From: a virus
Virus record (IMG/VR): IMGVR_UViG_3300017729_001080
Location: 1-64,000 of that record
Reading direction: 5' to 3' (one strand)
DNA: 64,000 nucleotides
In this document: positions 1 to 64,000 of the stretch, piece by piece
How positions within the stretch are numbered: position 1 is the first letter of the stretch
Layout: every line of letters begins with the position of its first letter
Notes under the pieces: model-generated
The model's input: only the letters and a program-made list of their open reading frames with translations
The model's database searches: none
What the model was told of the DNA's origin: nothing
Translations under genes and position numbers: made by a program

Positions 1-393
1 ATCCGGGTTATAATCTAATGTGTGTACACATACATCCGCTCTATCATTATATGGATCGATGCCAATTAGATTTTTAATCTTACCTTTGAACTCGTTATAC
101 CCACAACCAATATCAACTACATTATCTGGATTCATACTATTGACTTCATCAATAATAGCTAGTCCACTGTATTTGTATTTCTTTGTTTCGGGTTGCCAAA
201 CTTTACTAAAATAGTTTGATAACACTGCTCTATCAATCTGTTCTGCTAATGCATGTATTTCTGTATCATTGATTTGACTTAGTTCAATATCAAATACACC
301 ATTGACAACTTGGCAGAATGTATTCTTGTCTGATTGCAAACTTGGATTACTTTTTAGAATTCTATCCAGTTCGTTTAAGATTTTTAGATTCAT
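1..393 (-). CDS. SAM-dependent methyltransferase, partial at 3' end
   Basis: The reading frame starts at an ATG ending at base 393 and stays open for 131 codons to the left edge, so the C-terminus is missing. Around residue 100 it reads VVDIGCGYNEF followed by LIGIDPY. This matches motif I (binding of the S-adenosylmethionine glycine loop) and the acidic end of strand 2 in class I methyltransferases. The first ~90 residues are helical with no recognised motif. The start codon directly abuts the stop of the upstream hydrolase gene, so the two are probably co-transcribed. The substrate cannot be inferred. Confidence 0.75.
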   Translation of the reverse strand, partial: MNLKILNELDRILKSNPSLQSDKNTFCQVVNGVFDIELSQINDTEIHALAEQIDRAVLSNYFSKVWQPETKKYKYSGLAIIDEVNSMNPDNVVDIGCGYNEFKGKIKNLIGIDPYNDRADVCVHTLDYNPD

Positions 394-1104
394 TTATGTC
401 CTCGATTTTTTAGTCTTTGCCGTATCCCAATTTAATGTATAGGATATAGGAAAATGTCCTTGTTCTATATCTATATCTGTATTATGCACTATTATATCTG
501 AAATGTCAATAGCAAAATTAGAAATTAATCTATCTAAATTCATCATACCTTCCCTAGATTTAAATGTGTCATAATTATCTAAATAACTGGTAAATCCATA
601 TTCTTTTAGCATGTCATCCATTTCTTTATTCGGCGCCATATGGAAGTCTCCTGCAATTATCGTTTCACTATCCTTATATTTTTCTAATAGAAATTTTACA
701 TCCTTTATCGAATCTTCTTGTAATACAGGATACTCGCCTGTTATTTCTGGAAAACAAGGAAGTACTGATATGATATTAACTGATCCTATTACTCCCTTCA
801 ACGCTGTACATCCTTGCCATGGATTAGCGATTGCAGTAATAAGTTGTTGGCTTGGTAAAGTGATTGTTTCCAAACTACCTATGGAAGAAACTTTTTCAGT
901 TTTTCCTATTACTAAACTTAATTGATTCGGTCCTACACTATCTGTTATAAAAACTCTATCAATTATATTGCATAGTTTCTTTTGTTCTTCTTTTGGAAAA
1001 CGCTGTAATAATATTATGTCTGCTTTTTCGACTTGTCTTTCTAATACATCCCAACCTAATCGCAGGCTGTCTGTATTGTATTGTAAAAATTTGTATGTGG
1101 TCAT
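394..1104 (-). CDS. Endonuclease/exonuclease/phosphatase-fold hydrolase
   Basis: This 236-residue protein carries the metal-dependent phosphohydrolase signatures of the EEP (DNase I-like) superfamily. TIIAGDFHMAPN near residue 150 resembles the GDFN motif, LDRLISN lies near residue 192, and QGHFPISYTLN near the C-terminus resembles the SDHxP motif with its catalytic His. The N-terminal QYNTDSL matches the usual N-x-N-containing first strand only loosely. Members cleave phosphodiesters in nucleic acids or phospholipids; the substrate here is unknown. It sits between clpS and a methyltransferase gene. Confidence 0.72.
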   Translation of the reverse strand: MTTYKFLQYNTDSLRLGWDVLERQVEKADIILLQRFPKEEQKKLCNIIDRVFITDSVGPNQLSLVIGKTEKVSSIGSLETITLPSQQLITAIANPWQGCTALKGVIGSVNIISVLPCFPEITGEYPVLQEDSIKDVKFLLEKYKDSETIIAGDFHMAPNKEMDDMLKEYGFTSYLDNYDTFKSREGMMNLDRLISNFAIDISDIIVHNTDIDIEQGHFPISYTLNWDTAKTKKSRT

Positions 1105-1131
1105 TGTGAGTCTCGGTTGGGGCAGACTTGT

Positions 1132-1446
1132 TTAGTCCGCCGGTTCTAATGTTACCGTCAATGGGTAACCATGCGCCCTACTTGCTCCGTGAGTCTCTTC
1201 CACCTTTTGTTCTGCTATTTCTAAGTTAAACATACCAACTATAGCTTTATCATCTACGTGAATTTTGTTTGCCAAGTCTTCTGCGGTCTGTTCATCATGC
1301 CTGTATAATTCGATTAATAATCGCACAACGAATTCAATTGGAGTACCATCATCATTGTGCATAACAACATAGAAACGCTTTGGCGGTTCTATTACTGTTT
1401 TTGTTGTAGCATCAACAATAGTATCTGTTTCGTTGCTTACTTGCAT
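1132..1446 (-). CDS. clpS: ClpS adaptor of the Clp protease
   Basis: ClpS binds N-degron substrates and delivers them to ClpA-type (ClpAP) unfoldases. The 104-residue protein has a flexible N-terminus followed by the full ClpS core from residue 24. Asn31-Asp32-Asp33, Thr35-Pro36, the IEFVVRLL helix, His63 in KIH and the C-terminal HGYPLTVTLEPA all match cellular ClpS. These include the residues that hold the substrate alpha-amino group. The gatekeeper position, Met40 in E. coli, is Ile37 here. An SD-like GAGG precedes the ATG and a late-type promoter lies just upstream. No clpA is visible in the window, so the unfoldase partner would be the host ClpA. Together with phage clpX and clpP this is strong evidence that the phage manipulates Clp proteolysis. 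Confidence 0.92.
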   Translation of the reverse strand: MQVSNETDTIVDATTKTVIEPPKRFYVVMHNDDGTPIEFVVRLLIELYRHDEQTAEDLANKIHVDDKAIVGMFNLEIAEQKVEETHGASRAHGYPLTVTLEPAD

Positions 1447-1469
1447 TATTTACCTCACTATCTTTTAAG

Positions 1470-1477
1470 TATTTATC
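1470..1477 (-). promoter_or_regulatory. T4-type late promoter for clpS
   Basis: GATAAATA on the minus strand, followed by C, about 24 bases before the clpS start. It matches the T4 late core TATAAATA at 7 of 8 positions and the same octamer recurs before many genes in this window. Confidence 0.6.
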
Positions 1478-1492
1478 TGAATTATAGCACCA

Positions 1493-2356
1493 TTACAGAA
1501 GTGAATCAAGTCTTTTTTGATAATTACTTAACATGTCTTCTATGTGCTCCATATCCTTTGATACAGCAATCTTTTCTGCTTTTGTATGTATCTTCTTAAA
1601 TTTGTTACCAGTAAAGTTTATATCTTCATACTTTACTATTTTATTTACTTTATCACCCAATGTTTCCAGTAATTTAATGTTTATCTCACAACATCTATGG
1701 ACCCACTCATATGGAGTAGGTTGATGCATTTTTCTTTTAATGTTTGGATTGAAACTTATATTGCATTCACTTATTGATGTAGAAGTTTCATCTGTACTAG
1801 CCTTATGATAAACCATCGTAAGTTGTGCAACTATTTCACTTAGTGCATTATCTAAAGGATCTCTAATCAATATGTGATGTTTGGTATCGTACTTGATATC
1901 CTCGAATGCAATTCTTGGATTAAGTTTAGCATCATAATCATACAATTTGATTGCCTCGGATACTCTTGCCAACTTAAGCAAATTCGTTATTCCATCTAAA
2001 TGATTTTTTATGTACCACATTGGAATAGTTCGATTATAGAACGGAGTAATACCATTTTCGGTAGATTTCCAATCAGTCCAAACCCATTCATCATTATGAT
2101 TATCTAAATGATGCGTAATATTATTTGGTTCATTGTCACATTTCCACTTAAATTCATTATCAAATGGATGACTTGCTTGATATTCAGAGTTATTAGTATT
2201 GGGATTTTCCTCTTTGCATATCGACGGCCATGCACCATGTACAGACATAATCTCTTGTGCTAAATCAGATTTAACTTGTCCAGTTGTTTTTAAGTAATTA
2301 CAGTATGCAGATGATCCCGACCTTGGTTGACACCATACTGTTATGTGCTTTGCCAT
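1493..2356 (-). CDS. Sulfotransferase-like protein
   Basis: This 287-residue protein begins with a beta strand and the loop PRSGSSAYCNYL (residues 11-22). That resembles the 5'-phosphosulfate loop with which sulfotransferases bind PAPS. HILIRDPLDNALSEI around residue 160 resembles the 3'-phosphate-binding RDP segment, and IVKYEDI near residue 240 the conserved acidic segment. Known members transfer sulfate to sugars, lipids or protein tyrosines. The acceptor here is unknown; surface glycans or a virion glycan are possibilities. It lies between hsp20 and clpS. Confidence 0.7.
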   Translation of the reverse strand: MAKHITVWCQPRSGSSAYCNYLKTTGQVKSDLAQEIMSVHGAWPSICKEENPNTNNSEYQASHPFDNEFKWKCDNEPNNITHHLDNHNDEWVWTDWKSTENGITPFYNRTIPMWYIKNHLDGITNLLKLARVSEAIKLYDYDAKLNPRIAFEDIKYDTKHHILIRDPLDNALSEIVAQLTMVYHKASTDETSTSISECNISFNPNIKRKMHQPTPYEWVHRCCEINIKLLETLGDKVNKIVKYEDINFTGNKFKKIHTKAEKIAVSKDMEHIEDMLSNYQKRLDSLL

Positions 2357-2378
2357 TATAATGTCCTTATCATCTGGT

Positions 2379-2403
2379 TAGAAGCGAGGAAACCTCGCTT
2401 CTA
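2379..2403. other. Perfect inverted repeat between hsp20 and the sulfotransferase gene
   Basis: An 11-bp perfect stem around GAAGCGAGG with a 3-base loop, in the short gap after hsp20. No U tract follows on the minus strand, so it is either a weak terminator or an mRNA-stabilising or processing hairpin. Confidence 0.5.
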
Positions 2404-2424
2404 TTTATGAAGTAATATTTTCTA

Positions 2425-2868
2425 CTATGAGATTTCAATACTACGAGGCTTCTTACCTTCTGGAACGATACGTTCTAAAGATATTTTCAGTAACCCGTCT
2501 TTCAACTCGGCACCTTTCACTTCAACATCATCTGCAATAGTGAATGCTTTAGAGAACATTCTTTTAGAGATACCTCTGTGAAGAACACCGTCTTTATCAT
2601 CATCTGATTTTTCTTTCTTAACAGATTTAACTGTCAAAATGTTATCAGCATAGTCAACTGTAATATCATCTTTTGAGAATCCAGCTAATGCTAGTTCTAC
2701 ATCATAAGTGAAATCTCCAGTCTTTACGATATTGTAAGGTGGGAAGTTTACTTGGGTTTGAAATGTTGCAACATCGCCATCGAACATACGTTCAAAATGG
2801 TCAAACATGTTGTCAAAGCCTACAGTTACAGGTCGTAACTGGTTAAAAATAGATAGTCCGTTTGTCAT
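2425..2868 (-). CDS. hsp20: Small heat shock protein, Hsp20/IbpA family
   Basis: This 147-residue protein has an alpha-crystallin domain (residues ~38-130) flanked by a short N-terminal arm and a C-terminal tail. Typical segments are NIVKTGDFTYDVELALAGFSKDDI, the L-x-V strand LTVKSVKK, GISKRMFSKAFTIADDVEVKGAELKDGLLKISL, and the late RSIEIS. Hsp20 proteins hold unfolding proteins in soluble complexes; IbpA-like proteins are common in T4-like marine phages, where a virion-assembly role is suspected. An optimal sigma70-type promoter lies upstream, so early expression is likely. It joins ClpS, ClpX and ClpP as quality-control functions in this window. Confidence 0.93.
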   Translation of the reverse strand: MTNGLSIFNQLRPVTVGFDNMFDHFERMFDGDVATFQTQVNFPPYNIVKTGDFTYDVELALAGFSKDDITVDYADNILTVKSVKKEKSDDDKDGVLHRGISKRMFSKAFTIADDVEVKGAELKDGLLKISLERIVPEGKKPRSIEIS

Positions 2869-2960
2869 TGTTAACTCCTTTGTTAAGCAAGTTGATTAAA
2901 GTGTAGACCCTATCAAGCAATCTACACAGTTATTTATGCACACTATTGTACATATATACT

Positions 2961-2989
2961 AATATAATGATTATTTATGGAAATGTCAA
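2961..2989 (-). promoter_or_regulatory. Sigma70-type promoter for hsp20
   Basis: Minus strand TTGACA, 17-bp spacer, TATATT, about 95 bases before the hsp20 ATG. The -35 overlaps the stop-proximal end of the upstream small gene. Confidence 0.75.
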
Positions 2990-3240
2990 GTCTTTTTCTC
3001 AAGTTTTTCTGAAAAAAGTTCAATTCCCTTAGATGGTCCCGCATCCCGCGGCAATCCACCATATTTTCCAATATAATCTTCAAGTACTGCTTTATACCAA
3101 AGTTGGCTATTGTGGTGTGCTTTTTTGTTATATTTTGAGATACCAACACTTGTTCCATCCTGAGTAAGCAATGCTCTTGTGCTTTCTTGTTGCAATTCTC
3201 TTAGTGTTAATTTTTCTAAATCTATATTCAATTTATTCAT
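2986..3240 (-). CDS. Small hypothetical protein
   Basis: 84 residues, hydrophilic, with no recognised domain. The segment YIGKYGGLPRDAGPSKG near residue 55 is glycine-rich and may be functionally constrained. AAAGG abuts the ATG; the same SD lies 8 bases before a TTG three codons in, so the true start may be that TTG. The hsp20 promoter overlaps its 3' end. A 71-codon frame in another phase over the same region was judged a shadow. Confidence 0.55.
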   Translation of the reverse strand: MNKLNIDLEKLTLRELQQESTRALLTQDGTSVGISKYNKKAHHNSQLWYKAVLEDYIGKYGGLPRDAGPSKGIELFSEKLEKKT

Positions 3241-3256
3241 CCTTTGTTCATATTTT

Positions 3257-3264
3257 GATAAATA
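3257..3264 (+). promoter_or_regulatory. Late-type promoter, plus strand
   Basis: GATAAATA followed by A, 37 bases before the plus-strand gene at 3301. It is one of the few copies of this motif in plus orientation, and it sits before one of the few plus-strand genes. Confidence 0.6.
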
Positions 3265-3300
3265 ACATTATAATCAAACACATTTAGGAGGCCACCTATT

Positions 3301-3618
3301 ATGATTAAAGAAACCAAAGTATTTTACCCACATATTGTAAAACAGTATGATGATAATGCACAACTGATTTCTGAGAATAATTATGATACATATTATTCAC
3401 TAATGAGAACAATTCTTTCCGATAACGGAATTGACTTGACTGATAATACTAAGTATAAAGAAGATTTGACTACTGATAAGTTCGAAGGCAAAATTACTAT
3501 TGTTTATCCAAACAATGAAACTATGACTGCTATCGAAACTGCTATCGGTTCTCAAATGTCTTCTTTTAGCGACAGTCAACCAATCTTTGAAGAATTCTCT
3601 GATAATCATTTGTTCTAA
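3301..3618 (+). CDS. Hypothetical protein on plus strand
   Basis: 105 residues, acidic, no recognised domain. It is supported as a real gene by a strong AGGAGG Shine-Dalgarno sequence 9 bases before the ATG, a late-type promoter upstream, and an intrinsic terminator immediately downstream. It converges on the clpX-infC-rpsU operon. Late transcription suggests a virion or late function, but nothing in the sequence identifies it. Confidence 0.7.
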   Translation: MIKETKVFYPHIVKQYDDNAQLISENNYDTYYSLMRTILSDNGIDLTDNTKYKEDLTTDKFEGKITIVYPNNETMTAIETAIGSQMSSFSDSQPIFEEFSDNHLF

Positions 3619-3638
3619 TACAAAATAATCATGAAATG

Positions 3639-3667
3639 AAAAGGTCGCTTTATGCGGCCTTTTTTTA
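3639..3667. terminator. Bidirectional intrinsic terminator
   Basis: A 10-bp stem (AAAAGGTCGC pairing with GCGGCCTTTT, one G-U pair), loop TTTAT, and T7 on the plus side with TTTTC on the minus side. It sits between the convergent plus-strand gene and rpsU and can serve both. Confidence 0.85.
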
Positions 3668-3946
3668 TTCCAATTCTTGTGTTCTTTGTTTTCTATACCA
3701 ACGCTTCTTTCCGGCATCCCGTGCTTTACGTTTAACCTCACTTGGTTTCACATAAGCAGTACGGTCACGAACCTCTTGTATAATGCCTGCATCTTGTACT
3801 TTCTTTTTGAACTTACGTAATGCTCTTTCAAATTGTCCGTTTCTTACTTCTACTGTTAGACCCGACTTATTAGTTTGTGAAAAGTCGTTTCTATCGTTTG
3901 ATTTATATTGTCTATTCTTATTATAACTATTATTGTAACTAGTCAT
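3665..3946 (-). CDS. rpsU: Ribosomal protein bS21
   Basis: This 93-residue protein has a polar N-terminal extension of about 27 residues and then the bS21 core. The core reads VEVRNGQFERALRKFKKKV with a basic C-terminal half (VKRKARDAGKKRWYRKQR). bS21 sits on the 30S platform near the anti-Shine-Dalgarno end of 16S rRNA and helps mRNA initiation. Phage-encoded bS21 is known in aquatic phages and can replace the host copy in ribosomes. The start overlaps the infC stop (8 bases), placing it last in a clpX-infC-rpsU operon. Confidence 0.92.
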   Translation of the reverse strand: MTSYNNSYNKNRQYKSNDRNDFSQTNKSGLTVEVRNGQFERALRKFKKKVQDAGIIQEVRDRTAYVKPSEVKRKARDAGKKRWYRKQRTQELE

Positions 3947-4484
3947 TTTTTATTATTACACCTATTATCCTATTCCCGTTTGTTTTTAGAGGGAGGTCGT
4001 ATTTGAAACTACTCAAATACTCAGAGATTTGGGAATTAAAGAACTCTAACACATCACTTGCCTTAGAATTTTCCCTGCCCCTCATTTGTACTGTCACTTT
4101 TACTTTATTGCCTTTATCAATAAACTTTTGAACTTGGTTAAGTTTCATCTTTAGGTCGTTCTCACCTATAGCTGGTCTAAACTTAACTTCTTTAACTTCA
4201 ACTGAATTTTGTCTGGCTAGTTTTGCCTTCTCTTTTTCACGTTTTTTGATTTCGTAATTGTACTTATTTATACTAATGATTTTTGCAACTGGCGGCTTTG
4301 CATCTGGAACAATTAGAATCAAATCTAATCCTTCTGAATCCGCTTTTTGCTGTGCTTCTTGTTTTGATAAGACACCAAGTTGTTCACCGGTGTCTGTGAC
4401 TACACGTAATTCATCTGCACGAATACGTTGATTGGCTACAACGAATGGCTTTCGCCCTCGTTCTTCCTTAAAGTTTTTCTTCAT
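3939..4484 (-). CDS. infC: Translation initiation factor IF-3
   Basis: 181 residues, the full cellular length. The N-terminal domain contains NQRIRADELRVV and GVLSKQEAQQKADSEGLDL. It ends in the linker with DAKPPVAKIISINKYNYEIKK, followed by a C-terminal domain containing VKEVKFRPAIGENDLKMKL and VTVQMRGRE. IF-3 keeps 30S subunits free and proofreads the initiator codon. A full-length phage copy next to bS21 points to control of host translation initiation. Its start overlaps the end of clpX by 17 bases, so the three genes are translationally coupled. Confidence 0.93.
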   Translation of the reverse strand: MKKNFKEERGRKPFVVANQRIRADELRVVTDTGEQLGVLSKQEAQQKADSEGLDLILIVPDAKPPVAKIISINKYNYEIKKREKEKAKLARQNSVEVKEVKFRPAIGENDLKMKLNQVQKFIDKGNKVKVTVQMRGRENSKASDVLEFFNSQISEYLSSFKYDLPLKTNGNRIIGVIIKND

Positions 4485-5742
4485 TCGTTCCTGTTGATTC
4501 CCCTATTTCTTCTGTAAATACCAAAATCGGTTCTTTGTTATGTTTAATAAAATCACCTGTAATTTCTACTGATACAAGCCCTTGTTTAGCAAGTTTAGGC
4601 AACTTGAATTGTAATTTCAATAGTGATTTTTCTAACACACTCCTAAGACCTCTTGCTCCTGTCTTATTTGATTTTGCTATTTCAGAAATCTCATTTATTG
4701 CATCTTTAGTTAAATTTAACTCAACTCCATCTAATTTAAAAATCTTCTTAAATTGTGCCATTAGATTGTTTTTAGGCTCAGTCAATATACGACTTAGTTC
4801 ATCTTTAGTTAAGTCGTTGATACCTACTAGTATTGGAAAACGTCCCATGAACTCTGGTATAATACCGTATCGGATTACGTCTTCTGGTAATACTTCTTCT
4901 GATACTCTCATATCATCTGCCGAGTCTTGTGCCATAACTCTTGCGCCGAAGCCAATTGAACCATTGGCATTTAATCTTCGCTTGATTACTTTATCAAGAC
5001 CAACAAAGGCGCCGCCGACAATAAACAGGATTTTGCTTGTATCAACTTCAAGCATTTCTGCGCCAGGATGTTTTCTTCCACCACCCGGTGGAACACGTAC
5101 AACCGTACCTTCAACAATTTTTAATAGGGCTTGTTGAACACCTTCACCACTAACATCTTTAGTGATAGAGATACTTTCACCCTTCTTTGCTTTTTTATCG
5201 ATTTCATCAATATAGATAATACCTTGTTCTGCTTTTTTAATATCAAAGTCTGATGCCATAAGTAAACGTTGTATTACATTTTCAACATCTTCACCTACAT
5301 ACCCACTTTCTGTTAGGGTAGTTGCATCTACTTGTGCGAAAGGAACATCTAAAAATTTTGCGATAGTCTTACCTAAGAGAGTTTTACCTGTACCACTTGG
5401 TCCAAGCATCATTACGTTAGATTTCTCTAACTCTACTTCATCATCATCTTCTGGTAAATTAATTCTTTTATAGTGGTTGTAAACAGCAACACTCAAAACT
5501 TCTTTAGCTTCATCCTGACCAATTACATGAGCATTTAAAAACTCATTGATATCCTCAGGAGTTGGAATATCGCTGTTTACTTCTGTTGTCTTGTTATCTA
5601 CGCTCTTACGTTCATGGACGATAGAATGACAAAGGTCAATACACTCGTTACAGATATACGTTGCCGGTCCTGCAATTAAGGTGTTGATTTCATTCTTATG
5701 CTTTCCACAAAATGAACAATGATAATCTTTTTTATCGGACAA
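4468..5742 (-). CDS. clpX: ClpX AAA+ unfoldase
   Basis: This 424-residue protein is complete. It has a zinc-binding domain (Cys9, Cys12, Cys31, Cys34), Walker A GPSGTGKT (114-121), pore loop GYVG (147-150), Walker B IIYIDEID (175-182), RKH loop (223-225), IGFGA (263-267), an arginine finger in MGRFP (R301) and sensor 2 GARGLRS (362-368). The IGF loop is the element with which ClpX docks on ClpP; proteins used only for remodelling often lose it. Cellular ClpX recognises ssrA tags ending in LAA, and the window also encodes such a tag. ClpX is the first gene of an overlapping operon with infC and rpsU. Confidence 0.96.
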   Translation of the reverse strand: MSDKKDYHCSFCGKHKNEINTLIAGPATYICNECIDLCHSIVHERKSVDNKTTEVNSDIPTPEDINEFLNAHVIGQDEAKEVLSVAVYNHYKRINLPEDDDEVELEKSNVMMLGPSGTGKTLLGKTIAKFLDVPFAQVDATTLTESGYVGEDVENVIQRLLMASDFDIKKAEQGIIYIDEIDKKAKKGESISITKDVSGEGVQQALLKIVEGTVVRVPPGGGRKHPGAEMLEVDTSKILFIVGGAFVGLDKVIKRRLNANGSIGFGARVMAQDSADDMRVSEEVLPEDVIRYGIIPEFMGRFPILVGINDLTKDELSRILTEPKNNLMAQFKKIFKLDGVELNLTKDAINEISEIAKSNKTGARGLRSVLEKSLLKLQFKLPKLAKQGLVSVEITGDFIKHNKEPILVFTEEIGESTGTNEEKL

Positions 5743-5759
5743 TTTTTATACTTTCTCTA

Positions 5760-7265
5760 TTAATTGTTATTATTCAAACCATCAAGCCAGCCTGATTTCT
5801 TTTCTGCTTTAGTATTTATTTCCCTTTCAACCTTTGATTTAATTTCTTTCAATGATTTTTCATCAACATTTTTTAAATCAATTTCTGCCGGGTCTAAATA
5901 CACGCCACCTGCTTTGCTTTCTGTTTTAACTTCTTCCACATCATTAGTTTCTTCTATAACTTCTTCTAAATCACTATCACTATTATCGCTCATTGAGGTC
6001 GTTTTGTCAAGCGTTTTCTTTTCAGATTTTGAAAATAGTGTGTCTAGGATTTCATTCTGTCTTCCTTCATGATTGTTTCTGTTAGCAAAACTATAGTTTG
6101 CCGCAATCAATAGAATAACTGCTAATGGGTCGAATACAAAAATAAAGATAATAATTAACCAACGTACTGCTTCATCAATAATAGTAGGAGTGGTTTCCCC
6201 ATATACTAATTCTGCAATGTACTTAATTGGTCCAACTTCTGCTTCAAGGGCCCTTACTTCACTTTCTAATTCGAATTTCTCATCATAGAGATTTTCGATG
6301 GTCTGTTCCGTTTCTGACACTTTTAAAACTAAAGCGGTTATCTCATCCGTATTGTCTATTTCTCCAACTTGTGTTAGGAGATTTCGTAGACGATTAATAT
6401 TATCTTGTGCATTTTGAATTTCTCTGTCTGCCATGCCACGCAAACGTTTTATTTCTTCACGTGCTTGGTCGATAATATCTGTGTTTACTGAATTACGAAT
6501 ATCCTCAACGATAGCAATAAGTCTGTCTTTTTCTGAATTTGATTTTTTAATAAATTCAGTAACTTTGCCAGCAGTGATATATCCGTATTTTCCATCTACT
6601 TTTGTACCAATCATAGCCTGTATCTTTTTCACATTATTTTCATCATCTACATTCTCAGCATAAGATTGTATCTTAGCAAGAGTTTCGTCAATTCGAACAA
6701 TCTGTTCAGTATACGACTTTACTTGATCCTCAGAACCTCTTTGTTCTTCTTTAACAATGTCTAACTGTTCATCAATCGCAGGCTGAATACGTAAGTATGC
6801 ATTATCCATACGTTGTTGTTCAGCATCAATCTGACTATTGATATCAGATGAATCATCACTAGTTTCGTTATCAAGTTTAGCTATTTTTATTTCAGTACGT
6901 TCTATTAATGAATTAAATCTGATAATATCATTGTCAATACGTTCAACCTTTGCTACGTTAGCCGTTCCCTGTGCGGCTTGTTCTAGGTGTGCTTTCGATA
7001 AGAAACCGAAAATACCCATGCTTGTGATGAACATCAAAACGACAACTGCTATTGTCAAATAAAATTTTAATAGAAATGGAGCCCTCTTCCAATTACGGTA
7101 CACCCACGATGCGGCTATAAGTTTGCCTATTTCGAGTGAACCCGCCATTAATGCTACTGGTACCGCAGAGGCGGCAAAAATCGCCATGAGTCCGACGATT
7201 GAAAACCAGGCGGCTATAAACGCAATAGCAATAGCCGTAGCAAAGGTAATAATTGGAAATAACAT
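5760..7265 (-). CDS. Membrane protein with long coiled-coil domain
   Basis: 501 residues from the chosen ATG; AAGGAG lies 6 bases before it, whereas an in-frame ATG nine codons upstream lacks a ribosome site. Two or three transmembrane segments lie in the first ~100 residues, followed by about 230 residues of heptad-rich coiled coil (residues ~100-350). One more hydrophobic segment (WLIIIFIFVFDPLAVILLIAAN) and an acidic charged tail follow. Similar membrane/coiled-coil proteins occur in marine T4-like phages but have no established function. A role in the envelope of the infected cell is inference. Confidence 0.8.
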   Translation of the reverse strand: MLFPIITFATAIAIAFIAAWFSIVGLMAIFAASAVPVALMAGSLEIGKLIAASWVYRNWKRAPFLLKFYLTIAVVVLMFITSMGIFGFLSKAHLEQAAQGTANVAKVERIDNDIIRFNSLIERTEIKIAKLDNETSDDSSDINSQIDAEQQRMDNAYLRIQPAIDEQLDIVKEEQRGSEDQVKSYTEQIVRIDETLAKIQSYAENVDDENNVKKIQAMIGTKVDGKYGYITAGKVTEFIKKSNSEKDRLIAIVEDIRNSVNTDIIDQAREEIKRLRGMADREIQNAQDNINRLRNLLTQVGEIDNTDEITALVLKVSETEQTIENLYDEKFELESEVRALEAEVGPIKYIAELVYGETTPTIIDEAVRWLIIIFIFVFDPLAVILLIAANYSFANRNNHEGRQNEILDTLFSKSEKKTLDKTTSMSDNSDSDLEEVIEETNDVEEVKTESKAGGVYLDPAEIDLKNVDEKSLKEIKSKVEREINTKAEKKSGWLDGLNNNN

Positions 7266-7295
7266 AATCTTCTCCTTCTTAGTAGACCTCATCTG

Positions 7296-7303
7296 TATTT
7301 ATC
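7296..7303 (-). promoter_or_regulatory. Late-type promoter for the coiled-coil membrane protein
   Basis: GATAAATA followed by C on the minus strand, about 30 bases before the chosen ATG at 7265. Confidence 0.6.
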
Positions 7304-7355
7304 TAATTAAGAAGGAGAATTTAACTTCTATGTTATACTTTCGTATAGATTGTAG

Positions 7356-7871
7356 TTAATTTAGTGTTGTAGTAACGTTTAAAAACGCTATAGTTCCGAC
7401 TTTCCATTGGTCTTTAGTCTGATATACATAACTATTACCATTAGATGTTTGGAATGTAGTGTTGTAACCTACAGTTTTGTTTACTACTGTTTCGATATAA
7501 ATTACATCACATTGTTGCACTTGCTTGTAACCAACAACTACTTGTTGTGATTTATTTTTATTGGCAGTATCCGCACCTATGATGGCACCTAATGCAGTTG
7601 CGGCATCTTTACCCTTACCGCCACCGAATTGATTACCGATTACACCACCGATAATTGCACCGAATAAAACATCACCTGTACTTGCAGAACTTTGCGTTCT
7701 ACCATAAATAGGAACATCTACTGTTCTACATTGCTGTGAAGGTGTCTTTTGTACTACTTGTTGAGTAATTGCAGTACTATCTGTTACCTCTGCTTGTACT
7801 CTTGTTGAATTCGCTTGTGCAGTTGAAACTAACATCAACGAACTAATGATTGCTACTATAAACTTATTCAT
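7356..7871 (-). CDS. Glycine-zipper 2TM envelope protein
   Basis: 171 residues. A signal peptide (hydrophobic core IVAIISSLMLVSTAQA, cleavage after Ala-Gln-Ala near residue 20) precedes a glycine-zipper segment, GDVLFGAIIGGVIGNQFGGG with GAIIGAD following (residues ~67-100). A beta-rich C-terminus ends the protein. This is the layout of Rickettsia 17-kDa antigen/SlyB-type proteins, which sit in the outer membrane or periplasm. No lipobox cysteine is present. A role in altering host envelope permeability is possible. It has its own strong early promoter. Confidence 0.75.
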   Translation of the reverse strand: MNKFIVAIISSLMLVSTAQANSTRVQAEVTDSTAITQQVVQKTPSQQCRTVDVPIYGRTQSSASTGDVLFGAIIGGVIGNQFGGGKGKDAATALGAIIGADTANKNKSQQVVVGYKQVQQCDVIYIETVVNKTVGYNTTFQTSNGNSYVYQTKDQWKVGTIAFLNVTTTLN

Positions 7872-7905
7872 CTTATATCCTCTCGTATGATTAATAATTA
7901 CTTAC

Positions 7906-7934
7906 AGTATACACGTTTTAGGTGGATTTGTCAA
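7906..7934 (-). promoter_or_regulatory. Sigma70-type promoter for glycine-zipper gene
   Basis: TTGACA, 17 bp, TATACT on the minus strand, about 35 bases before the ATG. Confidence 0.75.
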
Positions 7935-7973
7935 GTTTTTTATGTAGAAAAAAGTGAGATAATATAGGGATTT

Positions 7974-8906
7974 TTAGATATATTTGGTGATTTTTCTACC
8001 ACCTTTTGGGTATACTGAGAAACGTGCGCCTTTTACACCGAAGTTATCTCTATCACCTTTGTACATCGCCATTAATACTGGTTCGAATTCGCCTTCTACA
8101 CGTTCACCATTTGAGTGATGTGGTCCGGTTGATACAAGTTTGTTACCTTTAAATACTGGATCGCCTTGTAATACTAAGTCAACATTTTGCTTACTAGGTT
8201 CACCTTTAAACCCAATACCATAAATTGCTATACCTCGTAATATACCATTTTTAATTTCTCTTGCATATGTAGTTGCTCTTGGGATTTGACCATCTGTCAT
8301 ATCGATTACTGTCTTAGCAAATGCAAGAATTTCTTCTTTTGCTTCTGGAAATCTTTCGTATACAGTTTTCATTTCTCTATCACTCATACCGCCCCATTGT
8401 CCAAAATCTTTTGCACGTGAGCCTTTCTTATGAGATATCCAAGCAACTTCATTACCTGAGGCATCCACTGCATGAAAGTCAGACTTAGGTGTTCCAGGAG
8501 TTGTGACAAACTTAGCAACATTAACTATTCTACCGCCAATGTCTAGTTGTATTTCTGCCTTATCACCTTTTAATTTTGCAAACATTTCACCAATACTACC
8601 AAGTGCCGCATCCTCATCACGTGTAGAAAAACCTGCGCCTTTGCCTCCAAATTCACTTGTTTTTTCTAAACTTGTAAGTCGTACTACTCTTCCGTCGTGT
8701 GTTGCAAATTTATCAGGTATAATACCTTGCTTTAGATTAGCTAGAACTTCATCGTCTTTTTTTAATTTAATCGTAGGCTTATCACCACCTAATGCTACAA
8801 ACAGTTGTCCTGTTTCGTATTTTCGAATAAAGTTGGCTAGTCTCTTATTATCTTTAATAAGATCCTTTTTAGTAAGTTTACCTTCTATGATATCTGAATA
8901 ACGCAT
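7974..8906 (-). CDS. Hypothetical 310-residue protein, possible nuclease-like core
   Basis: There is no confident family. The middle part reads SDFHAVDASGNEVAWISHKKGSR (residues ~142-164, given here only as its key residues Asp143, Glu153 and the HKKG at ~159-162). That spacing of acidic residues before a lysine on a predicted strand could fit a PD-(D/E)XK nuclease, but this is speculation. The C-terminus is basic and glycine-rich. The ATG coincides with the predicted +1 of a late-type promoter, so the transcript may be leaderless; no SD is visible. Confidence 0.6.
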   Translation of the reverse strand: MRYSDIIEGKLTKKDLIKDNKRLANFIRKYETGQLFVALGGDKPTIKLKKDDEVLANLKQGIIPDKFATHDGRVVRLTSLEKTSEFGGKGAGFSTRDEDAALGSIGEMFAKLKGDKAEIQLDIGGRIVNVAKFVTTPGTPKSDFHAVDASGNEVAWISHKKGSRAKDFGQWGGMSDREMKTVYERFPEAKEEILAFAKTVIDMTDGQIPRATTYAREIKNGILRGIAIYGIGFKGEPSKQNVDLVLQGDPVFKGNKLVSTGPHHSNGERVEGEFEPVLMAMYKGDRDNFGVKGARFSVYPKGGRKITKYI

Positions 8907-8911
8907 ATATG

Positions 8912-8919
8912 TATTTATC
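8912..8919 (-). promoter_or_regulatory. Late-type promoter with ATG at predicted +1
   Basis: GATAAATA on the minus strand; its last A at 8912 would be -6 by T4 late-promoter geometry, placing +1 at 8906, the A of the start codon. Confidence 0.6.
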
Positions 8920-8940
8920 TTTTATGTTATGAATACAAAT

Positions 8941-8966
8941 GGAAAACCCACTCCGAAGAATGGGCT
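8941..8966 (-). terminator. Intrinsic terminator with UUCG tetraloop
   Basis: CCCATTC-TTCG-GAGTGGG then TTTTCC on the minus strand; one G-U pair. It lies between the permease gene and the next late gene and would end permease transcripts. Confidence 0.7.
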
Positions 8967-9077
8967 CCATTAAAATTTGTTTTGTGGAATGTCAGAATGT
9001 GTTACGCAGTGTCCGACACACTTATACCTTTTTTAAAATCCTATGCGTACTTAGTTATTAGTTTTGTTCTATAAAGT

Positions 9078-9085
9078 TATTTATC
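9078..9085 (-). promoter_or_regulatory. Late-type promoter motif after the permease gene
   Basis: GATAAATA on the minus strand just past the permease stop codon, about 170 bases before the next gene but with a terminator hairpin in between. It may be a cryptic copy or produce a short RNA. Confidence 0.4.
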
Positions 9086-9088
9086 TTC

Positions 9089-10051
9089 TTAGTGCAAACC
9101 GTTAGGAACGATTATATAGTGAATAGATAAAACTACACCAACACTTGCACCTAAGCCAATCATCATCTTTATGAAGTCTTTAGTTACAAGAGGGAAAACA
9201 GTTTTAAACTTTTCTTTACCTGTAATAGTTGCCATAGCAAGTTCACGGCCACAAAGTAATCCTACGAATACCCAAGTTGTTGACATTGGTATATCATTCA
9301 GTTCCTTGAAGAACCAAAGAATTAGAAAATATACACAATCAATTATTGTAGCACTTCTTACATAACGTGTATTATGTTTTTCAATTACGATGTTTTGTAT
9401 TTTACCACCACCAGTATAAAATATATAACCTAAGCCAAATACAAATACTGCACTTACCATTACCATTAAATCAAATGGGATTTGTCTTGGTAAGAATACG
9501 GCAATGTTTGCCATATCATGTGATAACCAAGTGAACCATAAAAAGCCAGTTGTTATCCACTGACCTACTCGCCAATACATTTTATGATTTTCAGCGACTG
9601 GTTTTGCTTCGTCAAGTATTTTAGTAACACCAATCCAGATTACATATGCCGCCACAGCCGCAACTGCATAACCCATCATTGATTTGACTAGCATCTTCTC
9701 TAATATAAATGTACTAGCAAATGCACTTAACACTAAGAAACTTGTACTTACTGGTACACCTATTCTTGTTAATATCAATAGTAAGCCTGGTGCGGCGGCA
9801 TGATACCATTGAATCTCTTGAAATGGAATTTTGTTTAATCGTCCGTAACTAATATCTCCACCATTAGTTGTCCAACCATACCACAAAGTATAAAGCAGTA
9901 CCGCACTTGCGGCTCCCCACATTATCTTCCAATTAAATTTTTCGTTATTTGATGCAATCCAAGTACCAAGAGTTTGTACTGAATCGTTTGCTATTACTGA
10001 ATATGCGGCAAATAGAAAACCTATTGCCATCCATAGGGTGAGTGCATCCAT
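9089..10051 (-). CDS. PiT-family inorganic phosphate (anion) permease
   Basis: 320 residues and about 9-10 hydrophobic helices, with the internal duplication typical of PiT transporters. The first half has VIANDSVQTLGT (19-30) and GVPVSTSFLVLSA (98-110). The second has SHDMANIAV (177-185) and DIPMSTTWVFVGLLCG (253-268). These correspond to the repeated GANDVANA and G-x-P-x-S-T-T signatures that form the phosphate path. PiT proteins move phosphate with H+ or Na+; related family members carry sulfate, so the anion is not proven. The start has AGAAGGAGA at good spacing. It lies downstream of the structured RNA. Phosphate import would suit DNA synthesis in oligotrophic water. Confidence 0.78.
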   Translation of the reverse strand: MDALTLWMAIGFLFAAYSVIANDSVQTLGTWIASNNEKFNWKIMWGAASAVLLYTLWYGWTTNGGDISYGRLNKIPFQEIQWYHAAAPGLLLILTRIGVPVSTSFLVLSAFASTFILEKMLVKSMMGYAVAAVAAYVIWIGVTKILDEAKPVAENHKMYWRVGQWITTGFLWFTWLSHDMANIAVFLPRQIPFDLMVMVSAVFVFGLGYIFYTGGGKIQNIVIEKHNTRYVRSATIIDCVYFLILWFFKELNDIPMSTTWVFVGLLCGRELAMATITGKEKFKTVFPLVTKDFIKMMIGLGASVGVVLSIHYIIVPNGLH

Positions 10052-10220
10052 TTTTTATCTCCTTCTGCTTAACGTCTTTACCACGTTGCTCACATAATTA
10101 GACCAGGCTCGATTGATGCCTGGTTGTAACCTTATTGTTACTTTCATATTTATGAATGTAACACAAAAAAGATATTAAATCAATACACTTTTTAATTGAG
10201 TTGTTGATAAGTTGGGGAAA

Positions 10221-10285
10221 TAAAAAAGAGACAGTCAGCAATATAAAATGAAAGTGAGTAAAATATGGTTTGCCAACCGTCTCTT
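10221..10285 (-). terminator. Long hairpin terminator of the structured RNA
   Basis: A 14-bp stem (AAGAGACGGTTGGC pairing with GCTGACTGTCTCTT, three G-U pairs) with a 32-base loop, followed by T6 on the minus strand. Confidence 0.7.
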
Positions 10286-10536
10286 AATTTTTGATTACTT
10301 GGTATTGTAATCAGAAAATATAAGCAAAGTAGGAGGGACTTGGTTACACCCCCAACCCCTCGACACAGATACCATTCTGAATCCAGGGAACCTAGTTCCG
10401 TTCGGTAGAACGATGTGACTCTTAGCCTCTCAGCTTTGAACCTGGGTACCACCCCTAACTAGTCAAGTTCGACCGTCTGGTAACAGCCTCTTCCTTGCAC
10501 TACAATCATTGAGTCGCTAAACTCTCTGATGCTTAT
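10222..10536 (-). ncRNA. Uncharacterised structured RNA, about 315 nt
   Basis: This stretch has its own consensus promoter upstream and an intrinsic terminator downstream. It contains a series of strong local hairpins: GAGT..ACTC, GTC..GAC, CGTTC-TACC-GAACG, GGAAC-TAG-GTTCC and GGTT..AACC. CCAGG (10441-10445) can pair with CCTGG (10383-10387) to enclose a multiloop, and GCAAGG near 10498 can pair with CTTTGC near 10325 to close the core. The G/C-rich core stands out from the AT-rich surroundings. It lacks the conserved sequences of RNase P RNA, SRP RNA, 6S RNA and tmRNA. A long 5' leader acting on the PiT permease gene is an alternative if the terminator is read through. An 86-codon frame across it is probably spurious. 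Confidence 0.7.
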
Positions 10537-10542
10537 GTTATT

Positions 10543-10571
10543 AATATAGCATAATGATTCGGTATTGTCAA
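10543..10571 (-). promoter_or_regulatory. Sigma70-type promoter of the structured RNA
   Basis: TTGACA, 17-bp spacer, TATATT on the minus strand. No protein start follows for about 490 bases, which argues that it makes the RNA. Confidence 0.8.
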
Positions 10572-10579
10572 CAACTTTT

Positions 10580-11302
10580 TTAATTTTTTTTAATATAAAT
10601 TAAATCAGCCCAATCTGTACGACCATTCATTGGGTTTTTACTAACATGTGCGATATCGAATAATTCAAAACCCAAGGGAATCAGGGTTTTTTCTATATCA
10701 TAAAAACTACACTGCTTTTCATATAAGTCATAAAATGATAATTCAGTAAGAACGATTCGGGTATTCTTTAGTGTTTCAATTCCATTTTCTAATATCTCTG
10801 GTTCGGCTCCCTGAGCATCCATTTTAATCATATCTATGTAATCTATATTATTTTCACTTGTAAATTTATCTAACGTTATAACTGGAAATTGTATAGTTTC
10901 AGATTCTAAGAAATTCTTATGGGCTTTCTCTGGTTTATTGATAGCAATACTATCCTTGCTGTCTGCATTTAATTTATAAAATCCACTGAGCATAGGCTGG
11001 TGTTTATTAATATTAAAATCTTGCCAACCATTTGTTGAACCAATTGCTGTATTATATACATGAACGCCGGGTAATCTACCTTTTGTTAAGTATAATTGTT
11101 GATATGCATCTGGTAAAGGCTCTATAGAATGTATTACTGCATGTTCCCATATAGTCTTTAACTTATCTACTGTTTGTCCTATATTTGCACCAATGTCTAA
11201 TATTATGGGAGTATCAGTTCCAACTAAGTTTTGCAAAACTTTGTTTTTATCAAACTTAGAAAGATAATCTTTTGTTCGTTGATTACTATTTTTATACTTC
11301 AT
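10580..11302 (-). CDS. FkbM-family methyltransferase
   Basis: 240 residues. Motif I is IILDIGANIGQTVDKL (residues ~33-48), the acidic strand-2 end is IHSIEPLPDAYQQL, and the FkbM signature IDMIKMDAQGAEPEIL lies near residue 160. FkbM enzymes O-methylate sugars or other small molecules and are common in glycan clusters. The ATG overlaps the stop of the upstream 2OG oxygenase gene (ATGA), so the two are coupled. Substrate unknown; a surface or virion glycan is plausible. Confidence 0.85.
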   Translation of the reverse strand: MKYKNSNQRTKDYLSKFDKNKVLQNLVGTDTPIILDIGANIGQTVDKLKTIWEHAVIHSIEPLPDAYQQLYLTKGRLPGVHVYNTAIGSTNGWQDFNINKHQPMLSGFYKLNADSKDSIAINKPEKAHKNFLESETIQFPVITLDKFTSENNIDYIDMIKMDAQGAEPEILENGIETLKNTRIVLTELSFYDLYEKQCSFYDIEKTLIPLGFELFDIAHVSKNPMNGRTDWADLIYIKKN

Positions 11303-11841
11303 ACGATTACTGTCCTATCTCTCCAGGTTTCATCACAATAGTTTACAATAATACTTACTCTGTTGTTTAGCAAAGGCTTCAATCCATGTAGTTCTGTTCC
11401 AGTATTTGCAAAGAACCAACCAGAATTCTTTCTAGCAGGAGTATTTGTTTTCATGAAACTTGTACTTGTGTCTGTGTCTGATAGGTATATCTGTAAAGTA
11501 AATAGTTTTGCTTTATCATCAAAATGATTATGTAACCAACTTCCTTTTGCATCTTTGCATAGTTCGATTCGTGTGCCTAAATTTGTAAAGTCTTTTTCAC
11601 AAATTTCACTAAACTTTTCTTTCATAAGTCTACTGTCAAAATATTCACAAACTTCTAGGAAAGACGAATGACTTGACTGGTTCATCCAGTTTCTCTTGCC
11701 CGTCTTGTCTGTACGTTTGCCTTCCATTGGAATAAATGGCAAATCATTAGACTGTTTTAATACTGCATCCTCAAGACCTAATTTGAATACATCTTCCACT
11801 ACCCAAACAGGATAACCATAATCTTTTTTAGTTATTATCAT
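11299..11841 (-). CDS. 2-oxoglutarate/Fe(II)-dependent oxygenase-like protein
   Basis: About 180 residues. The metal and 2OG ligands can be placed: HNHFDD (H-x-D, near residue 108), ELHGL (distal His, near 153) and NNRVSIIVNYC (2OG-binding Arg). This is the double-stranded beta-helix layout of prolyl-hydroxylase-like phage oxygenases. I chose the internal ATG because it forms an ATGA overlap with the preceding stop and has GGGAG 8 bases upstream; a longer in-frame start has none. Its partner gene encodes an FkbM methyltransferase. Confidence 0.72.
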   Translation of the reverse strand: MIITKKDYGYPVWVVEDVFKLGLEDAVLKQSNDLPFIPMEGKRTDKTGKRNWMNQSSHSSFLEVCEYFDSRLMKEKFSEICEKDFTNLGTRIELCKDAKGSWLHNHFDDKAKLFTLQIYLSDTDTSTSFMKTNTPARKNSGWFFANTGTELHGLKPLLNNRVSIIVNYCDETWRDRTVIV

Positions 11842-12785
11842 AATACTAACTCCCAAAATCCATTATTATTTCTGAGTACTGTGCTACCGTTTACTTTTAC
11901 TTCATTGCCTACCTTTTCATAACAACGAGGTGGCATATAAGTAGTAGGTTTAGCTAAGTTTACTGTTATAGCGGCTCCCTGTACTTCTCTATATTTAGCC
12001 CTTGTATTTTTAGGAGATAATGTTCTAGTGACTGAGCGTGGACTAAAATCATCATTACCTGTATAGCCCAGTGATAATTTTCTCCCTGTAACATCAAATT
12101 TATGTAAATGCATTTCATCAACCATTGGATAAAATGATTTTATATAACCATTTGAATAATCTGTTATGATTGCGTTTACTTTGCCTTCATATACATTTGC
12201 TAATTGCATTCTTGTGTTACCAGGATGTAATTGCCATCTGCCACGTACTGTTAAATGACTAAAACATTCTTGTTGCATTTGTTCTATATGGGCTTTCCAT
12301 CTTGTTTTTGCAATGCCGGTATTAAATGTAGGTTCAAATTGAGTTATGGGTCTTGTAGGTTTCTGTTCCGCCACTATACCGGGCATATACCAATCAGGAA
12401 ACCAAACTAAATTTAAAGGGTCATATATTTTTTGGCCATTTCTTAATTCTTCTAATATGTGATAAAACGCATTTGGTTTGGTTAACAAATCATCACGTGA
12501 ATGTTCAGTGTTAAGCCAATCTTCATTGCTCCAAACTTTATTACTATTAGAAAATAATTCATCTATTACATGTACAATACTGCCATGTATATTACGGCGA
12601 ATGCCATCATCATCAAATCCAAAAAGATTTATCCATATATCTTTTATTGTGCCTCGATATATCCAGGTCTTTTGCCCTGACTCTGCATCTGCACGTTTAG
12701 TTACAGTTAGATAATGTTCGTATGAAGTTAGGTGTCTGTGGGACCAATTAGGTGCTTCTTTCCAAAGACTTTCGTTATCAGTCAT
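11838..12785 (-). CDS. Hypothetical 315-residue protein
   Basis: There is no firm family. [18 protein letters not shown] near residue 183 resembles the H-P-G-N-x-R box seen in ParB/sulfiredoxin-like proteins. The flanking fold cannot be judged, so this is only a hint. The protein is rich in Trp and aromatic residues throughout. It lies between fdxA (8-base overlap at its start) and the 2OG oxygenase gene (ATGA overlap), so it probably belongs to one operon fdxA-orf-oxygenase-fkbM. Confidence 0.65.
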
Positions 12786-13116
12786 AATCGTCTAACAACT
12801 TTGTCTTATCTCCTGTATATCCCATTGCAGGGTTTAGTGAGTCTGCATCTGGAAGAGGGTCTTCTCTCTCTGTAATGACAGGCCATTGCTGTGACCATTT
12901 CTCATTTATATCATACAACCGTTGCGTGAACAATGGCGATGTATCTGGAATGATTGCATCTGCTGGACACTCTGGTTCGCACACACCACAATCAATGCAT
13001 TCGTCTGGGTTAATTACTAACATATCTTCGCCAACGTAAAAACAATCTACTGGGCAAACTTCAACACAATCAGTATATTTACATTTAATACAATTCTCGT
13101 TTACTACGTATGCCAT
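12778..13116 (-). CDS. fdxA: FdxA-type 7Fe ferredoxin
   Basis: 112 residues. Two cluster-binding motifs are complete: Cys9, Cys12, Cys17, Cys21 with Cys25, and [11 protein letters not shown] supplying Cys40, Cys43, Cys46, Cys50. The C-terminal ~55 residues ([18 protein letters not shown] then PDADSL) are the extension typical of proteobacterial FdxA carrying [3Fe-4S] and [4Fe-4S] clusters. It carries low-potential electrons; the partner is unknown. A 2OG oxygenase two genes downstream would not need it directly. The gene follows the tmRNA with a gap of only about 35 bases. Confidence 0.93.
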
Positions 13117-13194
13117 ATATTTTCTTTATTAACCCCAAATTAAAATATGACTTTTCTGTTGCCAGGTAAGCCATCAACCCCTACGTGCTTAAAA

Positions 13195-13236
13195 CTAAGC
13201 CGCTAATGCCATTTCTGGCTCATAATTTGCGTTTGC
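13195..13236 (-). other. tmRNA proteolysis-tag reading frame
   Basis: From resume codon GCA the frame encodes ANANYEPEMALAA and then TAG. Adding the tRNA-borne Ala gives a 14-residue tag. The C-terminal ALAA is the determinant recognised by ClpX; the first part (A-N) resembles the SspB/ClpA-side end of bacterial tags. GCA is preceded by TATAATT. Confidence 0.92.
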
Positions 13237-13316
13237 AATTATAGTTTTTGACCAATAACGCAGTCATCCGGTAAACTCCACTTCACTTTCGCACCTGTCG
13301 ATCCTAGTTCAGCCCC

Positions 13317-13369
13317 ATCATAATTACTCTATGCCGTAAATTTGTAGTTTTTACGCTACAAAGTAATTA
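13317..13369 (-). other. tmRNA intervening segment
   Basis: A 53-base spacer between the encoded CCA end and the 5' end of the coding piece, with an 8-bp terminal stem (ATAATTAC/GTAATTAT) and an internal GTAG..CTAC pairing. By analogy with permuted tmRNAs it is removed in maturation. Confidence 0.8.
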
Positions 13370-13436
13370 TGGTGGAGCTGTGGGGTACTGCCCCCCAGTC
13401 CAGAATACGTCTACGTTGCTTCAACGTCTACAATAT

Positions 13437-13467
13437 TATTTATACACGATAAACGTATATAAGTCAA
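13437..13467 (-). promoter_or_regulatory. Overlapping early and late promoters of the tmRNA
   Basis: TTGACT, 17 bp, TATAAA on the minus strand, and the -10 is embedded in an exact T4 late core TATAAATA (13437-13444). By T4 geometry late +1 falls near 13431, right at the acceptor piece. The RNA could be made both early and late. Confidence 0.7.
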
Positions 13468-13475
13468 TACATTAA

Positions 13476-13832
13476 TTAAAATGTAATTGATGTTCCGATT
13501 ACTGATTCAGTTCTTTCGAATGAATCGTTCAAATCATTTTTAAGATAAATTGTTACATTATCTTGTAGCGGGAATGAAAAGTTTAACATTTGCTTGTTCA
13601 AATCTAAAAAATCTTTTCCATCAGCATCGATGTCCCATTTTGCACCGTAAGATGCAGTGATACCAAATAGTGGTTTTGCTACTGAAAACTCACCGTTTTG
13701 TGTATTTGCCTCAATCGCTCTTTCAAGTGATAGAGAAAACGTCATATCGTCTGATACAGACGTTCCTTCAGCCATCGCTGATGTTGTAAATAAGGCCGCA
13801 ACTAGCAGACCTGTTAGTGTTACTTTTTTCAT
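13476..13832 (-). CDS. Small secreted protein with signal peptide
   Basis: 118 residues. The N-terminus MKKVTLTGLLVAALFTTSAMA is a clear signal peptide with cleavage after AMA (residue ~21). The mature part of about 97 residues has alternating strands and ends in an aromatic residue (SVIGTSITF), as outer-membrane beta-barrel proteins do. It is too short for a full porin, so it may be a periplasmic protein or part of a small barrel. A perfect consensus promoter precedes it, so strong early expression is expected. Confidence 0.72.
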   Translation of the reverse strand: MKKVTLTGLLVAALFTTSAMAEGTSVSDDMTFSLSLERAIEANTQNGEFSVAKPLFGITASYGAKWDIDADGKDFLDLNKQMLNFSFPLQDNVTIYLKNDLNDSFERTESVIGTSITF

Positions 13833-13883
13833 AAGTAGTCCTCCTTAAAAAAAATGCTACCCAACTCGGGTAACATAAGTTGT

Positions 13884-13912
13884 ATTATAGCACAAGTAAA
13901 TTCCAGTGTCAA
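13884..13912 (-). promoter_or_regulatory. Perfect consensus sigma70 promoter
   Basis: TTGACA, 17 bp, TATAAT on the minus strand, about 50 bases before the secreted-protein gene. This is the best match in the window. Confidence 0.88.
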
Positions 13913-14290
13913 CTACCCAAAGAAGAAAAAATGAAAATAACCATCATTTTTCAACCAAGTAATTAAGGCACTCATTATCCCGCAAGCCATAATGTACAAG
14001 ACAGTTTTCACTGTCCAATGTTGTCTTCCTGACCATCTTTTAACTTTGTTATCAGACCTACTTGCTTTATCCATAAGTTTGTCTTCAATGCTAAAAGGTG
14101 GAGTTTTTAAAAAAACAACAAAACTAAAAAACAGCATCCACCAATATTCATCCCAGTTTGTAACTACCATGAATGCAACCATTCCCAGTAAATACCAACC
14201 TATTTGTTTTCGTAAATGCTCCCTAAAATATATGATTAGTCCCGAAGTAATGATTAAACTTACTGCAAGGTAAAATAAAAATAAATCCAT
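13913..14290 (-). CDS. Hypothetical membrane protein, 125 residues
   Basis: Three to four hydrophobic helices: residues ~5-22, ~32-46, ~50-65 and ~93-113. A charged loop (EDKLMDKASRSDNKVKRWSGRQHW) lies between the last two. No family is recognised. A late-type promoter lies about 25 bases upstream. A holin-like role cannot be excluded but nothing specific supports it. Confidence 0.65.
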   Translation of the reverse strand: MDLFLFYLAVSLIITSGLIIYFREHLRKQIGWYLLGMVAFMVVTNWDEYWWMLFFSFVVFLKTPPFSIEDKLMDKASRSDNKVKRWSGRQHWTVKTVLYIMACGIMSALITWLKNDGYFHFFFFG

Positions 14291-14314
14291 AACTTCGCCT
14301 TTTTCTTTCCTGTT

Positions 14315-14322
14315 TATTTATC
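14315..14322 (-). promoter_or_regulatory. Late-type promoter
   Basis: GATAAATA on the minus strand, about 25 bases before the 125-residue membrane-protein gene. Confidence 0.55.
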
Positions 14323-14333
14323 TATATCAGTTT

Positions 14334-14573
14334 CTATTCTTCTTTTTCTGATATATATCTTTTTTCCATTTCTTCTTTAATATCGACAACTTTTTCCTGA
14401 GTGATTATATTAATAATCGTTTCTGTTAGATTTTTTTCTCTACGTAGCCAATATAGTTTTTCTTCAATCTTTTTGAGTTCCTTTTCATAAAAGTGAATTT
14501 CATCTTCTTTTCTTTTGCTCTGGTCTAAAAACTCAGACAAAAGTATTAATCTAGGTGGGACTGTATTTTCCAA
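14334..14573 (-). CDS. Small coiled-coil protein
   Basis: 79 residues, highly charged, with a continuous helix of heptad character from about residue 12 to the end (SKRKEDEIHFYEKELKKIEEK). No domain is recognised. It overlaps the upstream 70-residue gene by 23 bases in another frame, a spacing normal for this genome. Confidence 0.55.
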   Translation of the reverse strand: MENTVPPRLILLSEFLDQSKRKEDEIHFYEKELKKIEEKLYWLRREKNLTETIINIITQEKVVDIKEEMEKRYISEKEE

Positions 14574-14763
14574 TTAATTCCTCATACGCTTTCTCAAATC
14601 CTTCTTCATATTCTTCTAAACATTGGGATTCGTTATTCCATAATCTTCTAAAATAGCTATCGTGCATAGCTATTATTTCTTTATCTTGCCATGTATGACA
14701 ACCTAAATGGCCTTTTACAAGCCAAAATCTTCGATATGCTTCTTTTCGAAAACTAGGTGTCAT
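14551..14763 (-). CDS. Small hypothetical protein
   Basis: 70 residues, rich in Trp/Tyr/Arg in the first half (RRFWLVKGHLGCHTWQDKE) and in Glu at the C-terminus. No known domain. It overlaps the downstream coiled-coil gene and follows the 53-residue membrane peptide gene closely, suggesting a three-gene transcript. Confidence 0.55.
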   Translation of the reverse strand: MTPSFRKEAYRRFWLVKGHLGCHTWQDKEIIAMHDSYFRRLWNNESQCLEEYEEGFEKAYEELIGKYSPT

Positions 14764-14780
14764 ACAAGAAGTTCACAATC

Positions 14781-14942
14781 TTACTCTGATTTCCAGATTG
14801 TCCAAACACCCCAAGCTACAGCAATACCTGCCGCAATCTTGGCTAATGGTGCCATGAATAGAATCATTAATCCTAGTCCGATACATACTGCACCGTCCCA
14901 TGATGTTCTTTCTTTTGTTCTATCTTTTATCCATTTCATCAT
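14781..14942 (-). CDS. Small single-span membrane protein
   Basis: 53 residues. A charged N-terminus (MMKWIKDRTKERTSWDG) is followed by a hydrophobic stretch of about 30 residues (VCIGLGLMILFMAPLAKIAAG). The Shine-Dalgarno AAGGAG sits 6 bases before the first of two adjacent ATG codons. Function unknown. Confidence 0.7.
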   Translation of the reverse strand: MMKWIKDRTKERTSWDGAVCIGLGLMILFMAPLAKIAAGIAVAWGVWTIWKSE

Positions 14943-14999
14943 ATTAATCTCCTTATTTTAAGAGTATTGACATAATACCCTATTGTATTTAGTTGATTT

Positions 15000-15929
15000 T
15001 TAGTTAGTTTTGTGCATTTCTGAGACTAATAACTGTCCCAATATTCTCTGAGCGGTAGCATTATAATGCGTACCGTCATGCCATGACATATGCTCTCTTA
15101 CTGCATACTTATCTTTGTTGTCGCCTACACCTGTAAAAAACGCATCTTTGTGTGTCTTACATACACTATGTAAGTAATCTGATATTGAGTATATGGACCT
15201 ATTATGTATTGCTTTTCCAAATACATCTTTACTAAGAGCATTAATGTGATTAATACTTAGGTAGTTAGCAAATGTAGGTTCATCTTCTATATTTTCCATC
15301 CACTCTCTAAAGTCTGGTATAATATCTAAATTATGCCAATGTGTTGATCCTTGGGCTATTCTAAATTTGTTTTTTAGTTTATTAACTCTAATATCCATAG
15401 GATCAAATGAATGAAATACTAAGTGTGGTAAGTTTCTATACTTCAATACTGAACTTAAATGCTTTCTAAATAGCCAGTTTTTGAATGTCATATTAATCTC
15501 AGTATTAATTTCTGTGTAAAAACTCTCTATTGCTTTTGGTGAAATATTATGTGGGTGCGATGCATTAAAAACTTCTAACGAATCAACCTTAAGTCTCTTA
15601 TCGCCATAGTCTTTTACTTTTTTAAAGAATATTTCTCTTTGTGGATCAGCTAAACTGAATAATATAAAAACATTCTCGCCTTTGTTTTTGTCTAACCAAG
15701 TATTCATATTAAGTAATGCAAGTTCATTACTGCCTGCAGGTGTACCTAAGTTAACAACTTTTCTAAACTTTAAACGTTTACCAACATGTGAAGTATAAGA
15801 AAGTTCATTACATGCATTGCGCCAAACTTCTCTTTCTTCTGGACCACCTGTATAATCAGCAATAGTACCCTGACCAAATGTAAAACTACATCCTAAACTT
15901 AATAATGTATAGTTAGAATAATCCATCAC
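15000..15929 (-). CDS. SGNH/GDSL-like hydrolase
   Basis: 309 residues. The three conserved blocks are visible: LLSLGCSFTFGQG (nucleophile Ser at residue 15), NLGTPAGSNELAL (Gly and Asn of the oxyanion site, ~60-72), and WHDGTHYNATAQ near residue 285 with the D-x-x-H catalytic pair. SGNH enzymes cleave esters on lipids, sugars or glycans. The ATG overlaps the stop of the deformylase gene (ATGA). The natural substrate is not evident. Confidence 0.72.
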   Translation of the reverse strand: MMDYSNYTLLSLGCSFTFGQGTIADYTGGPEEREVWRNACNELSYTSHVGKRLKFRKVVNLGTPAGSNELALLNMNTWLDKNKGENVFILFSLADPQREIFFKKVKDYGDKRLKVDSLEVFNASHPHNISPKAIESFYTEINTEINMTFKNWLFRKHLSSVLKYRNLPHLVFHSFDPMDIRVNKLKNKFRIAQGSTHWHNLDIIPDFREWMENIEDEPTFANYLSINHINALSKDVFGKAIHNRSIYSISDYLHSVCKTHKDAFFTGVGDNKDKYAVREHMSWHDGTHYNATAQRILGQLLVSEMHKTN

Positions 15930-16441
15930 TTGTCCTTGTTCTTTTTCTTAATTCTTTTTATTTTTTCTCTACGAACTGCCTGGGCTCTACTTAATTGGCT
16001 TGTCTTTGCTCTTTTATCAAATGTTATGCCCATCAAGTGGTCATGTTCATGTTGTATTGCTTGGGCCCATACGCCATTAAATAACTGTGTCTTTGTTTCA
16101 CCTTTTAGATTAGTGAATGTACAATGTACCTGATTGTATCGTTCTATTGTTAGTGCTAGATGTGGAAAACTTAAACAGCCTTCTTGGAATGATTCTAATT
16201 TTGCTTCTGTTGTTGGTGCCCATGTTGGGTTTATACAAACAACAAAACCAACATCTTTGTGTCCTATAACAAATAATTGTTCCATAACACCTAACTGTGG
16301 TGCCGCTAATCCTATACCATCGTGTTCTTGCATTTTTGCAATCATATCATATACTAGGCCTTCAGTCGCCGCATCTATTTCATGTTTAACACAAGTTTGT
16401 CTTAATCTTTTATCTGTTTCACTAATCAACTCAAGTTGCAT
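15926..16441 (-). CDS. def: Peptide deformylase
   Basis: 171 residues with all three active-site motifs: GIGLAAPQ (42-49), EGCLS (87-91, metal ligand Cys89) and HEHDH (131-135, metal ligands His131 and His135 and general base Glu132). It removes the formyl group from nascent N-terminal Met. The lysine-rich tail (RREKIKRIKKKNKDK) could contact the ribosome. Phage deformylases are known from cyanophages and related marine myoviruses. It overlaps its neighbours on both sides and belongs with IF-3, bS21 and tmRNA as a translation-linked function. Confidence 0.95.
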   Translation of the reverse strand: MQLELISETDKRLRQTCVKHEIDAATEGLVYDMIAKMQEHDGIGLAAPQLGVMEQLFVIGHKDVGFVVCINPTWAPTTEAKLESFQEGCLSFPHLALTIERYNQVHCTFTNLKGETKTQLFNGVWAQAIQHEHDHLMGITFDKRAKTSQLSRAQAVRREKIKRIKKKNKDK

Positions 16442-17483
16442 GTATTTCCTCGCTGTTATCTAACCAATTATTTACATAAAAATCTACATTACCCAAATGA
16501 TAATCTTTAAATGCTTTTATTTCTGTTTCTCTATTTTTATCAAAGTATTCTCCTTTATCAAAAAATACAAATAGCTTACGTATCTCTGTTGGGTCATTAT
16601 CATAAAACATCTTTCTATAGCTTACTACATTATCAGCATGTTTGCATTCATCATCATTTGAAGGCAACATGTACGCTATAGTTTTTTGGTTATTTAAAAT
16701 GGTTTCCCGCATATGTTTCAAATTTAATATATCTGTTACAAAACTACATACACTTTGTTCTGTATGTACAACGCATATATTAGCTATATCTGATAGTTTA
16801 TCACGTGTATTTATAGCCAAAGGCAGATAGTGTTCTATTGAATGAAGTGTTTCATCCTCTAATTTATGACATTCGAAAGCGATAGTATTGAATTCTTGTA
16901 TAAACTTATATACATTTTTCCACTGTGGTGTGTCAATAGGCTGTCTGTTAAGATGAGACTTTGGTAAGTCTTTTTGACTATTATAATATTCATTCATTGA
17001 GGCTTCTAAACTACTCAGCCAATAAATAGGTTCCCTATATAAAGGAGTGTACTTGTGCCATTGCAACTTTTCTAAAGAATGTATCATCGCATTGTTTAAT
17101 ACTTTGTCAGTATGCACGTTATTAACTTTATCAAATCTAGCCAACAAATTATTTATGTACTTTATATCAGAATAAACGTTACTAGTATCAAATCTATTAC
17201 AGATTTTCATAGCTTTTGGGAATGTATGTTCCATATAGCTATCGAAATTCTCTGGGTCATTTTCAGTGTAATTTGTTCCCCATATATTATCGCCTATATT
17301 TTCTATACCGAAATGTTCTCTTACCTTATCAGATATACTACTGCATTCTCTGTTCGAAAAGAATTCATGCATTTTATCAGGATTAACATGACCTGCTACA
17401 TTTAGTCCCAATCTCATACCTAGAAAGTTACTGCCCGCACCTGGTGCCACAATTAACAATTTTAGTTTATCAGATTTTAGCAT
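16431..17483 (-). CDS. P-loop-like protein, paralog 1 of 3
   Basis: 350 residues. The N-terminus LLIVAPGAGSNFLGMRLGL has a strand and G-x-G-S-N-F-L loop reminiscent of the PAPS-binding loop of sulfotransferases, but without a lysine. The C-terminal ~60 residues (VSYRKMFYDNDPTEIRKLF then FKDYHLGNVDFYVNNW) match the ends of the next two genes, so all three derive from one ancestor. A transferase role is inference only. The genes overlap by 11-14 bases. Confidence 0.65.
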   Translation of the reverse strand: MLKSDKLKLLIVAPGAGSNFLGMRLGLNVAGHVNPDKMHEFFSNRECSSISDKVREHFGIENIGDNIWGTNYTENDPENFDSYMEHTFPKAMKICNRFDTSNVYSDIKYINNLLARFDKVNNVHTDKVLNNAMIHSLEKLQWHKYTPLYREPIYWLSSLEASMNEYYNSQKDLPKSHLNRQPIDTPQWKNVYKFIQEFNTIAFECHKLEDETLHSIEHYLPLAINTRDKLSDIANICVVHTEQSVCSFVTDILNLKHMRETILNNQKTIAYMLPSNDDECKHADNVVSYRKMFYDNDPTEIRKLFVFFDKGEYFDKNRETEIKAFKDYHLGNVDFYVNNWLDNSEEIHAT

Positions 17484-18396
17484 CTTCTAATAATCCTAAA
17501 TTAATTTCATGGTATGATTTAAACTTACTGGCTATGTAACTTGGTTTACTATCAAATACATGTTCATTTTCAAAAAACTTATATACTTCTCTAATCGCAT
17601 CAGGTTTAATATCAATAAATATATCTCTAAAATCTATAGAGTCATCAGATAAGTTTACATTTGCATCATCACAAGACTTCATAAAATTTAAATCGTTAGT
17701 ATTGTTCATAGAATTTATCTCATTTACCAATGTCGCATCTTTAGAAATTGAAATAGCCAATGTTTTCATATCGATTCCAGCTGGCTTTACTAATTTAGTG
17801 AAATGGTGGGACGGATGCACATAAGTAATATTCTTTACATCTATACCAGACTTCATCATAATTTGATATCTTAGTTTCATACAAAGGGTCAGCCATCTAT
17901 CAATCTCTTCCTCAAATCCAAGTAATGGAATAAGATAGTAAGATACATCATATAGTCCTATTTCATCCCAAGATTTTTGCAATAGCAATTCACGTTTATC
18001 ACTGTTAAATTTATCTCGGTGCCTTTCAACAAATTCAGCAATATCAACTTTTTTACCTGATAAGAATGATTGAGAATGTCCCCATGCATTCGGATATTCG
18101 TGTCTTACTTTATCTATGTGCCATGTATCTGACCTATACCACCAATCGTAAGATGATTGCAAATTATAATTACACATTGGACAATTTTTACCGGGCAGTG
18201 ACTCAGCATATTTAATTTTTCTTTTAATAACATCATCATTAAAAATAAAAGGCGAAAGTTCTGTAGGAGTATTATATTGATTATTCTTGCCAATCGCATT
18301 CCTAAATAGTGTACCAGTTGGCTCACAATACAATGCCATATGTGATAAAAATTTATCTACATTTGATGGTATATATAACTCTTTTAAACTTCTCAT
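17470..18396 (-). CDS. P-loop-like protein, paralog 2 of 3, degenerate loop
   Basis: 308 residues. The N-terminal loop is replaced by LYIPSNVDKFLSHMAL, so the glycines are lost. It contains CPMCN near residue 75, a possible half zinc site. The C-terminus IDFRDIFIDIKPDAIREVYKFFE and FKSYHEINL aligns with the paralogs on either side. It may have lost nucleotide binding. It overlaps both neighbours. Confidence 0.6.
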   Translation of the reverse strand: MRSLKELYIPSNVDKFLSHMALYCEPTGTLFRNAIGKNNQYNTPTELSPFIFNDDVIKRKIKYAESLPGKNCPMCNYNLQSSYDWWYRSDTWHIDKVRHEYPNAWGHSQSFLSGKKVDIAEFVERHRDKFNSDKRELLLQKSWDEIGLYDVSYYLIPLLGFEEEIDRWLTLCMKLRYQIMMKSGIDVKNITYVHPSHHFTKLVKPAGIDMKTLAISISKDATLVNEINSMNNTNDLNFMKSCDDANVNLSDDSIDFRDIFIDIKPDAIREVYKFFENEHVFDSKPSYIASKFKSYHEINLGLLEDAKI

Positions 18397-19268
18397 TTTT
18401 TATGCCTTTCTGCCCAAGCGTGAATAAAAGTTTTATCATAACCAGGTGCTGATGAAAAATCAAAAGAACTAATTAAATTTAAATTTGTAAGATTATATTC
18501 TCTAAATGCTTTTACAATTTCAGTTACATTATTATGGAAATGGTTTTCAATTCCAAAAAAGTCATATAGCCTCCTTAGTTCTTTTACATTTTGCTCCATA
18601 AATATTTTTCTATAACTTATAGTGATATCTACATTAGATTTTTCATGTCTAATAAACTTGCGAGGTTCCGTAGATAGTTCAGGCAATGGTTCGTCTTTAT
18701 TAGCTGGTGTTAAATGCTTCACGTAAAGTAAATTAGACACAAATTCTTCGCAGTCTTCGATATCAATTTGCATAGTATCTACGTTATAATTATTTCTAGG
18801 TAACTCATAATGAGTAAGAGATATAAGACTCTCTCCTGCGTCACTGTGTATCTTCCAACAAAGAGACATAAGTTCATCTAAATATAAATCAAATTCTGGA
18901 TCTTTGCCATAAAAACTCAAGTAAAATATAGAGTAATCATGTATAGGTAGCCAATAATATTTCTTTTGTATAACACGTATCCCAGCGGCTGTTATTCTAT
19001 GTTTTAAGGCAAGTTTGATGAATTGTTCTTTAGACATTTTATTTCTAAAACTTTTCAGACTAGAGACTATATCAGGATATAACATTTCAAATTCATTAAT
19101 TTCCCGTGTGATATCCCAAGGCCATAATGTAGATTTTTGAAAATCACAGGAATATTCATTTACATGCGATTTGTAATTAATAATTTTATTGATATCAGCA
19201 AGATGTAGGCAATGGAATGCTATGAAGTTCATACCTGCTCCAGGTGGAATATATGCCTTTCTTAACAA
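18393..19268 (-). CDS. P-loop-like protein, paralog 3 of 3
   Basis: 291 residues. It starts LRKAYIPPGAGMNFIAFHCLHLA, with the same P-G-A-G-x-N-F loop as paralog 1. The C-terminal ISYRKIFMEQNVKELRRLYDFFG and FREYNLTNLNL are shared with the other two. The ATG sits 1 base after the upstream membrane-protein gene. Possibly sulfotransferase-related; no acceptor can be proposed. Confidence 0.63.
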   Translation of the reverse strand: MLRKAYIPPGAGMNFIAFHCLHLADINKIINYKSHVNEYSCDFQKSTLWPWDITREINEFEMLYPDIVSSLKSFRNKMSKEQFIKLALKHRITAAGIRVIQKKYYWLPIHDYSIFYLSFYGKDPEFDLYLDELMSLCWKIHSDAGESLISLTHYELPRNNYNVDTMQIDIEDCEEFVSNLLYVKHLTPANKDEPLPELSTEPRKFIRHEKSNVDITISYRKIFMEQNVKELRRLYDFFGIENHFHNNVTEIVKAFREYNLTNLNLISSFDFSSAPGYDKTFIHAWAERHKK

Positions 19269-19269
19269 A

Positions 19270-19593
19270 CTAGGCTCCGAAATAGAAGTTTAAGAGGCCG
19301 GAAAAAATTAAAGTAACAAGAACACCATTAAGCATTATCAATGCTCTATCGTGCCATAACATTCCTACCCAAAACCAACCCATCGTCCCAAACAATCCGA
19401 ACCACAAATCTACCTGTGGTATAGTACCTGTTGCTCTGGCACAGGTGGCAACCAATATCAATACTGATGCGGCCCATTTTACATACCAAGATAAATCATA
19501 TTTAGGTGTGACCTTTTTAAATACCCTACTAGAGTTAAGTTGTTTAATCTTTTCATCTAGTTTTTCTCTAATAGGTTCAATCTGTTTATTCAT
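19270..19593 (-). CDS. Small membrane protein, three predicted helices
   Basis: 107 residues. A basic amphipathic N-terminus of ~35 residues precedes helices at about 37-55, 64-78 and 85-105 (the last ending GLLNFYFGA). The gene overlaps the end of the epimerase gene by 8 bases. Similar short triple-span proteins occur in marine phages without assigned function. Confidence 0.6.
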   Translation of the reverse strand: MNKQIEPIREKLDEKIKQLNSSRVFKKVTPKYDLSWYVKWAASVLILVATCARATGTIPQVDLWFGLFGTMGWFWVGMLWHDRALIMLNGVLVTLIFSGLLNFYFGA

Positions 19594-20500
19594 TAAATAT
19601 CCTCTTGTATGTGTTTGTTATTCCTTGTACTTGTTCTATCTTTGGTTCCCATCCCAATAGCTTCTTTGCTTTACTTATATCTGCTAGAGTATCCCTAGCA
19701 TATCCTCTTGGATTTGCTTCATGTAATACCTTAACATCTTTAAACTTCTTAATGATATCTACTACACCATTTACTGATATGTTCGTACCTGTACCAACAT
19801 TAAATATTTCATTTCTTACTTTTGATTCAATACTCGCTATGCAGGCCTTTGCTACATCAGAAACATGTATATAATCTCTCTTATATTCTCCGTCGCCATG
19901 AACCGTTAACGGCTCTCCTTCGTTAGCAAGTCTACCAAATTTACCTATCATCAGTCCGCCTGTATTAGAATTAGGTTGGTTCTCTGAATACACTGTGAAA
20001 AAACGTAGAATATTATAATTTAAATCGAACATATTCTTGTATTGTTTACATAGATGTTCGCCAAACAACTTAGTCATAGCATAGTAGTTGAGTGGGTCTG
20101 GTTTGTGATAAGGTTTATGGGGTGTTTGATTATTTCCATATACTGAACTACTGCCTGCAAACACAAATTTACGTACTCTAACTGCACTTGCGGCTGTTAG
20201 AATATTACGTGTACCTGTTACATTATTATCAAAGTATTCATCTGGATTGAGGAAACTCTCTGGTATACGAGGCTTTGCGGCTAAATGAATTATAAACTCT
20301 TGTCCCGCACATGCCATAACACAACGTGCCGCATTTTGTAAATCTCCTTGAATATATTTTACCCTACTATCTATATTCTCGGGCTTATCTTTTTTATCTA
20401 GTATTGTAACCGAATACCCATTAGACAACAGTTGGGTTACCAACTCTGTTCCTATAAATCCTGCTCCGCCGGTAACTAAAACTTTAGCTTTTAATTTCAT
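19586..20500 (-). CDS. NAD-dependent epimerase/dehydratase (nucleotide-sugar)
   Basis: 304 residues, full length for an extended SDR. The Rossmann loop is VTGGAGFIGTEL (10-21), the catalytic Ser-Ser-Ser-Val-Tyr-Gly segment lies near 118-123, and the active YYAMTK (Tyr-x-x-x-Lys) near 140. Sugar-binding features include GDGEYKRDYIHVSDVA near 200. Closest in layout to UDP-glucose/UDP-glucuronate 4-epimerases. It probably supplies an activated sugar for glycan modification together with the glycosyltransferase, FkbM and sulfotransferase-like genes. Confidence 0.88.
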   Translation of the reverse strand: MKLKAKVLVTGGAGFIGTELVTQLLSNGYSVTILDKKDKPENIDSRVKYIQGDLQNAARCVMACAGQEFIIHLAAKPRIPESFLNPDEYFDNNVTGTRNILTAASAVRVRKFVFAGSSSVYGNNQTPHKPYHKPDPLNYYAMTKLFGEHLCKQYKNMFDLNYNILRFFTVYSENQPNSNTGGLMIGKFGRLANEGEPLTVHGDGEYKRDYIHVSDVAKACIASIESKVRNEIFNVGTGTNISVNGVVDIIKKFKDVKVLHEANPRGYARDTLADISKAKKLLGWEPKIEQVQGITNTYKRIFNE

Positions 20501-20888
20501 TCATTTCCTCTTTTGACATTTTATAAACTTTGCGAGTCGCTTTATCTAAACATGTAAAACTAAAAGTTCCCACAAAACAGTCATACCAATCTAAACTTCT
20601 ATTGTCTCGGTATTGCATCGTAATTGATACATTTATTCTTGCAGGTGTTACTTCTATAATTTCAGCATAGGATTCTATAAAGCCATATGCATATGCAGGA
20701 GCAACAAACTTAACATCCGCACTATTTGTAACTACCGCAATGTCCGGTCTTTCTGTTAAAAATGTTTCATTAATCATAGTGTATGCCGATACATCAGCCA
20801 TATCAAATAGCCTTCCTCCACTAACAGTTCCGCCTGCATTAACGTGGTCTGCTACAAGATGTACTTTCCATACTAACTTTTTCATCAA
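20484..20888 (-). CDS. Hotdog-fold acyl-CoA thioesterase-like protein
   Basis: 134 residues, the usual size of a YciA-like hotdog domain. HVNAGGTVSGGRLFDMADVSAYTM (key residues Asn17-Ala-Gly-Gly and Asp29) matches the N-x-x-G-x-x-x-G-G-x-x-x-x-x-x-D active-site helix. VKFVAPAYAYGFIESYAEI is the following strand. These enzymes hydrolyse acyl-CoA thioesters; substrate unknown. It overlaps the epimerase start by 17 bases. Confidence 0.75.
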   Translation of the reverse strand: MMKKLVWKVHLVADHVNAGGTVSGGRLFDMADVSAYTMINETFLTERPDIAVVTNSADVKFVAPAYAYGFIESYAEIIEVTPARINVSITMQYRDNRSLDWYDCFVGTFSFTCLDKATRKVYKMSKEEMNEIKS

Positions 20889-20893
20889 TTCAC

Positions 20894-21508
20894 CTAGTTA
20901 AGTTGAAACATATTCGATAATGGTATAATGTTATATGCAATTAGTCTATCACCACCACCGCTATTATTTACACTATGCCAGGTATTCCAATTATTGAGAA
21001 AGAATACGCCTGTGCCTTTTTTAGTAGGTCCTTGATACCAACTGTCTTCGACATTATGAGGATCCGTATACCTATGAAATGATGTACCAGAACCAATAGG
21101 ATTATCTTGTAAATTTACAATAACTACTCCAACTACTGTCCTGTTATCAATATGAGACCCCATACTAAAACCGTCTCTGTCATGCATTATTTGTATACAG
21201 CTTAAATGTCTAGGCCAATCAAATCTTGCAAAACCATTAGGCCACATAGGCTGTAATTCAATACATTCTTTATATGCGGATCCATCCTTTAAAAATGTCT
21301 GAATAGTGTCACAATGTCTAAGCCATTCTGTTTGGAATTTTAGATGATTATCATTGCCTTCAACTAAGTCCATAGGCTCACGTTTTTGACTCATTGGAAG
21401 TAATTTTTCCGTACTATTGTTATATAATGCAGGTACGTCTAAATTTGGTAATGTTACATTACTTAATTCCCATACGGGAACTTTTTCACTTTGTATCGAA
21501 ATTTCCAT
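20894..21508 (-). CDS. 2-oxoglutarate/Fe(II)-dependent oxygenase-like protein
   Basis: 204 residues. Predicted ligands: SHIDNR (H-x-D, near residue 118), NTWHSV (distal His, near 175) and GGGDRLIAYNI (2OG-binding Arg, near 188), with GTSFHRY and GTGVFFLNN strands between. It belongs to the same broad fold as the oxygenase at 11.3 kb but is not closely alike. It lies between the thioesterase and yggX genes. Confidence 0.72.
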   Translation of the reverse strand: MEISIQSEKVPVWELSNVTLPNLDVPALYNNSTEKLLPMSQKREPMDLVEGNDNHLKFQTEWLRHCDTIQTFLKDGSAYKECIELQPMWPNGFARFDWPRHLSCIQIMHDRDGFSMGSHIDNRTVVGVVIVNLQDNPIGSGTSFHRYTDPHNVEDSWYQGPTKKGTGVFFLNNWNTWHSVNNSGGGDRLIAYNIIPLSNMFQLN

Positions 21509-21519
21509 TTACTATCTTT

Positions 21520-21804
21520 CTATCTTAGGTCAGGGATATTAGGATCCCTATATTGCTCAGGCATAGCAAGTTCGCCTGGCTCATATAAGAACTTATCTCT
21601 ATTCTCTGACAAGAATGCCCTAGCACTTTCATCCATTAAATTTAGTCTATTCTCATTTATCAAAATAGTTTGAAAATTTAACCATTCATTCCATGCTTTT
21701 TCTGAGACATTCTCAAGTACTCGTTTACCTGCTTCTCCCGGAAATGGTGCTTTTTCTAATCCGGGCAATTCTTCATTATACTTTGAACAAAAAACTTTTG
21801 GCAT
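21520..21804 (-). CDS. yggX: YggX-like Fe(II)-trafficking / oxidative-damage protection protein
   Basis: 94 residues. It matches YggX along nearly its full length: conserved N-terminal Cys6 in KVFCSKYNEELPGL, then PFPGEAGKRVLENVSEKAWNEW, QTILINENRLNLMD and FLSENRDKFLYEPG. Cellular YggX protects Fe-S proteins from oxidants and is linked to iron handling. A phage copy is unusual and fits the ferredoxin and MIP18-like genes in the window. It is the first gene reading leftwards from a bidirectional late promoter. Confidence 0.92.
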   Translation of the reverse strand: MPKVFCSKYNEELPGLEKAPFPGEAGKRVLENVSEKAWNEWLNFQTILINENRLNLMDESARAFLSENRDKFLYEPGELAMPEQYRDPNIPDLR

Positions 21805-21970
21805 ATTGTCTCCTTTTGTAATATTACTTAGTTATAATAACATATTTAATATAAAAAATCAATAGTTATTTTGATATGCAGTGAGGTTATCGAGGTATGC
21901 AAGTAGCTTTGCATTTAGGACATAGCGGGAATGTCGAAAAAACACTGTTAATTCATCATTTATTCGTGTA

Positions 21971-21984
21971 TATTTATATAAATA
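21971..21984. promoter_or_regulatory. Palindromic bidirectional late promoter
   Basis: TATTTATATAAATA is a perfect 14-bp palindrome that contains an exact TATAAATA on each strand (plus 21977-21984, minus 21978-21971). It lies between the divergent yggX operon and the plus-strand mini-gene island. Confidence 0.7.
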
Positions 21985-22132
21985 AAAGTGATACAAGAAG
22001 TCCTTTCTTGTATTGGCACTGGGAAAGACCAGGGCAGGCGCAGACTGCCACAACAAACGAATGACGCCGGAAAAGACCGGGGTATTGCTTTCCTCAAGCA
22101 CAAAGAAAATTTATTTTATACGGAGAACGTAA
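21985..22132 (+). other. Structured leader of the plus-strand mini-gene island
   Basis: This 148-base stretch is more G/C-rich than its surroundings. It holds a direct repeat (GGGAAAGACCAGGG and GGAAAAGACCGGGG, about 50 bases apart) and a GGCAG..CTGCC hairpin. A 66-codon frame crosses it but has no ribosome site. It is best read as a structured 5' leader or small RNA. Confidence 0.45.
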
Positions 22133-22333
22133 ATGACGTTGAACTTTTTCAGCGGCCTTGTGAGTGTCTTTTCGTCCAGAACTTCTAATAAGTTGCAAAA
22201 GGACATGATGCTTTGGGCCAAAACAGAATACAAGAATGATTGGCAGTATGCCTATCAAGTAATGATAGAAACAGGTGATGGACCAAAAGGATATCACGGA
22301 TTAGGACATATCGGAAGGAATTTTAATGCTTAA
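22133..22333 (+). CDS. Mini-protein 1 of plus-strand island
   Basis: 66 residues, no known family. A GGAGAA Shine-Dalgarno lies just upstream (CGGAGAACGTAAATG). The C-terminus is glycine-rich (GDGPKGYHGLGHIGRN). Its stop overlaps the next start by 8 bases. Confidence 0.65.
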   Translation: MTLNFFSGLVSVFSSRTSNKLQKDMMLWAKTEYKNDWQYAYQVMIETGDGPKGYHGLGHIGRNFNA

Positions 22334-22496
22334 GTTTATTTTAAAATTACTAAAGAAATTAAAACCAAGAACAATAGAACAAATAGAATATGATTACTTG
22401 GCTAGTTCGCACGACTTAGTTGACTTAGAGCGTAGACAACGAGTATTACAAAGGCGTGAAACTACAGTAAATCATAATCTTAAGGGATGGGTATAA
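22326..22496 (+). CDS. Mini-protein 2, DUF3563-like
   Basis: 56 residues. The segment YDYLASSHDLVDLERRQRVLQRR resembles the short DUF3563 motif found in alpha- and betaproteobacteria (acidic patch, D-L-E-R-R-x-R). It begins with a basic amphipathic helix (LKFILKLLKKLK). GGAAGG lies upstream. Function unknown. Confidence 0.65.
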   Translation: MLKFILKLLKKLKPRTIEQIEYDYLASSHDLVDLERRQRVLQRRETTVNHNLKGWV

Positions 22497-22684
22497 TGAA
22501 TACGATGATAATTAGAAGCACATGCAGAATATGTGAAATAATAAAGATGGCTCTTACAACAGCGGTTATGGCAATATGGGCGTTTGGTGAGAGTGCCGGT
22601 CGTGCAAGAGCGGCAAGTGAGTTGTACCGTCAAGGGTATATCAAAGAAGCTAAAGCATTAATGTTAAGAGAAAATGATGTTTAA
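22496..22684 (+). CDS. Mini-protein 3
   Basis: 62 residues starting at the TAATG junction with mini-protein 2; GGGATGG lies 5-10 bases upstream. A hydrophobic helix (MALTTAVMAIWAFGESAG) precedes ARAASELYRQGYIKEAKALML, which resembles the ending of mini-protein 4. Function unknown. Confidence 0.6.
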   Translation: MNTMIIRSTCRICEIIKMALTTAVMAIWAFGESAGRARAASELYRQGYIKEAKALMLRENDV

Positions 22685-22811
22685 AAGATTTATAAAAGCA
22701 ATGGAATACAGAAGTTACTGTATGGCAATTAGAGAACTAAGAAGTAGAGGCTATTATAAAAAAGCCAATGAGATTTCTGAATTTAAACACAACATGTATG
22801 GAAGTTTTTGA
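22674..22811 (+). CDS. Mini-protein 4
   Basis: 45 residues. It starts at ATGATG inside the end of mini-protein 3. MAIRELRSRGYYKKANEI echoes LYRQGYIKEAKAL of its neighbour, suggesting that they are related. No known domain. Confidence 0.55.
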   Translation: MMFKRFIKAMEYRSYCMAIRELRSRGYYKKANEISEFKHNMYGSF

Positions 22812-22866
22812 TATGTGGCCTTACACAGAAGAAGAATTAGATTTCATCAATGGTACAAAAAAGTAA
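22798..22866 (+). CDS. Mini-protein 5, 22 residues
   Basis: Begins at ATG within the end of mini-protein 4 and reads MEVFDMWPYTEEELDFINGTKK. A shorter form from the internal ATG is equally possible. Its stop codon lies inside the terminator stem. Very short, so moderate confidence only. Confidence 0.42.
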   Translation: MEVFDMWPYTEEELDFINGTKK

Positions 22867-22888
22867 AAGGGGCTTAGGCCTCTTTTAC
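22863..22888. terminator. Bidirectional intrinsic terminator
   Basis: An 11-bp stem (GTAAAAGGGGC with GCCTCTTTTAC, one G-U) and loop TTAG between convergent genes. T-rich arms on both sides serve as tails. Confidence 0.75.
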
Positions 22889-23742
22889 TATATGTCATCT
22901 TCGATTGAAGAATTTTGTTGAAATATTTTACCAACATTACCAGAAAAGGTAAAGTGCCCTACATGGTCTAAATTGATTAGTGGGTCTAGCCAAACTTCAC
23001 CACCTAATGCTTGCCATCTACGACAAAATGCGTAGTCCTCTGATAGATACCGCTTTGTATCTTGTTCATGCATACAATCAAAAAATAGATAAGTCCATTT
23101 AGCAAATTCTTCATCCATATTCAAATCATTATTAAAATACAAATCAGGATAAGCGGAAATCATTTTTTCAATTACTTCACGTTTTATCAACATAAAACCA
23201 GTTGCCGCGTCACGTAACTTTACCAACCCATCTTTAGTTTTTATTTTACGTGAATTGTCTTCTTCTATGTTCCAATCAAAATTCAATGCATAATTGGCGC
23301 CTGCTTGTTTCAAATCTTCTAATGTATCCGCACGGCCACCTAGTATTCTACGTTCTATGCCTCTCCAATCTAAATCTTTTTTTGGATATGCACCGACTAT
23401 AATATCTTTATCATGTTGCAACATATGTAAGATATCAATACAATCAAAATTAACATCAGCGTCAATAAACATTAAATGTGTTGCTTTTGGATTAGCCATA
23501 AAGTACGCAACCATATGACAACGGGCTCTTGATATCAACGATTCATTTGCACTAGTTGTAACTGAGTAAGGTATTTCGTGTCTAGTATACATCATATGTG
23601 CCTTAGTCCAACTACGAAAGAAAGGCTCTGTGATTTGTCCACCATAACAAGGGGTACAATAATGAACGTGAGTTTTTGAAATAAACTCTAAGTCAATATT
23701 TTTGCGATAATTTTGAAATTTTTCTAGTATGTTTTGATCCAT
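22888..23742 (-). CDS. GT-A type glycosyltransferase
   Basis: 284 residues. The nucleotide-sugar fold shows THVHYCTPCYGGQ at the start, NESLISRARCHMVAYF, and the D-x-D metal motif in LMFIDADVNF (Asp93, Asp95). IVGAYPKK and SEDYAFCRRWQALGGEVWLDP near residue 240 follow. Such enzymes are frequent in marine T4-like phages; acceptor unknown. It has its own early promoter. Confidence 0.82.
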   Translation of the reverse strand: MDQNILEKFQNYRKNIDLEFISKTHVHYCTPCYGGQITEPFFRSWTKAHMMYTRHEIPYSVTTSANESLISRARCHMVAYFMANPKATHLMFIDADVNFDCIDILHMLQHDKDIIVGAYPKKDLDWRGIERRILGGRADTLEDLKQAGANYALNFDWNIEEDNSRKIKTKDGLVKLRDAATGFMLIKREVIEKMISAYPDLYFNNDLNMDEEFAKWTYLFFDCMHEQDTKRYLSEDYAFCRRWQALGGEVWLDPLINLDHVGHFTFSGNVGKIFQQNSSIEDDI

Positions 23743-23767
23743 TATTCACCTACATAGTTATATACTA

Positions 23768-23796
23768 ATAATACTATATTTAGTGAGGAATGTCAA
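23768..23796 (-). promoter_or_regulatory. Sigma70-type promoter for glycosyltransferase
   Basis: TTGACA, 17 bp, TATTAT on the minus strand, about 25 bases before the ATG. Confidence 0.72.
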
Positions 23797-23802
23797 TAGT
23801 TA

Positions 23803-24498
23803 TTATGGACCAGTATTGCGTTTTGTTTTTTCGTCTTGTATCCACTGCTTTGCTTGACGCTTAGACGGTGGTTGAATAAGAAACTTATCAATTTGATTGT
23901 TAACTTTTGAAAAGTTTTCTGCTCTTTCTGGATCTTCAAGTCCGCCAGAATTATCTACAATGTGGAAGTTGCCTGCACGAAATAGTTGCTGAAACTTCAT
24001 AAGATTTTGTTGTACTGAATTCCACATCTTATTAACTTGTTCTCTAGGAAGACTTCTTGGGCGATCCTGATTACGTTTCTGTGCAACTTCTTCACTTGTG
24101 TTTACAAACAACATCATAGTGTCATAACCAAGTTGATGTAACTGTTCTTGTGCTTTTGATACTTTTGCAACGTCTTTGCCAGTACCATCAATTATAAGTC
24201 CTAATCTTCCTGCGATATGTGATGCTTCTTTATTCGCAGTAATCTCTTTAGCACGATTACGAATTCTTTGTCCTTCATCTGAATAGATATTGTCAGGAGT
24301 TAATTCTTTACCTGCTTTGCCCATCATAAACTCGAAAATGTCATCAGAGTTTATAGGTTTAAGTCCAGTACCTTTTAGTAATTTTTTAGCAACAAAAGTT
24401 TTACCTGCGCCTGGGCCTCCAGCAAAAAATACTGCTTTAAAAATATGAGGGTCATTGACGCCTTCTTCCATTGGTTTTAAAATTTCTTCAATACGCAT
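23803..24498 (-). CDS. Zeta-toxin-like P-loop kinase
   Basis: 231 residues. Walker A is FFAGGPGAGKTFVAKKLL (residues ~24-41), followed by INSDDIFEFMM, with Asp placed as in zeta/AAA kinases that bind a substrate hydroxyl. LGLIIDGTGKD and a lid with RNQDRPRSLPREQV complete the pattern. Zeta toxins phosphorylate UDP-N-acetylglucosamine, while phage relatives may act on other small molecules or RNA. No antitoxin is seen beside it, so toxin function is not implied. A late-type promoter precedes it. Confidence 0.75.
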   Translation of the reverse strand: MRIEEILKPMEEGVNDPHIFKAVFFAGGPGAGKTFVAKKLLKGTGLKPINSDDIFEFMMGKAGKELTPDNIYSDEGQRIRNRAKEITANKEASHIAGRLGLIIDGTGKDVAKVSKAQEQLHQLGYDTMMLFVNTSEEVAQKRNQDRPRSLPREQVNKMWNSVQQNLMKFQQLFRAGNFHIVDNSGGLEDPERAENFSKVNNQIDKFLIQPPSKRQAKQWIQDEKTKRNTGP

Positions 24499-24516
24499 AA
24501 TTAAACTCCTTATATC

Positions 24517-24524
24517 TATTTATC
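24517..24524 (-). promoter_or_regulatory. Late-type promoter
   Basis: GATAAATA on the minus strand, 19 bases before the zeta-like kinase ATG, with AAGGAG between. Confidence 0.6.
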
Positions 24525-24526
24525 AT

Positions 24527-25192
24527 TTAAGAGAGTTTTATCCATGGCATTGGATCATCAGTATTTCTACTTAAATCTAATATATGATTATCCATTATTG
24601 TCGTATGTACACTATTTACTACACGGCCTGCATATTCTTCTATATTAGTTTCATCTAAGTATGACGGACTCATACATGCTATTTTCATATTCTCTTTGCT
24701 ACATGCCATCCATTGTTGCTGTTGCATCTGTCTTATACTAATATAATCTTTATACTTAAATTTATATGCGGCAGTCTTATCAGTTACAGTGATAGAACTT
24801 GTAATGAATATAACATTTATATCTTTTTTACCACTACGTCTATTTGATGATTGAACTTCATTAAGAACGTGTGATATAGTATTAATAACTGTTACTGGGT
24901 ATGACCATTTCCATGAGTATGGGTCCTGATGTTGGTTTATATGTTTAAGTCCTTGATTCCAGTGAGGAGGTTCATCCTTTGGTAAAAAATCACACTTTTG
25001 ATTTATGATTATATAATCTGGTACTTTCATCCTTGATACTTTTTCTACACAACCTTGAGTATCAACAAATACAAAATTGTCTCTACCAAATATCTCAACA
25101 TCATCATTATATCTAATTTGTTGCTGTCTAATAATTTCTTTACTAAAGTCTGATGTTTGTCCAAATATCCAGATTAACTTTTTATTTTTCAT
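24527..25192 (-). CDS. Rossmann-fold, SDR-like protein
   Basis: 221 residues. WIFGQTSDFSKEI (residues 8-20) looks like a modified nucleotide-binding first turn. VIFITSSITV near 130 and a Tyr-rich helix (AAYKFKYKDYISIRQMQQQQW) occupy the places of the SDR Ser-Tyr-Lys region. The canonical YxxxK cannot be placed with certainty, so enzymatic activity is unproven. The start overlaps the end of the next gene upstream by 4 bases. Confidence 0.5.
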   Translation of the reverse strand: MKNKKLIWIFGQTSDFSKEIIRQQQIRYNDDVEIFGRDNFVFVDTQGCVEKVSRMKVPDYIIINQKCDFLPKDEPPHWNQGLKHINQHQDPYSWKWSYPVTVINTISHVLNEVQSSNRRSGKKDINVIFITSSITVTDKTAAYKFKYKDYISIRQMQQQQWMACSKENMKIACMSPSYLDETNIEEYAGRVVNSVHTTIMDNHILDLSRNTDDPMPWIKLS

Positions 25193-25893
25193 GGTGCTGT
25201 CATCCTAAGGCCTGCTTGAGCCAGAGTTGCCGATTCTGTATAGTGTGTTTTTGCATCAATAAGTGTACTATGCACATCAAGTCCATCATCAAAATGTCTT
25301 TTTATGTATCTTGCTAATTCTTTATTTTGTTGATGACTCATATGACACACTCTTCCTAGACTGGAATCTTCCCATATATCTATAGTTGGCATCATATCTT
25401 TCATATCTAATTTACTGATGTTAGCTAATTCCCTAGTATTTAAAATCAATGTTTTATCGTGTAAAGAACTCACTGCACGTTTTACTGCATCATCAACGAA
25501 ATCAAATGTATCAGGATAATGAACACGTAAAGTATGTGCCGCATGTAATACTTGCAGATTAACTTTTTCATCATTTGAAATGTTAAATTTAGAAAATTTA
25601 AATTGATTATTTAAAGCCATAGATTCTGTAGCATTACGAGAATTGTAAAGTAATTCATGGTTTGTACTATTGTTGATTAAATGCAGTCGGCCTGGTTCAG
25701 TACATATAAAAATAATTTTAGAATACTCTTGTAATCTATCGATATTATCTAAAAGTTTTCTATATGAATAAGACAATGAAGTTCCATATAGTGCAAAGTT
25801 TTCTTGTGGTTCATCGCTTAGTTGCGATAATATAGTTGGCCAGCCTATGGCGCCATTCTCATGTGCAAAACTATCTCCAAAAATACCTATCAT
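25189..25893 (-). CDS. SGNH-like hydrolase, second copy
   Basis: 234 residues. IGIFGDSFAHENG (GDS nucleophile, Ser8) and NFALYGTSLSYSYRK supply blocks I and II. CHMSHQQNKELARYI near residue 185 may hold the catalytic His, but the usual Asp two residues earlier is absent. Shorter and more divergent than the copy at 15.0 kb. It sits beside the tail genes. Confidence 0.58.
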   Translation of the reverse strand: MIGIFGDSFAHENGAIGWPTILSQLSDEPQENFALYGTSLSYSYRKLLDNIDRLQEYSKIIFICTEPGRLHLINNSTNHELLYNSRNATESMALNNQFKFSKFNISNDEKVNLQVLHAAHTLRVHYPDTFDFVDDAVKRAVSSLHDKTLILNTRELANISKLDMKDMMPTIDIWEDSSLGRVCHMSHQQNKELARYIKRHFDDGLDVHSTLIDAKTHYTESATLAQAGLRMTAP

Positions 25894-25898
25894 TAATA

Positions 25899-27629
25899 TT
25901 ACCTAACATTTTGGTCTATAGAGTTCCACTGCACTACTGCACTGGCATAATTTCGTTTGATACGATTTATCAGTCTAGTTGTATGTGGTGCGACTTTAGA
26001 ATTCAAAAGTTCTAGTTTGTTTTGCTCTTTGCTATCGATTCTAAATTTATTTCCTTCTGATTCATAAACTAGCTGAGAATTAGCTGATTTTAATTCTACT
26101 GAAACCGATGTTTCATCCTGTGCTAATTGTTCAGAAAGTATGATTGCTTGTTGCTTTAATTCTTCTGTAGAAAAAGTTTTTGTTGCAACTGCTTGGTTAA
26201 TAAACATCTTTAGATGTTTTATATCTCTTTTTAATTCTAACAATGTATTAGAATATGCTCCTTGCCATTGCCTCCAGGCATCACTTGATATAATTGTTGG
26301 TGTTGTCTTTGGTGTATTAGTTGATGTCGATGGCAATGAGCCAGTTTTAGGTGTAGCTGAAAGCACTGTTCCTCCTACTGCATTCTTAATAGTATCAAAA
26401 GTGTCTCCGAATATACCCGTAACTTCTGCAAATAAATTATGCAAATATGCGTCTAATGGTTTATGTAATTTTGCAGTTTCAGTAAATGGTGATTGTGGGA
26501 CTCCAGGAGATTGTGATGCTTCTTGTTTTGCTTGGTCCATTGTTTTAATAACAGTACCAGCATCCGCCCTACTATCAATAGATGTAGGAATAGATGAAAG
26601 TGCATTCATCGGTGCATTAAGTTTATTAACTGCACCTTTCATTTCATTACTTCCTGTATTAAGTATTACTGCCATTTGACATGGATCTAATGCCGCCGCC
26701 GCCATTGATAATGCCAATGCTTTTGAAAGTAATTCACTTGCTAAACCTAATAACTTTTGGGCTTCCATTGCAATCTGGTTTGTAACATCTGCAATCGCAT
26801 TTGTTACTTTTCCTACCATACTTCCTATCTGCCCTAATATACCACTGAGTGCCGATGTCGCTGAATTTATAACACCAGATACTGCATTAATTACATCACC
26901 TATAATGCCTCCTGCACCACTTATCGCACTAGTAATTTGGTCTATAATTCCTGATATGCCTGATTGTTGTAAAAACCCACCTAATTTATCAAATGCATTA
27001 TCAATAAAATCCATTGTGCCATCAAACCCACCACTTAGCACTCCTAATATTTCATTAAAAAACGAACAACTATCTTTTTGTTCGCCAAACTGAGAATTCA
27101 TTCCAGCTAAAGCACTAGCATCTGATAGTGTTTTCGGCAAATCACTCATTTGTCCTGTCGTATGTGTTTTTAAAGAATTAAATAGTGCAAGGCCTAATGC
27201 CCCTATACCCAATACTTTAATTACATTACCTACATCAACACCTGTTAATTCTAATATGCCGGCAAAAATTGCTGTTTGCTCTATAGCACTAAAGGACCCA
27301 AAAGCACCTGCTAACGCTGTAACATTTGCTAACGTTGGGTTTAGTGCAAAGTTGTTTATGATGCCGATACTATTATCTGCTCTTCCAATATATGGATTTG
27401 TAAAGTTGTTACCTGCAACTTCACTGGCAATAGTTGATAATGCAGACTGTCTATTAAACTGTTCTTGTCTTGCTATCAATAATGCTTCTTGCCCTGGTGT
27501 AAGTGATGCAGATGATGTTGTACTATAATACTGTGCAGGCGTGGTATTTACGTTTGAAAACGTGTATTGTCCTCCGCCTCTATTTACAAATTCTTGATAT
27601 AGTCTTTCAATTTCTGCTTCACTAGCCAT
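25899..27629 (-). CDS. Large virion/tail-associated protein with hydrophobic glycine-rich core
   Basis: 576 residues. Polar termini surround a long hydrophobic, glycine/serine/isoleucine-rich middle (residues ~130-310: repeated SGIIDQITSAISGAGG-type segments), which looks like an amphipathic membrane-interacting region. It lies next to a PAAR gene and is read in the same direction, which suggests a tail or baseplate role such as an injected or spike-linked protein. No family recognised with confidence. Confidence 0.65.
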   Translation of the reverse strand: MASEAEIERLYQEFVNRGGGQYTFSNVNTTPAQYYSTTSSASLTPGQEALLIARQEQFNRQSALSTIASEVAGNNFTNPYIGRADNSIGIINNFALNPTLANVTALAGAFGSFSAIEQTAIFAGILELTGVDVGNVIKVLGIGALGLALFNSLKTHTTGQMSDLPKTLSDASALAGMNSQFGEQKDSCSFFNEILGVLSGGFDGTMDFIDNAFDKLGGFLQQSGISGIIDQITSAISGAGGIIGDVINAVSGVINSATSALSGILGQIGSMVGKVTNAIADVTNQIAMEAQKLLGLASELLSKALALSMAAAALDPCQMAVILNTGSNEMKGAVNKLNAPMNALSSIPTSIDSRADAGTVIKTMDQAKQEASQSPGVPQSPFTETAKLHKPLDAYLHNLFAEVTGIFGDTFDTIKNAVGGTVLSATPKTGSLPSTSTNTPKTTPTIISSDAWRQWQGAYSNTLLELKRDIKHLKMFINQAVATKTFSTEELKQQAIILSEQLAQDETSVSVELKSANSQLVYESEGNKFRIDSKEQNKLELLNSKVAPHTTRLINRIKRNYASAVVQWNSIDQNVR

Positions 27630-27638
27630 CTTATTATC

Positions 27639-27932
27639 CTAACTATTTACAATAACATTTCCTGACCCAGAAACAACTTTAATGCCACATGAAAATGAAT
27701 CGCCTACTCTTCCCAATGGACGCCCATTGACAAAAACATTATGCGAACCTACAACAAGAGGAGTTACATGTGGTGTACAAAAAGGCGGTACACCGTGTGG
27801 TGTATCCTTGTCATTCACTCTAAATGCATTTAATCCATTGATGATTACATTTTCAGAACCTGCATCGCACGTACCTGGTCCACAGGGTGAGTGTGCTGAT
27901 GTACTATCTGTTGTTCTTGCGGCACTTGGCAT
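27639..27932 (-). CDS. PAAR-domain spike tip protein
   Basis: 97 residues of alternating short strands with the PAAR repeats. They include DSTSAHSPCGPGTC, NVIINGLNAFRVNDKDTPHG, HNVFVNGRPLGRVGDSFSCG and GSGNVIVNS. PAAR proteins form the sharp metal-binding cone at the tip of the T4-type baseplate spike. His and Cys residues are available for the metal. Adjacent to the large tail-associated gene. Confidence 0.9.
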   Translation of the reverse strand: MPSAARTTDSTSAHSPCGPGTCDAGSENVIINGLNAFRVNDKDTPHGVPPFCTPHVTPLVVGSHNVFVNGRPLGRVGDSFSCGIKVVSGSGNVIVNS

Positions 27933-28237
27933 TACGTTATTAATCCTGAGTCTGGTGTAACTAATCCGCTTGTTGCAGATTGATACGCTTTGGTCGTTTC
28001 TTTGTTTGTTTGCAAAACAGAAACTATTTTATCATCACGTAATACAACTTCGCCTTCACTATCACCTGTTACAGTAAATGGCTGAAACGAAATCTGTTGT
28101 CCAAAGACCAAAGTCAATGGTTTTTTAACGACAAAATCTGTACCGTTTTCACTTACAAACTTACCTAGCAATTCTTGTCCACCAGTCATTACTAATGTGA
28201 CAATATCGCCTTCTTTATATTGTTTTGTTTTTAACAT
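27932..28237 (-). CDS. Sm-like small beta-barrel phage protein
   Basis: 101 residues. GDIVTLVMTGGQELLGKFVSENGTDFVVKKP follows the strand pattern of LSm-like barrels. The C-terminal tail is polar and Thr/Ser-rich. It overlaps the PAAR start by one base. Role unknown; comparable small proteins are widespread in T4-like marine phages. Confidence 0.6.
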   Translation of the reverse strand: MLKTKQYKEGDIVTLVMTGGQELLGKFVSENGTDFVVKKPLTLVFGQQISFQPFTVTGDSEGEVVLRDDKIVSVLQTNKETTKAYQSATSGLVTPDSGLIT

Positions 28238-28248
28238 TTGCTTTCTCG

Positions 28249-28256
28249 TATTTATG
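28249..28256 (-). promoter_or_regulatory. Late-type promoter variant CATAAATA
   Basis: CATAAATA on the minus strand, 12 bases before the Sm-like gene; 7 of 8 match to TATAAATA. Confidence 0.45.
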
Positions 28257-28275
28257 TTGTTAATTATATATGTAT

Positions 28276-28716
28276 TTATTTCCGATCCTTAAGAGTCGAA
28301 TTAATCTTCTTTTTATCAAACTTTTCCATAATATGCAAGTCTTTTTTGTGCTTTTCATATTCACATACTTGGCCGTTTGCTCTATTTAAGATATATCCAT
28401 CACAATATGCAACTAAGTACATATCACCATGTAACATATCATGTACTAACCAAAGTTGGTTATCTCTGTCTGGACATGCAAAATCTACAGTATAATAACA
28501 CCCTAGACCATTACCACTATGCGTATACCAACCTTCATTGATGTATTCCCAGATATCTGGCCAGGTGTACATATCATCATAGTTGAAGCCATGTGTTGCT
28601 GGATCAAGGCTTGTAAACCAATCCATAGTTTCTTGTAGTTGCTTTTTAGAGAAGTCTTTTTGAAGTTCTAGTCTTATCTGTCGCCACTCATAAAGCAAAG
28701 TAGCTTTATCACGCAT
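28276..28716 (-). CDS. Hypothetical protein, 146 residues
   Basis: No recognised domain. Rich in Asp, Trp and Tyr in the middle (FNYDDMYTWPDIWEYINEGWY) and lysine-rich at the C-terminus. It follows the tail-fibre-like gene by one base and probably shares its transcript. Part of the sequence (LWLVHDMLHGDMYLVAYCDGYIL) resembles in style the 106-residue protein at 45.2 kb (VDWCNTHCKDFYVAYQGKLYF). Confidence 0.55.
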   Translation of the reverse strand: MRDKATLLYEWRQIRLELQKDFSKKQLQETMDWFTSLDPATHGFNYDDMYTWPDIWEYINEGWYTHSGNGLGCYYTVDFACPDRDNQLWLVHDMLHGDMYLVAYCDGYILNRANGQVCEYEKHKKDLHIMEKFDKKKINSTLKDRK

Positions 28717-28717
28717 A

Positions 28718-29500
28718 TTACATTGTCCATCTTTTAACCGTAAAACTTATATCTGTTTCAAATCCTGCATTTTGTGTATAATTAAACTTGATATCATCGC
28801 CGTCAATTACTGCATCAAAATTAATATTTGAAAATTCATCTGGTTCTGCAATGTTATCTCCATCATCTTGCCAAATTTCTGTGTTATCATCGCTAAGTTT
28901 TACTTGGTTGATACCTTGCGGAACACCATTAATTACTTTAATTTTTCCTACTCTTACATATGTCACATTGCCGTCAGTTTGTTTTAATGAGTAGTCAATA
29001 AAGAATGATGTACAATCTGTCTTAAGATATCTTAAAAATGTACCTGCTGTTGTTTTTAGTTCTTTGTTAAATAGACTTGAACGCCTGCCTGTTGCCGCAT
29101 CTAACGATTGTAAATGCTGGTCTGCAAACATTTGATTAAAAGAGTTTTCTGTTACAACTTCTACGTTACGTCTTGCACGTCCGTATTCATGTACGTTAAA
29201 TGAACCTGATGTGTCCATTGCAGTTATCAACGCATCAACATCTGAAACCTGACGAATAACTAAATCTTCATCAATAGTTAAACCTGGTTCTGGGTTGTCT
29301 GCACTATCTAACCAAGACTGAACAACTGCTTGTGCATTTGTAAATGGATCAAACTGTAATTCATTGATTGCTGAATCAATACCAACATATAACTGATTGG
29401 TATCATAAGCAAAGCCCATTTCTCCTGTTTCAAGGGTATCTGCACTAATTTCTTTTCTTAGTCCACGTCTGAGTAAAATTTTAACGTTAGTTGTAGCCAT
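28718..29500 (-). CDS. Tail fibre / structural protein with N-terminal fibre-type motif
   Basis: 260 residues. ILLRRGLRKEISADTLETGEMGFAYDTNQLYVG (key residues Arg11-Gly, Glu26-Met-Gly and Tyr37) is the short repeat found at the start of many phage fibre and tropism proteins. There a small domain attaches the chain to a baseplate. The rest is beta-rich and has no enzyme motifs. It has an SD (AGGAG) and a late promoter inside the end of the upstream gene. Confidence 0.68.
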   Translation of the reverse strand: MATTNVKILLRRGLRKEISADTLETGEMGFAYDTNQLYVGIDSAINELQFDPFTNAQAVVQSWLDSADNPEPGLTIDEDLVIRQVSDVDALITAMDTSGSFNVHEYGRARRNVEVVTENSFNQMFADQHLQSLDAATGRRSSLFNKELKTTAGTFLRYLKTDCTSFFIDYSLKQTDGNVTYVRVGKIKVINGVPQGINQVKLSDDNTEIWQDDGDNIAEPDEFSNINFDAVIDGDDIKFNYTQNAGFETDISFTVKRWTM

Positions 29501-29516
29501 CTAAAACTCCTAATTA

Positions 29517-30206
29517 CTACATGTATTTATCAAAATACTCTTGAACCTTGTTCGCCCATTGTAGCGAATACTTGTCAAATTCGTTTTCTTCTACAACAAA
29601 TTCTTGATAATTGCCCATGTTGTCTGCTTCTGCATCCCAACCAATCATCATGATAACAATAGTTTTGATATCTGTTCCATGTATCTCATTATGTGCGGCC
29701 GAATATGCGGCACCTTGTAAAAAATAATCATCAATCCATTCACGTTTTTTTGGTTTACGAGAAGTCTTAAAGTCAATGATTGCAGGCTTCCCTTTCCATA
29801 CACCAACACAATCAGTGGTACCTGCATATAATCCGGGATAGTACAGAGGAACTTCTGTACCCCAAACTTCATCTACGTTTGAGAGTCCTTTGTCAATAAC
29901 AATGTCTGATAATTCTTTTGCCATTTGATGAATAAGATTAGACCCATTTGGTCTATCTTCTTCAAGTATAAATTTTTCGATATGTAAGTGAACTTGTGTG
30001 CCTATACCTGTTGCAAGTTTCATAATGCGATTTGCTTCTTCATCGCCTACTCTTTTGCGCCATTCATATAATGCAGTTTTGTCCTTAAGTGCATCCAGCA
30101 CTGTAGTAACACTCGGTAATGGTTTTCCTGTAGGTGTTTGATAATGTCGAGATCCATCCACATTAACACGTTCTAAGGGTTGATAGTTATATTTTTCTAG
30201 TAGCAT
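29517..30206 (-). CDS. PD-(D/E)XK exonuclease, RecB/MGME1-like
   Basis: 229 residues. LPSVTTVLDALKDKTALYEWRKR (residues ~30-52, compact start of the RecB-type nuclease) leads to GIGTQVHLHIEKF. The catalytic core follows: Asp in GTTDCVGVWKGKPAIIDFKTSRK (Asp131, Asp143, Lys145), and the QGAAYS helix (Gln at ~165). The motif order matches the Cas4/RecB exonuclease clan. Cyanophage relatives exist. It has an early promoter although it is embedded among late genes, so early host or phage DNA processing is the likely role. Confidence 0.85.
   Translation of the reverse strand: MLLEKYNYQPLERVNVDGSRHYQTPTGKPLPSVTTVLDALKDKTALYEWRKRVGDEEANRIMKLATGIGTQVHLHIEKFILEEDRPNGSNLIHQMAKELSDIVIDKGLSNVDEVWGTEVPLYYPGLYAGTTDCVGVWKGKPAIIDFKTSRKPKKREWIDDYFLQGAAYSAAHNEIHGTDIKTIVIMMIGWDAEADNMGNYQEFVVEENEFDKYSLQWANKVQEYFDKYM
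29524..29531 (-). promoter_or_regulatory. Late-type promoter inside the nuclease gene end
   Basis: GATAAATA followed by C on the minus strand, in the last codons of the upstream nuclease gene, about 25 bases before the fibre-like gene. Confidence 0.55.
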
Positions 30207-30212
30207 ACTAAT

Positions 30213-30241
30213 AGTATACTACAGAATCATATAGAATGCAA
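30213..30241 (-). promoter_or_regulatory. Sigma70-type promoter for the PD-(D/E)XK nuclease
   Basis: TTGCAT, 17 bp, TATACT on the minus strand, just before the ATG region; the -35 differs from consensus. Confidence 0.6.
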
Positions 30242-30248
30242 GTGAAAC

Positions 30249-30692
30249 TTACAAATTTTCGTTAATTTGTGCGATTAAATCTGCTTTAGTTTTTCTTCGG
30301 TCTAGTGACAAACCTAAATTTTCTTCTGCCCACATGTCTATTTCTTTCTTAGTCATTGATGCAAAATCTGGTCTTTCAGCAAGTGACACAGACTTTTTAG
30401 CCATAATAGCTTCTTTTTCTGCTCTTGCTTCTGTGATAATCTCAGGTGTTGTGATAACTTCCGCTTCTGCAATCTTACGTTCTTCTCTAGTAGATATTGC
30501 TTTCTTGTCTGCAACTCTTTGCATAAATTCACGGTGTCTTTTAGCACTAGCAATTTCTTTACGAACTTCTTTTTGTGAGTCCGATAATTTTTCTGTGCCT
30601 TTGTTTGCGTTATCTTCTAAATCCTGAGCAACCTTATTTGCCATTTCTTTTTTAGAAATAATATTGTGTTCGCCTTTAATAATTAAGCCCAT
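30249..30692 (-). CDS. Hypothetical helical protein
   Basis: 147 residues, mostly helical and charged (EVRKEIASAKRHREFMQRVADKKAI). The end LSLDRRKTKADLIAQINENL resembles the small SAP/LEM-like helix pair. Overlaps the upstream gene's stop by one base. Likely virion-associated from context. Confidence 0.55.
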   Translation of the reverse strand: MGLIIKGEHNIISKKEMANKVAQDLEDNANKGTEKLSDSQKEVRKEIASAKRHREFMQRVADKKAISTREERKIAEAEVITTPEIITEARAEKEAIMAKKSVSLAERPDFASMTKKEIDMWAEENLGLSLDRRKTKADLIAQINENL

Positions 30693-31018
30693 TATTTTAT
30701 CCTCTTATTCGCTGTTTTAACAGCAAGTTTTTTAACTGTTTCGCGGTCTTTTTCTTTATCATTGTTTCCACCAGATGGGGCTCCGGCTAAATCAATGGTA
30801 TCGACTGTTACTTTACTAACATACTTGCTATTAGACAATATATCTACTAAACTTTCTGGAGTAACACTATACCCCATGTCTGTCAACTCATCTACCATCA
30901 TATCAGTACCTACGGTGCCAATATCATTTGCTTTTAGTCTAACAAGATACGCATTTATATCATTACGCATCTGTGCATTGTAGTTTGCGTCTTCGTTCAA
31001 CAGACTTGAAATTTTCAT
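30692..31018 (-). CDS. Hypothetical protein, 108 residues
   Basis: No recognised domain. Starts MKISSLLNED, a style common to head-region proteins of marine T4-like phages. The lysine-rich tail overlaps the next gene's start. Confidence 0.55.
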   Translation of the reverse strand: MKISSLLNEDANYNAQMRNDINAYLVRLKANDIGTVGTDMMVDELTDMGYSVTPESLVDILSNSKYVSKVTVDTIDLAGAPSGGNNDKEKDRETVKKLAVKTANKRIK

Positions 31019-31020
31019 GT

Positions 31021-31860
31021 TTAGTCTCTTTTCGCACGACCTAATGGTTCATCAATTTCACCCGATGCAGATTCGTCGCCACCGGCTATATCTGCCGTAA
31101 TGTCGCTTTCCATATCATCTTGCATGTCGCCGCCCATTTCGTTGTCAGCTGGTGCCATTGAATCATCTGATGCCGCTTCGCCTGAAAGAACTAGAGTAGC
31201 ATTATTAACTGAATCTTTTGCTGTTCGTGCCGAGTCTAATAAACTAGCAATCGCTGAATCAACAGAAGATTTAAATGTTCCTGCTTGGTCTGGTCCATGG
31301 GTATAAGCCATTTCATCAGATAGTGGACCTAATTGGTCGTTTTGAATTTTACCTAATTTTTCGATAACGTCTTGTAGTTCGTCTACGATACCACGTGCCG
31401 CCATTGTAATTTCAGCCTCAGCCGCGTCACCTTCTAGTAGTTTATTCAACTGTGCTAGAAGACTTTCTTCTAAATTTTCATTAGAAACCTCGGCAGATTT
31501 TTTATCTGTATTTTCCATTTTTGGTTCCTTTGTTTTAGTGTTTTCTTCGGCCTTCTTAGCGTGAACAGCCTTACGTTGTGCATCACTTACGTATTTGTGT
31601 TTTCCACCTTCGTCAAGTGTTTGCTCTTTGTGTGCTTTCAACAATGACTTAACTGTTTCTAGCATCATCATAGTTTCTACGTACTCACGGTTTTGATAGT
31701 CTGAACGCATTTCACGTTTCTTTGATTCCAGCTTATCTTTAGCCTCGCTTAATGATTTCAAGTCTCCTTCAACTGAATAATTGAAGTTTGACTTGAGATA
31801 CTCATTTAGTTTTGACGATATCATTATTGTATCTGTCTTAAAAAAGTTTGTACTTCTCAT
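31021..31860 (-). CDS. Hypothetical virion-associated or scaffold-like protein
   Basis: 279 residues, strongly acidic C-terminal half (MGGDMQDDMESDITADIAGG) with a helical, coiled-coil-like centre (LSEAKDKLESKKREM). This composition is often seen in scaffold or internal head proteins, but no family was identified. Late promoter upstream. A start at the internal MISSKLNEY is possible; no SD favours either. Confidence 0.55.
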   Translation of the reverse strand: MRSTNFFKTDTIMISSKLNEYLKSNFNYSVEGDLKSLSEAKDKLESKKREMRSDYQNREYVETMMMLETVKSLLKAHKEQTLDEGGKHKYVSDAQRKAVHAKKAEENTKTKEPKMENTDKKSAEVSNENLEESLLAQLNKLLEGDAAEAEITMAARGIVDELQDVIEKLGKIQNDQLGPLSDEMAYTHGPDQAGTFKSSVDSAIASLLDSARTAKDSVNNATLVLSGEAASDDSMAPADNEMGGDMQDDMESDITADIAGGDESASGEIDEPLGRAKRD

Positions 31861-31896
31861 GGTAATTGCCCCATTACATAATATGTTTATATTATG

Positions 31897-31904
31897 TATT
31901 TATC
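31897..31904 (-). promoter_or_regulatory. Late-type promoter
   Basis: GATAAATA followed by C on the minus strand, 36 bases before the ATG of the 279-residue protein. Confidence 0.6.
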
Positions 31905-31912
31905 TTTTTAAA

Positions 31913-32554
31913 TTAAATTAGTGGTTTTTGTGTTTTAATAGCTTCATACAACTCATTAACGTGCTTTTTAGCATTCCAGGCTTCTGCTTTCGCTCTACTA
32001 AATCGAGCCTCTGCTATGTCCATCTTACCAAAATCGTTACGCTTCTTTGCTAACTTGTATGTATTTTTATGCTGTAATGCATCATAATAGAATTTTTCGA
32101 ATACTGCATTGGTTGAAATAACTTTTGTTATCTCTTGTGAGTTAATCTTTCTGCCTTCATTCAAATGATGTACTAAAATATATGCTGTTTCATACGCTCT
32201 TAAATCTTCAAACAGCGTGTCATTTGTTCTACTATCAACAATATTAAAGGCCTTATCGTCTGTTTTTTCAACAGAATATATACCTACTTGTACACCTTTT
32301 GGTGTTTTTTTAGATTCATTAATTGTAGTTGCAACTTTTTTTGCAACGTTTGCCGTAGCACCTTGGAAATTTCTCATAATATTTTCCATGGCTTTGATGT
32401 CCGCAGTTTTTATACCGGGACTTACATCCACTATCTCGTTCCCACCCTGAGATTGTTGTGCTTCTGTTTGTGCTTTTAATCCACTCTTATCGCCATTCAT
32501 AGCTTTAAGAAGATTCGCCATTGCACCTACATCTGCTCTACTTGGTCCAGTCAT
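31913..32554 (-). CDS. Hypothetical protein, 213 residues
   Basis: No known domain. The first 70 residues are Gln/Ala/Gly-rich and disordered; the C-terminal half is helical and basic (YKLAKKRNDFGKMDIAEARFSRAKAEAWNAKKH). GGAGGAAG lies before the ATG. Virion association is inferred from neighbours. Confidence 0.55.
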   Translation of the reverse strand: MTGPSRADVGAMANLLKAMNGDKSGLKAQTEAQQSQGGNEIVDVSPGIKTADIKAMENIMRNFQGATANVAKKVATTINESKKTPKGVQVGIYSVEKTDDKAFNIVDSRTNDTLFEDLRAYETAYILVHHLNEGRKINSQEITKVISTNAVFEKFYYDALQHKNTYKLAKKRNDFGKMDIAEARFSRAKAEAWNAKKHVNELYEAIKTQKPLI

Positions 32555-32565
32555 TACTTCCTCCG

Positions 32566-32760
32566 TTATACAGTCCTATACCCTCTTAATGAAGGCACAA
32601 GAACACCTTTGTGTGACAGTCTTTCTGCAATTATCTGTTCTCTTTCAGATAATTGTGTTTCATTGACATATTCATTTTCTGAGAAATATTTAGCAATTAA
32701 ATCGCTCTCTTCCTCATTAATCATTACGTATAATCCACCTAAAACTTCTGTTAATCTCAT
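32566..32760 (-). CDS. Small hypothetical protein
   Basis: 64 residues, acidic (NEEESDLIAKYFSENEYVNETQLSEREQ at its centre, key feature Glu-rich), with no domain. Spacing of 11-15 bases to both neighbours supports an operon position. Confidence 0.5.
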   Translation of the reverse strand: MRLTEVLGGLYVMINEEESDLIAKYFSENEYVNETQLSEREQIIAERLSHKGVLVPSLRGYRTV

Positions 32761-32775
32761 TCAATACCCCTAAAA

Positions 32776-33504
32776 TTACTTGTTCAGTTTATTTAATAGA
32801 TTTCTAAATTGTGTTGCAGTTCTAGGATCCGCCGCTAAAGCATCAACCGATGATGCTTGTTGTGCCATTGCTTTACGCTGTATTGGCGTTAGTGCTTTTC
32901 CTTGTCCTGCCTGCGTGACTGCATCTGCCGCCTGTTGTGCAGTTGCTCCGCCTAAATTATCTTTTCCTAATCGTTGCATCGCTTGTGCTTTTTTAGTTTT
33001 ATCTGCCGCTGTTGGTGCCTGTGCTGTAGCGCCCGCTGATGCGGCCTTTGATGCTCTCATTTCGCCAGGAGACTGGGTTCCACCAGCTGAATACTGTTCT
33101 TTAAACATACGTGATGGAATCTTTTCTTTCTCAATTTTCTTAGCATATTTCAAGTCTTCTTTATCTACAGGACCTTTAAACCCATATGACTTGTCGTAGA
33201 TGTGTTCCCAGCCATTGCCATCATTCTTAATATATGAAATTGCCGTATCTGGGTAGCGTACAATTCCGTACTTTGCATTATCTACAAATTCTTCATTCAC
33301 TCCAAGACCTAAAATTTCTCTTGCTGTTTCCATTTCTGTGTTTCTAACAGCCTTGACAAGTTCTATATACTGTTTAAAATCTAAAGTCTTCAATCTGTCA
33401 CGAACTACTTCTTCTTTCTCTCCAACCAAATCGGCAATATCTGCAATTTTGTCATCGATGCTTTCAGTTCTCATTGATTTTTGTATTTCTTCTTTTAAAT
33501 TCAT
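32776..33504 (-). CDS. Hypothetical protein with Ala/Gln-rich C-terminus
   Basis: 242 residues. The N-terminal half is charged (VGEKEEVVRDRLKTLDF) and the C-terminal half (residues ~150-240) is Ala/Gln/Thr-rich and low complexity. No known family. Head or tail structural roles are common for such proteins in this position. Confidence 0.55.
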   Translation of the reverse strand: MNLKEEIQKSMRTESIDDKIADIADLVGEKEEVVRDRLKTLDFKQYIELVKAVRNTEMETAREILGLGVNEEFVDNAKYGIVRYPDTAISYIKNDGNGWEHIYDKSYGFKGPVDKEDLKYAKKIEKEKIPSRMFKEQYSAGGTQSPGEMRASKAASAGATAQAPTAADKTKKAQAMQRLGKDNLGGATAQQAADAVTQAGQGKALTPIQRKAMAQQASSVDALAADPRTATQFRNLLNKLNK

Positions 33505-33515
33505 AATAGTACCTC

Positions 33516-33794
33516 TTACCTTTTATTCAACGTTTTTAAACGTCTACTTGCAGGATTCATTCTTCTTGTCATAGCCGCTTTTCGTTTCAACCTTGATCCT
33601 AGTTTTGCTTTTGTCCTAGCAAGAGTAAATCTCTTTTTAATATCAACTGGCTTAAAACAAGCCGTCGGAGTTGATACAGTTTTACCTTTTAATCTACCAG
33701 ATGAACATCTGTACTTACGTACAATTTGTCTGCCTTTTCTAGCATAAACTAGTTTGGCTTCTTCTACTGGTTGGAGAACTTCAAATACTTGCAT
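33516..33794 (-). CDS. Small basic protein, probable nucleic-acid-binding virion protein
   Basis: 92 residues with about one third Arg/Lys (VYARKGRQIVRKYRCSSGR; KAKLGSRLKRKAAMTRRMN). Likely to bind DNA, perhaps packaged with the genome. Overlaps the upstream gene by one base (TAATG type). No known domain. Confidence 0.6.
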   Translation of the reverse strand: MQVFEVLQPVEEAKLVYARKGRQIVRKYRCSSGRLKGKTVSTPTACFKPVDIKKRFTLARTKAKLGSRLKRKAAMTRRMNPASRRLKTLNKR

Positions 33795-34051
33795 TATATA
33801 CCTACCGCACTGCCAAATACAGATGTTAATAACGCTAACAACATTGTAGCAAATAATGTAGAACTTGCCCAGATAATAATCTTTTTAAGTTCAGAAATAC
33901 CTTCTTTAGTTTCAGAGGCATTTTTCTCAATAAGACCTTCTAATCTAACAATACTTGTGTCAAGGTTTTTGAATCTTTCATGGGCAACAGCTACATGAGT
34001 TTCTAAACTTTCTGCTTCTAACTGCGCCAACTTGCTATCAATTCCTGCCAT
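33794..34051 (-). CDS. Coiled-coil protein with C-terminal membrane anchor
   Basis: 85 residues. A helix of about 55 residues with heptad pattern (AQLEAESLETHVAVAHERF; LEGLIEKN) is followed by a transmembrane segment (IIIWASSTLFATMLLALLTS) and a short tail. This is the layout of XhlA-type haemolysin/holin-associated proteins. A holin or lysis role is a suggestion. Confidence 0.55.
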   Translation of the reverse strand: MAGIDSKLAQLEAESLETHVAVAHERFKNLDTSIVRLEGLIEKNASETKEGISELKKIIIWASSTLFATMLLALLTSVFGSAVGI

Positions 34052-34093
34052 AATAAAACTCCAAATCTAGGGAAAGTGTTATCCCGTTGATTG

Positions 34094-34101
34094 TATTTAT
34101 C
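34094..34101 (-). promoter_or_regulatory. Late-type promoter
   Basis: GATAAATA followed by C on the minus strand, 43 bases before the anchored coiled-coil gene; GGAG lies near its ATG. Confidence 0.6.
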
Positions 34102-34120
34102 ATTTTAATTCAGAAATTTT

Positions 34121-34786
34121 TTATGCGAATTTAATGTATTTTTGCTTTTCTGGTTTAGGTTCATTTTTCCACATATTTCCAACATCAGTATATGACATAT
34201 TCATTTCTTTTGTATGAGGATTATATGTTTTTCTAGTACTAGTAGAACCAACTCCTAGTCCAACAGCAACATAGAGGTCTTTCATATCGTCTATGTTTAA
34301 TTTTTCTTTAATCTTATCCAAATGCTCGTATTCCCAATCCATACAATTACAAAATCCACTGTCCAATCCTTTAGTTTTCGCTGAAAGCATAATATTAGTA
34401 GATGCAATTCCTATTTCCATTGCAGTTATCATATGTCTATTGTACACTTGTGTCTGTAAATCAATAGTATGAGAAGGATCACCTTCTCTATTCCAAGGTG
34501 CATCTTTTCTTCTAGTAAATACTAAAAGGTACGGTGCTAATACTTGTGTGTTATATTGTGCATTTGGTGTTCTTGGGTCACGTTGACAAAAATTATTGAA
34601 ATGATTTCTAAATTCTGTATCTGACCAATCAAATATATTGATTTCGTATCTTACTACATTTTGTTTTGAAGCTGAACGCCTATGAACTTCGTCCATTATT
34701 TCTTCGACAACGCTTTTATCAACAACCTGATCCATATCCCAAGTTGTTGTTTGTACTCTGTCGTTAATTAATGATGCCCATTCCAT
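34121..34786 (-). CDS. Nitroreductase-like flavin protein
   Basis: 221 residues, the family size. The N-terminal EEIMDEVHRRSASKQN places an FMN-phosphate loop like the R-R-S-x-R-x-x and A-P-S-x-x-N pattern of nitroreductases. AMEIGIASTNIMLSAKTKGLDSGF near residue 140 and LYVAVGLGVG near 185 are typical. Likely NAD(P)H-dependent reduction of a small substrate. Late-type neighbours. Confidence 0.6.
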   Translation of the reverse strand: MEWASLINDRVQTTTWDMDQVVDKSVVEEIMDEVHRRSASKQNVVRYEINIFDWSDTEFRNHFNNFCQRDPRTPNAQYNTQVLAPYLLVFTRRKDAPWNREGDPSHTIDLQTQVYNRHMITAMEIGIASTNIMLSAKTKGLDSGFCNCMDWEYEHLDKIKEKLNIDDMKDLYVAVGLGVGSTSTRKTYNPHTKEMNMSYTDVGNMWKNEPKPEKQKYIKFA

Positions 34787-35178
34787 TATAGAATGTCTGA
34801 CATTACATATTCTATATTAACGCCTTCTTGCAAAGAAACACCGTCAATGGTAATGCCCTCAGTAAGTTCTTTTAATATAGAAGTGGTATCGCCATTTCTT
34901 TCAAATACTTTACCATGCTCTACTGCAAACTTAAATAGCATACCAGCGCCCGTTAACGATGGAGCTAGTCCATCTAGTGACACTGATAAAGGGTTATTCA
35001 TAATGATAGGTTGTGCAACTAATGAAACTAAGTTAACTATGTCATCAAAATTTTGCTGTGACTGGTCCGAAACATCACCGGTTGATGTAATGTCTAATCC
35101 TTTTACATACAATGTGTAAAAGTTGATATTGCCTGATAAGTTTTCACCAGCACTTGCGGCTCCATGTATTCTTGCCAT
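34786..35178 (-). CDS. Virion protein, first of two related small proteins
   Basis: 130 residues. The start MARIHGAASAGENLSGNINFYTLY resembles MAKVHETYSAGQFLTGNLNHFTV of the gene at 35.3 kb, so both share an N-terminal module. Late promoter upstream. No known function. Confidence 0.6.
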   Translation of the reverse strand: MARIHGAASAGENLSGNINFYTLYVKGLDITSTGDVSDQSQQNFDDIVNLVSLVAQPIIMNNPLSVSLDGLAPSLTGAGMLFKFAVEHGKVFERNGDTTSILKELTEGITIDGVSLQEGVNIEYVMSDIL

Positions 35179-35217
35179 ATTTTTTCTCCAAATATAAATT
35201 TATATTCTTGTTATATG

Positions 35218-35225
35218 TATTTATC
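35218..35225 (-). promoter_or_regulatory. Late-type promoter
   Basis: GATAAATA followed by C on the minus strand, 40 bases before the 130-residue gene. Confidence 0.6.
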
Positions 35226-35248
35226 ATTTTATAAGGTAAATCAAAGGC

Positions 35249-35279
35249 AAAAAAAAGACCCTCTTAAAGAGGGCCTTTT
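35249..35279 (-). terminator. Intrinsic terminator
   Basis: GAGGGCC stem arms around TTTAA with T8 on the minus strand; it ends the transcript of the 87-residue virion gene. Confidence 0.8.
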
Positions 35280-35328
35280 AATTACACGTAAAGTGTGGGT
35301 TGGACTTAAAGTCCAGGGGGGTAATAAC

Positions 35329-35592
35329 TTAGTAATCGAAGTCGGCTACTGAGAAATCAGCACCTAGAGCCGCGTCTAAACCAGCGGCATCCCATGCGCC
35401 GTTGTTTTCTACTGCGATTCTTACATCGTTACCATCGATAGCACCAACTAGTACTACTGTAGCACGTGTTCCTGTGCCTTCGATAATTGCTTTCATGTCG
35501 CCTGCCGCCATACCAGTCTTAGTCACTGTGAAGTGATTTAAGTTACCAGTAAGGAATTGACCTGCTGAATATGTTTCATGTACTTTTGCCAT
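35329..35592 (-). CDS. Virion protein, second of two related small proteins
   Basis: 87 residues, acidic, beta-rich. The N-terminal module is shared with the 130-residue protein. Its own late promoter upstream and a strong terminator downstream make it a single-gene transcript, as expected for an abundant late protein. AGGAG precedes the ATG. Confidence 0.68.
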   Translation of the reverse strand: MAKVHETYSAGQFLTGNLNHFTVTKTGMAAGDMKAIIEGTGTRATVVLVGAIDGNDVRIAVENNGAWDAAGLDAALGADFSVADFDY

Positions 35593-35652
35593 TTTAGTTC
35601 TCCTAAATAACTATTTCCTCGGGCATTATAAAATTGTAGTGCCCTATGCTTT

Positions 35653-35660
35653 TATTTATC
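35653..35660 (-). promoter_or_regulatory. Late-type promoter
   Basis: GATAAATA followed by A on the minus strand, 61 bases before the 87-residue gene. Confidence 0.6.
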
Positions 35661-35682
35661 TTTTTTTGCAAAAAAGTGGGTT

Positions 35683-36459
35683 TTATTTACCTCTGGATCC
35701 GTATTTCCCACCAATATTTCTTCCAGTTTGATAAGATGTCTTGCCCATTGCTTTTCCTAGCTTGCCTGCACCGTATATTACGCCTACAGCCGCCGCGGCC
35801 TTAGTAATTGGACTGTCCCAAATCTTCTTTTTGGTGTCTTTTTCGTCATTTACAACATAATTTCCACGCTTCTGGAACTTCTGTAATGCTGGAAATAACT
35901 CACTACGCATTGCTTTTCTACGTAGATATTGCATCATTCTGGTTGTTACTAATGCTTTCTGATTTTGATTTAGATTATCCCAATCACCTACAAGTCTTCT
36001 CATAGATTTAAGCATTCCATCTTGTATATTCAAATCACGCTGAAATCTTAACAGCATTCTTTGTTCAAATCCAGGTTCTGATTTACTTGCTGATATATGA
36101 CCTAGATATCTTATAACTTCTTGTCTTTTTAAATTAATACGCTTTAGTGCTATTTCATCACGTTCATCATCTGCACTAACTTCTTTACCTATTATACGAT
36201 TAAGCATGATATACAAGTCAGTACCGCTTGTTCTAAAGTAATCGAAATTACGGTATGCGATTGTTCTCCCAGCATATTCTGATGCCAATGGTGCAAACTC
36301 ATAGTCTTTATTAAACATATTTAAAATCATCATATATGCAAATGTTAACTCTGCCGCATCATCTACATTTGTTTTATTCTGATTTTGTTTTGTTCTAAAC
36401 AGTCTACTTTCTGTGAACGTATTAACTAATTGTAATTTGCCTTTATATTGTTCCATCAT
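35683..36459 (-). CDS. Hypothetical virion-associated protein
   Basis: 258 residues from the ATG that forms ATGA with the upstream stop; GAGG lies 9 bases before. Helical, very basic middle (LRFQRDLNIQDGMLKSMRRL), and a C-terminal Gly/Lys-rich tail (GAGKLGKAMGKTSYQTGRN). A longer in-frame start was rejected because it lacks an SD. Virion location inferred. Confidence 0.62.
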   Translation of the reverse strand: MMEQYKGKLQLVNTFTESRLFRTKQNQNKTNVDDAAELTFAYMMILNMFNKDYEFAPLASEYAGRTIAYRNFDYFRTSGTDLYIMLNRIIGKEVSADDERDEIALKRINLKRQEVIRYLGHISASKSEPGFEQRMLLRFQRDLNIQDGMLKSMRRLVGDWDNLNQNQKALVTTRMMQYLRRKAMRSELFPALQKFQKRGNYVVNDEKDTKKKIWDSPITKAAAAVGVIYGAGKLGKAMGKTSYQTGRNIGGKYGSRGK

Positions 36460-36656
36460 TTTGTATTCCTCGATTGCAATACTTGACTGCATTTATCACT
36501 AGCATAAGTTGTAAACCATCTTGGAGCAAACGCATGTATCATACACGCATATGCGGCCTTTTCTAGTTGCCACGAAACCCACATTGCATGTTTAAAATGT
36601 TCCCAGCGTGTTTCGCCTACTTCTTCTAAGTGTAATTTACATTTCTTACTTAACAT
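36456..36656 (-). CDS. DUF6356-like small protein
   Basis: 66 residues. LEEVGETRWEHFKHAMWVSWQL then IHAFAPRWFTTYASD fits the short H-x-x-x-x-G-E-x-x-x-x-H and H-A-x-x-P-x-x-F pattern of DUF6356 seen in alphaproteobacteria and their phages. A hydrophobic middle suggests membrane association. The stop overlaps the start of the next gene. Confidence 0.7.
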   Translation of the reverse strand: MLSKKCKLHLEEVGETRWEHFKHAMWVSWQLEKAAYACMIHAFAPRWFTTYASDKCSQVLQSRNTK

Positions 36657-36660
36657 CTAA

Positions 36661-38010
36661 CTAATCCCTTGGTGCGAAATTTGCCGCACTAAACTCTAAT
36701 CTATCTACAATCTTCATTGCTCTACCAACATGGTCAACAATAACAAATCCTTCTGGATCTGTGACTTTAAATGAACCGTCTGGTTGTTCAATGAAACTGT
36801 CTATTGCTTTAATGTTCTTCATCTTTTGCTGAAACATCATTTTTACTGCTTCAACTTTAAGATATGCACGATACATTTCTGCAATTTGTGTCTCGTATGT
36901 ATTTATGATATTAGCTAACGCATCTTTTGTTTGTAATCTAGCCTGTCCTGCTTTGCCTTCAGGTCCTGTAGCTAAACCGCTAATTTCTTTATCTAATTTA
37001 TTATTTAAACCCTGTAAAAACTCTTTAACAAATTTAGTTACATCTGATTCTAATGCTTGTCCAGAACGTATTGGTAAGTTTGCGTGTGCCTTAATAGCTT
37101 GTACTAAGTCAATAGACCCTATCTTTTGATTAATTGCTTTGAAAGTATCTGCATCAATTTTCATTGAAGATAATTCTTTAATTGCTTGTTTAATCTTTGC
37201 AACATTTTCTTGCTTTAGTTGTACCTGTCCTGATACATCTTTAATACGTGCATCAGTAAACCAAACTTTAGATGAAGACTTAAGTTTACTTGAATCATAA
37301 CCAAATGATGCTTTCATGTCTGCTAGACTATCGCCTGCATAACTTGTATGAAACACAATTCCTATTTCAGCCGACTGCATTTCTTTTGCTGTTTTGCTAT
37401 CTGCTGGTACAACGTATGTGATTGTATTTGGTTTAAATGCAATATGAGATTTGCCATCTATATTAACAGTTTTCAAATCACCTTTAGTAAACAATAAGTC
37501 ACCTTGTATAACACCCTCAATACCTAAGTCTTTTAGGTACTCTAATGATGCCGATAGCTTATTTCTCAAACCTGCTTTACTTACTTCTTCACCGTTCTTA
37601 GTAGTATCTTGGTGATTGTTTTCAATGTCAGCTTGTGATTTATTTAATTTTGGTGTTTTTGCAAATACGCCTTTTGTGCCTACAAAGAATTGTCCATCTG
37701 ATGGATCTGTTCCGCAAAATACTGCCGGAGAACCATCCCATTTCGTAGTGATAGCGTCTCCGCCACCTTGTCCATCAAGTGTACTTAATAATTTAGTGAA
37801 AGTGTCTACGACTCTTTTTAATCCAGACGTACCATGCATAAACACAAGTTCTTCTGCGTGGTCTAAGTGCGTATTCTTATCTTCCTGTAATTCAGAATCT
37901 AGCAGACCTTTCATTTTATTATGAAAGCCTACTTGCTTAAGACGAGGTTTGCGTGGTCCTCTAAACCTACGTTCTCTGCCTTTGCTTAATGTAATCTCTC
38001 TTATTTTCAT
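36661..38010 (-). CDS. Nucleotidyltransferase/ligase-like protein (DUF6267-type)
   Basis: 449 residues. AITTKWDGSPAVF places a K-x-D-G adenylation motif at residues 90-93, GIEGVIQGDLLF lies at ~164-174, and the C-terminal part has EGFVIVDHVGRAMKIVDR (~415-432). These resemble motifs I, III and IV/V of the DNA/RNA-ligase and capping-enzyme fold in order. Similar proteins occur in T4-like marine phages as DUF6267, sometimes noted as RNA ligase. The N-terminus (to ~45) is basic. Activity is unproven. Confidence 0.65.
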   Translation of the reverse strand: MKIREITLSKGRERRFRGPRKPRLKQVGFHNKMKGLLDSELQEDKNTHLDHAEELVFMHGTSGLKRVVDTFTKLLSTLDGQGGGDAITTKWDGSPAVFCGTDPSDGQFFVGTKGVFAKTPKLNKSQADIENNHQDTTKNGEEVSKAGLRNKLSASLEYLKDLGIEGVIQGDLLFTKGDLKTVNIDGKSHIAFKPNTITYVVPADSKTAKEMQSAEIGIVFHTSYAGDSLADMKASFGYDSSKLKSSSKVWFTDARIKDVSGQVQLKQENVAKIKQAIKELSSMKIDADTFKAINQKIGSIDLVQAIKAHANLPIRSGQALESDVTKFVKEFLQGLNNKLDKEISGLATGPEGKAGQARLQTKDALANIINTYETQIAEMYRAYLKVEAVKMMFQQKMKNIKAIDSFIEQPDGSFKVTDPEGFVIVDHVGRAMKIVDRLEFSAANFAPRD

Positions 38011-38225
38011 TTCTTATCCCCATACGGGCTTTCGCCTGTTAGATGTGGTCTAGCAAACCATAATTTAAACCATTCATCTGTTCCTGGCTTAACATCATGC
38101 TTTTTCATATATTGAGATTTTTCAGTACCCGAATAAGATATGTTTTCTTGGGTGGCTTGCTGTTGGTATGGTTTGTATATACCTGCAAGTTTTCTTAATT
38201 GATTTAACTGTTCTTCAAAATCCAT
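38007..38225 (-). CDS. Small hypothetical protein
   Basis: 72 residues, polar, with a Trp-rich C-terminus (KPGTDEWFKLWFARPHLTGES). No known family. Overlaps the ligase-like gene by 4 bases (ATGA), so the two are coupled. Confidence 0.6.
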   Translation of the reverse strand: MDFEEQLNQLRKLAGIYKPYQQQATQENISYSGTEKSQYMKKHDVKPGTDEWFKLWFARPHLTGESPYGDKK

Positions 38226-38474
38226 CTATGTTTTAGCCTTGACACTTTTTATTCCACGTTTAAACTTCCTAGGGTCTTGTGACCTAATACTATTAACTAG
38301 ACGCTTGGTCAAGTCATTTGCAGTATCCTCATCAAACTCTCTGCTAATAAATTCAATAAGATTTATAGCACCAGATATGATATGTTCGCCTTTTTGCTCA
38401 ACCAAACGTTCTTTTTCTTTATCAAAAGCTAAAGAATTTAATTCATCAAATAGGCTTCTACGAGGTTTATCCAT
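38226..38474 (-). CDS. Small hypothetical protein
   Basis: 82 residues, basic C-terminus (IRSQDPRKFKRGIKSVKAKT). Directly abuts the next gene. A late promoter lies at the end of the helicase gene. Possibly virion-associated. Confidence 0.58.
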   Translation of the reverse strand: MDKPRRSLFDELNSLAFDKEKERLVEQKGEHIISGAINLIEFISREFDEDTANDLTKRLVNSIRSQDPRKFKRGIKSVKAKT

Positions 38475-38495
38475 GATATTTCTCCGTTCTAACTG

Positions 38496-38503
38496 TATTT
38501 ATC
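38496..38503 (-). promoter_or_regulatory. Late-type promoter at the end of the helicase gene
   Basis: GATAAATA followed by C on the minus strand, starting with the last base of the helicase coding region. It switches from the early helicase to a late block. Confidence 0.62.
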
Positions 38504-39899
38504 AGTTTTCATCAAAAGGAGAACGTGTCTTGGTCTTTAACATTGCTCTCAGATTCATTGCAACATCCGTTTTTTCTTCTGTTTGCGTTTCTTGTGTATT
38601 TACTGTAGTTTTCTTACGTAAATTTTCCATCAAGTCTGTAGCACTTGATGATGTTTGTCCATCATCTTCTGATGTATCATCTGAAATTCTTAAGCTATCT
38701 CTATCAAAAACTAGATTAACTTTACTTCCTACACCACTAGATGAACGAGTTTTTAATAACTGCAACTGATATTGTCCACGCTCACGCATTGTGTGACTTG
38801 TAAAAATACCAATAACGTTATCCGCTGTTTGAATTTTAGATATACCACCTGCAATATGAGAATGGTCAAATTCGATTTCTTCTACCGCACTTCTATTTAA
38901 CTGTGATGCAGTAACCATAACTGTTTGAGTTTCCATAGCAAAGTTACGAATTTCTTCTGTAACATATTTGTCTTTGATAAACAAATCACTTGCTGATACT
39001 TTCTTTGTTGCAGGCATTAACAAATCTAAGTAGTCAATACACATACAATCTATAGATTTGCCTGTCTGTATTTGCAGTTCTTTGATGTATGACCTTACAT
39101 CATTAATTGTAGAACCAGAAGGCATATACTTAACTCTTAACATGCCTGACTTCTTACTTTTAGTTTTAACTTGAAGTTCTACATCATCTAATTCTTTAAA
39201 GATACGTTTTGTACTTCTATCTGTTTGCATCGCATACATACGCATACTTGACAATGCTTCCGAAAGTTCCAGTGTTATGTAAACACAGTTCAATCCTGCT
39301 TCTGCCCAATTCAAACTCATGTTCTGCATGAACAAAGATTTACCTGCACCTGAACCACCTGCAAAAATAGTTATCTCGCCTCGGTTGATGCCACCATATA
39401 ATTTGTCATCAAGCACCTTCCAACCAGTAGTCATTTGCCCATTGTTATCTTTGAGACCTTCAAGTACGCTTCTAGGATCTGCATAATAATCTGTACCCAA
39501 TGAACGGGCAAGACCAGTCTGTACTGCTTCTTTAATTCTAAGTTCTACTTCACCATATTGGCCTTGTTCAAGTAAATCTGCACTATCAATAATTGCACGT
39601 TCAATCGCTTTATGTCTACTAAATGTTTCAAACTCATCAATAAACCAATCTGTGTGTTGTTCAATATTATCTATTAATTCAATTTCTTGCCCTGTCTGTG
39701 CTTTAATTATAGCAGGAGTTGGTACAGTCGAGTATTCTTCGCTATGCTCAACTAAAGTTTCAACAACTTTTCTTAGATTTCTATCAAAAAATTTAGGTTC
39801 AACAATAGCACGTACCCGTGAATAAAGTTCAGGATCGCTTATCATAAATTGAACAAATAGTTTTTGTAAATCTACGCTATAATCTTTTACATCAGCCAT
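38502..39899 (-). CDS. 41: Replicative DNA helicase, gp41/DnaB-like
   Basis: 465 residues. RecA-like core with Walker A IFAGGSGAGKSLFMQ (GGSGAGKS 181-188), a Glu after LELSEALSSMR, Walker B-like CMCIDYLDLL near residue 290, and the His-bearing QLNRSAVEEIEFDHS segment plus a C-terminal arginine-finger-like TRSSSGVGSK. It unwinds DNA at the phage replication fork together with the gp61-like primase in this window. An early promoter with consensus -35 precedes it. Confidence 0.93.
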   Translation of the reverse strand: MADVKDYSVDLQKLFVQFMISDPELYSRVRAIVEPKFFDRNLRKVVETLVEHSEEYSTVPTPAIIKAQTGQEIELIDNIEQHTDWFIDEFETFSRHKAIERAIIDSADLLEQGQYGEVELRIKEAVQTGLARSLGTDYYADPRSVLEGLKDNNGQMTTGWKVLDDKLYGGINRGEITIFAGGSGAGKSLFMQNMSLNWAEAGLNCVYITLELSEALSSMRMYAMQTDRSTKRIFKELDDVELQVKTKSKKSGMLRVKYMPSGSTINDVRSYIKELQIQTGKSIDCMCIDYLDLLMPATKKVSASDLFIKDKYVTEEIRNFAMETQTVMVTASQLNRSAVEEIEFDHSHIAGGISKIQTADNVIGIFTSHTMRERGQYQLQLLKTRSSSGVGSKVNLVFDRDSLRISDDTSEDDGQTSSSATDLMENLRKKTTVNTQETQTEEKTDVAMNLRAMLKTKTRSPFDEN

Positions 39900-39905
39900 A
39901 TGTAT

Positions 39906-39934
39906 ATTCTACTCTCTCTCAGTATTAATGTCAA
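39906..39934 (-). promoter_or_regulatory. Sigma70-type promoter for the helicase
   Basis: TTGACA, 17 bp, TAGAAT on the minus strand, immediately before the gp41-like start; it overlaps the end of the upstream hypothetical gene. Confidence 0.7.
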
Positions 39935-40670
39935 CTGTTTTCTGCTCTTTCATGTAACAATCGTACACCCTATCAAAATTCTTATCTTCCCATTCATAAT
40001 TATCTGTAAGAAATTTTCTTAACTTTTCTTTATCATATATGTATTCTAATTCAAGAACCTTATCTTCCTTACGTTTTTCTTTAGATATAATATGAGACTC
40101 ATTCACATGTTTACTTAAATTAAATGGTACATCTGACTTATTTTTACGTAATTTATTACTATTAAGAATATCCAAACTCTTTTGTGTATTAATACAAATA
40201 AACAAAGTTTCATTAATTTTATAATACTTAGATAGTGCCTGATATTCCTTTAGTCCACCAAACTTATCAATTATATAAAATCCATCATGGAATGTCGTAA
40301 TAGATGATTGTAAAGACCATCTGTCAGATGGAACCATATTTAATTTATACGAATGTACATCAATCATATTGATATATTGTTTTATACTACCCGGCTTATG
40401 TATCTCATTGCAAAATGTTCTGGAAAAATCAGCAATATGATTGCACATCTTAATTGGTCTGATTGCTCCTACATCATCAATATGACAAAAGTCCTCAAAC
40501 CATATATCCTTCGTATTGACATAAATTGAAAATTTGTTATCATCTGTAATTCTTACCAAATCAACATTAGGATCTCCTACTGTTAGTAGAAGCCTAATAA
40601 AGTCACCACATGCACCACCGTGATATGTTATTGCACGATGGGTGCATCCGTTTGGCACTAATGGTATCAC
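39909..40670 (-). CDS. Hypothetical P-loop-like protein
   Basis: 253 residues. [16 protein letters not shown] (residues 14-29) is a strand-glycine loop of the same style as in the three paralogs at 16-19 kb and the gene at 46.6 kb, without the Walker lysine. The C-terminal [21 protein letters not shown] differs. No function can be assigned. It overlaps the prs stop. Confidence 0.55.
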
Positions 40671-41614
40671 GAATTCAGTCTCGATTTAAATAAACTACTT
40701 ACACTTTCTTCATTACTAACTCTACGAATTGCTTCACCAAATAATTTTGAAACACTGGCTTGTCGTGTCTTCTTGCAAGTTTTAGGGCAACGATTAGAAA
40801 TGCTATCAGTTACTACTAATTCTTCTAACACACTAGCTTCTACTTTCTCACATGCTTCTCCTGTAAGAACTCCGTGTGTAATATATGCTCGTACACTTAG
40901 GGCGCCAGCATCCATAATTGCCTGTGCGGCATTGCACAATGTTCCGCCACTGTCAACAATATCATCTACTAAAATAGCATGTTGTCCGTTAACTTCACCA
41001 ATAATATTCATTACTTCGCTTACACCTGCTTTAGGTCTACGCTTGTCAACAATCGCAATGTCTCCGTGAAACATATCAGCAAATTTTCTAGCACGTACAG
41101 TACCACCAGCATCGGGTGAAACAAATACACATCCTTCAGTAGTGTCAACATTTCGTTCAATATCTTTTGCAAATGCAATACGACTTGTTAAATCATCTAC
41201 GGGAATATCAAAGAAGCCTTGAATTTGGCCTGCGTGTAAATCCATTGTAAGTATTCTATCTGCACCTGCTTCTGTCAACAAGTTTGCAACAAGTTTAGCT
41301 GTAATAGGAGTGCGACTAGCACTCTTTCTATCTTGTCTAGCATAACCAAAATAAGGGATTACTGCGGTGATACGCCTAGCACTACTACGCTTAGCCGCAT
41401 CAATCATAATCATAAGTTCCATTAAATTATCATTAACTGGTGTGCTTGTGCTTTGTACAATAAACACATCTTCGCCTCGAATATTTTCATGAAATTCTAC
41501 AGAACACTCACCATCAGCAAATGTTTTAATTTCGGCTGGAACAATATCAGTAAAACAATGTTCAGCTATCTTCTCTGCTAGTTCAATATTACTATTGCCT
41601 GCAATAATTTTCAT
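40667..41614 (-). CDS. prs: Ribose-phosphate pyrophosphokinase
   Basis: 315 residues from the ATG; a GTG three codons upstream lies inside the SD AAAGGTGG and was rejected. Family motifs are present: [17 protein letters not shown] (ATP flexible loop), [31 protein letters not shown], and [17 protein letters not shown] (PRPP loop). It makes PRPP from ribose 5-phosphate and ATP for purine, pyrimidine and NAD synthesis. The window also carries a phosphoribosyltransferase that would use PRPP. Phage prs genes are known. Confidence 0.95.
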
Positions 41615-41651
41615 GTGTACCACCTTTACAAATTGTTATTATTATAATAGT

Positions 41652-41680
41652 AGAATAGCACTTTTCTAATAAAAAGTCAA
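41652..41680 (-). promoter_or_regulatory. Sigma70-type promoter for prs
   Basis: TTGACT, 17 bp, TATTCT on the minus strand. Confidence 0.6.
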
Positions 41681-41690
41681 CAGAAATATG

Positions 41691-42332
41691 CTAGTAAGTA
41701 GCAATCACTTCATCCGCAATACCATGCTTAACTGCCTCCTCCGGAGTTAACCAGTGGTCTGTTTTGGGTGCTAACATATGTTTACGAATGTACGTTTTAG
41801 TTTTTCCTGTACACTTAAGGTAATGTTCCATTAGTTTCTCATTAGTCCAGTCCATGTGTTTACGACTTTCAACCATATCATGGTATTGTCCTTTTGTGCC
41901 ACCTGAAAATTCATGTGACATGACTGCGGTATTTTGTGTAAGATAACGATGTCCTTTAACACCACTCATCATTAGCATAACACCACAACTTGCAATAGAA
42001 CCCATTCCATATGTATATACTGGAATACGTGATTGTTTAATTGTATCGATTAGATGCATACAACTATCTACATAACCACCTGGTGAATTGATATACAAGT
42101 GAATAACTTCTGGTGCTTTATCTTTTGGCATCAAGTTATATTCAACAATCATTTTCACAAGAGGCATACAGTTGTCTTGGTTAAATTCTTTATCCATAAA
42201 TAGTACACCATTTTCTCTTAAGAATTCTCCCGGCTGTTTAGGTGGGACAGGAGGTGTCGGCATCGGAGGGGGTGGGGGTGGTGCCGGTTGTTCTTTAGGT
42301 TCTGGTATTACTGTACTCTTTAATTTTTTCAT
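41691..42332 (-). CDS. clpP: ClpP-like serine protease
   Basis: 213 residues. The first ~35 residues are Pro-rich (PAPPPPPPMPTPPVPPKQP) and replace the usual short propeptide. The core follows cellular ClpP: VIHLYINSPGGYVDSCMHLIDTI, then YGMGSIASCGVMLMMSG with catalytic Ser115, AVMSHEFSGG with His140, and KTDHWLTPEEAVKHGIADEVI with Asp192. All three triad residues and the oxyanion glycines are kept, so activity is likely. ClpX with an intact IGF loop is encoded elsewhere in the window, giving the phage a possible ClpXP of its own. Some phages use ClpP folds as head-maturation proteases. No portal or capsid gene is adjacent here, which argues against that but does not exclude it. Confidence 0.92.
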   Translation of the reverse strand: MKKLKSTVIPEPKEQPAPPPPPPMPTPPVPPKQPGEFLRENGVLFMDKEFNQDNCMPLVKMIVEYNLMPKDKAPEVIHLYINSPGGYVDSCMHLIDTIKQSRIPVYTYGMGSIASCGVMLMMSGVKGHRYLTQNTAVMSHEFSGGTKGQYHDMVESRKHMDWTNEKLMEHYLKCTGKTKTYIRKHMLAPKTDHWLTPEEAVKHGIADEVIATY

Positions 42333-42340
42333 AGTTTAGT

Positions 42341-43342
42341 TTATCCTATTCTCATTTTCACACTTATCTTAGTGTTGTTACTTATACGTGCATCTATAAT
42401 ACTTTGTAGGGCATATAGTTTTCCATAACGTTGAATTGCATCTGCGGCATCTTTTATATCATCTTCCCACATAGGGAAAGACACACTCCAACCATTTTCT
42501 TGTGCTTGTTTGATTAATTTCTCTCCTGCTTTATCTCTATCAGGACAAACAATCACTTCTCCTTTAAACTGATTAATATAATCAATTTGGTCTTGTGAAG
42601 CCTCATTACTTGTAATCGCAATACAATCTAATGCAAGTGCATCAATTATACCTTCACATACGATTAAGTATTTATTATTAGATTTTACCTTGTCTACATT
42701 ATGCAAAAACTTTTTAGGTGCTTTTGTCATGTATTTAGACGTTGACTTTCCTGTTATGTCACGACCAGTATATCCAACTATTCTATCTCCTTGATAAAAG
42801 GGAAATATAACTCTATTCTTAAATAATTTATCAGGAGACCAATAACAATTATCTATATCATCGTATACTCCTCTATCAATTAAATATTTAACTGCATAGA
42901 TGGCACCTTCGGGAGGATTATCTTTTGCTAATAAAACTTCTAAATCTTCTGAGCCTTCTGGCAGAATGCAGTCAGGGAAACTTGGCACCCGTGTAACTTG
43001 TGTCTTTGAAGTGAATAGGTATGGACCTTCAGACAATTCTTTCTGACGGATTGCTTCTAACTGTAAACGCTTAATCTCGCTTTCAGAAACATTCATATTA
43101 CGCATGAGTTTTAGAAATTTCTTATTCAGTATTCTACCGTGACGATGGCTTGCAGTGAATCCACAGTTAAAACAGTGGTATGATATGGAATCACCGTCGC
43201 TACGAATACCCCCACGCATTCTGTTATCCAATCGAGATTCGCCTTCCTCGATACAACATGGGCAGTTGAAACTAGTCCAGCCGCCACTAGATTGTCTGTT
43301 CTTTCCAGGGATATGTGTGAATATTACTTGTTGAAGGTCCAT
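42341..43342 (-). CDS. 61: DNA primase, gp61/DnaG-like
   Basis: 333 residues. A zinc ribbon (Cys26-x-x-Cys29 in FNCPCC, then YHCFNCGF near 55) is followed by the DnaG catalytic part with FPFYQGDRIVGYTGRD and the Toprim segment KYLIVCEGIIDALALDC, then VCPDRDKAG. It makes RNA primers with the gp41-type helicase. It starts after an early promoter and precedes clpP by 8 bases. Confidence 0.93.
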   Translation of the reverse strand: MDLQQVIFTHIPGKNRQSSGGWTSFNCPCCIEEGESRLDNRMRGGIRSDGDSISYHCFNCGFTASHRHGRILNKKFLKLMRNMNVSESEIKRLQLEAIRQKELSEGPYLFTSKTQVTRVPSFPDCILPEGSEDLEVLLAKDNPPEGAIYAVKYLIDRGVYDDIDNCYWSPDKLFKNRVIFPFYQGDRIVGYTGRDITGKSTSKYMTKAPKKFLHNVDKVKSNNKYLIVCEGIIDALALDCIAITSNEASQDQIDYINQFKGEVIVCPDRDKAGEKLIKQAQENGWSVSFPMWEDDIKDAADAIQRYGKLYALQSIIDARISNNTKISVKMRIG

Positions 43343-43348
43343 ACTAGT

Positions 43349-43377
43349 ATAATAACAAACTAGGACCAGAAAGTCAA
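43349..43377 (-). promoter_or_regulatory. Sigma70-type promoter for primase
   Basis: TTGACT, 17 bp, TATTAT on the minus strand. Confidence 0.62.
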
Positions 43378-43384
43378 GTGATTA

Positions 43385-44185
43385 TTAGTTTCTTAATAGA
43401 ACTTTTTTTATGGATCCGTTAGTCGCAGTGTAACGAATTCTTATCCAATTTACGTTTGCTTCAAGTACATATGCTTGTACGCCAGTCTCATTATTAACCG
43501 TGATATCTGGATTTGAAAATAGCTTTGGATTGATATTAAACCAATCTGTTTGTGCCGAACTAGGTTGTTCACTTAAATCGCCTTGTAAATTAACAGTTCC
43601 AGAAAAATTGTCAAAATATAAGGCTATAGTATGAATTGATTTTGATTTTGATGTTTTGGATGAGCCATCAAAAGCAGTTGAAATAAAGTAAGAGCCATCA
43701 TTAAAAAATATTTCAGATTCCTGTGAGTCAACAAATTCTGGATATACATCATCCACTACTTCAATAACGCCTTTAGCATTATCGTAAGTATCGGTATATA
43801 TAATTTGTTCTACGCCATTCTCTACTGTGTACATAGCAAATTGATAATAGCCCTGAGGTAGCATAATCGTATCCGCTGTATGTATAACTAAGGATGCCAT
43901 ACCTTTGGTAGCATTGGTAACTGTAAGGTATTTGAATAGTACGTTCTCTCTCGATTCTCTATCGTACATTTTCCATATTATAGTTTTATTAGTTAAGTCG
44001 ATAGATTTTCTATCGGTATCTTTTATCGTAAATCTAAGAGTATTATCAATACCCTTATGTAGTTTGTGTTGTCCATCATACATTGGCATATTCCTCAGGT
44101 AAGTTGTCATATTACCTGTGTTGTTACCATCTGCACAAGTAATTTCTATATCTCTATCGTATTGAAACAGGTTAAAGTTCATCAT
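43385..44185 (-). CDS. Baseplate/fibre-associated protein, beta-rich
   Basis: 266 residues from the ATG-ATG start. Beta-strand-rich with LRFTIKDTDRKSIDLTNKTIIWKMYDRES (residues ~45-75), a pattern seen in BppU-like N-terminal domains of baseplate proteins that attach to fibres. The C-terminal ~90 residues are a second beta domain. The GTG five codons upstream lies inside the late promoter and was rejected. The ATG falls at the promoter's predicted +1, so a leaderless transcript is likely. Confidence 0.65.
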   Translation of the reverse strand: MMNFNLFQYDRDIEITCADGNNTGNMTTYLRNMPMYDGQHKLHKGIDNTLRFTIKDTDRKSIDLTNKTIIWKMYDRESRENVLFKYLTVTNATKGMASLVIHTADTIMLPQGYYQFAMYTVENGVEQIIYTDTYDNAKGVIEVVDDVYPEFVDSQESEIFFNDGSYFISTAFDGSSKTSKSKSIHTIALYFDNFSGTVNLQGDLSEQPSSAQTDWFNINPKLFSNPDITVNNETGVQAYVLEANVNWIRIRYTATNGSIKKVLLRN

Positions 44186-44190
44186 GTATG

Positions 44191-44198
44191 TATTTATC
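44191..44198 (-). promoter_or_regulatory. Late-type promoter with ATG at predicted +1
   Basis: GATAAATA on the minus strand with its last A at 44191; six bases on is 44185, the A of the start codon, as at 8.9 kb. Confidence 0.62.
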
Positions 44199-44234
44199 AC
44201 CCAGAAGTCATTTTCCTAACTTTGCTAAATATAT

Positions 44235-44627
44235 GTGATGGACAATGAAAAACAACAATGGATGCAAGAAAATTATCCTTTTTTCTCATATGTACGATAT
44301 GGAAATAAAAAAGAATATAAAGAGTATCTTGGAATAATTATAAATTCAGACCAGGTCATAACTTCGATGTACAATTTCGAGGCGATACCAACACCTGAAT
44401 TAAGAAAGAAGTTCGTAGAATTAGGAGAACAATGGTGGTGGGAGTCAAATAGACTTATGCCGATTAATTTATTTTTAGGCACTCAAATTGCAACTTACAA
44501 GAATTGGATTTTAAATTGTAATTCAAAAGACGTTACTGTTTTGTGGGGACCAGAAACTAGCTTGTCAAATATTATACAGAAACGTATTAAGAGGCGTTCT
44601 GTTCAACTTGTTCGCAAAATAGATTAA
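44235..44627 (+). CDS. Hypothetical plus-strand protein
   Basis: 130 residues, no known family; Trp-rich (EQWWWESNR near residue 75). CTAAATA lies 4 bases before its start, again a late-like octamer variant near a start codon. It overlaps the convergent minus gene by 41 bases. Confidence 0.55.
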   Translation: MMDNEKQQWMQENYPFFSYVRYGNKKEYKEYLGIIINSDQVITSMYNFEAIPTPELRKKFVELGEQWWWESNRLMPINLFLGTQIATYKNWILNCNSKDVTVLWGPETSLSNIIQKRIKRRSVQLVRKID

Positions 44628-45201
44628 GCTGAACCACAATACTTACTGCATATGCAATCGCATGTGCTTTTTTAAAATAGTAAGTACCATCTTCTGGCTT
44701 TTGCCAAACTAATTCAGAAATCTTGGACTTACTTTCGTTGAGCAAGTGCCTCTTAGCGGGTCTAATTACAGCTAGAACTTCTGCTAGTTCCATTATAGTT
44801 TGAGGCTTCATCACTTTTAAAACATCTATATGATTATGAACGTGTGCTAAGTTCTTAACAACATCCGCATGTTGTAACAAATCCCACAAAGGCTCCTTAT
44901 CAATAAGACTGTCAAGGTGTGCTTCATCACGTATACCATCATACAAACTATTGTTAAGAAAATCTAACTTAAAATATCCACGTTTTTCAGCTTCTTTATA
45001 TTCTAAACTAGATAACCCAGAAATAGGATCATATGGAATAGGTTGTAGATATACACCACTATTATGCTTTGTCCAGTTATCACCTTTTTTGATACTAGCC
45101 GTTATGTGTCGAAAATGTGTAAGGACTGTGTCACGGTCAATTACATCAATATCTATATCTGTTTCTACCTTATTCATATTTTTAGTATACACTATTTCCA
45201 T
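44587..45201 (-). CDS. Hypothetical protein, 204 residues
   Basis: No known domain. Helical, with an Asp/His-rich middle (LDSLIDKEPLWDLLQHADVVKNLAHVHNHIDVL, read here only as a feature at ~95-127). Its ATG overlaps the next gene's end by 10 bases. Early promoter shared with the gene upstream. Confidence 0.55.
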   Translation of the reverse strand: MEIVYTKNMNKVETDIDIDVIDRDTVLTHFRHITASIKKGDNWTKHNSGVYLQPIPYDPISGLSSLEYKEAEKRGYFKLDFLNNSLYDGIRDEAHLDSLIDKEPLWDLLQHADVVKNLAHVHNHIDVLKVMKPQTIMELAEVLAVIRPAKRHLLNESKSKISELVWQKPEDGTYYFKKAHAIAYAVSIVVQLNLFCEQVEQNAS

Positions 45202-45512
45202 ACCATTGTAAAGTATGCCGCATCAGTATCATTTTTAAAATACAATTTTCCTTGATAAGCAACATAAAAATCCTTGCAATGCGTATTGCACCAATCTACT
45301 AATTGTGTCACGTGTCCAGCACCTTCAACTAATAATTTATCATAATTTATATCATCATGAGACATAGCAGTCCATTCTAAAAACTCTTTGTTTTCAAAAT
45401 CACTATGGAACCTTCTTAAGTTCTTTACTTTATTCTGCAATTTTCTAAGTCTTTCAAGTCGTTTCTTGACATTAGAATGTCGCATAAGTTCGCCATATTC
45501 TGCCATAGGCAT
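45192..45512 (-). CDS. Hypothetical protein, 106 residues
   Basis: A basic helix (VKKRLERLRKLQNKVKNLRR) followed by a compact C-terminal half with VEGAGHVTQLVDWCNTHCKDFYVAYQGKLYF. No known family; the second part resembles in style the 28.3 kb protein. Early promoter upstream. Confidence 0.55.
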   Translation of the reverse strand: MPMAEYGELMRHSNVKKRLERLRKLQNKVKNLRRFHSDFENKEFLEWTAMSHDDINYDKLLVEGAGHVTQLVDWCNTHCKDFYVAYQGKLYFKNDTDAAYFTMVWK

Positions 45513-45532
45513 TTCTCCTAGATATATATCTG

Positions 45533-45561
45533 ATTATATACGATTATATACGATTTGTCAA
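45533..45561 (-). promoter_or_regulatory. Sigma70-type promoter with duplicated -10 region
   Basis: TTGACA, 17 bp, TATAAT on the minus strand. A second TATAAT lies 10 bases nearer the -35. The plus-strand late promoter of the divergent gene begins 3 bases away. Confidence 0.7.
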
Positions 45562-45563
45562 TA

Positions 45564-45571
45564 GATAAATA
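45564..45571 (+). promoter_or_regulatory. Late-type promoter, plus strand
   Basis: GATAAATA followed by C on the plus strand, 27 bases before the 343-residue gene. It is packed back-to-back with the early promoter reading left. A 7-codon frame (MKVYNEN) lies between it and the gene. Confidence 0.55.
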
Positions 45572-45597
45572 CGTATATAATATTATGAAAGTTTACA

Positions 45598-46629
45598 ATG
45601 AAAATTAAGTTATTAGATTTAGATATCGATTTAAATAATGAAATAGACCTTCACTTCTTGCATGAAAAGATATTGTATATAAAATATCTAAATTTACGCA
45701 ATATAGAAAGTAGTGATATTTATACCAAAATATATAGAAAAGAGGTAGAAGAACTATGGCTTGAAAAGGCGCTAACAGGAAGTTGGCATTCAAACTCTAA
45801 AAAAGTATATAGATATGATGATGATAAGTACGAAAATGTGAGTGAAGACTTTACAATGTGCTGGAAGAAAACAGACAAAGACTTCGATAAACTTATTATC
45901 AATCTAACAAGCTATGCCGGACATGATGGCAGACTTACAAGTTCATTAACAAATGTGAGTGATAAAATATATAACCTCGATACAGATTTATTAATTGTAA
46001 ATGAGGATCCATTACGGTTTCCTGAATCTTTATACCCTAGTGCAATGGTGTTAGGATGTAGTGATAAAAATAATACACAAGAAAAAATGTGTAATCAAAT
46101 AAGAGAGTTTATCAAAAAGAAATACAGACATGTTATAATATATGCAGATTCAAAACATGCCGGTAGTGCCGTAAGTATAGCATATGAATTAAGTGATATT
46201 GTAACAAATGTACTAACTACAGGCGGACAAACAACATATTCATGGGAGCATTCTCCTTGGATTAAATCATATATGAAATGGCATAATAGACCAGAACATC
46301 TTAAGGACCAAAACTTAATAATGTTAGATGTTGCAATGATGCATTTAGTAAAATGTTGGGGGTTTAAAAAGTTAGATATTAATAATAAGACACTAGACCC
46401 ATATAGATATCTAGGCGGATATCCTAATATAAAAGTAGATTACCTATATGGAAAATATGATACCGATTACAGTGGGTTTACAGATTATGTAAAACAGTTT
46501 GATTTTGAAAATTTGTGTGTTACAGAAATCGATTATAAGATATCAGACCATCAAAATCATAACATAAGACCGTATGTAGATAGAAAAATACTTAAAGATT
46601 TTATATATAATCTTCCAGACTCTTTATAA
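45598..46629 (+). CDS. Hypothetical plus-strand protein, 343 residues
   Basis: No confident family. VIIYADSKHAGSAVSIAYEL near residue 180 resembles a nucleophile elbow, and SDHQNHNIRPYVDR near the C-terminus offers a His, so an alpha/beta-hydrolase-like fold is possible but unproven. Clearly a gene by its length and late promoter. It converges on and overlaps the minus gene by 29 bases. Confidence 0.65.
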   Translation: MKIKLLDLDIDLNNEIDLHFLHEKILYIKYLNLRNIESSDIYTKIYRKEVEELWLEKALTGSWHSNSKKVYRYDDDKYENVSEDFTMCWKKTDKDFDKLIINLTSYAGHDGRLTSSLTNVSDKIYNLDTDLLIVNEDPLRFPESLYPSAMVLGCSDKNNTQEKMCNQIREFIKKKYRHVIIYADSKHAGSAVSIAYELSDIVTNVLTTGGQTTYSWEHSPWIKSYMKWHNRPEHLKDQNLIMLDVAMMHLVKCWGFKKLDINNKTLDPYRYLGGYPNIKVDYLYGKYDTDYSGFTDYVKQFDFENLCVTEIDYKISDHQNHNIRPYVDRKILKDFIYNLPDSL

Positions 46630-47410
46630 AATCTGGTCTGCTAATACGTGTCTTCTTTAGTAAACGTTGAGTATACCAATTCAATAAATCCATTTTATGC
46701 AGATTATATAAATCTTGGTAATGTATAAATCTTTCTCTATCAACATCACCGTATATAGATATATCTTTAGGTGATAAATTATCAATATCATTTACTACGA
46801 AAAGTTTATCTTTTGGGATACATATTAACGCACCCTTTTGCTTGTCTACTTGCGCCTTGAAGACGCCATAAAACGCCCTGAGAGCATCATCGTCTTCTTC
46901 GTGCATCCTACTAGTATAATATTCATTACATGCAACTTTAAACATAGAATTAAAATCTAAAGAAATAGACAGAAACTTGGTATGTGTACTATTAAATTTA
47001 TTCGTTATTGTTCTATAGATTTCAGGGTTATCATAAGGTGAATCTAGTATCAATCTAGGATGTGTATTAAACAATACCTTAGTTGGTGAAAGTGAATCAA
47101 AATGAGGTTGAAAATCTAACCATATTTTATGCGATAGCATATAGTCTGTATAGTTTTCAACATGTTCATATCCGTTTCCTCTTAGGCCTAACGCATATCT
47201 ATTTCTTCTTACTATTGCTTTATCTGTTTCCCAATATCTATCATGTTCATCCATAGTGGCATAGTTATCATAATAACCTTTAACAGAGTAAGAAATTATA
47301 CCAGATAAGTAATCACCATAAGTTCCAGCGAAATATTCTAATAAGTGTGTTTGTTGATTTAATTTTTTTGGTATATGGTGTTTCATGTTTCCCAAGGAAA
47401 TGTTATCCAA
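46601..47410 (-). CDS. Hypothetical P-loop-like protein
   Basis: 269 residues. HLLEYFAGTYGDYLSGIISY (residues ~22-41) has the same strand-G-x-x-G-D-Y/F loop as the 39.9 kb gene. LFVVNDIDNLSPKDISIYGDV and YNLHKMDLLNWY follow. No function can be given. It overlaps the phosphoribosyltransferase gene by 28 bases. Confidence 0.55.
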   Translation of the reverse strand: MDNISLGNMKHHIPKKLNQQTHLLEYFAGTYGDYLSGIISYSVKGYYDNYATMDEHDRYWETDKAIVRRNRYALGLRGNGYEHVENYTDYMLSHKIWLDFQPHFDSLSPTKVLFNTHPRLILDSPYDNPEIYRTITNKFNSTHTKFLSISLDFNSMFKVACNEYYTSRMHEEDDDALRAFYGVFKAQVDKQKGALICIPKDKLFVVNDIDNLSPKDISIYGDVDRERFIHYQDLYNLHKMDLLNWYTQRLLKKTRISRPDFIKSLEDYI

Positions 47411-47883
47411 TTGTCATCTTCTGAGTATAGTTCTTCATAATAATAATCAGTATCTACAATAGAATTTGGATCCATAATAAGTGATGCAAACTTAACATTA
47501 TCGTGCCAAATGTTTTCCCAAGTTAACGTATCGTTAGGTAAGCAACCAGCTTTCCAATCATTCATGAGCCATGCAAGAGCATCACCGCCACGATTGATAT
47601 CGTCAATAACTAATATGTTTTTTTGCTTATCTTTGTAACCAAAGGCATCTTCTGCCATCCAGCAATTACTTTCTGTATTTTCTTCAAGTCCATCTGCACC
47701 AAGTTGTATTGAAAGTGTATGCATTGGAATGTTAGTCATATGAGATAACATAACCGCTGGTACTAACCCACCACGTGTTATACCAACAATATAATCAGGT
47801 CTCCATTCACTTTCATACATTTGCATTGCAATGTGTTGAATGCCTTTTTCTACTTTAGACCAATCATAATTAATCTTCTTCAT
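47383..47883 (-). CDS. Phosphoribosyltransferase
   Basis: 166 residues from the second ATG, which has GGAGG 6 bases upstream; the first ATG is too close to it. The PRPP motif is NILVIDDINRGGDAL (residues ~91-105). PDYIVGITRGGLVPAVMLSHM is the hood/strand 1 region. This layout is closest to bacterial xanthine/hypoxanthine-guanine phosphoribosyltransferases. It would salvage purines with PRPP from the phage Prs. Confidence 0.82.
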   Translation of the reverse strand: MKKINYDWSKVEKGIQHIAMQMYESEWRPDYIVGITRGGLVPAVMLSHMTNIPMHTLSIQLGADGLEENTESNCWMAEDAFGYKDKQKNILVIDDINRGGDALAWLMNDWKAGCLPNDTLTWENIWHDNVKFASLIMDPNSIVDTDYYYEELYSEDDNWITFPWET

Positions 47884-48382
47884 CTTCATCCTCCGGTCCT
47901 GGTGAATTCAAAAATGCATCTGCGATTTTATATTGCTCATATATATCTGCAAGTACTTTATATTTTTCTAAAGTCTTTTCATCAGGCTTTTGTAAAACTT
48001 TTAATCTTTTTGAAATATCATCTACTTGTTCAATGACTTCGCTCATTTTTCTTTCTTTGCCATTAACTGTCACATGCAAATCTGGATCTACATCTTCAAA
48101 CGTGTACCCACTTCCGCCTAGTGTCAAACTAGAAGGTGAACTACTATATGTATAATCTGGCAACGTGACAGTAGTTGGAGAAGTCGATGTAACGGTCAAA
48201 TCAAAAGTAGAATCGCTTAATATAAAATCTTCATCGACTCTTTGTCTTTCTAATTCTTCTTTTTTCCAAGTTTGTATTTCGTCAAATTCTTCCAGTAATT
48301 CTTTTTCCATACTTCCACTAATTCTTCTAGTCACAGTTTTGCCTCCATCTGGACTTTCATAAATATATTTTTTATCATTCAT
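47870..48382 (-). CDS. Hypothetical acidic protein, 170 residues
   Basis: No known domain. The middle is Thr/Ser-rich beta (TVTSTSPTTVTLPDYTYSSS), then helical with an acidic end (GPEDEDEED). Overlaps its neighbours at both ends. Confidence 0.58.
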   Translation of the reverse strand: MNDKKYIYESPDGGKTVTRRISGSMEKELLEEFDEIQTWKKEELERQRVDEDFILSDSTFDLTVTSTSPTTVTLPDYTYSSSPSSLTLGGSGYTFEDVDPDLHVTVNGKERKMSEVIEQVDDISKRLKVLQKPDEKTLEKYKVLADIYEQYKIADAFLNSPGPEDEDEED

Positions 48383-48572
48383 TTTTTTCCTCGACTTTTC
48401 TTAACGACCAACTGCCATCAGAATTTTCTATCCATTCCAACTCATCTTCATCGCTCCAGCCTAAACTTTTGATAACATCTTGTGGTAATACAAAATAACA
48501 TTCTTTTGTGTCAGGGTCTTCTTGTATTTCTACCACTCTTGATGTTGCATGTGATACTTTTTTAGTTGCCAT
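48375..48572 (-). CDS. AbrB/MazE-like DNA-binding protein
   Basis: 65 residues. VVEIQEDPDTKECYFVLPQDVIKSLGWSDEDELEW (residues ~13-47) follows the swapped-hairpin pattern of SpoVT-AbrB domains (strand, LPxxV/I, LGW, D-x-L). Without an adjacent toxin it may act as a transcription regulator. Its start overlaps the upstream coiled-coil gene (TAATG). Confidence 0.65.
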   Translation of the reverse strand: MATKKVSHATSRVVEIQEDPDTKECYFVLPQDVIKSLGWSDEDELEWIENSDGSWSLRKVEEKNE

Positions 48573-48736
48573 TACCGTTTCCCTTCTAAAAACTTTAAAC
48601 GCTTTTCATAACGTTTGTTTTGTTCTAATAGATCCATCACTTGCGACTGCAAGACCTTTAGTGTCCTATTAGTTTGGTCTAAGGTATCTTTCAAACTATC
48701 TATTTTTTTAAATAGTAATTCATCTTTTGGGTTCAT
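48572..48736 (-). CDS. Small coiled-coil protein
   Basis: 54 residues forming one heptad-repeat helix (LLFKKIDSLKDTLDQTNRTL, then VMDLLEQNKRYEKRLKFLEGK). Start ATGA overlaps the zinc-finger gene stop and its stop overlaps the AbrB-like start. Function unknown. Confidence 0.62.
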   Translation of the reverse strand: MNPKDELLFKKIDSLKDTLDQTNRTLKVLQSQVMDLLEQNKRYEKRLKFLEGKR

Positions 48737-49407
48737 ATTTTTGCTGTCTCCAAAACTTGTTTTACAAAAAGAACATCTTCGTTCCTAACTTGAAATTTTC
48801 TTGACCAAAATGTAGGTTCAAGATATTCATTAATCAAATTCAACTCATGGTCATTAAAACTATTTAAAAGTTCAGAACCAGAAGCAGAATTAAAAATAAT
48901 CCAAGGGCTAATGCGTCCTGATTTGATCCAGTGTATAGCACGTGGCTTACTAATCTCCCTAAAGAATACATTATACGGTCTATCATTTTCCATTCCCCAT
49001 TGTTGCATCAATAAAATGCCTCTTTCAACTGCACGTTCGGCAGTCTCTTTCTTATTTAGTTCTCTAATGTATGTCTCATACACTGCATCAGAGCACCATT
49101 TATCTAACTTGACTCCACTTGTTATAACAAAATCTATAAACTTTTCTGGGTCTATTGCATTTACGTCTATAATATATTTACCAAATTTTGTAAATGCAGT
49201 ATAGTAACTACTCTTTGCAAAAGATTCATATGTTCTTTTCTTGCTACCCACAGCCTGTGATATTTCGTAAAATCTGTTATAAGCTAAAAATCCTAATCTA
49301 ACATACTTAGAATCCTTATTTGTAAATCTTCTTTTTTGTTCGCACATATGAGCGATAAGAGTTTTCTCCCTCTTAAAACTTCTATTACAAAATTTACATT
49401 CAAACAT
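48733..49407 (-). CDS. Zinc-finger protein
   Basis: 224 residues. The first 25 residues, MFECKFCNRSFKREKTLIAH with a Cys at 26, form a C-x-x-C...H-x-x-C zinc finger. The remaining 200 residues are helical with Trp/Phe patches and no known domain. Found in other T4-like marine phages as a hypothetical. Located next to tRNA-Arg. A nucleic-acid role is plausible. Confidence 0.65.
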   Translation of the reverse strand: MFECKFCNRSFKREKTLIAHMCEQKRRFTNKDSKYVRLGFLAYNRFYEISQAVGSKKRTYESFAKSSYYTAFTKFGKYIIDVNAIDPEKFIDFVITSGVKLDKWCSDAVYETYIRELNKKETAERAVERGILLMQQWGMENDRPYNVFFREISKPRAIHWIKSGRISPWIIFNSASGSELLNSFNDHELNLINEYLEPTFWSRKFQVRNEDVLFVKQVLETAKI

Positions 49408-49423
49408 CTATCATTACTCTTTC

Positions 49424-49500
49424 TGGCGGACCCGAGAGGATTCGAACCTCTGACCTCCTGTTTCGTAGACAGGCATTCTATCCAGCTGAACTACGGGTCC
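49424..49500 (-). tRNA. tRNA-Arg (anticodon ACG)
   Basis: A complete 77-base cloverleaf. Acceptor GGACCCG/CGGGTCC, D-arm GTTC..GAAT with AGCTGGATA loop (A20 present), anticodon stem CCTGT/ACAGG with loop CTACGAA, T-arm AGAGG/CCTCT with TTCGAAT, discriminator G, CCA encoded. ACG would be modified to ICG by host TadA and read CGU/CGC/CGA. No other tRNA was found in the window. Confidence 0.96.
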
Positions 49501-49507
49501 GTTCGGT

Positions 49508-49996
49508 TTAATAGCTATTGGCTTCTCCGTCTGCTTCAACGGCTTGCACACCGCCATGGATTTGCCAATTGCAACCCTGTGACTCATAACCTTTTTCTTC
49601 TAAAAACTCATATCGGGATTGCCATTCTTCGCTTTCCAATTGAGCATCATAGTCTTCTTCTAGTTTTTCTTTATCTTCATCAGACCATGCGTTATCGCCA
49701 CTTCCATAAAAAACAAAGTCTTCTGCACAACCATCAAATGAGTCAATCATTTCGATATTTTCATAATCTTCGAAATCCCATATCTCACCATCTTCGCCTA
49801 AAGACGATTGTAAGTATTCGCATTCTTCTTCGTTTGTTATAGTAATTCTAAATGTACCATTACGCCACAATATTTCTGTGTTAAGTGCTTTTCCACTTTC
49901 ATGTCTAAACATTTCAATCTCTGTTAGACTTTTCTTAAAATAAGCATTAATATCATATGAGCCGCCTACTTTAATTTCAGTTACTTCTTCACTCAT
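49508..49996 (-). CDS. Hypothetical acidic protein, 162 residues
   Basis: Strongly acidic throughout (EDYENIEMIDSFDGCAEDF), C-terminus with CNWQIHGG. No known family. It lies beside the tRNA. Its start overlaps the upstream small gene by 8 bases. Confidence 0.58.
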   Translation of the reverse strand: MSEEVTEIKVGGSYDINAYFKKSLTEIEMFRHESGKALNTEILWRNGTFRITITNEEECEYLQSSLGEDGEIWDFEDYENIEMIDSFDGCAEDFVFYGSGDNAWSDEDKEKLEEDYDAQLESEEWQSRYEFLEEKGYESQGCNWQIHGGVQAVEADGEANSY

Positions 49997-50159
49997 CGCT
50001 CACGCCTTTCACTGCATTTACAAGTTCTTCTACTCTATCTTCTAATACACCAATAGTAGTATGTAGATGTCCGGTCGCTGTTGGTTGAATTCTTTCTTGC
50101 AGTATGCCAATTTCTTTTTGTAATACTCTAATTGTGTTTACTAATTCATCATTTGTCAT
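49989..50159 (-). CDS. Small coiled-coil protein
   Basis: 56 residues with a heptad helix (DELVNTIRVLQKEIGILQER, then TIGVLEDRVEELVNAVKG). Start overlaps the upstream stop (ATGA). No known domain. Confidence 0.62.
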   Translation of the reverse strand: MTNDELVNTIRVLQKEIGILQERIQPTATGHLHTTIGVLEDRVEELVNAVKGVSDE

Positions 50160-50638
50160 TTCTTTTTCCTTTTTTTAGTTTTACCAAAAATGTCTTCAAA
50201 CTCTTTATCGCTCATTCCAGTATCTCTTGCCATTTGTTTTATATCATCATCAGAATTCAACTGTCTAAACAATTCAATTTCATCGCCTTTCATATGAGGG
50301 TATGTTTGTGCTATAAACTGGGTAACTGTATCTTTCTTAATACGAGAATTTGGTGGTTTGATATATTCATGAAATTGTTTTTTGCCAGTTGATGTTAAAC
50401 AAAATAACTTCCACATCAAATCTTCATGCTTATATAAATCTGTGTAATTCTTATTTACAAATTCATTTGTATTAAGTAACACTTCATCTTTGTCTTTTCC
50501 TTTGGCACTACTTGCATATCTAAGAAACAACCAGCTTGAAAACGTCTTCTTTTGTTCATCCGCAAGGTTGGAATACCAATCAAAGTCTCTGCGATCCATC
50601 GCACTGAGCATATCCTTTAGTGGTATTTTGTCTGCCAT
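50156..50638 (-). CDS. Possible clamp-loader small subunit (gp62-like)
   Basis: 160 residues, helical. FSSWLFLRYASSAKGKDKDE and the following MWKLFCLTSTGKKQFHEYI recall the Y-P-P-Y-I-x-N-R-x-L-S and K-K-R-F-x-x-W segments of T4-like clamp-loader small subunits. The match is by pattern only. Neighbours are replication genes (UvsW), which fits. The gp44-like partner is not in the window. Confidence 0.45.
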   Translation of the reverse strand: MADKIPLKDMLSAMDRRDFDWYSNLADEQKKTFSSWLFLRYASSAKGKDKDEVLLNTNEFVNKNYTDLYKHEDLMWKLFCLTSTGKKQFHEYIKPPNSRIKKDTVTQFIAQTYPHMKGDEIELFRQLNSDDDIKQMARDTGMSDKEFEDIFGKTKKRKKK

Positions 50639-50647
50639 TTTTACTCC

Positions 50648-51151
50648 TTAGAAAAAATCATAACTGTTTAATACGTCTGGAATTCTATTTAAGTCTTTAA
50701 CGAAATATGCACACTTTGGTTTAGGACCATGCTCTAATGGTATAACTAATATATGTCCATATTTTAGTTTTGGAAAAAACCATTTTACATCTGCAAATAC
50801 GTTGTTAACTTTAATGTCTTCCCACCCCATTGTAAAGCCTGCGAGAGGATTTGTCAAGATAGTTTGAAAGGATCTTTCATTAATACTTGTCAATGGAATA
50901 AATTCTAATTGTCCTAAGTCAGGATCTCCAATTAAAATATTCCAATCTATTGGCATTTCTATTGTCCAAGGGCCGATACTTAAGTTAATACTAGGTGCGT
51001 TAAATGTTTCAATAAACACTAATGGAATAAAAAAGAAGTCTGGTTCATTCTTATCTGTTACATCCATTACGCAATATCTTATGTCTTCAATTTCATTTTC
51101 TGGTAGACTGTTCATTTCATAACAGTGATTTTCTGGTGTTAAAATTTTCAT
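50648..51151 (-). CDS. Hypothetical protein conserved in marine T4-like phages
   Basis: 167 residues, no domain recognised. Beta-rich with several Trp/Phe (GPWTIEMPIDWN, VKWFFPKLKYGHILVIPLEHG). It overlaps the uvsW stop by one base, so it probably shares its transcript. Confidence 0.6.
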   Translation of the reverse strand: MKILTPENHCYEMNSLPENEIEDIRYCVMDVTDKNEPDFFFIPLVFIETFNAPSINLSIGPWTIEMPIDWNILIGDPDLGQLEFIPLTSINERSFQTILTNPLAGFTMGWEDIKVNNVFADVKWFFPKLKYGHILVIPLEHGPKPKCAYFVKDLNRIPDVLNSYDFF

Positions 51152-52596
51152 TAATAATTTACCTTATCTATTGTAAAAGGATACTCTGCATCCTTATAAT
51201 ATTTTTTACGTTCTGTTAAATGGCGTCTACTGAATTTACATCTACTTGTTACATCCCAAACATTCACAAAGTCTTTATCTTTTGCAATACGCACGCCTCG
51301 TCCTATAGACTGTATTACACGTACAAAACTTTTGCCTGGTTCAAGCAATACCAGATTGAATATTCTTGGAATATTAATTCCCACCGCGGCGACACCGTAA
51401 GTCGCAATAGTTATTGAATTTGTTGCTTGATTAATTTCATCATATGCATCTTTTCTATCAACTACTTTCATTGATCCCTGAACGAATTCAGAACCATCTA
51501 ATAGTTCTTGTAACATATTTCCGTTACTAATTCTACCAGTTAAAACTAATGTATTGCCTGATTTAGATATATCCTTAATCATATTTGCCACATACTGCAT
51601 ACGTTTTTTATCTTCTAATAAAAACTTTAGTTCGCTTTGATAGTCACCATACTCTGCTGTTTCGCACGTTTGTACAATATTAACATGACACTTAGCAAGT
51701 ACCCCTTGGTCTTGTAACTCTTTGGCCGCTAGTTTATTGATAACTTGTCCCAATGAACTTCTCAATGAAGCTGATTCCCAATCACTCTTTGGTATAGTTC
51801 CAGTCAAGCCCCAACGAATAGGAACATTCGAAAATACACCAGTTAGTAATTCTTTGAGTACATCTGCCTTTGCCTGATGAACCTCATCGACCATAACACA
51901 GATTACGTCTTCAATAAATTCCTGTATATTCGCTTCACCTTTTTTAGATTTTTTCAATAGCGAATTCAAACTTTGCCAAGTACAGATTGTGTGCGTTTTT
52001 CCTATATCTTTCTTATCACCAAAATACACACCCACGTCCAATCCACAGTTTTCATAATCTTCAAATGTTTGCCTTACCAAATCCTTATTTGGTACAATCA
52101 CAATACTACGACCATAAATTTCTACTATCTTAGATAAAGTGGCTGTTATAATAGTCTTTCCTGCGCCTGTGGCGACCTCTTGTAAGCATTGTGGATACTC
52201 TATGAACTTATTGACAATATCTACCTGATAGTCTCTTAAAATGATGTTTTCGCCCTCTGCTACATGTCCAGTTGGCCATACAGTATCACCCCAATAATCT
52301 TCCGATACTTTTGTGAATTCCAAAGAGTGCGTTTCTCTGTTATCTTCAATTTTTACTTCATACCCATTGTCCATTATAACTGGCAATACATCATCAAGTA
52401 AATTTAAAAATGTTCTACCACCAACATCGCAGAACCTCACTGTACCATCCCAACGTCCTAATTTAAATGCTGGCATATGATACGCATGTGGCAAGAAAAA
52501 CTTTAACTTGTCAGAACACTTCCTACGAGTAGCCGGGTCGAGTCCTTCTAATTTAATGTTTACTTCATCCTTGATTTTAATGATACATTCTTTCAT
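51151..52596 (-). CDS. uvsW: UvsW-like DNA/RNA helicase
   Basis: 481 residues. SF2 helicase motifs: Q/Ia region ILRDYQVDIVNKFIE, Walker A QEVATGAGKT (A142-T148), Walker B CVMVDEVHQA, motif III WGLTGTIP, and motif VI QSIGRGVRIAKDK near 440. UvsW in T4 regulates the origin R-loops and remodels forks. The N-terminal ~100 residues include the usual accessory domain. Confidence 0.92.
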   Translation of the reverse strand: MKECIIKIKDEVNIKLEGLDPATRRKCSDKLKFFLPHAYHMPAFKLGRWDGTVRFCDVGGRTFLNLLDDVLPVIMDNGYEVKIEDNRETHSLEFTKVSEDYWGDTVWPTGHVAEGENIILRDYQVDIVNKFIEYPQCLQEVATGAGKTIITATLSKIVEIYGRSIVIVPNKDLVRQTFEDYENCGLDVGVYFGDKKDIGKTHTICTWQSLNSLLKKSKKGEANIQEFIEDVICVMVDEVHQAKADVLKELLTGVFSNVPIRWGLTGTIPKSDWESASLRSSLGQVINKLAAKELQDQGVLAKCHVNIVQTCETAEYGDYQSELKFLLEDKKRMQYVANMIKDISKSGNTLVLTGRISNGNMLQELLDGSEFVQGSMKVVDRKDAYDEINQATNSITIATYGVAAVGINIPRIFNLVLLEPGKSFVRVIQSIGRGVRIAKDKDFVNVWDVTSRCKFSRRHLTERKKYYKDAEYPFTIDKVNY

Positions 52597-52599
52597 CTA

Positions 52600-52926
52600 T
52601 TAATCCATATAATCCGAATACATATAATTTAAATATGCATGGCCATCTTCTGTTAATCTTTCTGGCGTCCAAGCTGGATTAAATGTGACTTCTACTTTAC
52701 AGTCATTAATACCATCTACCGCCGTTGCCGCATCCTTCACATCTTGTACAATGATATCTGCCGCTGGACAGAATGCACTTGTCAAACTCATAGTGATATC
52801 GCAGTAACCTGTTCCTACTACTACATCATATATCAGTCCTAGATTATATACATCACACCCCATTTCAGGGTCATGCACACCTTTGAGATTTTCTATAATC
52901 TTATTTTTTGTTTCTTCTACATTCAT
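52600..52926 (-). CDS. MIP18/SufT-like Fe-S assembly protein (DUF59)
   Basis: 108 residues. VHDPEMGCDVYNLGLIYDV (key residues Asp19-Pro20-Glu21) and MSLTSAFCPAADIIVQDV with the reactive-type Cys are the family signatures, followed by VEVTFNPAWTPERLTEDG. Cellular members help mature Fe-S proteins. A phage copy may assist phage or host Fe-S proteins such as FdxA. An early promoter precedes it. Confidence 0.9.
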   Translation of the reverse strand: MNVEETKNKIIENLKGVHDPEMGCDVYNLGLIYDVVVGTGYCDITMSLTSAFCPAADIIVQDVKDAATAVDGINDCKVEVTFNPAWTPERLTEDGHAYLNYMYSDYMD

Positions 52927-52935
52927 TATGATTTG

Positions 52936-52964
52936 ATTATAGCATGTTTCGAAAGAAAATGCAA
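52936..52964 (-). promoter_or_regulatory. Sigma70-type promoter for the MIP18-like gene
   Basis: TTGCAT, 17 bp, TATAAT on the minus strand, just before the ATG. Confidence 0.6.
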
Positions 52965-52974
52965 TAGTATAAAT

Positions 52975-53019
52975 GAAAAAAGACGATACTAGGCGAGTGA
53001 GAGAAACCTAGTACCGTCT
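52975..53019 (-). terminator. Intrinsic terminator
   Basis: A 13-position stem (one mismatch) of AGACGGTACTAGG with CCTAGTATCGTCT, a 13-base loop, then T6 on the minus strand. It ends the transcript from the AAA ATPase gene. Confidence 0.8.
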
Positions 53020-53058
53020 CGGTATAACTAAGATGGCTCTTAGTTAACTGTTGTAGCT

Positions 53059-54066
53059 TTATGCCGCTCGTTTCATACAAGTGGTCTCAGCTAAACTCTT
53101 CCATCTGTCTCCTGACTTAGACATATTTCTAAGGTCTGCAATTTTCTGAGCCATTCTCAAAGAAACTTCTCTCAATTTCTTTTGATTTTCAACCATGAAG
53201 TCAATAATTTCAACTTCCTGTTCCTTGCTCAAACCTTTAGTATCAAATAGACCACCGTCTCTCGCAATCTGTTTAATTCTCAAGATTTTATCTCTTGCAG
53301 TGTCCATAGTCAAATCAAGATAGTGACACCTTGAAAGAATTGCTTCCAAGTGGTCTTTGATTTTGTTACCTTTAACTTTATCAAATTTCAAGTTAGTGAT
53401 AAAGATAACTGAACCTTTGAATTCGAAAGTATCAGGAACACCTTCCCTTCTTAAGAAATGTGAGTCAGAGTTCCAAGAAATCTTCCTCTTCTTACCGCTA
53501 TCAAGTGCAGCCTTAAGAATGTTTAGTGCATCCTCATTAAAAAGAATACTATCACAATCGTCTAGTACTACGATACTCTTTGGATCAGAGTATTTGTAAA
53601 GTGTAGAGTAAAGACCAATCGCAGACATTGTACCTTTTACAAAAGTATGTCTAAGAGGCTTATCAGCCATCATGTCAAAGATTGAATCCTTTTCAAGTAC
53701 TTGCTCAACACCAAATGTTTTACCAACACCAGGGGGTCCTGAAACTACCATACCTCTAACAACACCATCGATTGTTGCCTCGGTCATTTCATCTAAAATA
53801 GAGAAACGTTCAGCAATCCGATTCATCGCCTCTTCATCTGTTTCATTAACAGACGCAACAGAACCTTCAGAAACTTTTACATTTTCTGGGTCAACTTTAA
53901 CCCTAATCTTAGGATTATTAAATTTACTTTCCTCAGCATTAACAGTAATAAACCAAGACCCGTCTTTAGCTTGTTTCAGACTTGAAACAACCGGAAACGC
54001 ACCTTCTACTGATTCATTTCTATATGTACCTTTTTCGATTTGTGCTACTTGCATGTTCTCACTCAT
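53059..54066 (-). CDS. AAA+ ATPase
   Basis: 335 residues from the ATG with TAGGAG 7 bases upstream; a longer in-frame start has no SD. Walker A MVVSGPPGVGKTFG, Walker B SIVVLDDCDSILF, sensor-1 region GSVIFITNLKF and sensor-2-like LREVSLRMAQKIADLR can be placed. The N-terminal ~100 residues are a separate domain. Similar AAA proteins are common in T4-like marine phages without a fixed role. It has its own promoter and terminator, so it is a monocistronic early gene. Confidence 0.82.
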   Translation of the reverse strand: MSENMQVAQIEKGTYRNESVEGAFPVVSSLKQAKDGSWFITVNAEESKFNNPKIRVKVDPENVKVSEGSVASVNETDEEAMNRIAERFSILDEMTEATIDGVVRGMVVSGPPGVGKTFGVEQVLEKDSIFDMMADKPLRHTFVKGTMSAIGLYSTLYKYSDPKSIVVLDDCDSILFNEDALNILKAALDSGKKRKISWNSDSHFLRREGVPDTFEFKGSVIFITNLKFDKVKGNKIKDHLEAILSRCHYLDLTMDTARDKILRIKQIARDGGLFDTKGLSKEQEVEIIDFMVENQKKLREVSLRMAQKIADLRNMSKSGDRWKSLAETTCMKRAA

Positions 54067-54108
54067 GTATTCACTCCTATGTTGTGTTTTAATTTTCATT
54101 ATGTATAT

Positions 54109-54136
54109 ACTATAACACGATTCGCTATATTGTCAA
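54109..54136 (-). promoter_or_regulatory. Sigma70-type promoter for AAA ATPase
   Basis: TTGACA, 16 bp, TATAGT on the minus strand. Confidence 0.72.
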
Positions 54137-54146
54137 GTTTTTGTAC

Positions 54147-54755
54147 CTATTTAATTTCATTATTATTTGCGGCTTCTTTAAGTTGTTTACGGCCGGCTGT
54201 CTGGGAGTCTCCAGATTTCCATGTTTTATATGTATGACAACATGCACATAATGTCTGAAAATTAGAACCATCAGTTGGTTCATTATATGGATTGCCGTCC
54301 ATATGGTCTACTTGTAACATCGGTTGAGGGAATCCATAATCTCTTAACCATTCTATTGATTTAGGCAATGGCGGGTCATAATATATATTGGTGGTGCATT
54401 TAAATCCCAAACGACCATCTATATTTTCACAGTAAGGTTTTCGCCATTGTAAATGATAAGGGGTGCCGCCATGCTGTTCACAGTATTCAGAAAACTTAAG
54501 TTCTCCTTCGTGATTTGTTCCTAACAATGTTGCTTTTTTTCTACAATTCTTAATTGTACATGTCGGATATTGGCGCTTTGTTAAATTCGATGATAAATTT
54601 TGAAAATTCTTTCGTCTTAAATTGTGACACTTTCCGCAGTATTTTCGCCAAACAGGCTTGTCTGCTGATGCCGTATTATGTGCTAAATCTTCACATCCTT
54701 CTGTTTGACATACCGGTCGTGGTACAGAATAATCATTCCTTTGGGCTTTAGCCAT
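54147..54755 (-). CDS. HNH endonuclease
   Basis: 202 residues from the ATG with GGAGG 7 bases upstream. VDHMDGNPYNEP near residue 160 is the HNH core (Asp-His, Asn). CEDLAHNT, CGKCHN, CTIKNC and CACCHTYKTWKS supply several Cys pairs for zinc ribbons. It is complete and not inserted into another gene, so it may be a free-standing homing-type nuclease. Confidence 0.82.
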   Translation of the reverse strand: MAKAQRNDYSVPRPVCQTEGCEDLAHNTASADKPVWRKYCGKCHNLRRKNFQNLSSNLTKRQYPTCTIKNCRKKATLLGTNHEGELKFSEYCEQHGGTPYHLQWRKPYCENIDGRLGFKCTTNIYYDPPLPKSIEWLRDYGFPQPMLQVDHMDGNPYNEPTDGSNFQTLCACCHTYKTWKSGDSQTAGRKQLKEAANNNEIK

Positions 54756-54756
54756 A

Positions 54757-55014
54757 TCATAACCTCCGCTCAATCTCTTCCAGTTGTTTAAGATGTTTAT
54801 TATGCTTATCACGTATTAGTACATACTTGTCCCAAGTTGCATAATTATGACTTTCCGGTCCATGCATACTATTACGCATTCCAGCACTAGATTTTGCCAA
54901 TGCTTCACCAAATGGCCACCACTCTAATATTTCTTTTGTATCTTCCTTATATACCAAATATACCGGTATATTTTTAGAAATAGCATCTTCCAGTGTGTTG
55001 TTTTTCAAATTCAT
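54757..55014 (-). CDS. Hypothetical protein, 85 residues
   Basis: No known domain. NIPVYLVYKEDTKEILEWWPFGEALAKSS resembles small ISP/DUF fragments but is not assigned. Adjacent to the HNH gene by one base, so co-transcribed. Confidence 0.55.
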   Translation of the reverse strand: MNLKNNTLEDAISKNIPVYLVYKEDTKEILEWWPFGEALAKSSAGMRNSMHGPESHNYATWDKYVLIRDKHNKHLKQLEEIERRL

Positions 55015-55017
55015 TCT

Positions 55018-55185
55018 TTATTCCTCAAACTTGTCTACAATCTGTACAGTTTCTTCATTCACTGCTGTTTCGATTACATATTCTACACCATCAAGTTTTT
55101 GAGAGTGAAAATATGCTTTTGCGTCTTTCCACTCGGAGCAATATGCCACAACTTTATTAGTGCCTTTAATTTTTACAGTATACAA
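55018..55185 (-). CDS. Small hypothetical protein with TTG start
   Basis: An open frame of 55 residues fills the gap between two genes: (M)YTVKIKGTNKVVAYCSEW...TVQIVDKFEE. No ATG is available; a TTG follows AAGGCGG by 7 bases. It is coding by its sensible composition and its close fit to both neighbours. Function unknown. Confidence 0.55.
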   Translation of the reverse strand: MYTVKIKGTNKVVAYCSEWKDAKAYFHSQKLDGVEYVIETAVNEETVQIVDKFEE

Positions 55186-55187
55186 TA

Positions 55188-55613
55188 TTATGCCGCCTTT
55201 TTAATATAAGGTTTATCCCATTTACCGACATTGATGTTTACATAAAATGCGGTATCAAAATAATCAATCATTGCATCTGAGTTGTCATAATATGCTCGTC
55301 CGCCTTCGGCTTTAGCAGGAGCAGTATGACAAATTTCTTTGATATCGTCAAATAACGATTCATATTTCCCATACATATGTGTGTGATAATGATTAATCTG
55401 TGCATGACCAGTGAACGGATAAAACTTATCGTTGTTATAACGGTCAGTATGACCCATGTCCTTATCACCATAAAAGTCCATTACGCCTTCCATAATTGAA
55501 ACGCTAATGCCTGTATAATGGTCACGTGTTACTGAGAACTTGATGTTTTTACCGAACTTCTCTTTGAGTGCTTTACGAACTTCTTTTACTTCGTTAGTTG
55601 AAATATAAGCCAT
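55188..55613 (-). CDS. LPD29-domain-like protein
   Basis: 141 residues. MAYISTNEVKEVRKALKEKFGKNIKFSVTRDHYTGISVSIMEG (residues 1-43, in short: Y-I-S-T-x-E-V and F-S-V-x-R) matches the LPD29 domain of phage and mobile-element polyvalent proteins. The C-terminal half contains YFDTAFYVNINVGKWDKPY. Its role is not known. Early promoter upstream. Confidence 0.72.
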   Translation of the reverse strand: MAYISTNEVKEVRKALKEKFGKNIKFSVTRDHYTGISVSIMEGVMDFYGDKDMGHTDRYNNDKFYPFTGHAQINHYHTHMYGKYESLFDDIKEICHTAPAKAEGGRAYYDNSDAMIDYFDTAFYVNINVGKWDKPYIKKAA

Positions 55614-55646
55614 ATTGTTTACCCTCTTTCTATTGATTATGTAAAC

Positions 55647-55674
55647 ATTATAGCATGATTCGTGATTCTGTCAA
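55647..55674 (-). promoter_or_regulatory. Sigma70-type promoter
   Basis: TTGACA, 16 bp, TATAAT on the minus strand, about 35 bases before the LPD29-like gene. Confidence 0.75.
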
Positions 55675-55687
55675 GTTTTTGGGTATT

Positions 55688-55879
55688 TTAGTCTTTATTT
55701 TTAGGTATTTTTGCCCATCTGTCAATTTTTGTGCCTTTTCTGTTAGTATATTCTACTCTTAAATGAGTAAGGCCATCGGGCGCTTTGATTGATTTGAATA
55801 GTTTTTTAAGTCCTAAACCTTCTTTTTCTTCTATAAATTCTTTATCATCAGTGAATTTCACTTTGATTTTTCTCGTCAT
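55688..55879 (-). CDS. Small basic hypothetical protein
   Basis: 63 residues, lysine-rich and beta-like (MTRKIKVKFTDDKEF, LRVEYTNRKGTKIDRW). No known family. It follows the winged-helix-like gene after a hairpin. Confidence 0.55.
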   Translation of the reverse strand: MTRKIKVKFTDDKEFIEEKEGLGLKKLFKSIKAPDGLTHLRVEYTNRKGTKIDRWAKIPKNKD

Positions 55880-55903
55880 AAATCATCTTTGGTTGATTGT
55901 TTG

Positions 55904-55926
55904 GCCCTGGCTTTAGAGGCCAGGGC
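55904..55926. other. Perfect 8-bp GC-rich inverted repeat
   Basis: GCCCTGGC / GCCAGGGC with a 7-base loop between two small genes. No T tract follows on the minus strand, so it may be an RNA-processing or stabilising hairpin. Confidence 0.5.
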
Positions 55927-55939
55927 ATTATATTATTTT

Positions 55940-56242
55940 TTACCCAAACACTTTTTCGTCTGCTAAGGCTCTGTAACCAGCGGCTACAACCCTTCTTAGG
56001 GGAGCTCCTAGTCTGTATACAGTTTTACCATGTTTGCTTTTATTAGCATATACGGCGTAACCTTTCATTCTCAAAGCACTGATAGTTGCTCTCGGATTTG
56101 CAACTCCATACCTATTTTTCATAGTAGCTTCTGTCAATGCTTCTCCGTCTTTTAATGCATTGATTATTTTCTCTTGTTTTGATGTTTTCATCATTTCTCC
56201 TTTAGGTGTTAGTGTATCTTTACGGTTTAACCAATTAAACAT
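55940..56242 (-). CDS. Winged-helix-like small protein
   Basis: 100 residues from the ATG with AGGAGG 6 bases upstream; the longer frame lies over the promoter. KQEKIINALKDGEALTEATMKNRYGVANPRATISALRMKGYAVY (residues ~24-67) reads as helix-turn-helix with a winged tail, as in phage helix-turn-helix domain proteins. Possibly regulatory. Confidence 0.65.
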   Translation of the reverse strand: MFNWLNRKDTLTPKGEMMKTSKQEKIINALKDGEALTEATMKNRYGVANPRATISALRMKGYAVYANKSKHGKTVYRLGAPLRRVVAAGYRALADEKVFG

Positions 56243-56267
56243 AAAGTACCTCCTTTTCTTATGGATT

Positions 56268-56296
56268 AGAATATCATAAGTTGCATAGTATGTCAA
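56268..56296 (-). promoter_or_regulatory. Sigma70-type promoter for winged-helix-like gene
   Basis: TTGACA, 17 bp, TATTCT on the minus strand. It lies within the over-extended reading frame, which supports the shorter start. Confidence 0.7.
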
Positions 56297-56344
56297 GGAA
56301 AAAAATAGGCAAAAAAGCCGCAGTTTTATTAGCTTTTTATAAAA

Positions 56345-56995
56345 TTATTTGTCTGAAATTGTATCTGCGTTAGCTAGTTGGATGTTTCTACGCTTGTTTA
56401 AAGCAAAGAAAACATGCCTCTCACTTTTGCCATCTGAATTTAATTCATAATAGTCATATTGTACTATTTCAAATCCTGCACGAATCATAAACAATCTGTA
56501 GTTATCCGGATGTAATGTAGCATAATATTTGTGTTCGTTTGTTGAATGCGGAACTTCAATATAAGCCCAACCATTGATTTTCATCATTCTATTGAGTTCT
56601 AAAAGCGTAAAAAATGGCATATGAGAAAACTGCAATGATTGACGCATCCATACCACATGAAAATAGTTGTTCATTACTTGATTAAAATTGTAATCCATAA
56701 GATGTACTTTTAAGTCTTTTGCTTTACATTTGTCCCATTCTTCTTTTTCAATAGTAATTCCCTGAACGTTAGTGTATCCCAACTCGGAAAATTTTTCCAT
56801 AGCATAACCTTCATTACAGCCAATATCTAAGATATTGATATCTTTCTTATCTGGATATGAGTTCTGTATAAATGGTATTAATTGTCTATCAATTATTTTT
56901 CTGTCTAATTCAGTTTCTGGTAGTCTTGCTACCTCATTTTGCATAGAAAACTTAAAGTTATTAAGCCTAATCCATTCTTCCGTAAATTCAGTCAT
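56345..56995 (-). CDS. SAM-dependent methyltransferase
   Basis: 216 residues. Motif I is INILDIGCNEGYAMEKF (residues ~59-75), then VQGITIEKEEW, and the acidic/aromatic VVWMRQSLQFSHMPFF with LELNRMMKINGWAYIEVP. This is the common class I fold (methyltransf_11/12). It lies between nrdB-side genes; substrate unknown. Confidence 0.8.
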   Translation of the reverse strand: MTEFTEEWIRLNNFKFSMQNEVARLPETELDRKIIDRQLIPFIQNSYPDKKDINILDIGCNEGYAMEKFSELGYTNVQGITIEKEEWDKCKAKDLKVHLMDYNFNQVMNNYFHVVWMRQSLQFSHMPFFTLLELNRMMKINGWAYIEVPHSTNEHKYYATLHPDNYRLFMIRAGFEIVQYDYYELNSDGKSERHVFFALNKRRNIQLANADTISDK

Positions 56996-57250
56996 TTAGT
57001 CCTCTTTGTTGATAAACATTTCTACTATTGGATGTTTATCTATAAATCGCATTGTTATTTCATAGGTATCACAATTCTCTAATCTGATATTATGATTACC
57101 AATATCCATCATTATCTTGTGTAGCTTTAAGATAAGATTTTGGTCTACTTGTTTAGGTATTAAACAATAATGTGCATTATTATTTGGTTCTAGTGCTATA
57201 TGGTCTTGAACATCATAAACTACAGTACCCATTGCAGTTGCATCAATCAT
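56996..57250 (-). CDS. Hypothetical protein, 84 residues
   Basis: No known domain. Acidic/His-rich (MDIGNHNIRLENCDTYEITMRF). Overlaps the nrdB end by 4 bases. Position between nrdB and a methyltransferase gives no clear role. Confidence 0.55.
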   Translation of the reverse strand: MIDATAMGTVVYDVQDHIALEPNNNAHYCLIPKQVDQNLILKLHKIMMDIGNHNIRLENCDTYEITMRFIDKHPIVEMFINKED

Positions 57251-58377
57251 AGAGACATTCCGCCAAATGTTTCTTTATCAACGTCTTGTTTTACACCACC
57301 AATAACATAAGATGAAATTTCTGTTTCTTGAGGTGCAACTTGTACATCTGCGCCAGCAATCCATTTTTGTGTCCAAGGTAATGGGTTTGCTTGTGACGTT
57401 TTGTATGGACATTTTAGTCCAACGGCTGTCATACGTTTGCAACAAATCCACTCAATATAGTCATCAAGTAATTTTGCATTCAAACCAATCATTGAACCAT
57501 CTTTAAATAGATACTGTGCCCATTCTTTTTCTTGTTCTACTGCATCTACAAACATTTGGATACATTCTTCTTCTGTCTCTTTAGCAATCTGAATGAAGTC
57601 TGGATCATCTTTTGGTAGAAGTTTTAGAAGTGTTTGTGTAGATGCCAAGTGTAGATTTTCATCACGTGCAATTAGCTTAATAATCTTAGCATTGCCTTCC
57701 ATCTTTTTAAGTTCTGCAAATGCCCATGAACAAGCAAATGAGACATAGAAACGAACACCTTCTAAAATATTAACACTCATAAGTGTTTTATATAGAGATT
57801 TTTTAATTTCATATTCACTGATTGGTACTTTCTTACCATTGACTGTATGTGTGCCTTCGCCCAACAAGTTATAGAAACCTGTCATTTCAATTAGTTCATC
57901 ATAGTTTTTAGAAATATCATCTGCACAATCCATGATTTCATTGATATCCATCATTTCATCAAATACTTTTGATGGGTCTGAATAAACATTTCTAATAATG
58001 TGTGTATATGAACGTGAGTGAATTGTTTCTGAAAATGTCCAAGTTTGGATCCATGCTTCTAGTTCTGGAATAGATACTAGTGGGCCAAATGCTTCTACTG
58101 GTGCACGACCTTGTACACTATCTAGTAGAATTTGACGCTTTAGATTTGATGTAAAGATATGACGCTCATGGTCTGTAAGATTTTTAAAATCATTTGAATC
58201 TTTAGTTACATCTACTTCTTCTGGACGCCAAAAGAAACCCAGTTGCTTGTCAGTAAGTTTATCAAACTGTTTGTATTTTAACATATCAAAACGTTGAATT
58301 GCTACTCCGCCTGATGGGTCTAAGAAAGCCAATGCTTTCGTATGGTCTGCTTTATTATCTGAATTGAATACTGACAT
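57247..58377 (-). CDS. nrdB: Ribonucleotide reductase beta subunit, class Ia
   Basis: 376 residues, full length. The SIPELEAWIQTW and FSETIHSRSYTHIIRN segments carry the Glu/His iron ligands and the radical Tyr. ARDENLHLASTQTLLKLL holds further ligands. It works with NrdA to make deoxynucleotides. Its ATG follows a late-type octamer, which is unusual for this early gene. Confidence 0.96.
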   Translation of the reverse strand: MSVFNSDNKADHTKALAFLDPSGGVAIQRFDMLKYKQFDKLTDKQLGFFWRPEEVDVTKDSNDFKNLTDHERHIFTSNLKRQILLDSVQGRAPVEAFGPLVSIPELEAWIQTWTFSETIHSRSYTHIIRNVYSDPSKVFDEMMDINEIMDCADDISKNYDELIEMTGFYNLLGEGTHTVNGKKVPISEYEIKKSLYKTLMSVNILEGVRFYVSFACSWAFAELKKMEGNAKIIKLIARDENLHLASTQTLLKLLPKDDPDFIQIAKETEEECIQMFVDAVEQEKEWAQYLFKDGSMIGLNAKLLDDYIEWICCKRMTAVGLKCPYKTSQANPLPWTQKWIAGADVQVAPQETEISSYVIGGVKQDVDKETFGGMSL

Positions 58378-58409
58378 TTATATCTCTCTACTTTCTAGTT
58401 CTAATGTGA

Positions 58410-58417
58410 TATTTATC
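58410..58417 (-). promoter_or_regulatory. Late-type promoter motif before nrdB
   Basis: GATAAATA on the minus strand, 33 bases before nrdB. If active it would give nrdB a late component. Confidence 0.4.
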
Positions 58418-58443
58418 TTTTTTGTTACTTTGTCATTTGATAT

Positions 58444-60756
58444 TTAGATAGCACAACTATCACAATATTCTTCATACTCTATGTCGCTGTTAAACTCTTC
58501 CCTTGACTTCAAATCCTCTGGAATATCTTTACTTACATCAATTTCCCCTTGTCCATCAAATGTATTAAAGTAATAAAGTTGTTTACCACCGTATTTGTAG
58601 AACATAATAAGATGTTGCAACATCACTGACATTGGTATCTTTTCATCTTCAAAGAATATAGGGTTGTATGAAGTGTTAACTGATATACCTTGGTCAATAT
58701 ATTTTTGTAATACAGCCATAATTTTTAGATATCCCTCTGGCGACTCTTGGTCCCATAACAACTCATACTTGTTTTTTAACTTGTGAATACCGGGCACAAC
58801 TTGCTTTAACACACCATGTTTGGACTGCTTAACACTAACCATACTTCTCGGTGGTTCTATACCATTAGTTGAATTTGATATTTGTGCAGACGTTTCAGCA
58901 GGCATAAGTGCCATCAGTGTTGAGTTACGAATGCCGTGTTTTTTTAAATCTTTTCTTAGACCTTTCCAGTCTTGTGTATATTTTCTTTTTACTAATTCAT
59001 CAACCTCAGGTTTATATGTATCAATTGGCAAAATTCCGTTTCCGTACTTAGTTTGTGATGATAACGGACATGCATTGTATTCTTGTGCTAAAGTATTAGA
59101 TGCTTTGATAAGATGATACGACCACGCTTCTGCCCATTCATCAACAAGTTTTAAATCAGGGTCAGAATAGTTTGTATCATTCTTAGCTAACCAGTATGCA
59201 AAATTAATAATACCAACACCAAGAGGTCTTCTATTATTAGTTGAAATTTCAGCCGCAAGTACAGGATATCTTTGATAATCTAATAGAGCATCCAAGCCAC
59301 GCACTGCTAACTCACAAGGTTTAGCAAAGTCTTCTGGTGTTTTAATATTTCCCCAATTAATCGCACTAAGAGTACAAAGAGCAATTTCACCTTCTTCATC
59401 ATGTAAATGTTTTAAAGGCTTCGTTGGTAGATTAATTTCGCAACATAAGTTTGACTGTCGTATAGGTGCCATATCTGAAATGAATGAACTATGCTCATTT
59501 GCATGGTCTACATTCATCAAATATATACGACCTGTATTTTTACGTTCATTCATAAATGCTGAAAATAAGTCTAATGCAGGAACTGTTCTTTTACGAATTT
59601 TAGTAGAACGTTCTGCTTTTTCATACAATTCACGAAATTTATCTTGGTCATCAAAGAATGCTTCATATAGACCAGGAACATCAGATGGAGAGAATAATGT
59701 AATATCTCCTCCACTCATTAGACGTTCATACATTAATTTATTAAATTGTACACCATAATCCATATGACGTACTCTATTATCTTCTGTGCCTTTGTTATTC
59801 TTTAATACTAATAAGTCTTCTACTTCGTAATGCCATAACGGATAATATAAAGTTGCCGCTCCGCCACGGACGCCGCCTTGCGAACATGATTTTACACTTG
59901 CTTGAAATAATTTATAAAAAGGAATAACTCCTGTATGACTTGCATCTCCATTTCGTATTGGTGAATTTATAGCACGGATGCTACCGGCACCAATACCTAT
60001 GCCTGCTTTCTGAGAAACATACTTGACCACTGCACTAGAGGTAGCATTTATAGAATCTAGTGAATCGTCTGTTTCAATCAGAACACAGGATGAAAACTGT
60101 CGCTGTGGCGTACGTACGCCAGCCATAACAGGAGTAGGCAGAGAGATATCAAAATTACTAATTGAATCATAGTATTCTCTGACATATTTCATTCTTGTTT
60201 CTTTTGGATAGTTACCAAATAAAGATGCAGAAATTAGAGCGTATGTAATCTGCGGTGTTTCAAAATGGTGCCCAGTTACCCTATTTTGAACTAAGTATTT
60301 GCCACGAAACTGTTCCATACCAACATATGCAATATTGAAATCTCTTTCGTGTTTGATAAAACTATTAATTTCTTCCCAATCTTCTTCTGAATAATCTTCA
60401 AGTAGTGATGGATCATAGAAACCTTTTTCTGTATTTAATTTAATAATATCACGAATATGCCATGGTTCAAAACTGTTATATACCATTTTTCTCAAATGAT
60501 AGTTCACAAGATTACCCGCTACCCATTGATAGTTTGGAGTTTCTTCTGATATTAAATCTGCCGCGGCTTTAATCAATGTTTCTTGTATTTCTACACTAGT
60601 AATACCATCAAAAAATTGAATATGTGATTTTAATTCTACTTCACTTGCACTTACACCTGCAATGCCTTCACATGCAAACATCACAACTTTGTGCATTTTT
60701 TCTAAGTCTAGTGGCTCTGGGATGCCGTCTCTTTTGATTACTTTAATTTCGCTCAT
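58444..60756 (-). CDS. nrdA: Ribonucleotide reductase alpha subunit, class Ia
   Basis: 770 residues. An ATP cone occupies the N-terminus (VIKRDGIPEPLDLEKMHK). Active-site residues: Cys224 (FSSC), Asn436/Cys438/Glu440 in SNLCCE, and PAETSAQISNSTNGIEP. The C-terminal Cys765-x-x-Cys768 pair renews the active-site disulfide. No intron or inserted nuclease interrupts it. It reduces ribonucleoside diphosphates with NrdB. Confidence 0.97.
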   Translation of the reverse strand: MSEIKVIKRDGIPEPLDLEKMHKVVMFACEGIAGVSASEVELKSHIQFFDGITSVEIQETLIKAAADLISEETPNYQWVAGNLVNYHLRKMVYNSFEPWHIRDIIKLNTEKGFYDPSLLEDYSEEDWEEINSFIKHERDFNIAYVGMEQFRGKYLVQNRVTGHHFETPQITYALISASLFGNYPKETRMKYVREYYDSISNFDISLPTPVMAGVRTPQRQFSSCVLIETDDSLDSINATSSAVVKYVSQKAGIGIGAGSIRAINSPIRNGDASHTGVIPFYKLFQASVKSCSQGGVRGGAATLYYPLWHYEVEDLLVLKNNKGTEDNRVRHMDYGVQFNKLMYERLMSGGDITLFSPSDVPGLYEAFFDDQDKFRELYEKAERSTKIRKRTVPALDLFSAFMNERKNTGRIYLMNVDHANEHSSFISDMAPIRQSNLCCEINLPTKPLKHLHDEEGEIALCTLSAINWGNIKTPEDFAKPCELAVRGLDALLDYQRYPVLAAEISTNNRRPLGVGIINFAYWLAKNDTNYSDPDLKLVDEWAEAWSYHLIKASNTLAQEYNACPLSSQTKYGNGILPIDTYKPEVDELVKRKYTQDWKGLRKDLKKHGIRNSTLMALMPAETSAQISNSTNGIEPPRSMVSVKQSKHGVLKQVVPGIHKLKNKYELLWDQESPEGYLKIMAVLQKYIDQGISVNTSYNPIFFEDEKIPMSVMLQHLIMFYKYGGKQLYYFNTFDGQGEIDVSKDIPEDLKSREEFNSDIEYEEYCDSCAI

Positions 60757-60803
60757 GTTTTATCTCTCTAACTGGTAATGTATTTACTCATTACCGGTGT
60801 TCA

Positions 60804-61274
60804 TTAATGTCTGTTGTTTATTTCTGCATCTTCCATTCCTGCTACTCGTAACTTAATTATATTGGTTAACTGAAAGTGTTTAATCTCAAAACCTTTTGTT
60901 ATACCTAAATACTGATTACGGGTGTATGCTACTTGATTTATTAGTTCACTAATAGCAACAACCTCAGCTTCGCCATCTGCATACTTTTCTGCATCACGGG
61001 AACTAAGTGCCTTGTTGTAGTTCTCTAAATATTTTCGTAAATATTCACTACGTTTTTTACGTAACTGTATATTTAGATGTTCTAGGATTGCTTCAAGTTC
61101 TTGTAATTGAGCAAAACGCAATTCAACGTAAGATGGCAAATGTGTAGCATTTTTCTCCACATTGCCATAAATTCTTACTTCTGAACGTGCATCCGATAAT
61201 TCATTGGTGAAGTAATCAACGCAATCAGGAATTTTAGCCCAATCCTTAACTACCTTACTATACCAATTTTCCAT
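60804..61274 (-). CDS. Hypothetical helical protein, conserved near nrdA in marine T4-like phages
   Basis: 156 residues, mostly helical and charged (LEHLNIQLRKKRSEYLRKYLENYNKALSSRDAEKYADGE at ~68-107, read as two long helices). No domain recognised. Overlaps the upstream acidic gene by one base. Replication context. Confidence 0.6.
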   Translation of the reverse strand: MENWYSKVVKDWAKIPDCVDYFTNELSDARSEVRIYGNVEKNATHLPSYVELRFAQLQELEAILEHLNIQLRKKRSEYLRKYLENYNKALSSRDAEKYADGEAEVVAISELINQVAYTRNQYLGITKGFEIKHFQLTNIIKLRVAGMEDAEINNRH

Positions 61275-61498
61275 TACCAGTCTTCCTCTTCATCTTCAAA
61301 TTCTTCGAAATACCTGTCTACCGCCGTTTCAAGTATCTTGTCTCCTTCAGCAAATTCATCTATCTCATTTTGTTCGATTCCACTATCATCGCACACTTTA
61401 ATAAATGTTTCTGCCGCTTCTAATTTATCTTTTGCTGGGATAAAAGGTAAAACTTTTTCCCATAACTCAAATACTGTTTCTAACTCTACTGCCGCCAT
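61274..61498 (-). CDS. Small acidic hypothetical protein
   Basis: 74 residues from the ATG that follows GAGG by 5 bases; the longer frame overlaps queD and lacks an SD. The C-terminus is strongly acidic (YFEEFEDEEEDW). No known domain. Confidence 0.6.
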   Translation of the reverse strand: MAAVELETVFELWEKVLPFIPAKDKLEAAETFIKVCDDSGIEQNEIDEFAEGDKILETAVDRYFEEFEDEEEDW

Positions 61499-61505
61499 TT
61501 GGTCC

Positions 61506-61970
61506 TCATAAACGATGAGGCATGTATGCCTCATAAATTGCCGAATTTGCGCCATGTTCCGCACATTCTACTCTTACACAAAAACACCTACCATTTGAAG
61601 ATTCTCTTACGAGTTTATCCGCAAAACGCCAAGCGTGTTCTGAAAATTTTTCGACCCCTACACCATCTAATAGTGTAAGTTCTGCTAGACCAGATGATTC
61701 TAATTCAGTCAACTTATACAACAGAGGGTCATTTCTATCACAAACTACTTTATGGTCGAAACTATCCTCTAGCCATTTCTTTAGTGGTTTTAATCCACCA
61801 AAATCTACTACCCAATTACGTTCATCTAGTTCATTACATCCAAATGTAAATTTGAATGATAAACTATATCCATGTAATAAACTACAATGTGAATCTGCAT
61901 GGGGCTGTCTAAACACTGCACTTAGTCCAATGTTATGCCCATAGCACTTGGTCGAAAAATATTTAGCCAT
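61506..61970 (-). CDS. queD: 6-pyruvoyl-tetrahydropterin synthase / QueD-like
   Basis: 154 residues. The zinc His set lies in ADSHCSLLHGYSLSF (His27, His33 with a partner). Further along are VVDFGGLKPLKKWLEDSFDHKVV and VECAEHGANSAIYE with the catalytic Glu. QueD makes 6-carboxytetrahydropterin in preQ0/queuosine synthesis; phages use the pathway for 7-deazaguanine DNA or tRNA modification. QueE, QueC and FolE are not seen in the window. Confidence 0.9.
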   Translation of the reverse strand: MAKYFSTKCYGHNIGLSAVFRQPHADSHCSLLHGYSLSFKFTFGCNELDERNWVVDFGGLKPLKKWLEDSFDHKVVCDRNDPLLYKLTELESSGLAELTLLDGVGVEKFSEHAWRFADKLVRESSNGRCFCVRVECAEHGANSAIYEAYMPHRL

Positions 61971-63061
61971 TATGCTTCCTCGTTTACTTCGATGTTATCT
62001 AATTCTGGAGCTTCTAGTTCTTCTGATTCATCATCAAAATTTCTATCATTCCATTCTTCCATTACTACGTTAAGTTTTTCATCAGTCCAGTTTTTACGGA
62101 ACTCAATCATTTCTTCGCCTGCTTTAGTCATATATTTCAAACGATTGCCTTGCTTGACTAGTACACCTTTTGCTTCAAAGAAATCCAAAAGACCACTGTA
62201 AGGACTCATACCTGTTTCGTATGGAATTTCTACTTGTACGCTTTCAAATGGTTTTGCATAACGTGTTTTCATTACTTTACAAGCCGCTCGAATACCGTGT
62301 ACTTGTGATGTTTTATTACCGTCTGCGTCAACTTTTAGTTTAAGTTTTTTCATTGCAACAACAATACTTGATGCATAGATAAACCCTTGTCCACCTGAAA
62401 TCTTATCATCCGGGTCAAACATATCTTGTGATGCATATGTGTGATTAGTACATACTAGTCCTACATTGTAATCACCAAACATATTAACTGAGTTACGAAC
62501 TAGTGATGCTAGTGCTTTAGGTTTACGACCCATGTCACCTTTCATATCACCTTTTTGAAACTGGTCAACGTCAGTTGGTGTCAACATCATTCCTAAACTA
62601 TCAATAACAAACATTACTTTAGGACGTTCTGAGTCTTCTGCATCAGCATACTCCGCCTTGTAATCTTTCATAAAGTCATTAATAATTTTAGCAACATCGT
62701 CAATCATTGCCACATTTAATTTCAACAGTTTGTCTTCGGCAGTATCTACTTTCAATGCATGTAGCCATTTCTCATCTAATGCATTTTCTGAGTCTATCAG
62801 AACTACAAAGATACCTTGGTCTTGTGCCGCCTTGACAATGTTGCCTGCCGCAACATATGATTTACCTGCACCGCTTTCGCCTGCAAATACTGTTACTTTT
62901 CCTAGTGGAATACCTTTATAAAAGTCTCCACTGATTAACTTGTTTAGACAGTAGTTACCTGTTGAGATCCAAGTATCAGGGTCACGAAAACCAGAACTAA
63001 CGCCTGGAACTGCTTTTGTGATACTTTTTCTAAATTTACTTACGTCAAATGCTCTTGGCAT
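61970..63061 (-). CDS. uvsX: UvsX recombinase (RecA family)
   Basis: 363 residues. Walker A GESGAGKS (61-68), Walker B VMFVIDSLGMM, the DNA-binding L2-type GGQGFIYASSIVVAMKK, and a long acidic C-tail (SEELEAPELDNIEVNEEA). It forms filaments on ssDNA for strand exchange. The start overlaps queD by one base on the downstream side. It lies next to gp32, its T4 partner. Confidence 0.95.
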   Translation of the reverse strand: MPRAFDVSKFRKSITKAVPGVSSGFRDPDTWISTGNYCLNKLISGDFYKGIPLGKVTVFAGESGAGKSYVAAGNIVKAAQDQGIFVVLIDSENALDEKWLHALKVDTAEDKLLKLNVAMIDDVAKIINDFMKDYKAEYADAEDSERPKVMFVIDSLGMMLTPTDVDQFQKGDMKGDMGRKPKALASLVRNSVNMFGDYNVGLVCTNHTYASQDMFDPDDKISGGQGFIYASSIVVAMKKLKLKVDADGNKTSQVHGIRAACKVMKTRYAKPFESVQVEIPYETGMSPYSGLLDFFEAKGVLVKQGNRLKYMTKAGEEMIEFRKNWTDEKLNVVMEEWNDRNFDDESEELEAPELDNIEVNEEA

Positions 63062-63118
63062 ATTCTACTCCTTTGATATGGAGGGAGACACAAAGTCTCC
63101 CTCACTAGTTGTTAATGA

Positions 63119-64000
63119 TTAATCAGACTTACGACTTCTAATCATTTTCAGGATATCAGCGGCATCAGTTCCCTGACCACCACTTGCTGGCGCACTCGCC
63201 TCTGCCATTGCTGGTTGAGGTGTTGCTTCTGCTTGTACAGGAGCCGGTGTTTCAGCTGGAGTTGAAGTTTGTGCTACTGGAGCCTCCGCAACCTTCGGTG
63301 TTACTGCTGATGCAGTTGGTGCCGATGATGCTGGCTTAGTATTACCTACATCCAATCCATATGGTTTATAGTAAGAACCCCATTTTTCTGGGTCATAAAG
63401 ATGCCCATCAACTGATGCTTCGAACATTTCCATAATGATACGAACTTCTTCATCACTAGGACGCTTCGGCATAAAATCACCCAAGTCATATAGACCATGA
63501 GTTTCAACCGCCTGACGTTCTTCTTCATTTAGAGAACGCTCTTTACGTGCCCAATTTGAAGTTGAATAGTCTGCATACTGACCTTTTTGCGTTTTAGTAA
63601 GACGGAAGTCTGTACCTGCATCATAGTCAGTTGGAAGATTTTCCATATCTGGATCCATTAGAGCCGCCTTCAATAGTTTGAAGATTTGTGGCCCAATTAC
63701 GAATCTACGAATTGGATTTTCTGGAGTTGCTTCGTTCATTGGATCTTGAACAACAAATCCTTGGAAGATGTAAGAACGTTTCTTCCAATACTTACGTCCA
63801 ATATCTTCCATAGAAGGGTCTTTGAACCAAGGACGAATTTCTGCATGTACGGGACATGTATCACCCCACATTTCAATACAAGGAACTTGTACTGTTACTG
63901 GTTTCGATTCGTCACCCCCTTTGACACCTGGAAAAGGCATCTTGATGATTTGTCTCTCACGCCAGAAAAAAGTATTTGAATTGTCTGAATCCGGAAGAAA
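63119..64000 (-). CDS. 32: Single-stranded DNA-binding protein gp32, partial at 5' end
   Basis: The frame is open to the right edge (293 residues present), so the N-terminus is cut off. The core has the FLPDSDNSNTFFWRERQ and DTCPVHAEIR segment, GRKYWKKRSYIFQGFVVQDP and RRFVIGPQIFKLLKAAL. These match the OB-fold part of gp32 in order, though the zinc-type Cys pattern of T4 gp32 is reduced to few Cys/His. The C-terminus is an Ala/Pro/Thr-rich linker (residues ~200-280) ending in ADILKMIRSRKSD rather than the usual acidic tail. It coats ssDNA and contacts UvsX, helicase and polymerase. An internal ATG at 63940 is not the start. Confidence 0.88.
   Translation of the reverse strand, partial: FLPDSDNSNTFFWRERQIIKMPFPGVKGGDESKPVTVQVPCIEMWGDTCPVHAEIRPWFKDPSMEDIGRKYWKKRSYIFQGFVVQDPMNEATPENPIRRFVIGPQIFKLLKAALMDPDMENLPTDYDAGTDFRLTKTQKGQYADYSTSNWARKERSLNEEERQAVETHGLYDLGDFMPKRPSDEEVRIIMEMFEASVDGHLYDPEKWGSYYKPYGLDVGNTKPASSAPTASAVTPKVAEAPVAQTSTPAETPAPVQAEATPQPAMAEASAPASGGQGTDAADILKMIRSRKSD

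Follow-up and report, generated by a model that had tools for sequence, protein, structure and literature searches.

The manA RNA family was described by Weinberg et al. in 2010, when it was listed as cis-regulatory and as a possible riboswitch, with its copies placed in potential 5′ UTRs (PMC2864571). Rfam 14 brought a revised alignment (PMC7779021), and papers from 2023 (PMC9964418) and 2025 (PMC12197685) again give manA as cis-regulatory or a possible riboswitch, without a tested function. The family has been catalogued in this way since 2010 with no known function, and the 5′ UTR location is an interpretation attached to it, outside its definition by sequence and structure. Other phage-borne non-coding RNAs with elaborate folds, such as GOLLD, ROOL and the T4 stable RNAs, are also of unknown function.

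Here we describe an RNA gene on the minus strand of a 64,000-nucleotide stretch of viral DNA (the window, part of a virus record, G000, of 64,485 bases), where an earlier note, naming no strand, had placed an uncharacterised structured RNA with its own promoter and terminator. As judged from sequence and structure, the gene is a divergent member of the known, functionally unexplained manA family, and in marine giant phages the anatomy of its subfamily points to an independent RNA instead of the catalogued gene-control leader. Should manA be an RNA gene in its own right, looking for its ligand has been the wrong question, and a widespread marine-phage RNA needs a trans partner; cultured carriers, namely Mosig (Pelagibacter) and P-SSM2 and P-HM1 (Prochlorococcus), make this reading directly testable.

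Membership in the manA family

The Rfam search proposed in the earlier note returned manA (RF01745) at 10521-10323 on the minus strand, covering model positions 1-192 (full length) with 55.5 bits against a gathering cut-off of 55.2 (E 1.8e-11). The pass is narrow, and the RNA is thus a borderline member of a known family and neither uncharacterised nor new, a match to a known RNA family being one of the outcomes that the earlier note had named as refuting its proposal. Several relatives of the window copy score under the cut-off, which, as the subfamily shows, splits a real clade. When the Rfam model was run on 50 whole records, cyanophage-type copies scored 168-189 bits and window-like copies 44-76 bits. 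Helix order and nesting are those of the Rfam manA consensus, according to both the consensus alignment and our independently derived structure. A reciprocal covariance model (R1), built from 47 subfamily copies, matches the window at 10310-10543 (minus strand) with 240 bits, the window copy being in its training set, and recovers 8 of 20 cyanophage-type manA loci over their full length (E 1e-9 to 4e-17); therefore, the link to manA holds in both directions. Against named cyanophage records R1 gave no match under stricter filters and did give matches in smaller searches.

In common with cyanophage-type manA, the RNA has a GGUGGU hexaloop hairpin, an AGUG past the first hairpin, an ACC-bearing loop and a promoter directly upstream. 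Unlike that type, the subfamily adds an outer helix (P0) and a terminator immediately past the RNA, occurs mainly in jumbo-phage-like contigs and has no fixed downstream gene. The marine and cyanophage distribution known for manA is found here too (viral contigs, cyanophages and Pelagibacter phage Mosig), whereas a 5′ UTR location is not, given the RNA's own terminator, a late promoter past the terminator and opposite-strand neighbours within the window's clade.

Other families fit less well. As the earlier note had it, RNase P, SRP, 6S and tmRNA are absent, with no Rfam match to any of them inside 10222-10571. The RNA resembles GOLLD, ROOL and the T4 stable RNAs in being non-coding, phage-borne and elaborately folded, but none of these gave an Rfam match here and the core is ~220 nt. 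The string UUAGGGGUGGUACC looks like the T-box consensus, AGGGUGGNACC; here, however, it forms a closed GGG-GUGGUA-CCC hairpin with no antiterminator bulge. With no T-box model match in Rfam up to E 5 and a differing structure, T-box identity was rejected; no tRNA-synthetase gene was seen downstream of the RNA. A mir-6 match at the terminator (E 0.013) lies far under the cut-off and was set aside as a long-stem artefact.

Anatomy of the locus

All of the elements lie on the minus strand. A sigma70-type promoter, the TTGACA-N17-TATATT of the earlier note, occupies 10571-10543 with 11 of 12 consensus matches. With the start placed ~7 nt past the -10 hexamer and the end at the terminator U-tract, the predicted transcript would run from 10536 to ~10222, that is, ~315 nt. 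Because the window has 16 promoter-like sites of at least 11/12, such a site is not rare by itself and the claim rests on conservation. Specifically, using simple rules with random-place controls for promoters and terminators alike, a promoter of at least 10/12 at a fixed distance was found in 81 of 85 distinct subfamily copies, versus 2.2% of random stretches; of the cyanophage-type copies, 94 of 108 have a promoter.

The conserved folded core extends over 10320-10536, the alignment columns having been mapped to the window by hand. It is closed by helix P0 (AUAAGCA, 10536-10530, with UGCUUAU, 10326-10320), the closing helix of the original description. Near the 5′ end stands hairpin P1 (10506-10529), with two-sided changes at 5 of 6 pairs, and a second closing helix, GUAG (10503-10500) with CUAC (10332-10329), corresponds to Rfam's bracketed helix; three of its four pairs covary and it is 99.5% paired. 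The P3/P3b arm with its UACCA loop (10464-10497) and the P8 arm with its UGGUA loop (10356-10388) each contribute two helices to the covariation set. The multiloop domain (10392-10462), whose outer helix covaries at all six pairs, contains the GUGGUA hexaloop hairpin (10455-10444), a middle arm (10442-10417) and a UACC-loop hairpin (10412-10399). Hairpin P9 (10333-10353) is 100% paired and covaries at three of five pairs. An accessory hairpin, UGAUUAC/GUAAUCA (10292-10313), is specific to the window's clade; in near relatives its stem is altered yet still paired.

The intrinsic terminator (10222-10285) consists of a long stem with arms at 10285-10272 and 10239-10226, a long loop and a U-tract at 10227-10222. 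In L056, L060, L070 and L073 the stem is altered but pairing is kept, and a loop segment, ACCATATTT..ACTCACTTTCAT, is constant in the window's clade despite these stem changes; only 7 contigs have the segment. A folding test detected a terminator directly past the RNA in 66 of 77 subfamily copies (control 7.8%). A stem test did so in 56 of 72 (random places, 5.6%), although this stem-pattern scan overlooks the terminator of the window itself, whose loop is too long for it. Four copies (L051, L052, L289 and L318) have neither promoter nor terminator, and some others are also without a terminator. For the cyanophage type, the folding test found terminators in 39 of 101 copies, versus 14.2% in the control.

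In 47 of 74 subfamily copies (control 5.1%) the RNA is followed, as a rule at ~30 nt, by the T4-type late motif ATAAATA, which was found neither upstream of the RNA nor on the other strand (0 and 0). Further elements were seen beyond the RNA. In L335, a freshwater-2 RNA (RF02980, 75.4 bits; 3232-3314, plus strand) lies behind the manA copy, between the late promoter and an MGRPLNKR gene, and leaders like it can be seen in many loci of the subfamily. An element GACCTAAGATGCAACT...GGGCAGATGGTC with a T-run recurs past manA in many cyanophage contigs (L162, 505-620; L195; L235) and gave no Rfam match.

Conservation of the fold

The stretch 10537-10212 (minus strand) folds at -97 kcal/mol (z = -3.46), a value as low being reached by none of 100 shuffles. 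GC content stands out as first noted (46.2% vs 34.6% window-wide, the 99th percentile among 234-nt stretches). RNAalifold, applied to an alignment of 47 relatives (A1), gave 53 pairs, 37 of them with two-sided changes. Adding the outer helix, the first hairpin and two proposed loop contacts yields a 74-pair structure in which 95.1% of cells are paired and 46 pairs have two-sided changes; no shuffle out of 500 reaches this result and slid versions are 33-46% paired, figures to be read with the structure having been derived from the same sequences it was tested on and with relatedness only partly controlled. However, pairs with two-sided changes far outnumber those in the slid versions, which preserve relatedness. 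The covariation that the earlier note had looked to homologues for is thus present and backs its view of a structured non-coding RNA with promoter, hairpins and terminator of its own.

Two candidate kissing-loop contacts, UACCA/UGGUA and GGUA/UACC, are paired in 91-95% of cells with zero two-sided changes; we put them forward as possible loop-loop contacts. A protein-coding explanation finds no conserved reading frame: none of the 47 sequences is open across the RNA in five frames and 2 of 47 are open in the sixth, in line with the initial impression that no protein gene fits.

Spread and copy number

A 17-base pattern taken from the window occurs in 66 viral contigs, a wider pattern in 118 and a cyanophage-type pattern in at least 120, all these counts coming from related, partly redundant metagenomic contigs in which copies are not independent events. 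The nearest relative matches the window copy at 98.9% of core positions, the other relatives at 66-91%. The window copy belongs to a divergent subfamily that is for the most part unannotated and occurs chiefly in jumbo-phage-like marine contigs; the earlier note's suggestion of a phage RNA is supported. No RNA copy was found, at the sensitivity used, in seven named phages (six jumbo and one smaller) that had been picked for their related proteins. A scan of genome contigs for bacterial carriers matched three, which we suspect to be phage contigs.

The RNA is present once per record in the 39 matching records among the 50 scanned whole, and likewise in 37 annotated phage records (GenBank/RefSeq twins among them). 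A 4.8-kb contig (L222) carries two manA copies, at 98-325 and 3618-3846 on the plus strand, the sole such case among the loci examined.

Neighbouring genes and the permease

By mechanical ORF calls, the first ORFs downstream of the subfamily copies fall into 21 families, and in 10 copies the first ORF is on the opposite strand. Upstream, 66 of the 87 copies with enough sequence sit behind a major capsid gene (phrog_138), as do the manA copies of cyanophages P-HM1, P-RSM4 and S-SSM5. Phage MIJ3 (L355) has an HNH homing endonuclease (2723-4098, plus strand) at the site behind the major capsid gene that the majority of subfamily RNAs occupy in other jumbo-type phages; this site is perhaps an insertion hotspot. 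Among seven annotated cyanophages the contexts are regA/purL, after gp23 (three cases), after pstS, after ferredoxin, and that of P-TIM68, whose copy precedes an opposite-strand gene. Many cyanophage-type copies lie shortly ahead of a start codon (gp32-like and talC-like ORFs), six precede tRNAs, and the copy of Pelagibacter phage Mosig stops, leader-like, within ~25 nt of a rubrerythrin gene.

The suggestion that the RNA regulates a downstream phosphate permease was rejected. The gene concerned (9089-10051, minus strand) owes its label to a weak PDB match only (6l85, E 0.0033), a Pfam search of its protein giving no match. The RNA is found at 8 of the 75 related permease loci that have 500 bp or more of upstream sequence. 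In seven of these (L068-L071, L073, L074 and L139) the distance from RNA to permease is 1149-1897 nt and opposite-strand ORFs intervene; since coordinates are identical for L068/L069 and for L073/L074, the independent cases are fewer than the loci. The eighth, L072 from contig 3300024420_000003, is alone in having the window's 253-nt spacing, and over the permease this contig and the window are 100% identical. Relatives hold one or two opposite-strand ORFs at the position of window 10052-10221, where the window has none; one of these, a 274-aa ORF (MTQLISP...), is presumably AsnA-like. We infer a deletion between RNA and permease in the window's lineage.

Proposed mode of action and alternatives

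Sequence shows the family membership, the fold, the layout of promoter and terminator and the lack of a fixed target gene; beyond this, we consider it probable that the locus works as an independent gene of a divergent manA RNA, which would be transcribed early by the host, terminated and act in trans. More specifically, host sigma70 RNA polymerase would probably transcribe the RNA from its own promoter, early timing being suggested by the sigma70-type promoter together with the separate late promoter. The transcript would fold into a closed multi-arm domain, possibly with loop-loop contacts, and the predicted termination would free it ahead of any neighbouring gene. That the RNA is autonomous, occurs in one copy and has no fixed neighbour points to action in trans, and the unit may best be seen as a portable, mostly single-copy cassette. 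As conservation is concentrated in structured elements, binding to a protein or ribonucleoprotein would be more likely than antisense pairing, and such a partner is our guess. A wider claim, towards which we lean only slightly, is that manA as a whole is no riboswitch class and would be a portable RNA gene carried by marine phages, acting in trans and expressed early from a promoter of its own, with a jumbo-phage subfamily barely reached by Rfam; the cyanophage-type copies are less clear and may be leaders, or processed.

The catalogued view of manA as a metabolite-sensing fold that governs the downstream gene through termination or translation is unlikely for this RNA, even though a riboswitch aptamer would show a conserved, intricate fold too, which tells against a stand-alone gene. 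The original 5′ UTR assignment and the copies just ahead of start codons, that of Mosig included, speak for a leader. In the subfamily, however, no shared expression platform was seen, because the terminators, which show no sequence relationship from one copy to the next, are placed outside the closed fold. Inspection revealed no shared alternative pairing of the kind expected from a riboswitch, and the stems of the terminators vary freely. Moreover, the next gene often has a late promoter of its own, the 21 downstream families are unrelated to one another, neighbours in the window's clade and in P-TIM68 are on the opposite strand, and one copy per matching record makes no regulon.

Still less probable is a generic 5′ module that stabilises or antiterminates (in the manner of put) any transcript from its promoter. 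Its place directly behind a strong promoter in both subfamilies would suit this, as would the very different genes that follow, tRNAs among them, but in most subfamily copies the immediate terminator and the late promoter for the next gene would leave little downstream transcript to protect. We regard as very improbable an antisense RNA in which a conserved, unpaired stretch, such as the long terminator loop, pairs with mRNA of the phage or the host. The constancy of that loop within the window's clade would be expected of it; the loop is nevertheless confined to that clade, a search of four related records for its complement, allowing up to 3 mismatches, gave no second match, matches elsewhere in the window are at chance level, and the remaining conservation falls on paired or loop-structured positions. 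Antisense action of the terminator loop was thus rejected, and the stand-alone, trans-acting gene is the reading we retain.

The phage

The UvsX protein of the window is closest to those of jumbo phages Phosso and Atu_ph07. The neighbourhood of the RNA recurs in a 342,607-base contig, where the capsid gene is ~90 kb from the RNA; its capsid protein has 70-74% identity to those of subfamily contigs, which find their best matches in jumbo phages. The window is probably a fragment of a marine jumbo phage, and a pelagimyophage identity was dropped, as both UvsX and the subfamily capsid protein match jumbo phages best. A separate tmRNA gene lies at 13104-13463 on the minus strand, called by ARAGORN as permuted with tag ANANYEPEMALAA and matched by Rfam alpha_tmRNA and tmRNA_permuted; Mosig likewise has a tmRNA ~3 kb upstream of its manA copy.
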